Assembly (NCBI GenBank): GCA_035292885.1
Contig: DATDPG010000036.1
Coordinates: forward strand, 1-41,258
DNA length: 41,258 bases
Reading direction: 5' to 3'
Origin: Bdellovibrionota bacterium
Lineage (GTDB): Bacteria; Bdellovibrionota_G; JALEGL01; DATDPG01
Part shown: in pieces, positions 1 to 41,258 of the stretch
Position numbering within the stretch: position 1 is the stretch's first letter
Layout of the letters: every line of letters begins with the position of its first letter
The notes under the pieces: generated by a model
Databases searched by the model: none
What the model was told of the DNA's origin: nothing
What the model saw: the letters and a program-made list of their open reading frames with translations, nothing else
Program-made: the position numbers and the translations under genes

Positions 1-974
1 AGGAGGGAAATTCCAAAGATGAAAGCGGAGAGGAGTGTTCCCGCCGCGACGAGCTTCGCCACAGGAAGACGCGAAAACGGCGTCAGCGCGAAATCGGCTC
101 CGGTCTGGACCGAAGCGCGAAGCGCGCGGAAAGGGGTTCGAAAGCGCGGCCAACCGGCCGTGCGAACTCTCTTCGGACCGTCCAGAGCCTCGAGAAGTTC
201 GGAGGCGCTCGCGTAGCGCCGAACCGGTCTTTTCTGCAGCAATCTTTGCAACACCCTGCGAACTTTGGGCGTCGCTCCCATGATCTTGTATATCTCGTCG
301 GCCGGTTCGGCGGACCAGATGGCTCGGATTTCGTTGAGCCAGCCTTCTCCCGGGAACGGATAACGGCCGTAGCACAATTCATGATAGATCACGCCGGCTG
401 CGAAAAGATCGCTTCGAGGGGTCGGGCGGTAACCCCGAAGCTGTTCCGGAGAAAGATAAATCGCGCGCGAATCGTTCATTTTGGGCCACCAAGCCGGCGG
501 AAAGGCCGACTCCGGGCTATCCACGATGACGAGCCTTCCTTCGTTCGACAGGATCAAATTGCCGGGGTGGAGATTCCCGTGCGCCATCCCCTTGTCGTGG
601 AGCGCGCTGAGACCGTCGGCGATTTGGAGGAGCTTGGATGTCGCCGCAAAAGCGTCGCCTGCCGCCAGCGTTCGGATGACAATCGAGAGCGGCGTACCCG
701 GAATGAACTCACGCCAGGTGTATACGATCCCATCTTCCTCCAGAAGCCCCATTACTCGGGCCAAGGAAGGCTGTTGGATCGACGTTAACCGAGAAACCCG
801 TTTTCGGATTTTTCTTCGAGAGATCCCATCCGGGCGTTTTAATACGAAGCTCGAATTCCCACTCTCCGAGGCGACATGAAACGTCACGCCCCTTCGAAGG
901 ACGCCGATCACACGGTACGGGCCGATCCATTCCGCTTCCCGTTCCCTGCTCTCGACCGTCCCCGCCTCGTTCAT
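1..974 (-). CDS. Ser/Thr protein kinase-fold protein, probable pseudokinase (partial)
   Basis: The frame is open from ATG 974 to the left edge, so the C-terminus is missing; 324 residues are visible. Kinase-fold landmarks seen: a degenerate glycine loop (GVLRRG, about residues 24-29), the VAIK-type lysine in FVLK (K46), a catalytic loop reading HGNLHPGN (H132-N139), DSP (D152-P154) where DFG is expected, the SPEQL segment (S175) and a DLFAAGV helix (D189). The last visible stretch is hydrophobic and probably a transmembrane helix. In active kinases the catalytic loop is HRDxKxxN; here Asn replaces the catalytic Asp and His replaces the Lys, as in HGN-type plant receptor pseudokinases. A signalling or scaffold role is inferred. 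The start lies 9 bases past the moaA stop, so the two are probably cotranscribed. The kinase fold is clear; loss of activity is likely but unproven. Confidence 0.8.
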   Translation of the reverse strand, partial: MNEAGTVESREREAEWIGPYRVIGVLRRGVTFHVASESGNSSFVLKRPDGISRRKIRKRVSRLTSIQQPSLARVMGLLEEDGIVYTWREFIPGTPLSIVIRTLAAGDAFAATSKLLQIADGLSALHDKGMAHGNLHPGNLILSNEGRLVIVDSPESAFPPAWWPKMNDSRAIYLSPEQLRGYRPTPRSDLFAAGVIYHELCYGRYPFPGEGWLNEIRAIWSAEPADEIYKIMGATPKVRRVLQRLLQKRPVRRYASASELLEALDGPKRVRTAGWPRFRTPFRALRASVQTGADFALTPFSRLPVAKLVAAGTLLSAFIFGISL

Positions 975-983
975 CACGAGCGC

Positions 984-2006
984 TCAGCCGCCGCGTGTGT
1001 GCATTTCAAGGTGCGGGTCGCGGCGAAGGCGATCCAAGTCGAAGAGAGGACCTCGTTCCGCCGTCGCCAGTCGTTGTTCGGCCCCTCGATCCGTTCGGTT
1101 CTCCCATCTTCGTGCGATAGCGTTACGCAAAACATTTGAAGACGCCCCTCCACGGAGCATATTTCGCAGGTCGATTCCGTGCGTGGCGTACAGACAGGGG
1201 TACCAAACGCCGTCGGCCGTCAGACGACTGCGGTCACAAGAGCGGCAGAACGGCTCGGTCACCGAGGCGATGACGCCGAAGGTTGTCCCGTCCGGAAGCC
1301 GAAATCTTCCGGCGGGGGCGGAGGAATCTCCCTCCACCGGCTCGACCGACCCGTAGTGCCGGCGCAATCGCCGGAGAATCTCCTTGCGCGGGACCACTTG
1401 GTCGATCGACCATCGGGTGGCGCCCCCAACATCCATATACTCGATAAAACGAACCTCGGCTTTCATCTGCTTGGCGAATTCGATAAGGGGCACGATTTCG
1501 TCGTCATTGAGGCCTAGGATGATCACGCTGTTGATCTTCAGGGAAACAAAACCGGTCCCCCGGGCGGTTCGCAGGCCCTCCAACACGTTGGCGTGGCTAT
1601 CGCGGCCGGCGATCTTTTTGAATCGGTCTGGGCGAAGCGTATCGAGGCTGATGGTAACGCGGTCGAGACCGGCGGCTTTTAAAGCCGCCGCTTGTTCAGC
1701 AAGAAGAACGCCGTTGGTCGTCAAGGCGATATCGACGATTCCCGCCTTCCCTCGAAGCATTCGGACAAGCTCGGCCACGTCTCGGCGCACCAGCGGGTCC
1801 CCTCCCGTTATCCGGATCTTGTCGACGCCGAGATCCAAGAAACAGTCCACCAAAACCGAGATTTCCTCGAATTGCAGAATTTCGTCCCGCGGGACCCAAC
1901 GGTATTCCTCCTCCGGCATGCAATACTGGCACCGAAGATTGCACCGATCGGTGACGGAGATTCGAAGGCTCTGGAGCGGCCGTTGATATCGGTCCCTAAT
2001 CGCCAT
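984..2006 (-). CDS. moaA: GTP 3',8-cyclase MoaA (molybdenum cofactor biosynthesis)
   Basis: Radical SAM enzyme converting GTP to 3',8-cyclo-GTP, the first step of molybdopterin synthesis. The 340-residue protein has the N-terminal CNLRCQYC cluster motif (C22, C26, C29), the C-terminal second-cluster cysteines C254, C257 and C271 (CRSC and YPCL), and the terminal Gly-Gly tail essential in MoaA. Length is normal for the family (about 330). One oddity is TGGDPL where TGGEPL is usual, a conservative Glu-to-Asp change in the SAM-binding segment. No other Moco gene is in the window; the neighbour downstream is the pseudokinase. A divergent secreted-protein gene starts about 125 bases away, so the shared spacer should hold both promoters. 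Assignment is secure. Confidence 0.95.
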   Translation of the reverse strand: MAIRDRYQRPLQSLRISVTDRCNLRCQYCMPEEEYRWVPRDEILQFEEISVLVDCFLDLGVDKIRITGGDPLVRRDVAELVRMLRGKAGIVDIALTTNGVLLAEQAAALKAAGLDRVTISLDTLRPDRFKKIAGRDSHANVLEGLRTARGTGFVSLKINSVIILGLNDDEIVPLIEFAKQMKAEVRFIEYMDVGGATRWSIDQVVPRKEILRRLRRHYGSVEPVEGDSSAPAGRFRLPDGTTFGVIASVTEPFCRSCDRSRLTADGVWYPCLYATHGIDLRNMLRGGASSNVLRNAIARRWENRTDRGAEQRLATAERGPLFDLDRLRRDPHLEMHTRGG

Positions 2007-2054
2007 GGAGGTTACCTAGCTGAAAATGGGGCAAATGAAAACGAGACGACTTTT

Positions 2055-2081
2055 TTGACAACGCCCGCCGTTCAGTATTTA
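2055..2081 (+). promoter_or_regulatory. Putative sigma-70-type promoter for the 2132 gene
   Basis: TTGACA (2055-2060), a perfect -35 consensus, is followed after 15 bases by TATTTA (2076-2081). It sits about 50 bases upstream of the start of the small secreted protein, between divergent genes. The spacer is short and the -10 weak, so the exact -10 is uncertain. Confidence 0.45.
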
Positions 2082-2131
2082 CAAATGAGCCAAATTTTAA
2101 ACGGGGCGACGCCCCAGGAAGGCAGGAAGTG

Positions 2132-2704
2132 ATGAAGAAGCTTATGTCGGCCGCACTTTTGACGAGCGCGGTGATCTGGAGCGTGGCGTCAGCCGCGCAA
2201 AACTACAGCGTGATGGCCGGAAACTGGGCCGGATCGGTCACGACGAACCTAAAAGACACGTCCGGCGGCGGAAAGCCAATGGCTGAGGAAACGGGAACGC
2301 CGGTCACGATCACGTTCAGCAAAGTGAATAACGGACTGGCGGGAGAGAGCTTGGTCGGCGCCACAAAAGAAAAGTGGGCCATCCAAGGGGACAACTATAC
2401 GTGGGATGACGGCGAGATTACCGTGACCTCAACCGCCGTGACGTTTGACAAACTCCCCGAGTGGGTAAAAAAGGAATCCGGAGTTACGCCGACGGATACC
2501 TATTTTGCGTTCAAGTATCTCACCTGCACGGTCAACGCGACGAAGAAGCCTTGCGAGATCGGCAAACATCTTCCCGACGGAATCGACAAATCGGGGATTT
2601 GGGTGTTCGCCGTAAAGGGCAATAAGCTGCAGAGCAACGTCTATTACACCTATTCCAACGGTGGGAAGCGGATTCTGGAGCAAAGCTTGTCGGCGAAGAA
2701 GTAG
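2132..2704 (+). CDS. Secreted protein of unknown function
   Basis: A 190-residue protein with a clear Sec signal peptide: KKLM n-region, hydrophobic core, and an ASAAQ-like cleavage site near residue 22. The mature part is rich in Thr, Gly and Val, suggests beta structure, and has two cysteines about 13 residues apart (in LTCTV and KPCEI) that could form a periplasmic disulfide. I do not recognise a family. ATG 2132 is preferred over GTG 2129; AGGAAGG (2116-2122) and AGGA (2124-2127) are both within reach as ribosome sites. The gene has its own promoter-like sequence and its own terminator, so it is probably a monocistronic, well-expressed exported protein. Confidence 0.8.
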   Translation: MKKLMSAALLTSAVIWSVASAAQNYSVMAGNWAGSVTTNLKDTSGGGKPMAEETGTPVTITFSKVNNGLAGESLVGATKEKWAIQGDNYTWDDGEITVTSTAVTFDKLPEWVKKESGVTPTDTYFAFKYLTCTVNATKKPCEIGKHLPDGIDKSGIWVFAVKGNKLQSNVYYTYSNGGKRILEQSLSAKK

Positions 2705-2732
2705 TTCGGCGGTACAGACTTGTCTTTGAAAA

Positions 2733-2763
2733 CCTCGTGACGGAAACGTCGCGGGGTTTTTTT
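2733..2763 (+). terminator. Rho-independent terminator
   Basis: A 10-bp stem (2733-2742 with 2747-2756, two G-T wobbles) closes on a GAAA tetraloop and runs straight into seven T (2757-2763). It lies 28 bases after the stop of the secreted protein and ends that transcript. Confidence 0.9.
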
Positions 2764-2809
2764 CAAACTTCTCTTGAAGTGGACGGAGTAAATCTGAGAC
2801 ACTAGAACC

Positions 2810-4102
2810 ATGCCCAACGGGGCGCCGAAGAAATTTCTCTTCGTTTCCGACGACGGCCTTATCCACGACCTGGCGTGGGTTGTACGCAAGGAAGGAAACG
2901 AAGTCCGCTATTACATCCACGCGAAATCTGAAAAGACGGTTGCGGACGGGTTTGTCGACAAGACCGAGAATCTGGAGGAATCGATTCTTTGGGCCGACGT
3001 GATCGTCTTTGACGACGTCGGTTTCGGCGCCCAGGCGGACAAACTTCGAAAGGCGGGAAAGTTGGTCGTCGGCGGGTCGGTTTACGGCGATCGCCTGGAG
3101 CACGACCGCGATTTCGGCCAGGAGGAAATGAAAGCGGTCGGAATGACGACGCTGACCTCCCTTGATTTCCAGACCTTTGATGACGCGATCGCGTACGTGA
3201 GAGCCAATCCCAACCGTTATGTCGTGAAACCGAGCGGCAAAGCACAGAACGACAAGGTCCTCTCGTTCGTGGGCCAGGAAGACCAGGGCGAGGACATTGT
3301 TACGATTCTGGAACATTACAAGAAGACTTGGGGGGGAAAGATCAAGAGTTTCCAGCTTCAGAAATACGCCGCCGGCGTCGAAGTGGCCGTCGGCGCTTTT
3401 TTCAACGGCAATGATTTCATCCTCCCGGTCAACGTGAACTTCGAACACAAACGGATGTTCAACGACGAGGTCGGACCGTCGACGGGTGAAATGGGAACGT
3501 CGATGTTCTGGTCCGGTGAAAACCAGCTCTATCGAACCACGCTGGGCCGAATGACGGCCAAACTTCGAGAGGCTAAATACGTTGGGTACATCGACGTGAA
3601 CTGTATCGTGAACGGGCGGGGGATCTATCCGCTCGAGTTCACCAGCCGTTTCGGTTACCCGACGATCAACATTCAGATCGAGGGGATCCTCTCCCGGTGG
3701 AGCGATTTTCTCCGCGCGCTTGCTGCCGGCGAGAATTTTGCTCTTCGGGCGAAGAAGGGATTCCAGGTCGGCGTCGTGATCGCCGTGCCGCCGTTTCCGT
3801 TCACCGACCGAGACACGTTTGAGAAATACTCCGGTGACGCGCCGATCATTTTCAAGAAGCCGATGACCGAAGGGCTCCATCCGGGGGACGTAAAGATCGT
3901 GGACAATGAGTGGGTTTTGGCGGGAAGCAGCGGTTATGCGCTGGTCGTGACCGGTTCCGGCTCAACGATGGAAGCGTCCCGGAAGGAAGCGTACAACCGC
4001 GTTCACAATATTCTGATCCCCAATATGTTTTATCGCACGGACATCGGCGAGCGCTGGGCTCGCGAGAGCGACCTGCTCCACACGTGGGGTTATTTGACCT
4101 GA
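2810..4102 (+). CDS. PurD-like ATP-grasp ligase (phosphoribosylamine-glycine ligase family)
   Basis: A 430-residue protein with the domain order of PurD: an N-terminal nucleotide-type domain (FLFVSDDGLIHDLAW), an ATP-grasp core, and a C-terminal domain. Family signatures seen are HKRMFNDEVGPSTGEMG, matching the HKR-x-GPNTGGMG segment of PurD, and YPLEFTSRFGYPTIN, matching the metal-binding EFNARFGDPE strand. The glycine-rich ATP loop is atypical (VVKPSGKAQND instead of VVKADGLAAGKG) and Asp-Pro of the metal strand is Tyr-Pro, so substrate or efficiency may differ from purine synthesis. No other pur gene is nearby. It converges on, and overlaps by 13 bp, a metallohydrolase gene. ATG 2810 lacks an evident Shine-Dalgarno sequence. 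The family is secure, the exact reaction not. Confidence 0.8.
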   Translation: MPNGAPKKFLFVSDDGLIHDLAWVVRKEGNEVRYYIHAKSEKTVADGFVDKTENLEESILWADVIVFDDVGFGAQADKLRKAGKLVVGGSVYGDRLEHDRDFGQEEMKAVGMTTLTSLDFQTFDDAIAYVRANPNRYVVKPSGKAQNDKVLSFVGQEDQGEDIVTILEHYKKTWGGKIKSFQLQKYAAGVEVAVGAFFNGNDFILPVNVNFEHKRMFNDEVGPSTGEMGTSMFWSGENQLYRTTLGRMTAKLREAKYVGYIDVNCIVNGRGIYPLEFTSRFGYPTINIQIEGILSRWSDFLRALAAGENFALRAKKGFQVGVVIAVPPFPFTDRDTFEKYSGDAPIIFKKPMTEGLHPGDVKIVDNEWVLAGSSGYALVVTGSGSTMEASRKEAYNRVHNILIPNMFYRTDIGERWARESDLLHTWGYLT

Positions 4103-4680
4103 AGCGCTTCGAACTTCGGGTAAGCTTCGCATACAGCCACTATGGCGTCGGCCGCCGCCTGAATCGACGTTTCTTTGCAGAAAACTTTCTCGTGGTTGTA
4201 ATCCCCACCCGAACAGGGGATTCCCAGGAAAAACGTGTGCGGGCATTTTTCGCGGTATACGTCCACTTCGTCGGAATCAGCGATCGGGTCGGGAGAATCC
4301 TCGAAGAGCCGATAACGGAACCCCCGGAGTGCTTGAGATACGAACTGCCGGGTCACCGGGTCCGCGCACTTTTCGATCGTGAAATCCCAATCCCCGATAA
4401 TTCCGGTGACATCCACCACCACGACAAGGTCGGTTGGGCGGATCTGATCTCGAAGTTCATAGGCTCCCGCGAAGGTCGTTTCCTCATGGTCGGTGAGGGC
4501 GAGGCGAGTCTGATCGCCCGTCATTCGGCCGGAAAAATAGGCGCGCATGACCGCGTGCACTCCGGCGAAGTTGTCGAGGTGGCCGAGGTACCCGTCCCTT
4601 TCTCGCGTGAGCTCGTGGTGCGTGAAGTTCGTATCCGCATGGCAAGAGATAATGAGCATATTGGGTGAGCGGGGCGGCAT
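4090..4680 (-). CDS. Compact M42/M28-like metallopeptidase or amidohydrolase
   Basis: A 196-residue protein with the metal-site pattern of co-catalytic zinc aminopeptidases in the expected order: SCHADTNF (first ligand His plus catalytic-helper Asp), HLDNFAG (bridging Asp), DHEE (catalytic Glu and metal Glu), VVDVTG (Asp ligand) and DYNHEK (last His ligand). M42 enzymes are usually about 350 residues; this one has little room for their PDZ-like insertion, so it is a minimal catalytic domain. ATG 4680 is chosen because GGAG lies six bases upstream; the TTG at 4692 is less likely. Its 3' end overlaps the convergent PurD-like gene by 13 bp. Substrate unknown; peptide or other amide is inferred. 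Confidence 0.7.
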   Translation of the reverse strand: MPPRSPNMLIISCHADTNFTHHELTRERDGYLGHLDNFAGVHAVMRAYFSGRMTGDQTRLALTDHEETTFAGAYELRDQIRPTDLVVVVDVTGIIGDWDFTIEKCADPVTRQFVSQALRGFRYRLFEDSPDPIADSDEVDVYREKCPHTFFLGIPCSGGDYNHEKVFCKETSIQAAADAIVAVCEAYPKFEALQVK

Positions 4681-4721
4681 AGCAGTCTCCAAGTTTCCCG
4701 GTCAAGGAATTCGTTTGGTCG

Positions 4722-4749
4722 TTGACGGGCCGCAAAAAGTGTTTAATAA
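4722..4749 (+). promoter_or_regulatory. Putative promoter giving a leaderless transcript
   Basis: TTGACG (4722-4727), 16-base spacer, TAATAA (4744-4749). The ATG of the YggS-like gene follows after 11 bases with no Shine-Dalgarno sequence. The spacing matches the efp promoter at 11109-11136, which supports both. Confidence 0.4.
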
Positions 4750-4760
4750 CAAGTAGTTCT

Positions 4761-5528
4761 ATGCAACTTCCGTCCGCAGGCGAACCTCAAGTCCTGACTC
4801 CGGCCGCGCGCCGGATTCTCGAGATTCGCCAAAAAATCGCCCGCGCGGCCGAAAAAACCGGGCGAGATCCCCTCTCCATTCGACTTATAGCCTCCAGCCG
4901 CGGGCTCATGGTGGATCCGGTACTGGATGCGGTGAACGCCGGAATCCGCGAGCTTTGCGAGGAGTACTTGCCCGAAGGGATCACCAAACGGCCGCCGGTG
5001 GATCACCGGGTCCCCGGGATCACGTGGCATTTCGTCGGTGAACTGCCTCCGCAGAAAATTCATTTGGCCGTGGAGTTTTTCGAGTGGATTCATTCGGTGG
5101 ATCGAATCACGACGATTCGTTCGCTGTCCGAGGCCGTGGCGGCAAAAGGGAAAAAGGAGCTGAAGCTTCTGGTTGAAGTGAACCCCTTGGGAAAGCGGAA
5201 GCGGATGGGCGCCTCGCCCGAGGAGGTTCCGTTTCTGATCGAGGCTGTTCAAAGGATCCCCGGTGTTCGGTTAATGGGGCTCTCCATGAAGAACGAATCG
5301 GCATTTTCGGCGAAGGAATCCGTGGAGGCGTTTCGCGCCATGGAAAAACTGCGAAACGAATTTCTGAACAAAGGAGTTCTCCCAACGCAGGCGATCGATT
5401 TAGCCATGGGGAGTTCCCGTGACTTTGAGGAGGCGATCAGCCGTGGGGCCACGATTGTTCGGTTGGGGAAAGCTGTCTTTGGAACGCGTGCAGAGCAACA
5501 GTGGGCGGATGAGGGGTGGGAATCCTAG
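4761..5528 (+). CDS. YggS/PLPBP-like protein lacking the PLP lysine
   Basis: A 255-residue protein with the alanine-racemase-like TIM-barrel signatures of the YggS (PROSC) family: WHFVGELPPQK (WHFIGxLQxNK in YggS), IHSVDR, LVEVN, the Gly-Leu-Met turn (VRLMGLSM), LAMGSSRDFEEAI (LSMGMSxDFxxAI) and IVRLGKAVFG (VRIGxxIFG). In YggS the PLP Schiff-base lysine sits in AVSKTKP; here that segment reads ASSRGLM, placing Arg at the lysine position, and FGENY becomes LCEEYL. The protein may not bind PLP covalently. YggS normally buffers PLP and amino-acid metabolism; this paralog's role is open. ATG 4761 is preferred; a longer reading from TTG 4722 would run through the promoter-like sequence. Confidence 0.75.
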   Translation: MQLPSAGEPQVLTPAARRILEIRQKIARAAEKTGRDPLSIRLIASSRGLMVDPVLDAVNAGIRELCEEYLPEGITKRPPVDHRVPGITWHFVGELPPQKIHLAVEFFEWIHSVDRITTIRSLSEAVAAKGKKELKLLVEVNPLGKRKRMGASPEEVPFLIEAVQRIPGVRLMGLSMKNESAFSAKESVEAFRAMEKLRNEFLNKGVLPTQAIDLAMGSSRDFEEAISRGATIVRLGKAVFGTRAEQQWADEGWES

Positions 5529-5692
5529 TGTCCAGAGTCCGAGATATCTTGATCGTCGGCCGCCGCTTCATCCCGGCTGGCCGCGTTGCTCCTCCTCGAC
5601 GTACAGCCTTGCAAGTACGCCTTCGTCGTCGCGCCTTGCCATCCGGGCGTATCGGCGTCCTTTGTTATCAACCTATCTCGGACTCGGGACAC
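5528..5692. repeat. Palindromic intergenic element A (MITE-like)
   Basis: A 165-bp element bounded by 26-bp inverted repeats (5528-5553 and 5667-5692) that match at 23 of 26 positions; the outer ends read GTGTCC and GGGACAC. The interior has a second short palindrome around GTAC-GCCTTGCAA-GTAC (near 5600-5620). No convincing gene is inside. The left arm begins with the last base of the YggS-like stop codon, and the right arm ends 43 bases before the permease ATG. No transposase is present, so it would have to be mobilised in trans. I see no clear target-site duplication. Confidence 0.75.
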
Positions 5693-5735
5693 GAAGGCGA
5701 GACTTAGTTCTCGGTCTCGGATAAGAGAAGTCGCC

Positions 5736-6803
5736 ATGCGCGTCCAAAACACCGAGCGGATCTTTTTCGGCGTTCTATTTATCCTCGTCCTTTATTTCAC
5801 GTACCAAACGATGCGTCCGTTTCTCCCGGGAATTATCTGGGCCGCGATGCTGGTGGTCGTTTTTTCCTCCTCCTATGAAAGAGTTCGACGGGCCTTCGGG
5901 GGGCGTCGGTTGTTGTCCGCTATCCTCATGAGCACTGTGATTACGGCTTTTATCGTGACGCCGATCGTATTTGCATTGATCAAAGTAAGCCAAGGGGTAT
6001 TTCTCTTTTATCAATGGGTGGAAGCTAAGATCGCGTCGGGCGCATTCGATCCGGGATTGCTTCTAAACCGGTTCCCGAATCTGGCATCGGTGTTCAGTTG
6101 GCTCGGCCGAACCGATCCACAAGATCTCAATCTTCAGGAATGGAGCGGTTCCGTCGCCAAGGCCGTGGGGAAACTGTTGAGCGGGACCACAAACGTCCTG
6201 GCCGGTTTGGTGGGAAACGTCTTTACGCTGGTTGTGTTTTATTTCACGGCGATCGTTCTTTTTCATCACTCCCATAAGATCGTGCTGTCTATCCGGCGAT
6301 TTCTGCCGATCGATGAAGAGGAAAAAGATCGGACGTTTCGTGCCGTGCGTGACGTCACACGCGCGGTTTTTTACGGAATTCTAGTCACCGCGTTGGTCCA
6401 GGGACTCTTGGCGACCATCGGCTTCGCGGTGGTCGGACTCTCTCGGGCGGTTATGCTCGGCGCGATGACGTTTATGGTGTCACTCATCCCCGGTGGAACG
6501 ATGTTGGTTTGGGGCCCGGCGGTGGTCTATTTGTTTGCTACAGGCGCGGCGTGGTGGAAGCCGATTCTCCTACTGATCTGGAGTGTGGGAGTGGTTTCGA
6601 CGGCCGATAATTTCATTCGACCGATCTTCATCAGTCGCAGCGTCGAGCTTCCGGTGATCTTGGTCTTCTTCGGCGTACTTGGAGGACTGTTGGCGTTCGG
6701 TTTAATCGGTCTCTTCCTGGGACCGGTGGTCCTCACGGTTTTTCTTCTCTTGTTGGATGTGATCGGACGGGATCTTGCGAGGTCGGAAAAGGCTTCCCCC
6801 TAA
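5736..6803 (+). CDS. AI-2E family transporter (PerM/YdiK-like permease)
   Basis: A 355-residue polytopic inner-membrane protein with about eight hydrophobic segments. Features of the family are the N-terminal pair of helices (VLFILVLYFTYQTMRPFLPG), a central soluble loop, and the conserved C-terminal segment (SLIPGGTMLVWGPAVVYL, then a DNFIRPIFISR motif, then a GLIGLFLGPVVLTV helix). Family members export autoinducer-2 or act as Na+/H+ antiporters; which applies cannot be read here. ATG 5736 is chosen because AAGAGAAG lies just upstream and the hydrophobic N-terminus follows; an earlier in-frame extension would run through palindromic element A. It is probably transcribed alone. Confidence 0.85.
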   Translation: MRVQNTERIFFGVLFILVLYFTYQTMRPFLPGIIWAAMLVVVFSSSYERVRRAFGGRRLLSAILMSTVITAFIVTPIVFALIKVSQGVFLFYQWVEAKIASGAFDPGLLLNRFPNLASVFSWLGRTDPQDLNLQEWSGSVAKAVGKLLSGTTNVLAGLVGNVFTLVVFYFTAIVLFHHSHKIVLSIRRFLPIDEEEKDRTFRAVRDVTRAVFYGILVTALVQGLLATIGFAVVGLSRAVMLGAMTFMVSLIPGGTMLVWGPAVVYLFATGAAWWKPILLLIWSVGVVSTADNFIRPIFISRSVELPVILVFFGVLGGLLAFGLIGLFLGPVVLTVFLLLLDVIGRDLARSEKASP

Positions 6804-6960
6804 GATCGCACCTCGCTCGACTTTGCAAAGCTCCTGCATTATAAAAAGGTGTTCCGTTTGGTCAGCTCGCCTTCCGGTCTTTCCTTGGTTTGATCGTGAA
6901 TTCGGCCGCGCTCCAAAACGTTCCTGTTAACTTCAAAAAACCAGGGGAGGGCAATCACAA

Positions 6961-7311
6961 GTGAATAAGAAACTGTACGTGGGAAATCTCCCTTTCAGCG
7001 CAGACGAAAATGCGCTTCGAGAATTGTTCGCGGGCGAAGGACGAAAAGTGGCATCCTCTCAAATCATCAGCGACCGGCAGACGGGCCGATCCCGCGGTTT
7101 CGGTTTCGTGGAGATGGAGACGGAAGAAGACGCCGAAAAGGCGATTGCCGCTCTCAACGGAAAGGAATGGGAAGGGCGGGCGCTGGTCGTGAACGAAGCC
7201 CGGGAAAAGGGCCCCGGCGAGGGTCGCGGCCCGCAACGTTCCGGTGGTGGATTCGGTCGCGGGGGCGGGCGGCCCGGCCGAGGCGGTTCCGGCGGTGGAG
7301 ACCGATACTAA
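6961..7311 (+). CDS. RRM-domain RNA-binding protein (cold-inducible Rbp type)
   Basis: A 116-residue protein with one RNA recognition motif over residues 1-80. RNP2 (LYVGNL, residues 5-10) and RNP1 (SRGFGFVEM) are both intact. A Gly/Arg-rich tail of about 30 residues (RGGGRPGRGG) follows, typical of bacterial and chloroplast cold-shock Rbp proteins that bind single-stranded RNA and act as chaperones. It starts at GTG 6961 with a strong GGGGAGGG ribosome site about 10 bases upstream. The 157-bp upstream region is AT-rich in places and could hold a cold-responsive leader, but I see no definite promoter. Element B starts two bases past the stop. Confidence 0.93.
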   Translation: MNKKLYVGNLPFSADENALRELFAGEGRKVASSQIISDRQTGRSRGFGFVEMETEEDAEKAIAALNGKEWEGRALVVNEAREKGPGEGRGPQRSGGGFGRGGGRPGRGGSGGGDRY

Positions 7312-7313
7312 CC

Positions 7314-7434
7314 GGCTGTTGGAAAAGGCTCATTTGCTTCGTTGCCGCTGCACTCGCGGTCCTCACAGCCATCCCAAGGCTGCTCCGGCCGCTCGTTTGC
7401 GGCGGCCTCGCAACTGAGACCTTTTTGAGCAGCC
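7314..7434. repeat. Palindromic intergenic element B
   Basis: A 121-bp sequence with imperfect terminal inverted repeats: GGCTGTTGGAAAAGGCTCA at 7314-7332 against the complement of the 7411-7434 end, which reads GGCTGCTCAAAAAGG on the other strand. The core is GC-rich and self-complementary in patches. It starts two bases after the RRM gene stop and its right arm overlaps the apparent start codon (TTG 7425) of the DUF1207 gene. The arms differ in sequence from elements A and C. Confidence 0.6.
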
Positions 7435-8309
7435 CGGGAAAGCGCACTTTTTTCAGAAGAATATTTTTTGCGGCGGTGGCTCTGCTTTGGAGCGCTCCCG
7501 CCGTGGCGGATTCTTCAGATGTCTCCGCGTTTCCCCGGGGGCATTTATTTCTTCCGCTTTTGGCCGACCCGAAACAGCCTCAGTTTCGGCTGAGCACCTG
7601 GTGGGTAGATACGTCGGCGCCGCTGGATGTCGGAGGCTTTGCCGTTTTCGGCGAGACATTCGGATTGATGAGGCTTCAAAACGAGCCGTCGAATTCGGCG
7701 TTTCAGATTGAAGTGGCCGGAGGGGTTTTCGCCCAGTTCGATCTCGCATCGCCCTCGTCGGACTTGATCAATGCGGACTATACTGGCGGGCTTCCGATCA
7801 CTTATCGGAAGGAGAATTTTTCGGCCCGGTTTCGCGTATACCACCAAAGTTCACACTTAGGGGATGAGTTCCTCATCAATCAGAATCCGGCACGAATTAA
7901 CTTAAGTTACGAGGCGATCGAAATTCTCGGCGCGTACGATGTAGGTGGTTTCCGGTTCTACGGCGGAGGTGAATATTTCGTGCGTACCGATCCGGACGAT
8001 GTGGACCCGGGTGTCATTCATCTTGGCGTGGAATACAGGCATGGAACCCCGTTCGCTCGTTTCACGGAAAACACGGCCGGAAGGTGGGTAGGGGGTGTCG
8101 ATCTCAGAATGTGGCAAGAAGACGATTTCATTCCCGCCGTCAGCTTCAAAGGGGGCATGGAGATCGGCCCCGAGAGTAACCCGGAAGAAAAAGAACGGTA
8201 CCTCCGAGTCCTCTTTGAATTTTATCGAGGCATTTCGCCCCACGGACAATTCTTCCTCCAGGACGTCCACGTCCTCGGCGTCGGAATGGGCTTACAGATC
8301 GGACTCTGA
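7425..8309 (+). CDS. DUF1207 family envelope protein
   Basis: A 294-residue exported protein. From TTG 7425 it has a good Sec signal peptide (basic n-region with KR and RR, IFFAAVALLWSA core, AVA-D cleavage near residue 28). The mature N-terminus HLFLPLLADPKQPQF resembles the opening of DUF1207 proteins, and the rest alternates short amphipathic strands (GGFRFYGGGEYF, HLGVEYRHG, GVGMGLQIGL) ending in a hydrophobic residue, as in outer-membrane beta-barrels. Upstream in the same frame there is no ATG short of the RRM gene, so the start is unusual and lies inside palindromic element B. The 3' end overlaps the convergent panE by 18 bp. Function unknown. Confidence 0.7.
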   Translation: MSSPGKRTFFRRIFFAAVALLWSAPAVADSSDVSAFPRGHLFLPLLADPKQPQFRLSTWWVDTSAPLDVGGFAVFGETFGLMRLQNEPSNSAFQIEVAGGVFAQFDLASPSSDLINADYTGGLPITYRKENFSARFRVYHQSSHLGDEFLINQNPARINLSYEAIEILGAYDVGGFRFYGGGEYFVRTDPDDVDPGVIHLGVEYRHGTPFARFTENTAGRWVGGVDLRMWQEDDFIPAVSFKGGMEIGPESNPEEKERYLRVLFEFYRGISPHGQFFLQDVHVLGVGMGLQIGL

Positions 8310-9230
8310 ACCGGTCCGGCTCGTTTCGAGCGCGTGGACGAGCGTGACGATGGCCTGATTGATAGGCGTTGGGACCTTGCGGCTTGCGCCGTGGCGAACG
8401 ACGGCGCCGTTGAGAAAATCGATTTCGGTCGGCTTTCCGGCCACGAAATCGGACCACATCGACGTGCGTGTATGCAGGATGCCCGAGCCTTGATCGTCTT
8501 TAGCGGAAAAGAACCGATTTGCGTAATCGGCCGCCAGACGGATTCCGAGAGCTTGGGCCACGGACATGACTTCGGAAGATATCTGATGCCCCAGGTCGGC
8601 GAGAGACGGTTGCTTCCGGATCTCTCCCACCGTCAGTCGGGTCAGAAGACAGAGTGGATTGAAAACGGCATTCCAGCTTAATTTTTTCCATTTGGTCAGA
8701 CGAATGTCGGGAGCCGACGAAACCTGCACGTCGCTTTTTTGAAACGCATCGAGGATGGATTGGAATGAGCGGCTCGATTCGGCTCCCCATTTGCCCAACG
8801 CCAATCTTCCGGGGGACGTCACCTCAAGGACGCCGGGCTCCAAGATCTTGGCGTCGATATAAACCACGCCGCCAAGAATTTCGTTTTTCGGGAAAAACCC
8901 ACTGCAAATCTCTTCGGCGTCCACGCCGTTCTGAAGCGTAACGAAGGTGACGTTTGAAGAAATATGTTCTTCGAGCGATTGGAGGGCGTTCTCCAAATCC
9001 GTGCATTTGAGTCCGAGGACAAGAACGTCGAACGTTCCGGCCGCTTTTACGTGATCGAACGTTTGTATCCGAACTTCCGCGTTTTCAAATCCCGTGTAAC
9101 GCAATCCTTTTTTCGCAATCGCTTCCCTATGCGCGCCACGGACCACAGCTGCAACGTCCACACCGGCCTGCGCCAGCCTTGACGCGAAGTAGCCGCCGAC
9201 GCCTCCGACACCCAAGAATACGAATCTCAT
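8292..9230 (-). CDS. panE: 2-dehydropantoate 2-reductase (ketopantoate reductase)
   Basis: A 312-residue NADPH-dependent enzyme that reduces ketopantoate to pantoate in pantothenate/CoA synthesis. The N-terminal Rossmann motif GVGGVGGYFASRLAQAG (residues 7-23) is intact. The central TLQNGVDAEE segment and the Lys in LTKWKKLSWNAVFNP, which supplies the catalytic lysine and Asn region of the family, are present, as is the late Glu-containing PTEIDFLNG motif. Length is typical. ATG 9230 faces the mtgA start on the other strand, so the spacer of about 100 bases should hold both promoters. The gene end overlaps the DUF1207 end. ApbA/PanE-family relatives act on other 2-keto acids, so substrate is probable rather than certain. 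Confidence 0.88.
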   Translation of the reverse strand: MRFVFLGVGGVGGYFASRLAQAGVDVAAVVRGAHREAIAKKGLRYTGFENAEVRIQTFDHVKAAGTFDVLVLGLKCTDLENALQSLEEHISSNVTFVTLQNGVDAEEICSGFFPKNEILGGVVYIDAKILEPGVLEVTSPGRLALGKWGAESSRSFQSILDAFQKSDVQVSSAPDIRLTKWKKLSWNAVFNPLCLLTRLTVGEIRKQPSLADLGHQISSEVMSVAQALGIRLAADYANRFFSAKDDQGSGILHTRTSMWSDFVAGKPTEIDFLNGAVVRHGASRKVPTPINQAIVTLVHALETSRTGSESDL

Positions 9231-9339
9231 TTTCGGAACTCATACCGGAGCTTGAGGAGCGAGACAAATGGGGCGTTCACGAAGACCCCTGAATTGTGCG
9301 GCAAACAGCGGTATGTTAATGGCGGCTGCCAAGGTCCGA

Positions 9340-10173
9340 ATGCACCGCATAAAAATCGTCATTGCCATCCTGGCATTAGGGAGCATCGGCTTGGTTGCGT
9401 ATCTCATCGTGCGCGGCGTGGCGGAAGTCGGTCAGCTCAAACATCGGTATCCGGTCATTCATTATAACGGCGCGAAAGAACAGCCCCTGGTCACTCTGGA
9501 GAAGAAGCGTCCGGCATCCTGGGTTACGATCGACCAGGTCTCTCGTTCCGTCGTCGGTGCGGTTTTGGTGAGCGAGGACTGGGCCTTTTATCAACATAAA
9601 GGTTTCGATCCGAAACAGATCGAAGAGTCCATCAAGGTTAATCTGAAAAAAAAGGGGCTTGTTCGTGGCGCCAGCACGATTACGCAACAGGTCGCGCGCA
9701 ACGTGTTCTTAAGTCACAAGAAGAGTCTTTGGCGCAAATTCCGGGAACTCGTTTTGGCGATGTTGTTGGAGCGGGAGATGACCAAGCGGCAGATCCTGGA
9801 GGTCTATATGAACGTCGCCGAATGGGGGGAAGGAACGTACGGAATATCGGCCGCGTCGCATCTGTATTTCAACGAGCCGCCGGCGCGGCTCGGCGCCAAG
9901 GAAGGGGCGTTCCTGGCCATGCTTCTGCCAAGCCCAAAACGGTACGGCGTTTCTTTCCGGCAACGAATGCTCACACCGCATGCCGGAAGAACGATCCACG
10001 CGATACTCGATAAAATGGTTCAGGCGGGCTACTTGAGTCCTGCCGAATTGGAAAATGAAGAGTTGAAACCGCTGGCTTTTGAAAAACCGATCGGAGAGGA
10101 AGAGATGCGATTGGTCGATCCCAAGGAGTTGCAGGAGGAGGCCCTACCGGAGATCGCGGATGACTGGTATTAG
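9340..10173 (+). CDS. mtgA: Monofunctional peptidoglycan glycosyltransferase
   Basis: A GT51 enzyme that polymerises lipid II into glycan strands on the periplasmic face of the inner membrane. One N-terminal transmembrane anchor (IVIAILALGSIGLVAYLIV) precedes the catalytic domain. Conserved GT51 motifs are seen in order: VSEDWAFYQHKGFD (catalytic Glu in ED), RGASTITQQVARNVFL, REMTKRQILEVYMN, EWGEGTYGISAA and LLPSPKRY. There is no transpeptidase domain, and the 277-residue length fits MtgA, with a somewhat long acidic C-terminal tail. ATG 9340 is chosen because AAGG precedes it and the basic MHRIK start fits the anchor; ATG codons at 9268, 9313 and 9319 remain possible. Confidence 0.92.
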   Translation: MHRIKIVIAILALGSIGLVAYLIVRGVAEVGQLKHRYPVIHYNGAKEQPLVTLEKKRPASWVTIDQVSRSVVGAVLVSEDWAFYQHKGFDPKQIEESIKVNLKKKGLVRGASTITQQVARNVFLSHKKSLWRKFRELVLAMLLEREMTKRQILEVYMNVAEWGEGTYGISAASHLYFNEPPARLGAKEGAFLAMLLPSPKRYGVSFRQRMLTPHAGRTIHAILDKMVQAGYLSPAELENEELKPLAFEKPIGEEEMRLVDPKELQEEALPEIADDWY

Positions 10174-10436
10174 ACGGTACCGTCACCGGAGAGAATTCCT
10201 GTCGGTCGATGGAGTATGAGGACCCATTCGACGTCATGGGCTCGTTCGACATTGTATTTGACGCACCCGCCCCGATCGCAGCTCCAAAACCCCCCACGGG
10301 GTATTAAGACTAAATTATTCTTTCGCCGCATTTGGCGTAATCAATTTTGGAGCTAGCGCTCCGCGGCGGGATTTTTTGATTGCCAAAAGGGGGGAGAAGT
10401 CCCATCGTATCGGGTCGCAATCGATTGCAGGCGGCC
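10174..10436 (+). other. Structured non-coding leader between mtgA and marC
   Basis: No gene is seen in these 263 bases. GACGGTACCGTC (10173-10184) is a perfect palindrome right at the mtgA stop. AGCTCCAAAA (10280-10289) is inverted at 10345-10354. CGCC-N6-GGCG forms a hairpin at 10324-10337, GGAGC-TAGC-GCTCC another at 10349-10362, followed by GCGGCGGGATTTTTT, and AATCAA / TTGATT bracket this second hairpin. The last set could act as a terminator or attenuator ahead of marC. No known riboswitch class is recognised. Confidence 0.45.
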
Positions 10437-11099
10437 ATGTTCGCGGGTGTTTCCACAGAATTTCTTCTCGTCTCGATCGTCTCGCTTTTCACGATCGTCA
10501 ATCCATTGGGGGCGACCCCTTTCTTTCTGGCTCACACGTCAAACCTTGGGAAAAAAGAACGAAATTCAATCGCTCGGAGAGCGAGCGTAGCTTGCTTTCT
10601 GGTGCTCGTTTTCTTCGCTCTGGCGGGTAAAGTCCTTTTTGAATTGATGGGAATTACGATCCCGGCTTTTCGTATCGCCGGAGGAATTTTGGTCGGTATG
10701 TCCGCTCTAGATATGGTGAAAGGAGCGAATGTTCGTAGCCGAACTCTTCCGGAAGAGCAGGAAGAAGCGCTGGCAAAAAGCGACATTTCGATCATTCCGT
10801 TGGCGATCCCCTTGCTTTCAGGTCCCGGGGCTATTTCCACGGTGATGGTACTTATGGCCCGCGGAAGGAGCTGGAACCAGGATGCGGTCATTCTGGGAAT
10901 CGTGTTTCTCGTGAGCGTGTCGACCTATCTAATCCTGGTGCACTCATCGTATCTGTTGCGGATCATCGGGCCGTCGGGAGTTCGCGTGATGAACCGTCTC
11001 ATGGGACTGATGTTGGCCGCGATTTCCGTCCAATTTGTGATCAATGGTCTCAAGGACATCGTCCCCGAGCTGGTCGGTTCGATTCACCGCGGACGCTGA
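10437..11099 (+). CDS. MarC family integral membrane protein
   Basis: A 220-residue protein with six predicted transmembrane segments and the MarC/NAAT signatures: FTIVNPLGATPFFL in the first helix, FRIAGGILVGMSALDM (FRIAGGILL-x-IALxM in the family), and IPLAIPLLSGPGAISTVMVL in the fourth segment. MarC proteins were once linked to multiple antibiotic resistance, but their transport substrate is not settled; some archaeal relatives carry small neutral amino acids. ATG 10437 is preferred since the first helix follows at once; the longer reading from TTG 10380 would pass through the structured leader. The efp promoter lies only about ten bases past its stop. Confidence 0.88.
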   Translation: MFAGVSTEFLLVSIVSLFTIVNPLGATPFFLAHTSNLGKKERNSIARRASVACFLVLVFFALAGKVLFELMGITIPAFRIAGGILVGMSALDMVKGANVRSRTLPEEQEEALAKSDISIIPLAIPLLSGPGAISTVMVLMARGRSWNQDAVILGIVFLVSVSTYLILVHSSYLLRIIGPSGVRVMNRLMGLMLAAISVQFVINGLKDIVPELVGSIHRGR

Positions 11100-11108
11100 A
11101 CCTCCTGG

Positions 11109-11136
11109 TTGACATCGGCCGCCGGGACTCTATCAT
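11109..11136 (+). promoter_or_regulatory. Sigma-70-type promoter of efp, probably leaderless
   Basis: TTGACA (11109-11114, perfect -35), 16-base spacer, TATCAT (11131-11136, five of six). Transcription would start near 11143, only about five bases before the efp ATG at 11148, and no Shine-Dalgarno sequence is present. Confidence 0.7.
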
Positions 11137-11147
11137 CCGCGGCCGCC

Positions 11148-11705
11148 ATGATCGCCAAACAGCTTAAAGTCGGGATGATCGTGGAGTACCAGAAGGGGCT
11201 CTACCGCGTTCTCCACACCCAAATTATCGCTCCGGGGAACTGGAGGGCGTTCGTTCAGGCTAAGCTTCGGAATATCGTGTCGGGCACACAAACCGAAACC
11301 CGCTTTCGGACGGATGAGGATCTTCAGCGGGCCGTGCTGGATCGCAAAGACGTTGAATTCCTTTACGCCGACGGGGAGAGCTATCACGTGATGGACACCC
11401 AATCGTACGAACAATTTCACTTGACGGCCGAGCTCTTGGGAGACGCCGTCAGGTTCCTAAAACCGAACATGCGATTTGCCGTCGATAGTTACGAGGGGAG
11501 ACCCGTGGGTGTGGAGTTGCCTCAGACGGTAACCCTGAAAGTGGTGGAAACCGATCCTTTTATGAAGAGTGCGACAGTGACCAACTCCTACAAGACGGCC
11601 AAGTTGGAGACCGGAGCATCGATTCAAGTGCCCGGATTCATCTCTGAAGGGGAGATGGTCGAAATCGACACGGCTACCGGCGAGTATCTCGGAAAGGCCA
11701 AATAA
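11148..11705 (+). CDS. efp: Elongation factor P with Asn at the modification loop
   Basis: A 185-residue, three-domain EF-P that binds ribosomes stalled at polyproline and promotes peptide bond formation. The N-terminal KOW-like domain, the two OB domains and the C-terminal signature (GASIQVPGFISEGE, then VEIDTATGEYLG) are all intact. In the domain I loop that carries the modified residue (Lys34 in Escherichia coli, Arg32 in Pseudomonas) the sequence is APGNWRAFVQAKL, with Asn31 at the tip. It therefore cannot take beta-lysine, rhamnose or 5-aminopentanol on that residue. No modification enzyme gene is nearby. Transcription is probably leaderless. A nitroreductase gene follows 8 bases later and may be cotranscribed. 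Confidence 0.95.
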   Translation: MIAKQLKVGMIVEYQKGLYRVLHTQIIAPGNWRAFVQAKLRNIVSGTQTETRFRTDEDLQRAVLDRKDVEFLYADGESYHVMDTQSYEQFHLTAELLGDAVRFLKPNMRFAVDSYEGRPVGVELPQTVTLKVVETDPFMKSATVTNSYKTAKLETGASIQVPGFISEGEMVEIDTATGEYLGKAK

Positions 11706-11713
11706 GAAAAAAA

Positions 11714-12313
11714 ATGGAAAAACCCGCGCCGACGGAGTTCCCGGTTCACGATCTGATTCGCCGGCGGTGGAGTCCGCGGGCGATCGATCCGACGCGGCTT
11801 GTTGAGCGCGAAAAGCTTCTGGTTCTTTTGGAGGCTGCCCGTTGGGCGCCTTCCTGTTTCAACGAACAACCCTGGCATTATTTAGTATTCGAACCCTCGA
11901 ATGCGGCTGTGCTTGAGGAGGCCCGCTCTTGTCTTGTGGAAGGGAATCGATGGGCCAAAAGCGCGCCGGTACTTCTTTTGTCCGTCGCCAAAGAGACCTT
12001 CACTCGAAACGGCAAACCCAATCGACATGCGCACCACGATGTCGGCTTGGCCTCCGAAAACCTGGTGCTTCAGGCGGTGGATGTGGGGCTGACGGCCCAT
12101 CAAATGGCCGGGTTCGACGCCGAAAAGGCGCGTCAATTATTCGGGATTCCCGAAGGGTTCACGCCGATGGCCATGATTGCGCTGGGTTACGCGCCAGATC
12201 CTCAATCGTTGGCGGATGACGTTCGGAAACGAGAAGAAGAACCTCGTACGCGAAAGCCGATGATCGAATGGGCGCACGACGGCCATTGGTCGAAGCCGAT
12301 GAACATGAAATAG
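11714..12313 (+). CDS. Nitroreductase family FMN oxidoreductase
   Basis: A 199-residue flavoprotein of the nitroreductase superfamily. The N-terminal RRRWSPRAID segment (RRSxRxF-type FMN phosphate contact), AARWAPSCFNEQPWHYLVF (the xxPSxxNxQPWxF motif), GLASENLVLQAVDVGL and the late GYAPD segment are all seen. Such enzymes reduce nitroaromatics, quinones or flavins using NAD(P)H as cytosolic dimers; the physiological substrate cannot be deduced. It begins 8 bases after efp, so the two probably share a transcript. The start is preceded by an A-rich run rather than a strong ribosome site. Confidence 0.9.
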   Translation: MEKPAPTEFPVHDLIRRRWSPRAIDPTRLVEREKLLVLLEAARWAPSCFNEQPWHYLVFEPSNAAVLEEARSCLVEGNRWAKSAPVLLLSVAKETFTRNGKPNRHAHHDVGLASENLVLQAVDVGLTAHQMAGFDAEKARQLFGIPEGFTPMAMIALGYAPDPQSLADDVRKREEEPRTRKPMIEWAHDGHWSKPMNMK

Positions 12314-12432
12314 TGATTTTGATCAGCCTGGCGCGGACGCTGGCGGTTTCTGGACTTTAGCGCGCGCTCGGGTACAAGGATGTCGCTGTCAGTTCAATTG
12401 GAATCCATTACTCTTTTAAGGAGGTCTTTTCG

Positions 12433-12765
12433 ATGAAATTTTTTGCATTACTCGTTCTTGGAACTGCTTTGACCGTAGGATCCGCTTTAGCTGCGGACCC
12501 TGCCAAGAAAGCTGAGACAAAAGCAAAAACGACGACAACAACGACGGCTGCCACCACGGCGACGTGGACGGATCAGGCGAACGTGACCAAGCATGTGAAA
12601 GAGCATCTGACTTTCACGGCCACCGGCATGACAAAAGCGGAGATCCTGAAGGTCTGCAATAACATGACGGATATTTCCGAAAACGACAAGAAGCTGTTTG
12701 CTCAAAAGCTCCCGGAAGGGACCTACAAGAGCGCGGAAGAAGTCATTAAAGCCGTCGGGCTGTAA
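12433..12765 (+). CDS. Small secreted protein with DUF2795-like C-terminal domain
   Basis: A 110-residue exported protein with a textbook ribosome site (AAGGAGG, 12418-12424). Residues 1-20 are a Sec signal peptide (MKFFALLVLGTALTVGSALA, cleaved before ADP). A Lys/Thr/Ala linker containing two runs of Thr follows, then a helical domain of about 60 residues. That domain (LTFTATGMTKAEILKVC, KLPEGTYKSAEEVIKAVG) resembles DUF2795, small helical domains of unknown function often found in several copies per genome. Codon use in the linker is repetitive (ACG/ACA runs). Abundant periplasmic expression is inferred from the strong ribosome site. Palindromic element C follows the stop at once. Confidence 0.75.
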   Translation: MKFFALLVLGTALTVGSALAADPAKKAETKAKTTTTTTAATTATWTDQANVTKHVKEHLTFTATGMTKAEILKVCNNMTDISENDKKLFAQKLPEGTYKSAEEVIKAVGL

Positions 12766-12774
12766 GGTTTTTTA

Positions 12775-12842
12775 GGGACACCCTATTTGGTTTCCGAGTG
12801 GTCGCCCAATCGGGGTGGCGCTCGGAAGCAAGTAGGGTGTCC
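12775..12842. repeat. REP-like hairpin element C
   Basis: A 68-bp imperfect palindrome. GGGACACCCTA (12775-12785) pairs with TAGGGTGTCC (12833-12842); inside, TTCCGAG pairs with CTCGGAA and CGCC with GGCG. The whole would fold into one long interrupted hairpin. It fills nearly all of the 84-base gap between the secreted-protein stop and the symporter ATG. No RAYT transposase is in the window. Confidence 0.7.
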
Positions 12843-12849
12843 TCTCGCG

Positions 12850-14148
12850 ATGCCATTACACACGCGAATGTTGATCGGCGCTTTTACCGGCGCCGCCCTG
12901 GGAGTCGCCGCGTTTCTCCTGTTCGGACAGGATCCTCGTCTCGCTTGGGTCATTCGATACTTTACACAACCTGCGGGGCAAATTTTTCTGCGCCTGCTTT
13001 TCATGCTCATTATCCCCCTTGTTTTTTCGGCTCTCGTTCTGGGCGTCGTAGGCCTGGGGGACGTTCGGAGACTCGGTCGCATCGGTCTGAAGACGCTGAT
13101 CTACACCATTTTTGTCTCGTCGATCGCCGTGGGAATCGGAATTTTTCTCGTAAACGTTCTGAGACCGGGGGAGGGGATGTCGGAAGCTGCCAAAGCCCGT
13201 CTCTTGGAGGGGGCGGCGCAGCGGGCCTCCATCCTTTCTACGGCGACGGCTCCAAAGACCGGAATGGACCTTTTGATTCAAATCGTTCCGGACAACCCGA
13301 TCAAAGCCGCCGTCAATGGGGACCTCTTGGCGGTGATGTTCTTTTCTCTCATGCTCGGTATCGGTCTTTCAATGACGCAAACGGAGGCTTCCAAACGTTT
13401 TCAGGAGGCCGTGGAAGGCTTGTACGACGTGACGATGAAGTTGATCCACGTCGTCATCTCGTTCGCGCCGATCGGTGTGGCGGCACTTTTATTTACGCTC
13501 ACGGCTCAACTGGGGTACGAGATCGTGTGGCAACTCGCGCGCTTCGTGGGGGTCGTTCTTCTCGGACTCGCGATTCATCAATTCGTTGTCTACTCGTTCA
13601 CGGTGAAGTTCATGGGGAAAATGAGCCCCGTTACGTTCTTTCGGGGAATCAGCGAAGCGATGCTGACCGCCTTTTCCACCGCTTCAAGTAACGCAACCCT
13701 TCCGACGTCGATTCAGGTGGCGGAGGAAAATCTAAAGCTTCCCCCGCACGTCAGCCGATTTGTCCTTACGGTGGGATCCACGGCCAACCAAAACGGAACG
13801 GCTCTGTTTGAGGGGGTGACGGTTCTGTTCTTGGCGCAATTCTACGGAATTCACCTCGTCCTGACGCAGCAGCTGATGGTAGTGGGAGTTTGTATTCTGG
13901 GTGGCATCGGCACGGCGGGTGTTCCGGCCGGCTCGATACCTGTTGTGGCGATGATCTTGGGAATGGTGGGAGTCCCGGTGGAAGGGATCGGCCTCATCTT
14001 GGGAGTGGATCGGTTCCTCGATATGTGCCGGACGACGCTGAACGTAACAGGCGATCTGGCGGCGGCGGTCGTGATCTCGCGCGGGGAAGAATGGCTCGTT
14101 CCGGGAACCGTCCCGGTCTCACTCCAAAGCGGCGCTCCAACCACCTAG
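12850..14148 (+). CDS. Dicarboxylate/amino acid:cation symporter (DAACS family)
   Basis: A 432-residue transporter with the glutamate/C4-dicarboxylate symporter fold (GltP/DctA). Family signatures: PLVFSALVLGVVGLGD in the third helix, AFSTASSNATLPTSIQVAEE in hairpin 1 (a serine-rich motif), VLTVGSTANQNGTALFEGVTVLFLAQ in TM7 (an NxNGT-type motif for NMDGT), GTAGVPAGSI in hairpin 2 and GVDRFLDMCRTTLNVTGD in TM8. The Asp and Arg pair in TM8 (DRFLDMCRT) fits acidic substrates, with Arg usually marking dicarboxylate or glutamate binding. ATG 12850 lies 7 bases after element C and has no clear ribosome site; a TTG at 12787 would read through the palindrome, and ATG 12868 is another option. Confidence 0.92.
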   Translation: MPLHTRMLIGAFTGAALGVAAFLLFGQDPRLAWVIRYFTQPAGQIFLRLLFMLIIPLVFSALVLGVVGLGDVRRLGRIGLKTLIYTIFVSSIAVGIGIFLVNVLRPGEGMSEAAKARLLEGAAQRASILSTATAPKTGMDLLIQIVPDNPIKAAVNGDLLAVMFFSLMLGIGLSMTQTEASKRFQEAVEGLYDVTMKLIHVVISFAPIGVAALLFTLTAQLGYEIVWQLARFVGVVLLGLAIHQFVVYSFTVKFMGKMSPVTFFRGISEAMLTAFSTASSNATLPTSIQVAEENLKLPPHVSRFVLTVGSTANQNGTALFEGVTVLFLAQFYGIHLVLTQQLMVVGVCILGGIGTAGVPAGSIPVVAMILGMVGVPVEGIGLILGVDRFLDMCRTTLNVTGDLAAAVVISRGEEWLVPGTVPVSLQSGAPTT

Positions 14149-14219
14149 CTTTTTCTCGACCGGAACGTTGTCCCCTGATACAACCTCCCCGCTCTAGGAT
14201 CTAACCCGTGGAGATAATT

Positions 14220-16658
14220 ATGAATTTACGAACTCTTGGATCCCGCCTGGGCCTCTTTTTCACCCTCCTTTTCGTTCAGACTTCGGCGGCCTTGGCCGGC
14301 GAGGCGGAGCTCATCCTTCCGGATGTCCGGACGGTGACCTTCAGCGGCGCTTCCGGCGGAACCATCCTGACGTTTGGACTCCTCATCAGCGCCATCGGTT
14401 TCCTCTTTGGCGTCGTGATGTATTCCAAGCTCCGGCGATTGCCGGTGCACAGCTCGATGCTGGAGATTTCGGACCTGATCTACGAGAGCTGCAAGCAGTA
14501 CCTCATCACGCAAGGGAAATTCATCCTTCTGCTCGAGCTCTTTATCGGGGCCATTATGGTCGTTTACTTCGGATGGCTTCGACACCTCCCCGTCAATCGG
14601 GTGGCCGTCATCCTCTTTTTCAGTTTGGTCGGTATCGCCGGCAGTTACGGCGTGGCGTGGTTCGGCATCCGGATCAACACGGTGGCCAATTCCCGGGCGG
14701 CGTTTGCGAGTCTTCAGGGTAAACCGTTCCCGACGTACGCCATTCCACTCAAGGCGGGGATGAGCATCGGCCTCGCGCTCATCAGCGTGGAACTCTTCAT
14801 CATGCTCGCGATTCTTCTTTTTATTCCGGGGGACTATGCCGGCCCCTGCTTCATCGGGTTCGCCATCGGCGAATCGCTCGGGGCGGCGGCCCTTCGGATC
14901 GCCGGCGGAATCTTCACCAAGATCGCCGACATCGGCTCCGATCTCATGAAGATCGTCTTCAAGATTAAGGAAGATGACGCCCGAAATCCCGGGGTCGTGG
15001 CCGACTGTGCCGGAGACAACGCCGGCGACTCGGTCGGCCCCAGCGCCGACGGGTTCGAGACGTATGGCGTGACCGGCGTTGCGCTCATCGCCTTCATCCT
15101 GATCGCCGTAAAAGATCCGGCCATTCAGGTTCAGCTTCTCGTTTGGATCTTTGCGATGCGCATCATGATGATCGTGACCAGTATGGTTTCGTACTTAGTC
15201 AACGAGTCGTTCGCTCGTGCGAGGTATCTAAATGCCGAGAAAATGAATTTTGAGGCGCCGCTGACGTCACTTGTATGGCTGACCTCGATCATTTCCGTGG
15301 TCGTAACCTATATTGTTTCTTATCTCCTGATCCCCGGTTTGGGAGACGGGACGCTTTGGTGGAAACTCTCGACGATTATCACATGCGGCACGATCGCGGG
15401 CGCCGTGATTCCCGAACTGGTCAAAATTTTTACATCTACGGAGTCGGGCCACGTCCAAGAAATTGTCACTTCCTCGCGGGAAGGGGGCGCCTCTCTGAAT
15501 ATTCTTTCCGGTCTGATCGCCGGGAATTTCAGCGCGTATTGGATGGGCCTTGTCATCGTGGGATTGATGGGCATTGCTTACTACATGAGCCTTCAAGGGC
15601 TCGTTGTTTTGATGATAGCCCCGGCCGTCTTTGCGTTCGGCCTTGTGGCGTTCGGGTTTTTGGGGATGGGACCGGTGACGATCGCCGTGGATTCATATGG
15701 ACCTGTGACGGACAACGCACAGTCGGTCTATGAACTTTCGACGATCGAGACGTTGCCGGGAATCAAGGATGATCTCAAGAAGAACTTCGGGTTCGAACCA
15801 AACTTCGCCCGAGCCAAACACCTTTTGGAGAGTAATGACAGTGCGGGGAACACGTTCAAGGCGACGGCCAAACCGGTCTTGATCGGAACGGCCGTCGTGG
15901 GCGCCACGACGCTGATCTTTTCAATCATCGTTCTCTTAACGCACGGCTTAGTCGAGAACGTGGATAAGCTCTCGCTGCTCCATCCGCCGTTTCTTCTCGG
16001 ATTGGTGACGGGAGGAGCGATTATTTACTGGTTCACGGGCGCTTCGTGCCAAGCCGTGACGACCGGTGCTTATCGAGCGGTCCAGTTCATCAAGGCGAAC
16101 ATCAAACTGGAGGGTTCGACCAAGGCGTCCGTTTCCGACAGCAAGCACGTCGTCGAGATCTGCACGCAGTATGCGCAAAAAGGGATGTTCAATATCTTTC
16201 TGACCGTCTTTTTCTCGACGTTGGCGTTCGCTTGCCTCGAGCCGTTTTTCTTCATCGGCTATCTGATCTCTATCGCTCTCTTCGGTCTCTATCAGGCTAT
16301 TTTCATGGCCAATGCCGGCGGCGCTTGGGATAACGCCAAGAAATGGGTGGAGGTGGAGCTCAACGAAAAGGGGACCCCCCTGCACGCGGCTACGGTCGTC
16401 GGGGATACGGTCGGGGATCCGTTCAAGGACACGTCGTCCGTGGCGATGAATCCGATCATCAAGTTCACGACGCTCTTCGGTCTTCTGGCTGTGGAAATGG
16501 CGATCGAGCTCAATCGGGGCACAAGCCGAATGCTGGCGGCCATCTTTTTCGCCCTTTCGCTGATTTTTGTTTGGCGGTCGTTTTACGCTATGAGGATTCC
16601 AGTGGCAGAAGCGGCTGCGAGGGAGGTACGCAAAAGCGCCACGGGAGGTGCACGATGA
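14220..16658 (+). CDS. hppA: Membrane-bound H+-translocating pyrophosphatase, divergent, K+-independent type
   Basis: An 812-residue polytopic ion pump that couples PPi hydrolysis to cation export. Hallmarks: the acidic PPi site DDARNP (D252-D253) and GDNAGDSVG (D266, D270), DSYGPVTDNAQSVYE, and NAGGAWDNAKK near the C-terminus. Lys547 in GNTFKATAK occupies the position that separates K+-independent (Lys) from K+-dependent (Ala) enzymes, so K+ independence is predicted. After the acidic site the usual GMAADLFES reads GPSADGFET, a marked departure. The N-terminus resembles a signal peptide and the protein is longer than common 650-700-residue forms. ATG 14220 has GGAG six bases upstream; GTG 14208 is unlikely. 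The stop overlaps the peroxidase start as ATGA. The pumped ion is inferred. Confidence 0.93.
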   Translation: MNLRTLGSRLGLFFTLLFVQTSAALAGEAELILPDVRTVTFSGASGGTILTFGLLISAIGFLFGVVMYSKLRRLPVHSSMLEISDLIYESCKQYLITQGKFILLLELFIGAIMVVYFGWLRHLPVNRVAVILFFSLVGIAGSYGVAWFGIRINTVANSRAAFASLQGKPFPTYAIPLKAGMSIGLALISVELFIMLAILLFIPGDYAGPCFIGFAIGESLGAAALRIAGGIFTKIADIGSDLMKIVFKIKEDDARNPGVVADCAGDNAGDSVGPSADGFETYGVTGVALIAFILIAVKDPAIQVQLLVWIFAMRIMMIVTSMVSYLVNESFARARYLNAEKMNFEAPLTSLVWLTSIISVVVTYIVSYLLIPGLGDGTLWWKLSTIITCGTIAGAVIPELVKIFTSTESGHVQEIVTSSREGGASLNILSGLIAGNFSAYWMGLVIVGLMGIAYYMSLQGLVVLMIAPAVFAFGLVAFGFLGMGPVTIAVDSYGPVTDNAQSVYELSTIETLPGIKDDLKKNFGFEPNFARAKHLLESNDSAGNTFKATAKPVLIGTAVVGATTLIFSIIVLLTHGLVENVDKLSLLHPPFLLGLVTGGAIIYWFTGASCQAVTTGAYRAVQFIKANIKLEGSTKASVSDSKHVVEICTQYAQKGMFNIFLTVFFSTLAFACLEPFFFIGYLISIALFGLYQAIFMANAGGAWDNAKKWVEVELNEKGTPLHAATVVGDTVGDPFKDTSSVAMNPIIKFTTLFGLLAVEMAIELNRGTSRMLAAIFFALSLIFVWRSFYAMRIPVAEAAAREVRKSATGGAR

Positions 16659-17695
16659 AGAGCTTGCCTGGGTTTTTCCTCGCGGTTTGGGTGACGTCGG
16701 CATTGGCGGCGCCGGATTGGGAAAAGGCGAATCCGATTCAGCCGCTGCCCAAACCGCCGCTAGGAATCGACAGTCAGTGGAGCGATCTGAAGGACCCGCC
16801 CACACCCGAAAGTGTTCGTCTCGGCCGGTGGCTCTTTTTCGATAAGCGTCTTTCGGCGGACGGAACGATCTCCTGCGCGTCTTGCCATGTCCCGGAACAT
16901 GCGTTTTCGGAGCGGACTCCCGTATCGACGGGGATTCGCGGACAAAAGGGCGGAAGAAAGGCCCCCTCGTTCGTCAATCAGGCGTGGGCCCTCTATCCCA
17001 ATTTCTTTTGGGACGGTCGGGCAAGTTCGCTGGAAACGCAGGCGGGCGGACCGATGGAAAATCCGATCGAAATGGGCAATACGCACGCGGCCGTCGTAAA
17101 CACCTGCTCGCAAGTCAGCGGATACAAGAAATATTTTAAAGAAGCGTTCGGAAGCGAGGATGTCAGCATCGATCGGATCAAGAGGGCCATCGCCGACTAC
17201 GAGCGCACCCGCATGAGCGGAAACTCCGCATACGACCGATTCATCGACGGCGACAAATCCGCGCTCTCCGCGGAAGCCCAAACAGGAATGGATCTTTTTT
17301 TTGGAAAAGCGGAATGCAATCAATGCCACCTTGGCCAAAACCTTTCCGACAGCCTTTTTCATAATCTGGGTATCGGATGGAATCCGAAGAGTAAGAAATT
17401 CGCCGATCAGGGGCGGATCGTCGTGAGCAAAAAGAAAGAAGATCTGGGGGCGTTCAAGACGCCCACGGTTCGCGACGTCACAAAGCATCCGCCGTATATG
17501 CACGACGGATCGATCCGGACGCTTCGTGAGGTCGTCGACCATTACAACAAGGGTGGCCACAAAAACCCGCAGTTGTCGCCAAAAATTCGGCCGCTCCATA
17601 TGAATGAAAAGGAAGTCGCCGCTATCGTGGCGTTCATGGAGTCGCTGGACGGCGAGGGCTACATGGACAAAGCCCCCGCTTCGTTTCCACAGTAA
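16655..17695 (+). CDS. Diheme cytochrome c peroxidase
   Basis: A 346-residue periplasmic enzyme (CcpA/MauG superfamily) that reduces H2O2 with electrons from small cytochromes. A Sec signal peptide (LPGFFLAVWVTSALAAP, cut near residue 19) precedes two heme-binding motifs, CASCH (C74, C77, H78) and CNQCH (C221, C224, H225). Also seen are the family motifs RLGRWLFFDKRLSADGTISC, FWDGRASSLETQ, and FKTPTVRDVTKHPPYMHDGS near the C-terminus. No transmembrane helix remains after the signal. It starts within the last codons of hppA (ATGA overlap) and is surely translationally coupled to it. Pairing a peroxidase with a pyrophosphatase pump is not a common arrangement that I know. A longer upstream reading exists but would lie inside hppA. 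Confidence 0.93.
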   Translation: MKSLPGFFLAVWVTSALAAPDWEKANPIQPLPKPPLGIDSQWSDLKDPPTPESVRLGRWLFFDKRLSADGTISCASCHVPEHAFSERTPVSTGIRGQKGGRKAPSFVNQAWALYPNFFWDGRASSLETQAGGPMENPIEMGNTHAAVVNTCSQVSGYKKYFKEAFGSEDVSIDRIKRAIADYERTRMSGNSAYDRFIDGDKSALSAEAQTGMDLFFGKAECNQCHLGQNLSDSLFHNLGIGWNPKSKKFADQGRIVVSKKKEDLGAFKTPTVRDVTKHPPYMHDGSIRTLREVVDHYNKGGHKNPQLSPKIRPLHMNEKEVAAIVAFMESLDGEGYMDKAPASFPQ

Positions 17696-17709
17696 AGCTT
17701 CCGTGTTTT

Positions 17710-18123
17710 TTATTGGCCGCTTATCCCCGATGTGAGGCGTGCCCAGAACTCTCTTGGGGTGAAAATCGGGATGCCCTGAAAGCTTTTTAGGACGAGTAGA
17801 CCCATGTCACCCGTGACAATAGCGTCCGCTTTTCCGCTCAGCGCTGCGCCGAGGATCGAAAGATCCGTTGGATCTCGACAACTTGTGGGCGCAACGTCCT
17901 CGGGAGTCACCTGAGTCCATTCGGAGAGCAGGTATTTTCGGATCCCCATGACGAGAAGTGCGGGCAACTTAACTTTTTCGGCCAAAGCTTTCTGGACCTC
18001 GTCTAGGATCTGATCTGTTCCAATGATCTGGTGAGACTTAAGGCAGGTTTCGAACAGCGCCGCACAGAGTCCCCGCGTCGCTAATGCCGCGACAAGGACG
18101 TTCGAGTCCAAAAGAACCTTCAC
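17710..18123 (-). CDS. PIN-domain toxin (putative RNase)
   Basis: A 137-residue PIN-domain protein resembling COG1569-type toxins. Acidic residues expected of the Mg-dependent nuclease site are present: DSNVLVAAL (Asp6), DEVQKAL (Asp/Glu in the second block), DPTDLSILGAAL and the DAIVTGD segment (last Asp). The start overlaps the RHH antitoxin stop by four bases (ATGA), the usual antitoxin-first arrangement of a type II module. It is oriented towards the cytochrome peroxidase gene, with 14 bases between the two stop codons. Target RNA unknown. Confidence 0.85.
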   Translation of the reverse strand: MKVLLDSNVLVAALATRGLCAALFETCLKSHQIIGTDQILDEVQKALAEKVKLPALLVMGIRKYLLSEWTQVTPEDVAPTSCRDPTDLSILGAALSGKADAIVTGDMGLLVLKSFQGIPIFTPREFWARLTSGISGQ

Positions 18124-18338
18124 GACATTTGTTTAAAGATGTCTTCGTCGGTTAAAAGCCCTTGGGCTTCGGCAAAAGGAAGTACTTTTCGGCGAAGGTT
18201 CCGGAAGCGGCGGGTGGCCAGATATTGCTTCAACGAATCACGGATGATGTCACTAACAGAGAGCCTTTCGGCCCGGCTTAATTTTCGTAGCTCCTGCCGA
18301 AGACCGGCCGGAAGTCGTACAGTCAGCGTTGTTTTCAT
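18120..18338 (-). CDS. Ribbon-helix-helix antitoxin
   Basis: A 72-residue protein. Residues 1-45 form a ribbon-helix-helix DNA-binding domain (TLTVRLPAGLRQELRKL strand and helix, then SVSDIIRDSLKQYL helix). The C-terminal half (ATRRFRNLRRKVLPFAEAQG) is basic then helical and should bind and neutralise the PIN toxin. It precedes and overlaps the toxin gene by four bases. A 19-bp palindrome begins two bases upstream of its ATG, which fits autoregulation by the antitoxin or the complex. Confidence 0.85.
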   Translation of the reverse strand: MKTTLTVRLPAGLRQELRKLSRAERLSVSDIIRDSLKQYLATRRFRNLRRKVLPFAEAQGLLTDEDIFKQMS

Positions 18339-18340
18339 TT

Positions 18341-18378
18341 CGTGTTACAATGTAACACGTTTCGTAACGTGGGGTCAA
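18341..18378 (-). promoter_or_regulatory. Promoter and operator of the RHH/PIN toxin-antitoxin operon
   Basis: The palindrome CGTGTTAC-AAT-GTAACACG (18341-18359) has perfect 8-bp arms. On the minus strand TTGACC (18378-18373), an 18-base spacer and TACATT (18354-18349) form a promoter whose -10 lies inside the palindrome, so a bound antitoxin would block polymerase. The -35 overlaps the DUF554 stop codon. ATG 18338 is ten bases past the -10, so the mRNA leader would be very short or absent. Confidence 0.65.
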
Positions 18379-19058
18379 CGCGTAATCCACGGGGCGACGA
18401 GTAACACAAGGATAACGGCCGGGAAGTAGTCACCGACGGCGATCTTTTTGATGCCGGAGATGTTCACACCGATCATCAGGACTAAGACGCCGCCGACGCC
18501 GGATAGATCGTTAATAACCGACGGTTGAAGCAGAGCATTGATCTTGGGCGCAATCAAGGCGATCGTGCCCTGATACAGCAAAATCGTAATGGCCGAGAAC
18601 GCTACGCCGATGCCGTAAATCGCACCTAGCGTAATTGAGAAAATTCCGTCCAACATCGATTTTGCCATCAGAACTTCATGATCGCCCAGGGCGCCTGAAT
18701 TGATCGATCCAACGACCGCCATCGCGCCGGTACAAAAGAGGATCGACGCAAACGCAAAGCCGATGGGAAACTGGCTGTCCGAGCGTTTTCCGAAAATGCG
18801 TTTGAGACGTTCCCCAAGCTGTTCCATGTTGGCTTCGATCTTTAGCCATGCGCCGATCAGTCCGCCCGCCACCAAGCACGAGACAAGCAAAACGACACTT
18901 TCGTATTTGAGCGCCATTTTCAGACCCAGGGCAATTGTCGCGTAACCGATGCCGATCCGAATGGCGGATAAAAGCGATTCGGACAGAATCTTGCGAGTAG
19001 CGATCCCGAGCAACGTCCCGAAGACTATGGCTGCGGCGTTTACAAAGACACCTAACAT
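18375..19058 (-). CDS. DUF554 family membrane protein (YdfK/YqgA-like)
   Basis: A 227-residue protein with about seven hydrophobic helices, matching the DUF554 family in length and motifs: GVFVNAAAIVFGTLLG at the N-terminus, the CLVAGGLIGAWLKIE helix, FCTGAMAVVGSINSGALGDHE in the middle, KSMLDGIFSITLGAIYGIGVAFSA and SGVGGVLVLMIGVNI near the end. DUF554 proteins are inner-membrane proteins of undetermined function, possibly transporters. The gene sits between two toxin-antitoxin modules on the same strand: 28 bases after the upstream PIN toxin gene, and its stop overlaps the promoter of the downstream module. It may be expressed by read-through from the upstream module. Confidence 0.88.
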   Translation of the reverse strand: MLGVFVNAAAIVFGTLLGIATRKILSESLLSAIRIGIGYATIALGLKMALKYESVVLLVSCLVAGGLIGAWLKIEANMEQLGERLKRIFGKRSDSQFPIGFAFASILFCTGAMAVVGSINSGALGDHEVLMAKSMLDGIFSITLGAIYGIGVAFSAITILLYQGTIALIAPKINALLQPSVINDLSGVGGVLVLMIGVNISGIKKIAVGDYFPAVILVLLVAPWITR

Positions 19059-19086
19059 AGGCCCAAATCCCGAATTATGGTTTCGT

Positions 19087-19458
19087 TCACGGCATTACGA
19101 CCGGACGGTCGGTCCGCCGAAAATCTTTGTCGATGGCGAGAATAGGGCAGTTCTCAACAACGGCCAAGGCGTAGGCGAAACAGTCCCCGAGATTGAGGGG
19201 AAATCGCATCCGCGCGCCGGCCGCCAATCTGGCTTGTTCCACGTCTGGGGATACGAAACGAATCGCGCTTTCGAATAACAAGTTCTCCAACTCCTCCTTC
19301 AATTGAGGCTGCCTGTCGTGCGCACGGATTAAGGCCTCGGCCAAATTAACGGTACTCATACGGAGCTCTGAGCTGTGTTCGTTCAATTGCTGGACGGCCC
19401 ATTCACCGGCCGGTTCCCGAAACAACACAGCCAGGATGACAGAGGTGTCCACGACCAT
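19087..19458 (-). CDS. VapC-type PIN-domain toxin
   Basis: A 123-residue VapC family ribonuclease. Active-site acidic residues are in the standard places: VVDTSVILAVL (Asp4), NLAEAL (Glu), LNLGDCFAYALA (Asp in the LGDCFxYA motif) and IDKDF (last Asp). VapC toxins cleave tRNA or rRNA and are inhibited by their antitoxin. It begins three bases after the stop of the RHH antitoxin gene. It differs clearly in sequence from the PIN toxin at 17710, so the two modules are not recent duplicates. Confidence 0.9.
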   Translation of the reverse strand: MVVDTSVILAVLFREPAGEWAVQQLNEHSSELRMSTVNLAEALIRAHDRQPQLKEELENLLFESAIRFVSPDVEQARLAAGARMRFPLNLGDCFAYALAVVENCPILAIDKDFRRTDRPVVMP

Positions 19459-19461
19459 GAA

Positions 19462-19698
19462 TCACTTCCAAAGGTCGTCGTCGGAGCCGAACTTGCTTTG
19501 CGGATTTACCGGAGCGCGCAACCCGGCTCCGAGCCAACGGGTAAAATCATATGTGGTCTGGCGTTTTAGGCTGCGATTTAGACTTTCCTCGAGCGCCAAA
19601 CGGACGGCTTGGGACTTATTCTTAATTCCCCGAAGCAGCATGAACTTCTTTAGCGCCTTTTCAAAGCCTGGAGAGAGATGAATATTCAGTTGAGACAT
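19462..19698 (-). CDS. RHH-type antitoxin of the VapC pair
   Basis: A 78-residue protein with an N-terminal ribbon-helix-helix domain (LNIHLSPGFEKALKKFM strand-helix, then NKSQAVRLALEESL helix) and a C-terminal tail rich in Trp, Arg and Asp (TYDFTRWLGAGL) likely to wrap the toxin. It precedes the VapC gene by three bases. An AT-rich promoter with a perfect 12-bp palindrome lies just upstream. Its base composition upstream (a TATA-rich block near 19695-19740) is unlike the surrounding GC-rich DNA, a hint of acquisition by transfer. Confidence 0.85.
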   Translation of the reverse strand: MSQLNIHLSPGFEKALKKFMLLRGIKNKSQAVRLALEESLNRSLKRQTTYDFTRWLGAGLRAPVNPQSKFGSDDDLWK

Positions 19699-19706
19699 AT
19701 ATATAG

Positions 19707-19725
19707 TATGTATACATATATTATA
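19707..19725 (-). promoter_or_regulatory. Promoter -10 and operator of the VapBC-type operon
   Basis: On the minus strand a perfect TATAAT (19725-19720) is followed at once by the perfect 12-bp palindrome TATGTATACATA (19718-19707). The antitoxin ATG (19698) is 21 bases past the -10. The palindrome is well placed to be the antitoxin operator. Confidence 0.6.
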
Positions 19726-19775
19726 GAAAACAACAACAAATACATGTCTTAATTCAATAACTTAGAAATTAAAAA

Positions 19776-22580
19776 CTACGAACACCCACTCGTCGTTCCG
19801 CAGTTCATGCACTTGTAGCAGATGCCGTTGCGCACCATGATCGACCCGCAATCGGGACAGGGGGGCGCGTCCTCCTGAAGTCGGAAGCTCCACTTCAGTC
19901 CGCCGGCCGATTCGGCGCCGGCCATAGCGGCTCGCGGTGCAGGCGCCGCTTTTACAACCCGCATTTCCTGCGAGGCGCCGTTGCCGTTGCTTCGGTCCAA
20001 GACTCCGACTTCCTGCTGATCCTCTTTCGTCAGGAACTTCGAGGCCAGCCACCGGAAAATGTAGTCGACGACGGATTTCGCGAACGGGATATCCCGGTTC
20101 CCGGTCAACCCGGACGGTTCAAATCGAGTGTGGCTGAATTTGTCGATGAGGACCTTCAGCGGCACGCCGTATTGAAGGGCCAGGGATATTCCCGTGGCGA
20201 ACGAATCCATGAGACCGGAGACCACAGATCCTTCCTTCGCCATGACCAGAAAGATCTCCCCCGGTTGCCCATCTTCATAGATTCCCACGGTAATGTAGCC
20301 TTCGTGGCCCGCCACGGAGAATTTGTGGGTGATCGATTGCCGCTCGTCCGGGAGACGGTGCCGATAGGCCTTTCCCGCCAGAGCTTTTTCCTTGGTCTCC
20401 TTGGACGTATTGAGGGGTTGTGACCGTTTGCAGCCGTCGCGATAGACGGCGATCGCTTTCAACCCCAGTTTCCAAGCTTCCAAATAGGTCGTTCCGATTT
20501 CCTCCGGCGAGATTTCGTTGGGTACGTTCACGGTTTTCGAAATCGCTCCCGAGATGAACGGCTGCACCGCGCCCATCATCCGAATGTGGCCCCGGTAATG
20601 AATGAATCGCTGGCCTTTGAGCGGTTTGAATGCGCAGTCAAAAACCGCCAAATGTTCCGGCTTCAGGCTCGGCGCTCCTTCGATCGTTTCATGTTCATCG
20701 ATGTATTTGAGGATCTTGCCGGTCTCTTCCGGCGTGTAGCCTAGCTTCTTGAGGGCTTGAGGAACGGTGTTGTTGACGATCTTTAGAAACCCACCGCCGA
20801 CCAGTTTCTTATACTTGATCAAGGCGATGTCCGGTTCCACACCCGTCGTATCGCAATCCATCATGAATCCGATGGTGCCGGTGGGGGCCAAGACGCTGAT
20901 CTGGGAGTTTCGGAAACCGTACTGTTTCCCGAGCTCGTACGCCGTTTCCCAATCCTCTTCTGCGGCCGAATAAAGCTCGGCCGGAATCAAATTGCGATTG
21001 ATTCCTCGGACCGAATCGGCATGTTTTCGAATCACACGCAACATCGGCTCGCGATTTTTCGGATAACCGGCGAACGGTCCCCGATCCGCGGAGACTTCCG
21101 CGGAAGTTCGGTAGGTATGGCCGGATAGAATGGCCGTGATGGCCGCCGCATAAGTTCGTCCTTCATCTGAGTCGTAGGGCAAACCCATCGACATGAGCAA
21201 CGCTCCCAAATTGGCGTAGCCGATTCCCAGCGGCCGGTAATCGTGGCTGTTTCGTTCAATCGTCGGCGTCGGATAAGAGGCATTGTCGACGATGATTTCC
21301 TGCGCGAGAATCGTGGTTCGAAGGGCAGCCCGGTACGACGTGGTGTCGAAGCCGCCGTCGGGCGTCACGAACTTCATGAGATTCAACGAGGCCAGGTTGC
21401 ATGCCGTGTCGTCCAAAAACATGTATTCACTGCATGGATTCGAAGCGTTGATTCGGGCGGTATTCGGGCAGGTGTGCCAATCGTTGATCGTCGAATCGAA
21501 CTGAAGACCCGGATCGCCGCACACCCATGCGGATTCGCAGATCATGCCCATGAGATCGCGCGCCTTGTACGTGTCCATCGGGCGCCCGTCGGTCACCGCC
21601 CGCGTGGCCCAGCTTCGATCTTCCTCCACGGCTCGCATGTACTCGTCGGTCATGCGCACCGAATTGTTCGAATTTTGAAAGAAAATGGAACTATAGGCTT
21701 CTCCGTTGAACGAGGCGTCATAGCCGGCGTCGATCAGCGCCCAAGCCTTCTTTTCCTCCATTTCTTTACAGCGGATGAAGGAAACGATGTCGGGATGGTC
21801 GATGTTTAAGATGACCATCTTGGCTGCTCGCCGGGTTTTACCACCCGATTTGATCACGCCCGCGAAGGCATCGTAGCCCTTCATGAAAGAGACCGGTCCC
21901 GAGGCTTGACCTCCGCCCGCGAGTTGCTCTCGGGAAGATCGGATCGGCGAAAGATTGGTTCCCGTACCGGAGCCGCCCTTAAAAAGCATCCCTTCGGTCT
22001 TCGCCAGATCGAGAATCGAGGCCATGGAGTCCTGAACCGAATTGATGAAACAGGCCGAACACTGGGGATGTTTCTCAATGCCCACGTTGAACCAGACCGG
22101 CGAGTTGAACGCCATTTTTTGATACACCAACAGATGCGTCAACTCGTCCTGAAATGCCTGCGCATCTTCTTCCGTAGCGAAATATTTCTGTGTCCGCGCC
22201 CAATCCGCCATCGTGTCGGCCACGCGCCGGACCAGCTGCTTCACCGAATGCTCTCTCTGGGGCGTTCCTAGCGGTCCGCGAAAATATTTGGAAACGACGA
22301 CGTTCGTCGCGAGCTGCGACCAGAACTTCGGTGCCTCGATGTTCTTTTGGAGAAAAACGACTTCGCATTTTTCGTTGGTGATATTGGCTTCGCACAGTTC
22401 CCACTCGATCTCGTCGAACGGATGCACGCCGGCCTGTGTGAAATAACGAGGATGTTTGATGCCGCGTTGAGGCGCGGCGGTAGTTGAACGTTGTTGCGGT
22501 TTTCGCATCGGCCGGGCCGGTATCTTCAAGGTCTCCATTTCTTCCCCATTCGTCCCTTTAATGATCTCTGATTGCATCAT
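19776..22580 (-). CDS. nrdJ: Adenosylcobalamin-dependent (class II) ribonucleotide reductase
   Basis: A 934-residue enzyme reducing ribonucleotides to deoxyribonucleotides, oxygen-independent and B12-dependent. Seen in order: AFNSPVWFNVG and QCSACFINSV near residues 160-185, GGSGTGTNLSPIRSSRE, the active-site segment NPCSEYMFLDDTACNLASL, VLAPTGTIGFMMDCDTTG, and a C-terminal tail with CPDCG and CYKCMNCG, a zinc-ribbon-like end with redox cysteines common in long class II enzymes. A Pro/Ala-rich linker precedes that tail. Start at ATG 22580 or the adjacent ATG 22577; GAGGAG lies just upstream. There is no nrdR nearby. It should supply dNTPs under any oxygen regime. Confidence 0.96.
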   Translation of the reverse strand: MMQSEIIKGTNGEEMETLKIPARPMRKPQQRSTTAAPQRGIKHPRYFTQAGVHPFDEIEWELCEANITNEKCEVVFLQKNIEAPKFWSQLATNVVVSKYFRGPLGTPQREHSVKQLVRRVADTMADWARTQKYFATEEDAQAFQDELTHLLVYQKMAFNSPVWFNVGIEKHPQCSACFINSVQDSMASILDLAKTEGMLFKGGSGTGTNLSPIRSSREQLAGGGQASGPVSFMKGYDAFAGVIKSGGKTRRAAKMVILNIDHPDIVSFIRCKEMEEKKAWALIDAGYDASFNGEAYSSIFFQNSNNSVRMTDEYMRAVEEDRSWATRAVTDGRPMDTYKARDLMGMICESAWVCGDPGLQFDSTINDWHTCPNTARINASNPCSEYMFLDDTACNLASLNLMKFVTPDGGFDTTSYRAALRTTILAQEIIVDNASYPTPTIERNSHDYRPLGIGYANLGALLMSMGLPYDSDEGRTYAAAITAILSGHTYRTSAEVSADRGPFAGYPKNREPMLRVIRKHADSVRGINRNLIPAELYSAAEEDWETAYELGKQYGFRNSQISVLAPTGTIGFMMDCDTTGVEPDIALIKYKKLVGGGFLKIVNNTVPQALKKLGYTPEETGKILKYIDEHETIEGAPSLKPEHLAVFDCAFKPLKGQRFIHYRGHIRMMGAVQPFISGAISKTVNVPNEISPEEIGTTYLEAWKLGLKAIAVYRDGCKRSQPLNTSKETKEKALAGKAYRHRLPDERQSITHKFSVAGHEGYITVGIYEDGQPGEIFLVMAKEGSVVSGLMDSFATGISLALQYGVPLKVLIDKFSHTRFEPSGLTGNRDIPFAKSVVDYIFRWLASKFLTKEDQQEVGVLDRSNGNGASQEMRVVKAAPAPRAAMAGAESAGGLKWSFRLQEDAPPCPDCGSIMVRNGICYKCMNCGTTSGCS

Positions 22581-23071
22581 CCATCTCCTCGCTACTATGT
22601 GTCACATCCGTTCCCACCGCCAGCTCCCGAAAGTCAAAAGCCCCTCAGCGAAGCAACTTTCCGCTCCGTCTTAGGTCCCCTTTCCGTTTCGGGTTAGCTC
22701 GTCACCAATGTAACGTATGGTAACGTACGAGTAATTTATGGCGAGGATTCGTGACCTGGCAAGAGGAAACATGAGGGAGACTGAATCGTCCACCGTTCGT
22801 GCGGGGAACCGAATCTTCCCGCAGCCATGAGCGAAACCAGGTTTTGACGAGCGCTTTAAATTATTGAAATAATACGCACAATTATCGATCGCGGTTGTTC
22901 GGCCGCATGTCGCGACCTTACGTCAGCTCCAAAATAAAATGTCGCTTGTATCGGTGCTTCAAGGGACGCTGACTTGCATCGCCACAATATTCTAGGCGTG
23001 GAGCCTCATTCGACCTGCATCGTAAGAAAAAACAACGATTTGCGAGCCTTGAGTCTATTTGGGACAGACCA
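22581..23071 (-). other. Intergenic region upstream of nrdJ
   Basis: No credible gene is seen in these 491 bases. Near nrdJ, CCCGAAA (22626-22632) and TTTCGGG (22687-22693) could close a stem over about 54 bases with inner AGCG/CGCT pairing, a possible structured leader; it does not match the B12 riboswitch box as far as I can tell. A direct repeat lies at 22710-22727. ATTATT-GA-AATAAT forms a small AT palindrome near 22862. The rest, up to the lipoprotein stop, is unremarkable. Confidence 0.4.
22710..22727. repeat. Tandem GTAACGTA direct repeat upstream of nrdJ
   Basis: GTAACGTA occurs at 22710-22717 and again at 22720-22727, exactly one helical turn (10 bp) apart, about 130 bases before the nrdJ ATG. 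Such phasing is typical of a regulator binding as a head-to-tail dimer. It does not resemble NrdR boxes. Confidence 0.45.
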
Positions 23072-23902
23072 TTACGGTAGGCAGGTTGTGCCGTCCGTGT
23101 AGATCGTGTGACCATTTGCGTTATTGGCCACTTCAATCATGGTCGTACCGGGCGGAGCTGAAATACAGTGGTTATTTCCGCTCAGAGAATACCTAAGCCC
23201 CGGAGACGAAGGAATATAGCGGCAGTCGATTTTTTGGCCTCCACCTGAACCGGAGTCGATATCGACCAGCGGCGAAGAGTCGCTACTTTCTAACTTGATG
23301 GAGTTCGACCCGCCGGCGATCGCATTGTTGCAAAAGCCTTCGGTCATGACCGCATTCTGGACGACCAGTAGGTTGCTCTGACCCGACATCTTATTCAAAT
23401 AAATCCGCTTTAGAGAGTTACCCTGAAGGTCGATGGTTACCGTGGTCCCGTTGCTTGATATATCTTGAATGGCTAAGTTGTCCGCTTTGGGTGCTCCTGT
23501 GTAGCTGCCTGATACAAGCTGCGTGGTTCCAAGCGCAAAACAGTTCCCGTCCGGGTCCCGCAGGACCGGTCCGCCGCTCGAACTCGAAGAACTGGAGCTC
23601 GAAGAGCTGGAGCTGGATGAACTCGAACTGGATGAACTGGAGCTGGAGGAGCTGGTGTCATCGACAATCGTCACATCCGGAATGCCGTCATTATTGGTGT
23701 CAATGGCATCGGCAATTCCATCCCCGTCGGTGTCCAAAACCGTAATCGTTTCTCCGGTCCCTTCGGGGAGGTTTTCCAGTGCCTCTTGAAGGCTCGAATA
23801 ACCAAACTGGCTCGAGCTATTGCATGCCGAGCCATATGCGAAAGCCAAGGCTCCTGCGGCCATCAATAGCGCAAAAGTCGTTTCGATTCGGTTGATTCTC
23901 AT
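23072..23902 (-). CDS. Exported, probably lipid-anchored protein with a 26-Ser linker
   Basis: A 276-residue exported protein of unknown function. The signal region ends in AFAYGSAC (Cys27), a plausible but non-canonical lipobox. Residues 57-75 contain LDTDGDGIADAIDTNNDGI, two Ca2+-binding DxDxDG-type repeats as in thrombospondin type-3 or dockerin-like repeats. Residues 84-109 are 26 consecutive serines, encoded by a mix of AGY and TCN codons, so the run is held at the protein level rather than being a simple DNA repeat. The C-terminal 167 residues contain several Cys and look like a small beta domain. GGAGG lies 8 bases before ATG 23902. Surface display with the Ser run as a spacer is inferred. 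Confidence 0.75.
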   Translation of the reverse strand: MRINRIETTFALLMAAGALAFAYGSACNSSSQFGYSSLQEALENLPEGTGETITVLDTDGDGIADAIDTNNDGIPDVTIVDDTSSSSSSSSSSSSSSSSSSSSSSSSSSGGPVLRDPDGNCFALGTTQLVSGSYTGAPKADNLAIQDISSNGTTVTIDLQGNSLKRIYLNKMSGQSNLLVVQNAVMTEGFCNNAIAGGSNSIKLESSDSSPLVDIDSGSGGGQKIDCRYIPSSPGLRYSLSGNNHCISAPPGTTMIEVANNANGHTIYTDGTTCLP

Positions 23903-24117
23903 GGCCTAATCCTCCATCTGCCCTCGCGGGCGTTCGTGTACGCCGGATTTAGAAAGCACATAACGTACCAAAATGTTACCTGAATAAGTACCTGGAAGTA
24001 TATACAATTATTTTGAAGGTATATCCAACCGTAATCTTTTGTACCGCAATAATTGCGTGGATCCCGCAAAATTTTCAGAGCTTTACTTTTCGCCGTACGG
24101 GCCCTAAAAGGGAGCCT

Positions 24118-25810
<1,693 letters not shown>

Positions 25811-25811
25811 T

Positions 25812-26597
25812 ATGGAAAATGACTTTATTTCGATCGGCAAACGGACCTGGAAATCGAGGCTTTTCGTCGGGACCGGAAAATACAGGACTTTTGAGGAAAT
25901 GCGCGAATGCCTCGATGTCTCAGGCGCCGAAGTCGTCACGGTCGCTGTGCGCAGAATCAATCTCGACCGGTCGCAGGGGCCCTCGCTCCTCGATTACGTG
26001 GATCGAAAGAAGTTTACACTTCTGCCCAACACCGCCGGATGTTACACGGCGAAGGATGCGATTTACACGGCGCGGCTGGCGCGCGAAGCCGGTTTGTCGG
26101 ATCTAATCAAACTGGAAGTAATAGGCGATGAAAAGACGCTCTTTCCGGACAACGAGGCGACGATTGAAGCGGCGAAAGAGCTGACCAAAGATGGATTTAC
26201 CGTCCTTCCTTATATCGGCGACGATGTGATTGTGGCGAAGAAGTTGGAAAATCTCGGATGTGCCGCCGTGATGCCGCTCGCCGCGCCGATCGGTTCGGGT
26301 CTGGGGATTCGAAACCCGACCAATTTGATTCTGATGAAAGAGGCCGTGCGGGTTCCGGTCATCGTGGACGCGGGGGTGGGTACCGCCTCCGATGCCGCGG
26401 TGGTGATGGAGCTCGGAATGGACGGCGTCCTGATGAACACGGGAATCGCCGGCGCAAAAAAACCGCTTCAAATGGCTCGGGCGATGCGGCTGGCCGTTGA
26501 ATCGGGAAGACTCGCCTTTCTTTCCGGGCGTATTCCCCGGAAATTGTACGCTTCGGCCTCAAGTCCGATGACCGATGTCCCAACCTTCCTCATATAA
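25812..26597 (+). CDS. thiG: Thiazole synthase ThiG
   Basis: A 261-residue TIM-barrel enzyme forming the thiazole phosphate from deoxyxylulose phosphate, dehydroglycine and ThiS thiocarboxylate. The catalytic lysine is Lys100 in LIKLEVIGD. Other family signatures are [10 protein letters not shown] at the N-terminus, [52 protein letters not shown] and [16 protein letters not shown] lies just upstream of ATG 25812, inside the thiS end. The 3' end overlaps thiE by 23 bases. No thiH or thiO is here, so the glycine imine supply (aerobic or anaerobic route) is unknown. Confidence 0.97.
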
Positions 26598-27261
26598 GAC
26601 GGTGCTTCCGCGGTTGATCGGAATCACCGACCGAAGTTTGTGCTCCGGCGACGATTATTTCCGGAAGATCGAGGAAGTCTGCCGGAGCGGCCTTCCGGCC
26701 CTCCAGTTTCGAGAGAAAGATCTGCCGTTTGAAGAGTTTTGTTCTGTTGCGGCGGACGTGGCCGCCGTTGCAAAGTGCGTTTCGACAAAATTGTTTATCA
26801 ATATTGGGGCCGATGCCGAGTCGATCAAGCGCGCCGAATTCGCTCTAAAAATAGGAGCGACGGGAGTTCACGTTCCAGATGGAGGGATCCATTTAGCCGA
26901 TTTACGGCGGATTGTGGGATCGGTTTGGATCGGGCAATCGATTCACGAGGAAACGTTGGGCCGGATTCAAAGCAACGATAATCACGCTGATTTTTTTATC
27001 TTGGCTCCGGTTTGGAAAAGTCCGGACAAATTCTTTTCTCGACCGATTGACCTGGAAAGATTCAAAGCCGTTTGCCTTACGACATCCTCACCCATCTTCG
27101 CCTTGGGCGGAATAACGCCCGAACGTGCGGAGTCCGTTTTAAGGGTAGGAGCCTATGGGTTTGCGATTCGATCGGCACTTTGGAAATCCTCCGATGCGGC
27201 GGAAGTCTTGCTTCAATTCCGCCAGATTCTTCAAACCGAGCGAAAGGAAGAATCGATATGA
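26575..27261 (+). CDS. thiE: Thiamine phosphate synthase ThiE
   Basis: A 228-residue TIM-barrel enzyme joining HMP-pyrophosphate and thiazole phosphate to thiamine phosphate. Visible motifs are the N-terminal [14 protein letters not shown] (QxRxK pyrophosphate-binding segment), [23 protein letters not shown] (HL-type loop, here HVPDGG), IGQSIHEET, and the C-terminal [10 protein letters not shown]. It is somewhat divergent, for instance APVWKSPDK where F-GPIFxTxTK is usual. TenI-type regulators share this fold, but the retained RxK and GGI motifs favour ThiE. It overlaps thiG by 23 bases and ygfZ by four, so translation is coupled. Confidence 0.88.
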
Positions 27262-28235
27262 CTTGGTTACAGGAATACGACGCGGCTCGAAGCGATGCCG
27301 CATTTTATCCGCGTACAGATTTAGGTTTTGTCTGCGCGGAGGGGGAAGATCGGGTTCGATACCTACATGGAATGGTTTCGAACGATGTGAAAGGGCTCGC
27401 GCCCGGAAAATGGATTCTAGCGTCCATGCTGTCGCACAAAGGAAAGCTTGTGGCGCCGTTCTTGTTGGGGAATATCGACGATCGGCTATGGCTGCTGGTC
27501 GAGGAGGTCGCGCGAAAGAGTCTAGTGGAATCTCTCCAGAAGTTTGTGGTTCGGGACGACGTGCACATACTGGATCGTTCTGAATCGTTTCGAATCATTA
27601 CTTTGTTGGGACCGAAATCCGGTGAAATCTTGTGTTCCATTTTGAAAATGAAAGACTTCGGGTCGGCGGGGGATTTTCGGACCTGGTCTGTCGATGGGCA
27701 TTCCGTTTACGGGTACGTCGCGGCTCAACCTCTCTCTTCGAGCGTTCATGTCGTTTGCCCTTCGCAGGAATCCGATCGCCTCCTAAAACAAATGGAAGAA
27801 AAAGGGGCTCAACGGCTCGGCGCCCAGGCGTTCGAAGCTATTCGCATCGAAGCCGGTGTCCCGGAATTCGGGAAGGATGTGAACGAAGATCGTCTTCTTC
27901 TCGAAGTCCCCTATCTCGAGAAGGGGGTGTCGTACACGAAAGGATGCTACGTCGGCCAGGAGACCGTGGCACGATTACACTCCCGGGGAGAGAATGTCGC
28001 TTACCGATTGATGGGCCTTGCGGCGGAGGAAGAAATGACCCCGGTTTCCAAACTTTTATCGAATGGAAAGGAGGTTGGGAGAATTACAAGCGTGTGTATT
28101 TCACCCCGTTTGGGCAAACCTCTTGGAATGGGCATGGTTCATCGTTCAGCGTTTGAGCCGGGGACGTCCGTTACGATTGTTTCAGGGGATCGGAGCTTTC
28201 CGGGGACGGTGGTAAGCCTCCCGCTTCCCCTGTGA
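27258..28235 (+). CDS. ygfZ: YgfZ/CAF17-type folate-binding Fe-S cluster protein
   Basis: A 325-residue GcvT-fold protein. The diagnostic KGCYVGQET motif is at residues 228-236 with the key Cys230. The N-terminal tetrahydrofolate-binding part (FVCAEGEDRVRYLHGMVSND) is also typical. YgfZ/IBA57 proteins help assemble or repair certain [4Fe-4S] enzymes. As the last gene of the thi operon (ATGA overlap with thiE) it probably supports the oxygen-sensitive cluster of ThiC; this role is inferred. The final 168 bp (from 28068) occur again at 28930-29097 past the HigBA-like module, so the present C-terminus may be an imported allele. Reading frame intact. Confidence 0.92.
   Translation: MTWLQEYDAARSDAAFYPRTDLGFVCAEGEDRVRYLHGMVSNDVKGLAPGKWILASMLSHKGKLVAPFLLGNIDDRLWLLVEEVARKSLVESLQKFVVRDDVHILDRSESFRIITLLGPKSGEILCSILKMKDFGSAGDFRTWSVDGHSVYGYVAAQPLSSSVHVVCPSQESDRLLKQMEEKGAQRLGAQAFEAIRIEAGVPEFGKDVNEDRLLLEVPYLEKGVSYTKGCYVGQETVARLHSRGENVAYRLMGLAAEEEMTPVSKLLSNGKEVGRITSVCISPRLGKPLGMGMVHRSAFEPGTSVTIVSGDRSFPGTVVSLPLPL
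28068..28235 (+). repeat. Direct repeat, copy 1 (3' end of intact ygfZ)
   Basis: This 168-bp stretch is collinear without gaps with 28930-29097 (offset 862). The block 28149-28219 is identical to 29011-29081 except for one base, while the first 81 bases (28068-28148) differ at nearly half of positions yet still encode a similar protein. It lies upstream of the toxin-antitoxin genes. Confidence 0.9.
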
Positions 28236-28260
28236 AGCTTGAAAAGGTCGGCCAAGTTGC

Positions 28261-28286
28261 GTACTATAACCAAATGGTTATAGTAC
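28261..28286 (+). promoter_or_regulatory. Operator palindrome and promoter of the HigBA-like module
   Basis: Perfect 11-bp arms GTACTATAACC (28261-28271) and GGTTATAGTAC (28276-28286) with an AAAT spacer. TTGAAA (28239-28244), 17 bases, TACTAT (28262-28267) make a promoter whose -10 is inside the palindrome. The toxin GTG (28291) is four bases beyond. Very probably the HigA-type antitoxin operator. Confidence 0.75.
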
Positions 28287-28290
28287 CGAA

Positions 28291-28623
28291 GTGCGGGTTC
28301 GTTTCCATGTGTCGCGTACGGGCCGAAGCTACGTCGCTGACTTTCTGGACGAGCTGGACGTTCGGTCCCGCGCGGACATTCTTGCCGTACTCCAAGATAT
28401 TCGGAATCATGGATTCGGAGCTGTCGGATGCCGGTTTCGCCAGATTGAGGGGAAGCTCTGGGAGATCAAGATCGGCACTTCAGGCGGTGCCTACCGATTC
28501 TTCTATGTGATGTTGGCGGCGAGCGAAATGTACGTATTGCACGCATATAAGAAAAAGACTTCGAAGGCGCCGCCGCGTGAGATTGAGGTTGCGAGAAAGA
28601 GACTAAAGGAGGTGTTGCCATGA
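28291..28623 (+). CDS. HigB/Gp49-like toxin
   Basis: A 110-residue protein of the RelE/HigB superfamily (phage Gp49-like branch): VRFHVSRTGRSYVADFLDEL at the start, the GCRFRQIEGKLWEIKIG core, AYRFFYVMLA and the MYVLHAYKKKTSKAP strand and tail. Such toxins cleave mRNA on the ribosome; the basic cluster and conserved FxK segments fit this. Start at GTG 28291, four bases after the operator palindrome; no strong ribosome site. The stop overlaps the antitoxin ATG. Toxin-first order is typical of HigBA. The module sits inside a duplication of ygfZ sequence. Confidence 0.88.
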   Translation: MRVRFHVSRTGRSYVADFLDELDVRSRADILAVLQDIRNHGFGAVGCRFRQIEGKLWEIKIGTSGGAYRFFYVMLAASEMYVLHAYKKKTSKAPPREIEVARKRLKEVLP

Positions 28624-28934
28624 AAAATCGTAGAGGTCAATCATTCGAGGAACTGCTTGCCAGGCAGTTGAGAAAGAAGGAGGTCAGGTTTCTTTTTGAC
28701 GAGCGGCGATTTTACCTTCAGGTTGCGCACTTGATTTCCGAATTGCGTGCCAAGGTGGGTTTGTCACAGTTGGAACTGGCCAAGCGGGCGAGAGTGACAC
28801 AGCCGCTTATTGCTCGACTTGAACGCGGTGACCGACAGAGAACCCCGACGTTCGACATGGTCTTTCGGATTCTTAAGGCACTTGGCTATTCGCTGGAGCT
28901 TTCCGCCCGCGCCGATCCAAGGTTGGCCGCGTGA
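28620..28934 (+). CDS. HigA-like antitoxin (XRE-type helix-turn-helix)
   Basis: A 104-residue protein with an N-terminal helix (residues 1-40) likely to contact the toxin and a Cro/CI helix-turn-helix at residues 43-95 (VGLSQLELAKRARVTQPLIARLERGD, given here as its key parts SQLELAKRA and TQPLIARLE). It overlaps the toxin gene as ATGA with the AGGAGGTG ribosome site in the toxin tail. Its stop codon lies at the very start of the second ygfZ repeat (28930). Binding to the palindrome at 28261-28286 is the expected autoregulation. Confidence 0.9.
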   Translation: MKNRRGQSFEELLARQLRKKEVRFLFDERRFYLQVAHLISELRAKVGLSQLELAKRARVTQPLIARLERGDRQRTPTFDMVFRILKALGYSLELSARADPRLAA

Positions 28935-29097
28935 AGCGGGTCGGATCACCAGCTGTTGTTATTCCTCAAAGCCTGGAAAGTGTTTGGGAATGGCCTTGGT
29001 TCACCGGTCGGCGTTTGAGCCGGGGACGTCCGTTACGATTGTTTCAGGGGATCGGAGCTTTGCGGGGACGGTGGTAAGCCTTCCGCTTCCGGCTTAG
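28930..29097 (+). pseudogene. ygfZ 3'-end remnant (direct repeat copy 2)
   Basis: Fifty-five codons and a TAG stop that align without a gap to the end of ygfZ: REAGRITS against KEVGRITS, then LGMALVHRSAFEPGTS against LGMGMVHRSAFEPGTS, ending VVSLPLPA against VVSLPLPL. It has no start of its own and begins within the HigA-like stop. The convergent cupin gene ends inside it, so this copy is probably the original resident end of ygfZ. Likely a dead fragment left by insertion of the toxin-antitoxin unit. Confidence 0.85.
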
Positions 29098-29461
29098 GCT
29101 CTTCGTACTCCGAAGTGGTTCCGAAGCCGATGATCTCGATCGCTTTCGGAAGAATCGACATAAAAAGACATCCGTCCGTTGTGTTCGCATCGTGAACCGA
29201 CCCGGGAGGCGAATAAAGATAGTCTCCCGCTTTTAGTTTTCGGTCGCCGACCGTCATTTCCCCTCTCATGACGAAAATTTCCTCTCCCGCCGGATGACGA
29301 TGGCGCGGATAGCTCGTTCCGGGATTCAATTTCAGGAGAAATGAACCCGCGCGCTCGTCTTCGTCGGCGTGCAGAGGAAGGTATTGGACACCCTGAATCT
29401 TGGAAGGTTTCCACGGGGCACTTGCGCTCTCGATGAGCTGGGATACATTCTTCGGCGTCAT
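29033..29461 (-). CDS. Cupin-domain protein (ChrR-like)
   Basis: A 142-residue single-domain cupin. The metal-binding motifs are present: YPRHRHPAGEEIFVMRGEM (two His, a Glu, G(X)5HXH-type motif 1) and PPGSVHDANTTDG (motif 2 His). It resembles the cupin half of ChrR anti-sigma factors or acetylacetone-cleaving-type cupins; the enzyme or sensor role is undetermined. Residues after about 120 (PKPEAEGLPPSPQSSDPLKQ) look disordered and are encoded antisense to the ygfZ remnant. The start faces the MBL-fold gene, with only 12 bases between the two ATG codons. Confidence 0.85.
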   Translation of the reverse strand: MTPKNVSQLIESASAPWKPSKIQGVQYLPLHADEDERAGSFLLKLNPGTSYPRHRHPAGEEIFVMRGEMTVGDRKLKAGDYLYSPPGSVHDANTTDGCLFMSILPKAIEIIGFGTTSEYEEPKPEAEGLPPSPQSSDPLKQS

Positions 29462-29473
29462 GTTCAGTGCAGT

Positions 29474-30130
29474 ATGACGGAGCCCGCCCTATATTTCAAA
29501 CAGCTGGAAATCGGCCCGATGGCGAATTTCATTTACCTGATCGGGGATCCGGCGTCGCGCGTGGCTGCTGTGGTCGATCCGGCGTGGGATGTAGACCGAA
29601 TCGTTCAAACCGCCGAGAAGGACGGATATTCGATTGGGCATGTGCTGGTGACGCACGGTCACCCGGATCATATCAACGGCGTCGAGGAGCTCTTAAATCG
29701 CACCGACGCGCAGCTCCATATGCACAAGTCCGAAACGCCCTGGATGAAGGGATGGAAAGCGACGGCGACGCCGCGGAGTCATGGAGATGAGCTGAAGATC
29801 GGAAACCTCGTCCTCACGTTCGTCCATACGCCCGGCCATACACCGGGATCCCAGTGTTTTCTCGTTCAAAACCGTTTGGTTTCCGGAGATACGTTGTTTA
29901 TTAATAGCTGCGGCCGAACTGATCTTCCAGGCGGCGATCCCGAACAACTCTATGACAGTCTCGCCCATCGGCTTTCGAAGCTCGATGACAATGTGGTCTT
30001 ATTTCCGGGCCACAATTATGCCGGTCAGCCGACATCGACCATGGGGGAACAAAAACGCCATAACCCCTTCCTACGCTCGGCATCGCTGAACGATTTTCTC
30101 GCCATGGTCCGGCCGAAATTTTCACTTTAA
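29474..30130 (+). CDS. Metallo-beta-lactamase-fold hydrolase (glyoxalase II-like)
   Basis: A 218-residue enzyme with the complete MBL metal site: THGHPDHINGV (HxHxDH), HTPGHTPGSQ (metal His), SGDTLF (bridging Asp) and FPGHNYAG (last His). This pattern is that of glyoxalase II and YcbL-type thioester hydrolases, and of persulfide dioxygenases. ATG 29474 is chosen because the N-terminus MTEPALYFKQLEIGPMANF fits the family and earlier sequence belongs to the cupin on the other strand. TTGCGC (29422-29427), 16 bases and TACATT (29444-29449) could be its promoter, inside the cupin gene. No ribosome site is evident. Confidence 0.9.
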   Translation: MTEPALYFKQLEIGPMANFIYLIGDPASRVAAVVDPAWDVDRIVQTAEKDGYSIGHVLVTHGHPDHINGVEELLNRTDAQLHMHKSETPWMKGWKATATPRSHGDELKIGNLVLTFVHTPGHTPGSQCFLVQNRLVSGDTLFINSCGRTDLPGGDPEQLYDSLAHRLSKLDDNVVLFPGHNYAGQPTSTMGEQKRHNPFLRSASLNDFLAMVRPKFSL

Positions 30131-30141
30131 GCGGATCTTTG

Positions 30142-31035
30142 TCAGTCGGCTTTGGTGCCCCAAAGAACTGTATTCCATGCGAGGTATCGGATGAGGGGCA
30201 GCTGGGTCAGTGCCCGGTCGATGGTCAGAAGGGGCGGAAACCACCAAAGGCTTTCCCGGGTCTCCCGGAGAATTCTTTTCCAATAGCGGTCTTGGTTTGG
30301 GTGAATTCGATCGATGGCAAAATACTTGAGAAATAGAATGAGGGAGGTCAGCCAAAACTCGCGGTGTTCCACATCGCGGAAGTATCGTCGGGCGAGTTGG
30401 ATGTCCTTGACGGTCAGGGGCGCTTCTCCTTCGGTTCGCATCTGACTGGCCATTTTGCGATAAACATTGATGACTGGATTGTAGGCAAGCGGATCGACGG
30501 AAAAAAAACGTCCACCCGTTTTGAGCGTTGCCTTAAGCTGTTGAAAGAAGCGCTCTCGGTTCTGGATATGATGCAGGACATTGCCCAAATAGACGCAGTC
30601 GAAGAAATTGTCCTGCGTTTGAAGCGTATCCGGCGTTCCGAGGACCGTTTGGATCCGAACGCCATGATTCCTTGCCAATTTTTCGGCTAGTTCGAGCATC
30701 TTGGGGGATAGGTCCAGTGCCGTCACTTCCGCTCCCAACAGCGAGAAATAAACGGCGGCCTCTCCGAATCCTGTCCCAACGTCCAGGACTTTCTTGCCGC
30801 GCAAAGAACCCATTTGGTCAAGGATGAACTTGTTCTCGACGGCCGTTATCGCTTCAAACGGTCTCCTTATATCGACCTCTTTGGCCGATACGCTCTCTGC
30901 CCAGCGATCATGGAATTCCGCCTCTGTTTCAACGCGTTTCGATTTAGGCGCCTCACTCAGTGGAATTGCCTCGTTTCGATGAAATATTCGTCGTTCTTCC
31001 CACGATGTATAAGGGTCGACGTTTGATCTCATCAT
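30142..31035 (-). CDS. Class I SAM-dependent methyltransferase
   Basis: A methyltransferase of about 297 residues. The Rossmann SAM site is clear: VLDVGTGFGEAAVYF (motif I), VTALDLSPKMLELAEK (motif II acidic end), FFDCVYLGNVLHHI (motif IV) and LKTGGRFFSVDPLAYNP (motif VI). An extension of about 90 C-terminal residues is helical and hydrophobic (FWLTSLILFLKYFAI, LWWFPPLLTI), which may lie on the membrane. The N-terminus overlaps the GT2 gene by about 80 bases; ATG 31035 or 31032 are likely, and GTG 31056 is the longest option. Substrate unknown, probably a lipid-linked sugar given the neighbours. Confidence 0.85.
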   Translation of the reverse strand: MMRSNVDPYTSWEERRIFHRNEAIPLSEAPKSKRVETEAEFHDRWAESVSAKEVDIRRPFEAITAVENKFILDQMGSLRGKKVLDVGTGFGEAAVYFSLLGAEVTALDLSPKMLELAEKLARNHGVRIQTVLGTPDTLQTQDNFFDCVYLGNVLHHIQNRERFFQQLKATLKTGGRFFSVDPLAYNPVINVYRKMASQMRTEGEAPLTVKDIQLARRYFRDVEHREFWLTSLILFLKYFAIDRIHPNQDRYWKRILRETRESLWWFPPLLTIDRALTQLPLIRYLAWNTVLWGTKAD

Positions 31036-31939
31036 AGATTCGTCCGATATATTCACCCATCATTCCGAGCGAAATCAAAATTGCCCCTCCTATCGCGCTC
31101 TGGAGGATGACCAGCGTCGCCCAGCCGGGAACCAGATCGTTGTAGATGAAATAGCGCGCGACGGTGTAACCACTGTAAACCATGCCGAAAACAAGGACCG
31201 CACAACCCAGGTACGTCGATACTCTTAGAGGAGCGCTCGAAAACGAGAAGACGGCATCCAGCGCCAGTCCAACCATTTTTCTTGCCGGGAACTTCGTCTC
31301 TCCGGCGGCGCGGGGTTCCCTCTCGAACTGCAGACTCGTCTGACGAAACCCGACCCACGTGACCATGCCGCGCAGAAATCGATGTGTTTCCCGAAGAGAC
31401 CGAAGGGCGGAGGCGGCCTCAGACGACATCAGGCGAAAATCCCCCGCATTTTGAGGAAGATCTCGGTGGATAAATTTACTCATGATCCAGTAAAACAAAC
31501 TTGCCGAGGCCCGCTTGAGCAGCGTTTCCCCATGCCGCTTGACGCGAGTCGCATGAACGATGTCAAAACCTTGACGGTACTTGCCGACCATTTCGCCGAT
31601 CAACTCCGGAGGATCCTGCAGATCGGCGTCCATCAAAATAACCGCGTCTCCCTGTGCGTGATCGACGCCGGCCGTGATCGCCGCCTGGTGACCGAAGTTC
31701 CTGGATAATTCGATCACCTTGACGGAACGATCTTGGGCCGCCCATCTTAATAGAATGGCGCCCGAGTCATCGGAACTCCCGTCGTTTACAAAAACAATCT
31801 CCGATTCGCACGGTACTTCCGTCCGAACCGATCCCAATCTGACTTGAAGTTTTGGGAGTACCTGAGCTTCGTTGAACACAGGAATCACGATGGAAAGGAG
31901 TTTCAGGTCTCTTGGACGGGCGATCTTGTCTTTTGACAT
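30953..31939 (-). CDS. GT2 family glycosyltransferase (GtrB/Dpm1-like)
   Basis: A 328-residue membrane-bound transferase that should make a polyprenyl-phosphate sugar. The GT-A domain has IVIPVFNEAQVLP at the start, EIVFVNDGSSDDS, and the metal DxD-type AVILMDADLQDPPELI. Two C-terminal transmembrane helices follow (VLVFGMVYSGYTVARYF and LVILQSAIGGAILISLGM), then the GEYIGRIYDEIKRRPLYIV tail typical of GtrB-like enzymes. ATG 31939 is preferred because AAAGG lies about 7 bases upstream; ATG 31960 is possible. It overlaps the methyltransferase gene at its 3' end. Products would serve the GT-C-like proteins upstream in the cluster. Confidence 0.93.
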   Translation of the reverse strand: MSKDKIARPRDLKLLSIVIPVFNEAQVLPKLQVRLGSVRTEVPCESEIVFVNDGSSDDSGAILLRWAAQDRSVKVIELSRNFGHQAAITAGVDHAQGDAVILMDADLQDPPELIGEMVGKYRQGFDIVHATRVKRHGETLLKRASASLFYWIMSKFIHRDLPQNAGDFRLMSSEAASALRSLRETHRFLRGMVTWVGFRQTSLQFEREPRAAGETKFPARKMVGLALDAVFSFSSAPLRVSTYLGCAVLVFGMVYSGYTVARYFIYNDLVPGWATLVILQSAIGGAILISLGMMGEYIGRIYDEIKRRPLYIVGRTTNISSKRGNSTE

Positions 31940-31978
31940 TACGGGACCTTTAAGAATCATAGCTGTTTAGACAGCCCT

Positions 31979-32572
31979 TTACGATAATTGGCCGACTTGA
32001 AGAAAGTACTTTAGAAGGCCGTTGCGGGCGTAAAACGTTCGGGTAGACAGGTTCCGGAAATAAGGCTGGCAAAGGCTGGAGTATGTTTCAGCGTTTCGCA
32101 CGTACCGACCACGATCCAGTGAACAAAAGAAATTATTGACCACATGGTATTTGGTGTAAACGGGATCAGAAAAGACGACACTCTTTCGAACCAGTCGGTG
32201 GAGTTCCTTCAGACAGAGATGGGCCCTGTCGTCGGGGAGATGATGGAGAAGACCGTAGCAAATCGCCTTGTCAAAACTCTTGTCGGGGAGCCGGGTTTCC
32301 GCGATATCGGCTCTAATAAAGCGACGGGTCGTGGTTTCTCCGTATTTTTCTTTGGCTCCTAAAATTCTAGCTTCGTTTGTGTCCACGCCGGTGTAGTCGA
32401 TATCGCCGCAGAATTTCAAGAAGGTCCCGTAACCGCATCCCGCATCCAGCAAGTTTTCTCCATGTCGAAGGTCTAGTGCGGATACAATCGGCCGGACTCT
32501 TAACCCGACCAAAAACGCGAGGCGCAATCCCTCATAAATCAACGGTGAATCCGCTAGAGACATGCCAAACAA
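31979..32572 (-). CDS. Class I SAM-dependent methyltransferase, small
   Basis: A 197-residue methyltransferase. SAM-binding motif I is LLDAGCGYGTFLKFCG, followed by IDYTGVDTNEARILGAKEK (acidic loop), FIRADIAETRLPDKSFDKAICY (motif III/IV) and LHHLPDDRAHLCLKELHRL. The C-terminus is Tyr/Phe-rich with several short hydrophobic segments. It differs from the 30142 methyltransferase in length and sequence. It sits 18 bases upstream of the GT2 stop-to-start region and 60 bases after the DUF2079 gene, on the same strand, so cotranscription is likely. Substrate unknown. Confidence 0.85.
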   Translation of the reverse strand: MFGMSLADSPLIYEGLRLAFLVGLRVRPIVSALDLRHGENLLDAGCGYGTFLKFCGDIDYTGVDTNEARILGAKEKYGETTTRRFIRADIAETRLPDKSFDKAICYGLLHHLPDDRAHLCLKELHRLVRKSVVFSDPVYTKYHVVNNFFCSLDRGRYVRNAETYSSLCQPYFRNLSTRTFYARNGLLKYFLQVGQLS

Positions 32573-32632
32573 ATAGTGTGGCCTTCGAGCCCTGTCACCA
32601 ATTATTTCTTCCGCAGAGCGGCGGAAAGGACG

Positions 32633-34009
32633 TCATTGGCGCCGGGTACGGAGAAAGAGAACAAGATCTTTCCCTTCGTATTCCGGCCGATAATGGAAGC
32701 GTTCGGCCACATCTCGAATGATCCGAGGAATCGAGCGGAGCCTTTCCTTATAATTGCTCTCCGACTCTCCGAGCGTTCGAACGGGGTTCTTTTCCAAAAT
32801 CAAGGCATCCACCCCCACCGCGACTTCCTTAAAAATCCACTTCCGCTCCGCCAAAGAGGCCAGCATTGCAACCGGCGCGGCGACCGACATCTCCGGCGAA
32901 ATTTTGGAGAGAATAGCGTCGGCCGCCCTCGCATATCGATCTTCCATAAATGATCCGGGATCCCCATTTCGATTCCAGGGAGCAAGTGAATAACTCCAAC
33001 TGATCACCACGGCGCATATACCGAAAACCATCATCGCGAGCTTTCGTTTGCGCGGGTCGATGGCTTCGAGGGCTTGAATCGAAGCAAAGGCCAAGAAAGG
33101 AATATAGAAAGCCGTGTAATGAAAATCGATTCGGCCGTACCAACCGGTGGGATAAGCAAGGAAAAACAACACCGGCAGCAAAATCCAGATCAGTGCCTTC
33201 GGCCGGTAAAGCGGGAGAAGTCCGAATCCCAAAAGGACCAGAAACGGGTCTCTCAGTTTCGTGCCAAGAATCTCAAGGCGGTTTGACGCGACTTGGGTCA
33301 AAGCCCTGGTGAAATGATCGGTCCAGACCTCTTGATTCCCAAATTTCACGAGCACGAGAGTCACAACCCACAGAATCGACAAGAGAAAGAGCGCACGTCC
33401 TTTCCATCGGTCATGCCGCATTCGATACAGGCCCCAGACGAAAAGAATACCCGCTGTCTCCTCCCGCGCCATGAGCGCGATCAAGAGCGCCAGAGTGGCC
33501 GCGTCGAAACGCCGCTGCGACCAAAAATAGAGGAAAAGTGCCAGGAACGGGAGTCCGAGCGTAAGTGGATGAAACTCAAAAAGGTTGGCGTTGTGGATGG
33601 AAGGGTGGAGAAGAACCGCTCCTCCAAGAAAAAGCGCAGCGGCAGGACCGAGCGCGCGTTTTGCTCCCAAGAAAGCAACCCAACCGGTGAACCCCAGAGC
33701 GAGGGACTGAAGAAAAAGAAGTAGCGGAATAATCGGAACCCATCGCCCTAACAATGCCGGGACATATAGAATCGGGTCGAAATGGGCGCCCCAGACATAC
33801 GAGCCTCCCAGCAGCGGCACATAGGGGTCTCCGTGTATCAACCCCCAAACACTGCGCACGTAGTTGGCCAGATCGTAACTTGTCGCATGGAACGTTCGGT
33901 GCTTCGCCCAAGAAAGTGTGAAGAACAGTGCGACGTAACCGGCCACAGTCGACGCCATGACGATACTGGCGGAATTGCTCCTGACGAAGAATGGCAAATT
34001 TCTTCTCAT
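32633..34009 (-). CDS. DUF2079 family polytopic membrane protein
   Basis: A 458-residue inner-membrane protein with about nine hydrophobic helices. DUF2079 features are HATSYDLANYVRSVWGLIHG near the N-terminus, GGSYVWGAHFDPILY, then NLFEFHPLTLGLPFLALFLY and REETAGILFVWG. The DLANY and HFDP segments resemble the first periplasmic loop of GT-C glycosyltransferases, where an acidic residue acts as base, so a role in glycosylation is plausible but unproven. The start is one base past the stop of the 34011 gene, so translation is coupled. A soluble C-terminal domain of about 120 residues follows the last helix. Confidence 0.85.
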   Translation of the reverse strand: MRRNLPFFVRSNSASIVMASTVAGYVALFFTLSWAKHRTFHATSYDLANYVRSVWGLIHGDPYVPLLGGSYVWGAHFDPILYVPALLGRWVPIIPLLLFLQSLALGFTGWVAFLGAKRALGPAAALFLGGAVLLHPSIHNANLFEFHPLTLGLPFLALFLYFWSQRRFDAATLALLIALMAREETAGILFVWGLYRMRHDRWKGRALFLLSILWVVTLVLVKFGNQEVWTDHFTRALTQVASNRLEILGTKLRDPFLVLLGFGLLPLYRPKALIWILLPVLFFLAYPTGWYGRIDFHYTAFYIPFLAFASIQALEAIDPRKRKLAMMVFGICAVVISWSYSLAPWNRNGDPGSFMEDRYARAADAILSKISPEMSVAAPVAMLASLAERKWIFKEVAVGVDALILEKNPVRTLGESESNYKERLRSIPRIIRDVAERFHYRPEYEGKDLVLFLRTRRQ

Positions 34010-34010
34010 T

Positions 34011-35942
34011 TTAGTTTGCTGTTTCCGACGGTAGAACCTTCAGGATTACGAATGTGTTGTTCTCGAAGGCGACGGCGAGCTCCGGATATAGGGTAGTGGG
34101 AAGGCGCCGTCGCCGAAAGAAGAGATAATCAATTCCCAATTCGCGCGCCAATTCATCGCCTCTTCGCCGATCCAAGGAGTCGAACATATCCTCGATCTTG
34201 TTCGCGATGGACTCGTACGCGGCGGAGTCGACGTTCATGAGGGCCCCGTGTGAGCGATCGAGGATCACGCTCCGTCTCCCGCTCAGCATGAGAAGATAAT
34301 TGAATTCCCGAACCGGCGTCTGAACAACGGAATCTTTTGGAGTCTTATCGCGCAAAAATCGAGCGGCCTCCGAAAAATCTTCGGCTGTGACGTTCGGTTG
34401 AGATTGCGTCTGTAATCGCAAAATTCCATACGCAACCGTCTCGTAGAGCGAAGAAAGCAGTCCCGCGAACAAAAGTGGTGCCAGCCATGTCATATTCCAT
34501 CGTTTCTTTGGCTCAAGGATTCCGAGTAAGGAGGGTGCCGCTACGATCGCCATCAGGCAATACGTCACAAAGATCGCATTCTTCGAAAAATCGTTGGCCA
34601 GGAGACCCGTGGATGAAATGAAGAGACTGGCTCCGAGCGACACGAAGAGTAGGGCGCGTTCCCAAGAAGAAAGGCTCGGCCAAAGAGATCGCGGTCGAAG
34701 GAAAGCCAAAACGAGATATGGAGCCATGCTCAAAATCAACCTTCCGGGATAGAAAAGAGACGGGAACCCGATATGAAACCCCGATGTCTTGGATAACTGG
34801 GCGGGCTTTATTTCCAGGGCGAATGTGGCGAAGAGGATCAGGGTTGCGGCCAGAGGGAAAAAAACATCCCGAAATTTCACCGAACGTATGGCACGCATGT
34901 AATATCGCGCCAGCAGCCAGACTCCTAAGAGTCCGAACCCCAGAATTCCCACGTAGATCGAACTTCCGATGGTGGTTAATACCCATAACGGCGCGAGGAT
35001 GAGAATCCGCCTCGGGCTTGAGGCCCGCAGGATGAGTGCGGGGACGAGGAAAAATGTGGATGTGCTCAGGAGATGTTGCGGCATCCAGCCTGCCGTCGTG
35101 AGGAAGTCGAGAACGCTGGCAATCGTCTGATTCCAGCCGCTGGCGAGTCCCGGCGCCGTCGCCCACCAACATCCCCAGAGCGTTCCCGAACATCGGATCA
35201 GATTTGGAAGAAGTCGGACGAACAGAACGATAAAGTCGAGCCCACCGAATAAGGCGAGCAAACCCACGGCAGCTAGGCTTTCACCTGCAGATCTGTTTTG
35301 TGATCGTAGCCAAAATAGGAGTGCATACAGGAATCCAGCCGCCGTGAGAAAGGCGAATAGGCCGTAGGCGTGAGCCGTCGAGATTCCACCTCCGGCCGTC
35401 AGTGAGGCGGGGAGAAGATGAAAAAAATAATAGTAGGAGAGCGGAATATCCTGAAAAGGTCTGAAAAAGGGATTGACGGGCGGAAGTGAATGGTTTTGGA
35501 GAGCATAAATGACGCCCGCATGTTTCGGGTAATCGTAAAAGATCGGGAAGTAGCGAGAAGAATCTTGGGACTCAAAGAGTTTCAAGGTCAGCGTGATGAA
35601 AATGATCGCTAAGATTGCGAGGAATAGGGTTCGTTTTTTCCCCGACAACGTCGGTTCGATGGGCTCAACGTGGGTGGGCGGATAACGTCGAGAAAGGAAT
35701 AAGAGAACAAGGGAAACGACGACCAGCCAGGCTGAAACCGACCACGGTCGAATCGGAAATAGGTGCCCCCCAATGAATAGAAGGGCGGGCGATAGAAGGA
35801 GGCTTAAGGAAATAGGGAGAAAAACCCGGTCGAACCGCCTGATCCGGTTCCAATATCCCAGATACGCAACGGAAGCGGCTCCCGGTAGCCAACCGACACA
35901 AAAAAGCGTGGTCAGGATTACGCCGAACGATTTCGAAGCCAT
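34011..35942 (-). CDS. Large polytopic membrane protein, GT-C-like
   Basis: A 643-residue protein with about 13 predicted transmembrane helices and a soluble C-terminal domain of about 130 residues. I cannot assign it to a named family with confidence. After helix 4 comes a long periplasmic loop ([17 protein letters not shown], then [18 protein letters not shown]), whose Asp and Tyr cluster resembles loop 1 of GT-C mannosyl and arabinosyl transferases and of DUF2298-type proteins. Start ATG 35942 overlaps the transketolase stop by 25 bases, and its stop is one base from the DUF2079 start, so the three genes are cotranscribed. It may add sugars to a lipid-linked or protein acceptor. Confidence 0.7.
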
Positions 35943-37930
35943 TCGCTCACTTGCTTCGTCACGTTTGAAGTCGTAAATCCGAACTTTTCCGCCAGGACGT
36001 GATCGGGGGCCGATTCACCGAAGTGGTCGATTCCGATCACCAGCCCGCGAACTCCGATCCACTTGTACCAGAGGTCGCCTCGCGAGGCTTCGACAACCGC
36101 GGCGGGAATATCCTTGGGCAATACCTTTTCTCGGTATCCGTCACTCTGCTGAGCGAAGAGTTCCACGCACGGCATCGACACGACCCGGACGTCTATTCCT
36201 TGGGTCAATAGTTCCTTGCGAGCGGCCAGCGCCAGGTGGAGTTCGGATCCGGTGGCGAGAAGGACGGCGTCGGGGGACCCCTTTTTCGCTTCGGTCGCGA
36301 CATAACCGCCCTTCAGTATGTCTTGTGTGGAGACGCTGGCATCCCGTTCAATGGCCGGCACTTTCTGGCGTGTCAGACAGATGGCGGTCGGTCCATTTTT
36401 CCTGGACAGCGCGATCTGCCAGGCCGCCGCACATTCTAGGGGATCCGCGGGGCGCACGAGAGTTAGATTGGGAATCAGTCGAAGAGAAGCCAGGTGCTCG
36501 ATTGGCTGATGTGTGGGGCCGTCTTCACCCAAAAAGACCGAGTCATGCGTAAACACGAAAATAACTTGAAGCCGGCTCAATGCGGCGACCCGGATCGCAG
36601 GGCGCATATAGTCCGAAAAAATCAGAAACGTCGAGCCGAGCGGTATGAAACTCCCGTATAGCGCGCAACCGTTGAGGATACCGCCCATGGCATGTTCTCG
36701 AACGCCGAACGCGATATTCCGTCCCGCGAAATTCTCCGGTTGAATGGACGGTGCCCCCAAGATGCGGGTTTTCGTCGAAGTTTCGAGGTCAGCGGAACCG
36801 CCGATCAGCGAGGGGACTGCCTGTGCAACTCGCTGCTGCAGCTCGCCGGATATCGATCGCGTGGCGTTAGGCATTTTCGGCGGGTTTGAACAGAGATTGG
36901 TGAAGAGATCCTTCGGAACCGAGCGTTCCCAATGTTGATCCCACAGCGTGGAGAGGTCGGAATGATTCTTTCTCCAGCGGGCCAGGCCGTCACTCCATGC
37001 TCGAAATTCTTTTTCCAGCGTCGCCGCGCGGTCGGCAAACAGCTTACGGACGGAATCCGGGACCAAAAACTTCGGTTCCAGAGGCCAGCCGAGCGCCTCC
37101 TTTGTGGCTTTAACCTCCGCGGCTCCCAGAGGGGCTCCGTGGGATTCCGAACTGTCCTGTTTGCTCGGCGCTCCATGGGCGATGTGTGTGCGGGCGAGAA
37201 CCAGGGATGGGCGGGCGGTTTCTGCGCGAGCATTTTCAATGGCCTTTTGAATTTGGGCATGGTTGTGTCCGTCGATCCGCTCCGTATGCCAGCCGTATCC
37301 TTCAAATCTCTTCGCAACATCTTCGGTGAACGTGATCTTGGTTTCGCCGTCGATCGAAATCTGATTGTCGTCATAAATATAGATGAGGTTCCCCAGCTTT
37401 AGATGTCCGGCGAGGGATGCGGCTTCACTCGAAATCCCTTCCATGAGATCGCCGTCGCTGACGATGGCGTAAACGTGGTGGTCCACGGGTGCGAAATCGG
37501 GGCGGTTGAACCGTTGCGCCATCATTTTGGCAGCGATGGCCATTCCGACTCCGTCGGCAAAGCCCTGGCCGAGCGGCCCGGTTGTCGCCTCGACGCCGGG
37601 GGTTCGACCGTATTCCGGGTGGCCGGGCGTTCGGCTTCCCCACTGACGGAAATTCTTGATTTCGTCGAGAGGGAGGTCGTAGCCGGACAGGTGAAGTAAG
37701 GCGTAGAGGAGCATCGATCCGTGACCGGCCGAAAGAACGAACCGATCGCGGTTCGGCCAGTTCGGGTGGGATGGATTGTACCGAAGGTATTTCAGCCAGA
37801 GGAGGCACGCATAATCCGCAGCTCCCATGGGCATCCCTGGGTGGCCTGCATTTGCTTTCTCCACGGCGTCCACCGCTAACATCCTGATTGTATTTATGGA
37901 AAGGCGAATCGGATCAGTCTCGGTCGTCAC
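35918..37930 (-). CDS. tkt: Transketolase
   Basis: A 670-residue TPP-dependent enzyme of the non-oxidative pentose phosphate pathway. Characteristic parts are [35 protein letters not shown], the TPP-binding [19 protein letters not shown] running to [19 protein letters not shown]-like [19 protein letters not shown], and [18 protein letters not shown]. The start is placed at GTG 37930, since GGAGGA lies about seven bases upstream and homologs start here; ATG 37960 is possible but has no ribosome site. Its position inside a membrane-glycan cluster suggests supply of sugar precursors, but it may be an ordinary housekeeping copy. Confidence 0.96.
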
Positions 37931-38008
37931 GCGGAATCCTCCAAAGGCCAGCGAGCGCATTTTTCTAACGTAGAGCCGTCCGAATGTCGAATCATCCTTC
38001 GCATCTCC

Positions 38009-39793
38009 CTATTCTTCTTGATCCACGAGCGAGGCGAGCTCATGGCTCGCCCGTTCCAATTCTGCAGCCGGGGTTCCCGACAAGGACAGGGCTTCGTGAA
38101 AAGCGCTTAAGGCTTGCGGTTTCTTTCCCTCATTCCAGTAGAGGCGCCCCAACGCCATGTAAAGAGGAGGTATGGCGGGAGCGCGTCGGAGGGCGTCCTT
38201 TAACGTCTTTTCAGCCGCTTTCGAACGGCCCGCTTGGATCTCCAGTTGAGCGGCCAGAAGCGCACACTTTGGAAATGCGCCTGGATAGATGTAGCCGTCC
38301 CGCAGGAGCTGAACCGCATCGTCCAAGCGCCCGTCTTTGGCCAACGATTTGGCCAACAGGGTTCGCCCGTCGACATGATGCGGTTCGAGAAGCAGCAGTC
38401 GGCGTAAACTTTCTTGAGCTTCCCTCTCCCTTTCCGACTTTCTCAATACGAATCCGAGATTAAACAGTGCTTCGGGATAAGTCGGATTTAGTGTGAGGGC
38501 ATGGCGCAGGGCGACTTCCGCTTCTGTGTAACGTCCTTCGTCAGCGAGGGCGGCGCCAAGGTTGAGGTACGGGCGAGGTTTCTGCGGGGATTTTCCGACG
38601 GAATCCTGCCACAACGACACTTCACTATTCCATACCTGGTTTCGGGCATACGTCATTCCTGTCAAGAGGATGATCCAAGCAATTGCCGCAATGCCGACGG
38701 CTCTTTTGCCGAGCTGTTCGATCAGGACGACCGTCGCCAACGAGAGGCCGGCCAACGGAAGATAGAGATGTCGCTCCGCCATAAAGTCGCGGAACGGCAC
38801 AATTGAATTGGTTGGCGACAACGTAACGGCAAACCAAGCCAGGCCTAATGTAAAAAGGGGAAGCTTCCGGTAGTACTTGACGGCCGCACCAAAGAGCAGG
38901 CCGAGGAGGCCGAACGAAAACAGGAAACGAGGATCGAAAAGACTCGTCGTGATTTCAAAGTCGTGATCGATGTTTTGACCGATCGGCACCAAATACATTT
39001 CAAGAAAACGGACCCAAACACCCGCTTGTGTAAGGAAGTGGTGCCGCGGACTCATCACCTCGAGTCCGATGGTTCGATAATGAGGCGTTTCAAAAAACAT
39101 GTAGAGAGTTGGAATTACCGCCAATGCGAACCAGAACGGTGCATGAATCTTAAAGTCAGACCGCACCGACGATTTTGTTCGTCGCGGACAGAGGAAGAAA
39201 TCCGCTCCAAGCAGGAGGACCGGAAGGACAACGGCATTTTCTTTGGAAAGGAGAGCACAAATTTCAAACAGGAGGGACGCACCGTAAAAGAGAATCGATC
39301 TCTGAATTGAAGGCGATCGTCGGAACTCAAGGAACGTGGCGACGCACGCCAGGACGAAAGAGGTCATGAGGAGTCCGGAACGACTGTTGATATAGATTAC
39401 CGATTCGGTCTGTAAAGGATGCAAGAGGAAGATCGACGCGGCGCCGATAGGAACCCACCGGATTTTCCCGTTTCTGCGTTCCGGAAAGAAACTCTCGACG
39501 AGCATCAGGACGGCCAGAAATAGAAGGCCGTTTGCCAAATGAATCACGAGATTCGTGACGTGGTAAACCAACGGTGCGCTCCCTCCGGCAAAATAGTTGA
39601 GGGCCAGCGACAGGACGAAGATCGGCCTGGTTTCCTGAAAGCCGGAATGGAAAAGTGCGCGGAGGTTCGTCAGCGTGTGGATGCCGGTGTTCGCGACAAT
39701 ATGAAAATAATCGTCGTACACGAACGGCGCGTTAAGCGTGCTGAAATAGACGCCGGCAGTCAGGGCCAGGAGAGCCAACAAGCGAAAGCCCAT
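38009..39793 (-). CDS. TMTC-like membrane protein with TPR repeats
   Basis: A 594-residue protein in two parts. Residues 1-380 form about ten transmembrane helices with GT-C features: FVYDDYFHIVANTGI (acidic DDY loop), THAEAV-like HPLQTESVIYINSRSGLL, and ALLSKENAVVLPVLLL. Residues about 400-590 hold five tetratricopeptide repeats (PYLNLGAALADEGRYTEAE, YPEALFNLGFVLRKSE and others). This layout matches TMTC/PMT-like O-mannosyltransferases and their bacterial relatives. It lies 78 bases upstream of the transketolase start with the same orientation. Protein or lipid O-glycosylation is inferred; substrate and sugar are unknown. Confidence 0.85.
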   Translation of the reverse strand: MGFRLLALLALTAGVYFSTLNAPFVYDDYFHIVANTGIHTLTNLRALFHSGFQETRPIFVLSLALNYFAGGSAPLVYHVTNLVIHLANGLLFLAVLMLVESFFPERRNGKIRWVPIGAASIFLLHPLQTESVIYINSRSGLLMTSFVLACVATFLEFRRSPSIQRSILFYGASLLFEICALLSKENAVVLPVLLLGADFFLCPRRTKSSVRSDFKIHAPFWFALAVIPTLYMFFETPHYRTIGLEVMSPRHHFLTQAGVWVRFLEMYLVPIGQNIDHDFEITTSLFDPRFLFSFGLLGLLFGAAVKYYRKLPLFTLGLAWFAVTLSPTNSIVPFRDFMAERHLYLPLAGLSLATVVLIEQLGKRAVGIAAIAWIILLTGMTYARNQVWNSEVSLWQDSVGKSPQKPRPYLNLGAALADEGRYTEAEVALRHALTLNPTYPEALFNLGFVLRKSEREREAQESLRRLLLLEPHHVDGRTLLAKSLAKDGRLDDAVQLLRDGYIYPGAFPKCALLAAQLEIQAGRSKAAEKTLKDALRRAPAIPPLYMALGRLYWNEGKKPQALSAFHEALSLSGTPAAELERASHELASLVDQEE

Positions 39794-39835
39794 AGATGTT
39801 TAGTCTACGGGCTTCCGATTTGAATTCTAGGAAAC

Positions 39836-41258
39836 TTATCCGCAGCCGCAGGAACCCGCTGAAGCTTCGTGGCCGTGGGACGCTTCAGAGGAACAACAGC
39901 CGCTCGATGGCATCTCGTTCAACGTCGGCAGGGAGTTCGCTGGTGCCGCGAATTCCGCCACCGGGAGTGAACCGGAGCGAACCGTCGCGGCGTCTTCCTC
40001 TTTCATTTGGGATGGGAACATCCCGAGATCGGCCTGGTTCTTATACATGCCGAGCGAAACGCTGATCGACTCCTCGACGCGCTCCCGATAGTACGGGCCC
40101 GAATTATACGTGCAGAACGGATAGATCCGGCCGTCCCGCGCGCTGTAATGAATGATGCAGCGTTTTACCCGCTCAATGTCGTAATTGTACGGATCCTGGA
40201 AATGCATTCCCGCGACGAAGAGCGTCGGATAGCCGTGCTTCGTGTGATGCGTCGGGTTTTGCGAGACATCCTTGCTGTGATAGCCGTCCAAGACCCCCAA
40301 GAGACGTCGGAAGGACAAACCCTTCGGGGCCTTGTCGCCACGATAATACTTCCGAAGTATTCCGAGCGTCTTTGCTTTCGTAAAAATCTGCGTGGCAGCC
40401 GAAGAGGTGCCTCCGTTCTTCGCGTTTTTCTCCCGGACTTCTTTGGCCAGATTCGAAACGTCCACGAGCGCGGACCGCAGATCAAAAAAGTCGGTCAGCG
40501 AGCGGACTTCCTTTTTCTCATGTGGTTCGACGAACAGATAAGCGCCATTTCCGCAATCGGGATGGCACGTGATCGTCATCGCCGGCTCACCGGAGAGCGC
40601 TTCCGAAAGTTTGGAGAACGGAGAGGTGCAACCGAGCGGAAGCCAGCCCCCCTTGGCCGGAATCAGGCCGGTCTGTTTTTCCACGTCCAGCGCGAGATGC
40701 GTCATCGTGTAGCGCTTCTCAATTCGATTGCGTTCGTTGATTCGGCCCGTGAAGCAGACCGGCTGGAACGAAACGCCGGTGATTACGTCTACGTTTTCCA
40801 CGGCGAATCGGATGATGTCTCCGACCTGGTGGTCGTTCACGCCTTTGACCAAAACGGGCACCAGAACGACGCGAAGGCCGACCTTTCGCGCGTTCTGAAT
40901 GACTTTGCGCTTGGTGTCCATGATCTTCTCCGCGCGCGTCTTAAACTGGACATCGTCCGTGACACCGTCGAACTGAAGGTAAAGCGTGTGCATCCCCGCT
41001 TCCTTCGCCTTCTTGGCAAATTCGTAGTTGGAGAAATTCTTTCCGTTCGTTGCGACCTGGATGTGCCAGAAGCCCATCTCCTTGGCCATTTCGACGATCT
41101 TGTGGAACTGCGGGTGAATCGTCGGCTCGCCTCCGGCAAATTGAACGACCTTGGCCGGAACCGGTTTCATATCCCGGAGGTTTTGAAGCATCCGGCGGAT
41201 GTCCACGAGATCGGGTTCGCACACATAGCCGGCCGCATTCGCATTCGCGAAGCAAACC
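39836..41258 (-). CDS. Radical SAM protein, tetraether-synthase-like (MJ0619 family), partial
   Basis: The frame runs off the right edge; 473 residues are visible and the N-terminus with the first two CxxxCxxC cysteines is missing. The visible start reads VCFANANAAGYVCEPDL, the end of the cluster motif as in archaeal Tes/MJ0619 homologs, then VQFAGGEPTIHPQFHKIV (SAM-binding GGEP). Further on are CHPDCGNGAYLF and CIIHYSARDGRIYPFCTYN, cysteine sets that bind auxiliary clusters in this family. An unusual tail ends in a CC pair, His/Glu-rich residues and SCGCG. Family members join lipid chains to make membrane-spanning lipids in archaea; other reactions are possible here. An ATG at 41224 is not the true start. 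Confidence 0.85.
   Translation of the reverse strand, partial: VCFANANAAGYVCEPDLVDIRRMLQNLRDMKPVPAKVVQFAGGEPTIHPQFHKIVEMAKEMGFWHIQVATNGKNFSNYEFAKKAKEAGMHTLYLQFDGVTDDVQFKTRAEKIMDTKRKVIQNARKVGLRVVLVPVLVKGVNDHQVGDIIRFAVENVDVITGVSFQPVCFTGRINERNRIEKRYTMTHLALDVEKQTGLIPAKGGWLPLGCTSPFSKLSEALSGEPAMTITCHPDCGNGAYLFVEPHEKKEVRSLTDFFDLRSALVDVSNLAKEVREKNAKNGGTSSAATQIFTKAKTLGILRKYYRGDKAPKGLSFRRLLGVLDGYHSKDVSQNPTHHTKHGYPTLFVAGMHFQDPYNYDIERVKRCIIHYSARDGRIYPFCTYNSGPYYRERVEESISVSLGMYKNQADLGMFPSQMKEEDAATVRSGSLPVAEFAAPANSLPTLNEMPSSGCCSSEASHGHEASAGSCGCG

Follow-up and report, generated by a model that had tools for sequence, protein, structure and literature searches.

The window analysed here, a stretch of 41,258 nucleotides from a Bdellovibrionota genome of 3.10 Mb in 214 contigs, begins at the first base of contig C36, and this start cuts an open reading frame on the minus strand which encodes a protein with a kinase fold and a degenerate active site. 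Directly upstream on the same strand lies moaA, the gap being 9 bases when counted from the ATG, as was given in a preliminary description of this DNA, or 6 bases from the GTG. The features of the locus are collected in Table 1. The residue numbers Lys46, Asn134, His136 and Asp152 count from the ATG at 974, and each increases by one if translation begins at the GTG at 977.

Table 1. Genes, domains and active-site residues of the pseudokinase locus (positions in the window unless another contig is named)
Feature	Position	Strand	Remarks
Pseudokinase gene, 5' part	1..977	-	325 aa in the window; start GTG 977 or ATG 974
Pseudokinase gene, rest	contig C165, 4528->3887		206 more residues to the stop
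Kinase-fold domain	180..923	-	residues 19-266 from GTG
Predicted transmembrane helix, cut by contig end	1..62	-	about residues 306-327 from GTG
beta3 Lys, kept	837..839	-	Lys46 from ATG
alphaC Glu position, Arg	798..800	-	Arg59 from ATG
Catalytic loop HGNLHPGN (against HRDxKPxN)	558..581	-	HRD Asp replaced by Asn134, loop Lys by His136; metal-binding Asn139 kept
DSP in place of DFG	513..521	-	Asp152 kept
moaA (GTP 3',8-cyclase)	984..2006	-	upstream neighbour of the kinase gene

The remainder of the gene was located on contig C165. The first 25 bases of C36 (1-25) are identical to the last 25 of C165 (4506-4530 of its 4530 bases), exactly to both contig ends, and the two contigs can therefore be read as neighbours; no further copy of these bases turned up when the genome was searched. 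The reading frame stays open through it, and the joined protein is about 530 amino acids long (531 from the GTG), with the kinase domain followed by a membrane helix and then by a helical tail with HEAT repeats. The helix had previously been placed near the C-terminus; because the frame continues on C165, it lies in the middle of the protein. The plus strand, too, has an open frame antisense to the gene, over 3-788 (261 aa). The codon-position GC of the pseudokinase frame is close to that of its neighbours, but as the antisense frame gives similar values this measure helps little in judging the frame. Two genes on C165 (L003) are convergent with the pseudokinase gene: a cellulose-synthase-like glycosyltransferase with a PilZ domain (3-1907, plus strand) and a TPR/BcsC-like outer-membrane protein (1883-3880, plus strand).

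The 325-aa ORF (3-977, minus strand) matches the Pfam Pkinase model with 59.5 bits (cut-off 31.7, E 4.4e-16), and 824 distinct PDB sequences match it at E <= 0.001, the best being StkP (3.7e-18) and PknA (1.3e-17). Structure prediction, which the preliminary description had proposed as a check, was performed with an alignment of 23 HGN-HPGN domains and returned a kinase model with a mean pLDDT of 78.5, in which 173 of the 325 residues reach 90 or more. The best fold match of this model is PknA, at 24% identity over 247 residues with Z 29.6 and rmsd 2.3. With a profile score above the curated cut-off and a bilobal fold, the domain belongs to the Hanks-type (Pkinase) fold, and the earlier statement that the kinase fold is well kept agrees with both results.

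By sequence, a pseudokinase is a kinase-fold protein that has lost at least one of the beta3 Lys, the HRD Asp and the DFG Asp (PMC12599244, introduction), and the window protein has lost the HRD Asp while the other two are retained. Asn134 at the HRD Asp, His136 at the loop Lys, DSP at the DFG position and the retained Lys46 and Asp152 had all been assigned correctly if the ATG is taken as the start, although the replacement of the alphaC Glu by Arg59 had been missed. Both the HRD Asp and the alphaC Glu expected of an active Hanks kinase are thus absent. For comparison, 60 PF00069 matches in five genomes of the phylum gave 59 rows beside the window, with one gene counted twice and one weak match (G003:C277, 19.6 bits) left out. 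The alphaC Glu is found in 55 of these 59 rows, the HRD Asp in 57 (with one Gly and one gap), the DFG Phe in 55 and the DFG Gly in 56; the last two positions are Ser and Pro in the pseudokinase, and it is the only HGN among the kinase rows of the five genomes. Its Gly-loop is degenerate, and its SPE motif and C-lobe are kept. Since the structure model still matches PknA while several catalytic positions are lost, the fold is conserved and the active site disrupted at more than one position. The same genome encodes a second atypical kinase, L102 (G000:C41, kinase match 336-1118, minus strand), in which Gly replaces the HRD Asp (HQGIKPSN), DYG stands for DFG and a Lys is kept in the beta3 region.

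On the joined reading, the best 19-residue window in a simple hydropathy scan is 308-326, with a mean of 1.91. A strongly basic stretch precedes this helix, from which a cytosolic kinase part and a tail on the far side of the membrane would be expected. Searched against Pfam and NCBIfam, the tail gives matches above the cut-off to HEAT_2 (1.1e-9) and HEAT_PBS and sub-threshold ones to TPR profiles; its model, predicted from the single sequence, is poor (mean pLDDT 53.5). The lost catalytic residues and the hydropathy-predicted helix bear out the earlier description of a pseudokinase with a membrane anchor.

In kinases of the PknB type a single membrane helix follows the kinase domain. The window protein resembles PknA, PknB and StkP in this arrangement and in its fold, but differs from them in lacking the catalytic Asp, the alphaC Glu, the Gly-loop and the DFG Phe and Gly, and in having a HEAT-like tail instead of PASTA domains. 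Outside the bacteria a similar site is known from eukaryotic pseudokinases, for which a published table lists entries with HGN and DPG; these entries we take to be JAK JH2 domains. Among the HGN pseudokinases tabulated there, HGN/DPG is the nearest pair to the HGN/DSP of the window protein (PMC2754085). The JH2 domains, as described in section 12 of PMC4718504, have Asn at the catalytic Asp and keep the beta3 Lys and the metal-binding Asn, as here; they bind ATP, and low activity is reported for that of JAK2. A Pro in the DFG motif and a canonical Lys-Glu pair that is not formed are further likenesses (PMC4718504, PMC2754085), whereas JH2 belongs to eukaryotic proteins that carry an active kinase domain beside it in tandem, and its catalytic loop has a Lys two positions further downstream (PMC4718504).

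PMC12599244 names seven bacterial families that consist of pseudokinases or contain many of them. According to section 7 of that review, ActPs2 is a bacterial family with C-terminal membrane regions in which the HRD Asp is replaced by Asn, as it is in the window protein. The same source gives for ActPs2 an Arg at the beta3 Lys, a deletion of the DFG motif and insertions of 32 aa before alphaC and of 250 aa in the activation loop, whereas the window protein keeps Lys46, has DSP with Asp152 and is without these insertions. CP1 is described there as having a linked COG3899 domain and no membrane region (PMC12599244), the latter unlike the window protein with its hydropathy-predicted helix; in Pfam and NCBIfam the tail of the window protein gave HEAT_2 and HEAT_PBS. 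EssB/YukC, by its description in section 4, is similar in being a membrane-anchored bacterial pseudokinase that acts as a scaffold, and different in being part of type VII secretion and in having lost all three motifs (PMC12599244). The open-access library searched yielded no bacterial HGN pseudokinase, the matches concerning plant or other eukaryotic proteins by title and abstract, and PMC12599244 has no word beginning with HGN. The earlier remark that bacterial HGN pseudokinases are little described holds only in part: a bacterial HRD Asp to Asn family (PMC12599244, section 7) and a eukaryotic convergence of HRD to HGX (PMC4718504, section 29) are in print, and 10 other kinase-like HGN sites occur in 385 genomes.

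The protein is a genuine case of a strongly degraded membrane pseudokinase, of a kind for which bacterial examples have been described before. We consider it reasonably probable, though some way from assured, that this membrane-anchored pseudokinase with the Hanks Ser/Thr fold serves as a scaffold or allosteric protein, working most likely without phosphotransfer. Since the catalytic residue is lost, it probably acts by binding partners instead of phosphorylating them. A kinase-like domain that lacks the catalytic base would lie in the cytosol and be linked by one transmembrane helix to a HEAT/TPR-like tail on the far side, where the tail might sense something or hold a partner. The kinase-like domain could then dock on, or allosterically set, a cytosolic partner, perhaps an active Hanks kinase of the genome, and the kept Lys46, Asn139 and Asp152 may still permit weak nucleotide binding as a switch. 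The genome has 16 further PF00069 matches, one of which falls below the cut-off, that offer potential partners. The pseudokinase has a branch of 2.16 changes per site in a quick tree, and a branch of this length is as expected of a domain released from catalysis.

Two other readings of the same residues and the same branch are unlikely. The first is that the protein is a weak or atypical active kinase, in which transfer proceeds slowly with Asn134 or a different acidic residue takes over from the Asp. In its favour, Lys46, Asn139, Asp152, the SPE motif and the C-lobe are retained, and it has a precedent in the reported activity of JAK2 JH2, also with Asn at the catalytic Asp (PMC4718504, section 12); several of the HGN kinases found here have an intact DFG. 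This protein has, however, also lost the alphaC Glu, an intact Gly-loop, the Lys of the catalytic loop and the Phe and Gly of DFG. The second, to which we give marginally less credence, is that a former kinase is losing its function in a lineage which does not need one. No ortholog was recognised in 57 other genomes, where the best-scoring match listed has 31% identity (80 bits) and the highest identity among the listed matches is at most 34%, nor in a further scan of genome contigs, and no ortholog of the tail was found in four relatives from the phylum; the gene could therefore be a young, decaying copy, and the very long branch is consistent with this. Such decay has to be set against the 531 codons which are open across two contigs, the complete C-lobe, the membrane helix and the HEAT tail.

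The neighbouring moaA is genuine (TIGR02666, 364.7 bits, cut-off 284.05). Its nearest relatives, 50 and 49% identical to it, come from outside the phylum; identity is 40% in G004, a relative from the phylum, and 26-36% in the three relatives from the order. The preliminary description regarded the kinase gene as coupled to moaA and suggested searching for conservation of this linkage. A tight pair is indeed present in this genome, but no kinase was detected in the flanks (up to 1.5 kb, one flank being cut in four cases) of any of the 29 other moaA loci, from a set of 30 loci in 30 genomes that includes the window's own, when ORFs of at least 90 aa were searched at an HMM E of 0.01 or below; the linkage is not conserved among these loci. 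In the opposite direction, MoaA was found only in the window and at L144 among 167 loci obtained from the kinase searches and the HGN pattern, of which 80 are HGN-pattern loci, most without a kinase. Within at least 116 HGN-pattern loci from contigs, MoaA-profile matches occur at L144 and, weakly, at L207, which has no kinase-like motif ORF, and within the 23 HGN loci of 385 genomes they occur in the window and, weakly, at L278, where the motif ORF is not kinase-like.

A dedicated regulator of molybdenum cofactor synthesis, with the pseudokinase either bound to MoaA or passing on to it a signal from the periplasm, would account for the shared strand and the gap of 6 to 9 bases. It would also fit L144, from a Chromatiaceae MAG, where an HGN pseudokinase-TM-TPR-like protein (3939-6020, plus strand) and a true moaA (1677-2687, minus strand) are 1.25 kb apart. 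The two genes at L144 are, however, divergent with an outer-membrane-protein-like gene between them, and this is the sole further MoaA match in the 167 loci; the L144 protein was matched in 24 of 38 genomes, its own included, and its homologues at 19 loci of other genomes (L242-L260) comprise no HGN, 16 HRD, one HSD, one HLD and one without a motif call. As these homologues are mostly HRD, the HGN of L144 probably arose independently, to judge from the motifs. MoaC (on C14) and the MoCF-domain genes (on C39, C82 and C47), the only two other families of the pathway that were sought, lie on other contigs, and no report of a moaA and Ser/Thr kinase operon in the context of the molybdenum cofactor was found in the open-access library searched. 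Gene pairing in a single genome says little about a common function; the regulator is improbable, and the pairing is most likely incidental co-transcription. That the ORF is a chance kinase-like or wrongly chosen frame, as the open antisense frame with its similar codon-position GC might suggest, is refuted for practical purposes by the Pfam E-value, the PDB matches and the Z-score of the fold.

Kinases with HGN are rare but recurrent in bacteria. A DNA pattern coding for HGN-x-[KNQH]P-x-N was sought in 385 genomes and has 23 sites in 22 of them (7 for the reversed pattern); 20 of the 23 loci carry the motif in an ORF of at least 60 aa, and 11 of these 20, the window included, are kinase-like at E < 1e-4. 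At the position of the window protein's His, each of the 10 others carries Lys. A contig scan for HGN-x-HPGN gave at least 116 loci, at least 81 with the motif in an ORF and at least 30 kinase-like, with L218 (E 3e-5) borderline among the last, and the kinase-like loci belong to Actinomycetota, Chloroflexota, Planctomycetota, Verrucomicrobiota, Pseudomonadota and others.

In eukaryotes the change of HRD to HGX is convergent: of about 50 human pseudokinases 19 have Gly for the Arg, as against 8 of about 500 active kinases (PMC4718504, section 29), and HRN is found in PSKH2 (PMC7586955). For HRN, with a pattern that also admits Ser, 23 sites were found in the 385 genomes (11 reversed), with 11 motif ORFs, six of them kinase-like. 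At HxD sites, 150 listed rows from 58 of these genomes, counted by eye, have 129 Arg, 17 Gly, three Cys or Trp and one Ser. The ratio of 11 HGN to 6 HRN differs from the Gly to Arg ratio of 17 to 129 at HxD with p 3.6e-6, although the Asn sample comes from 385 genomes and the Asp sample from 58 of them. Without near copies p is 2.4e-5, and also without the window 9.7e-5; no filter was applied to the HGD sites, and any phosphotransferases outside the Hanks group among them would weaken the contrast, and the reversed-pattern controls are not empty for either motif. A coupling of Arg to Gly with Asp to Asn in bacterial kinases is a lead suggested by these sequence counts.

When the window protein was compared by BLAST with the pooled domains, the first three matches were HGN (L285, 29% identity over 204 residues, then L274 and L288), with HRD kinases close behind. 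This order, which the preferred reading of a membrane-anchored, non-catalytic pseudokinase does not explain, leans towards shared descent with other HGN kinases. The quick tree places the window protein with L226 at a support of 0.25, within a group of eight HGN rows at 0.80. A more careful tree, which took in neither the window nor L144, needs only two changes of the HGN label and has a single origin in 15% of bootstrap trees, a result that falls short of showing independent origins. The HGN grouping is confounded in both trees, since the HRD kinases of those phyla are unsampled and long branches meet.

It is a speculative and, on balance, unlikely proposal that bacteria, like eukaryotes, reach the HGN site repeatedly, and that the window protein is one of a scattered set of signal-set, often membrane-anchored scaffolds which would bind nucleotide in the manner of JAK JH2, with the HGN families of Ktedonobacterales and Verrucomicrobiota as its relatives in kind. 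If the contrast between Arg and Gly holds in a proper census, the eukaryotic convergence of HRD to HGX extends to bacteria. Bacterial pseudokinases are numerous in sequence and hardly studied, and the window protein, modest alone, points to a pattern that can be checked. The two shared families are better test proteins than the orphan of the window. The Ktedonobacterales HGN-HPGN family (L135, L154, L165 and L238) has ORFs of 329 to 1249 aa with domains 52-58% identical, and its four rows group at a support of 100/99 in the more careful tree. The six rows of the Verrucomicrobiota HGN-HPGN family (L127, L190, L201, L204, L209 and L236) group at 100/100; five of their ORFs are about 770-860 aa long and that of L209 is 377 aa, and the DFG motif is complete in four of the six.
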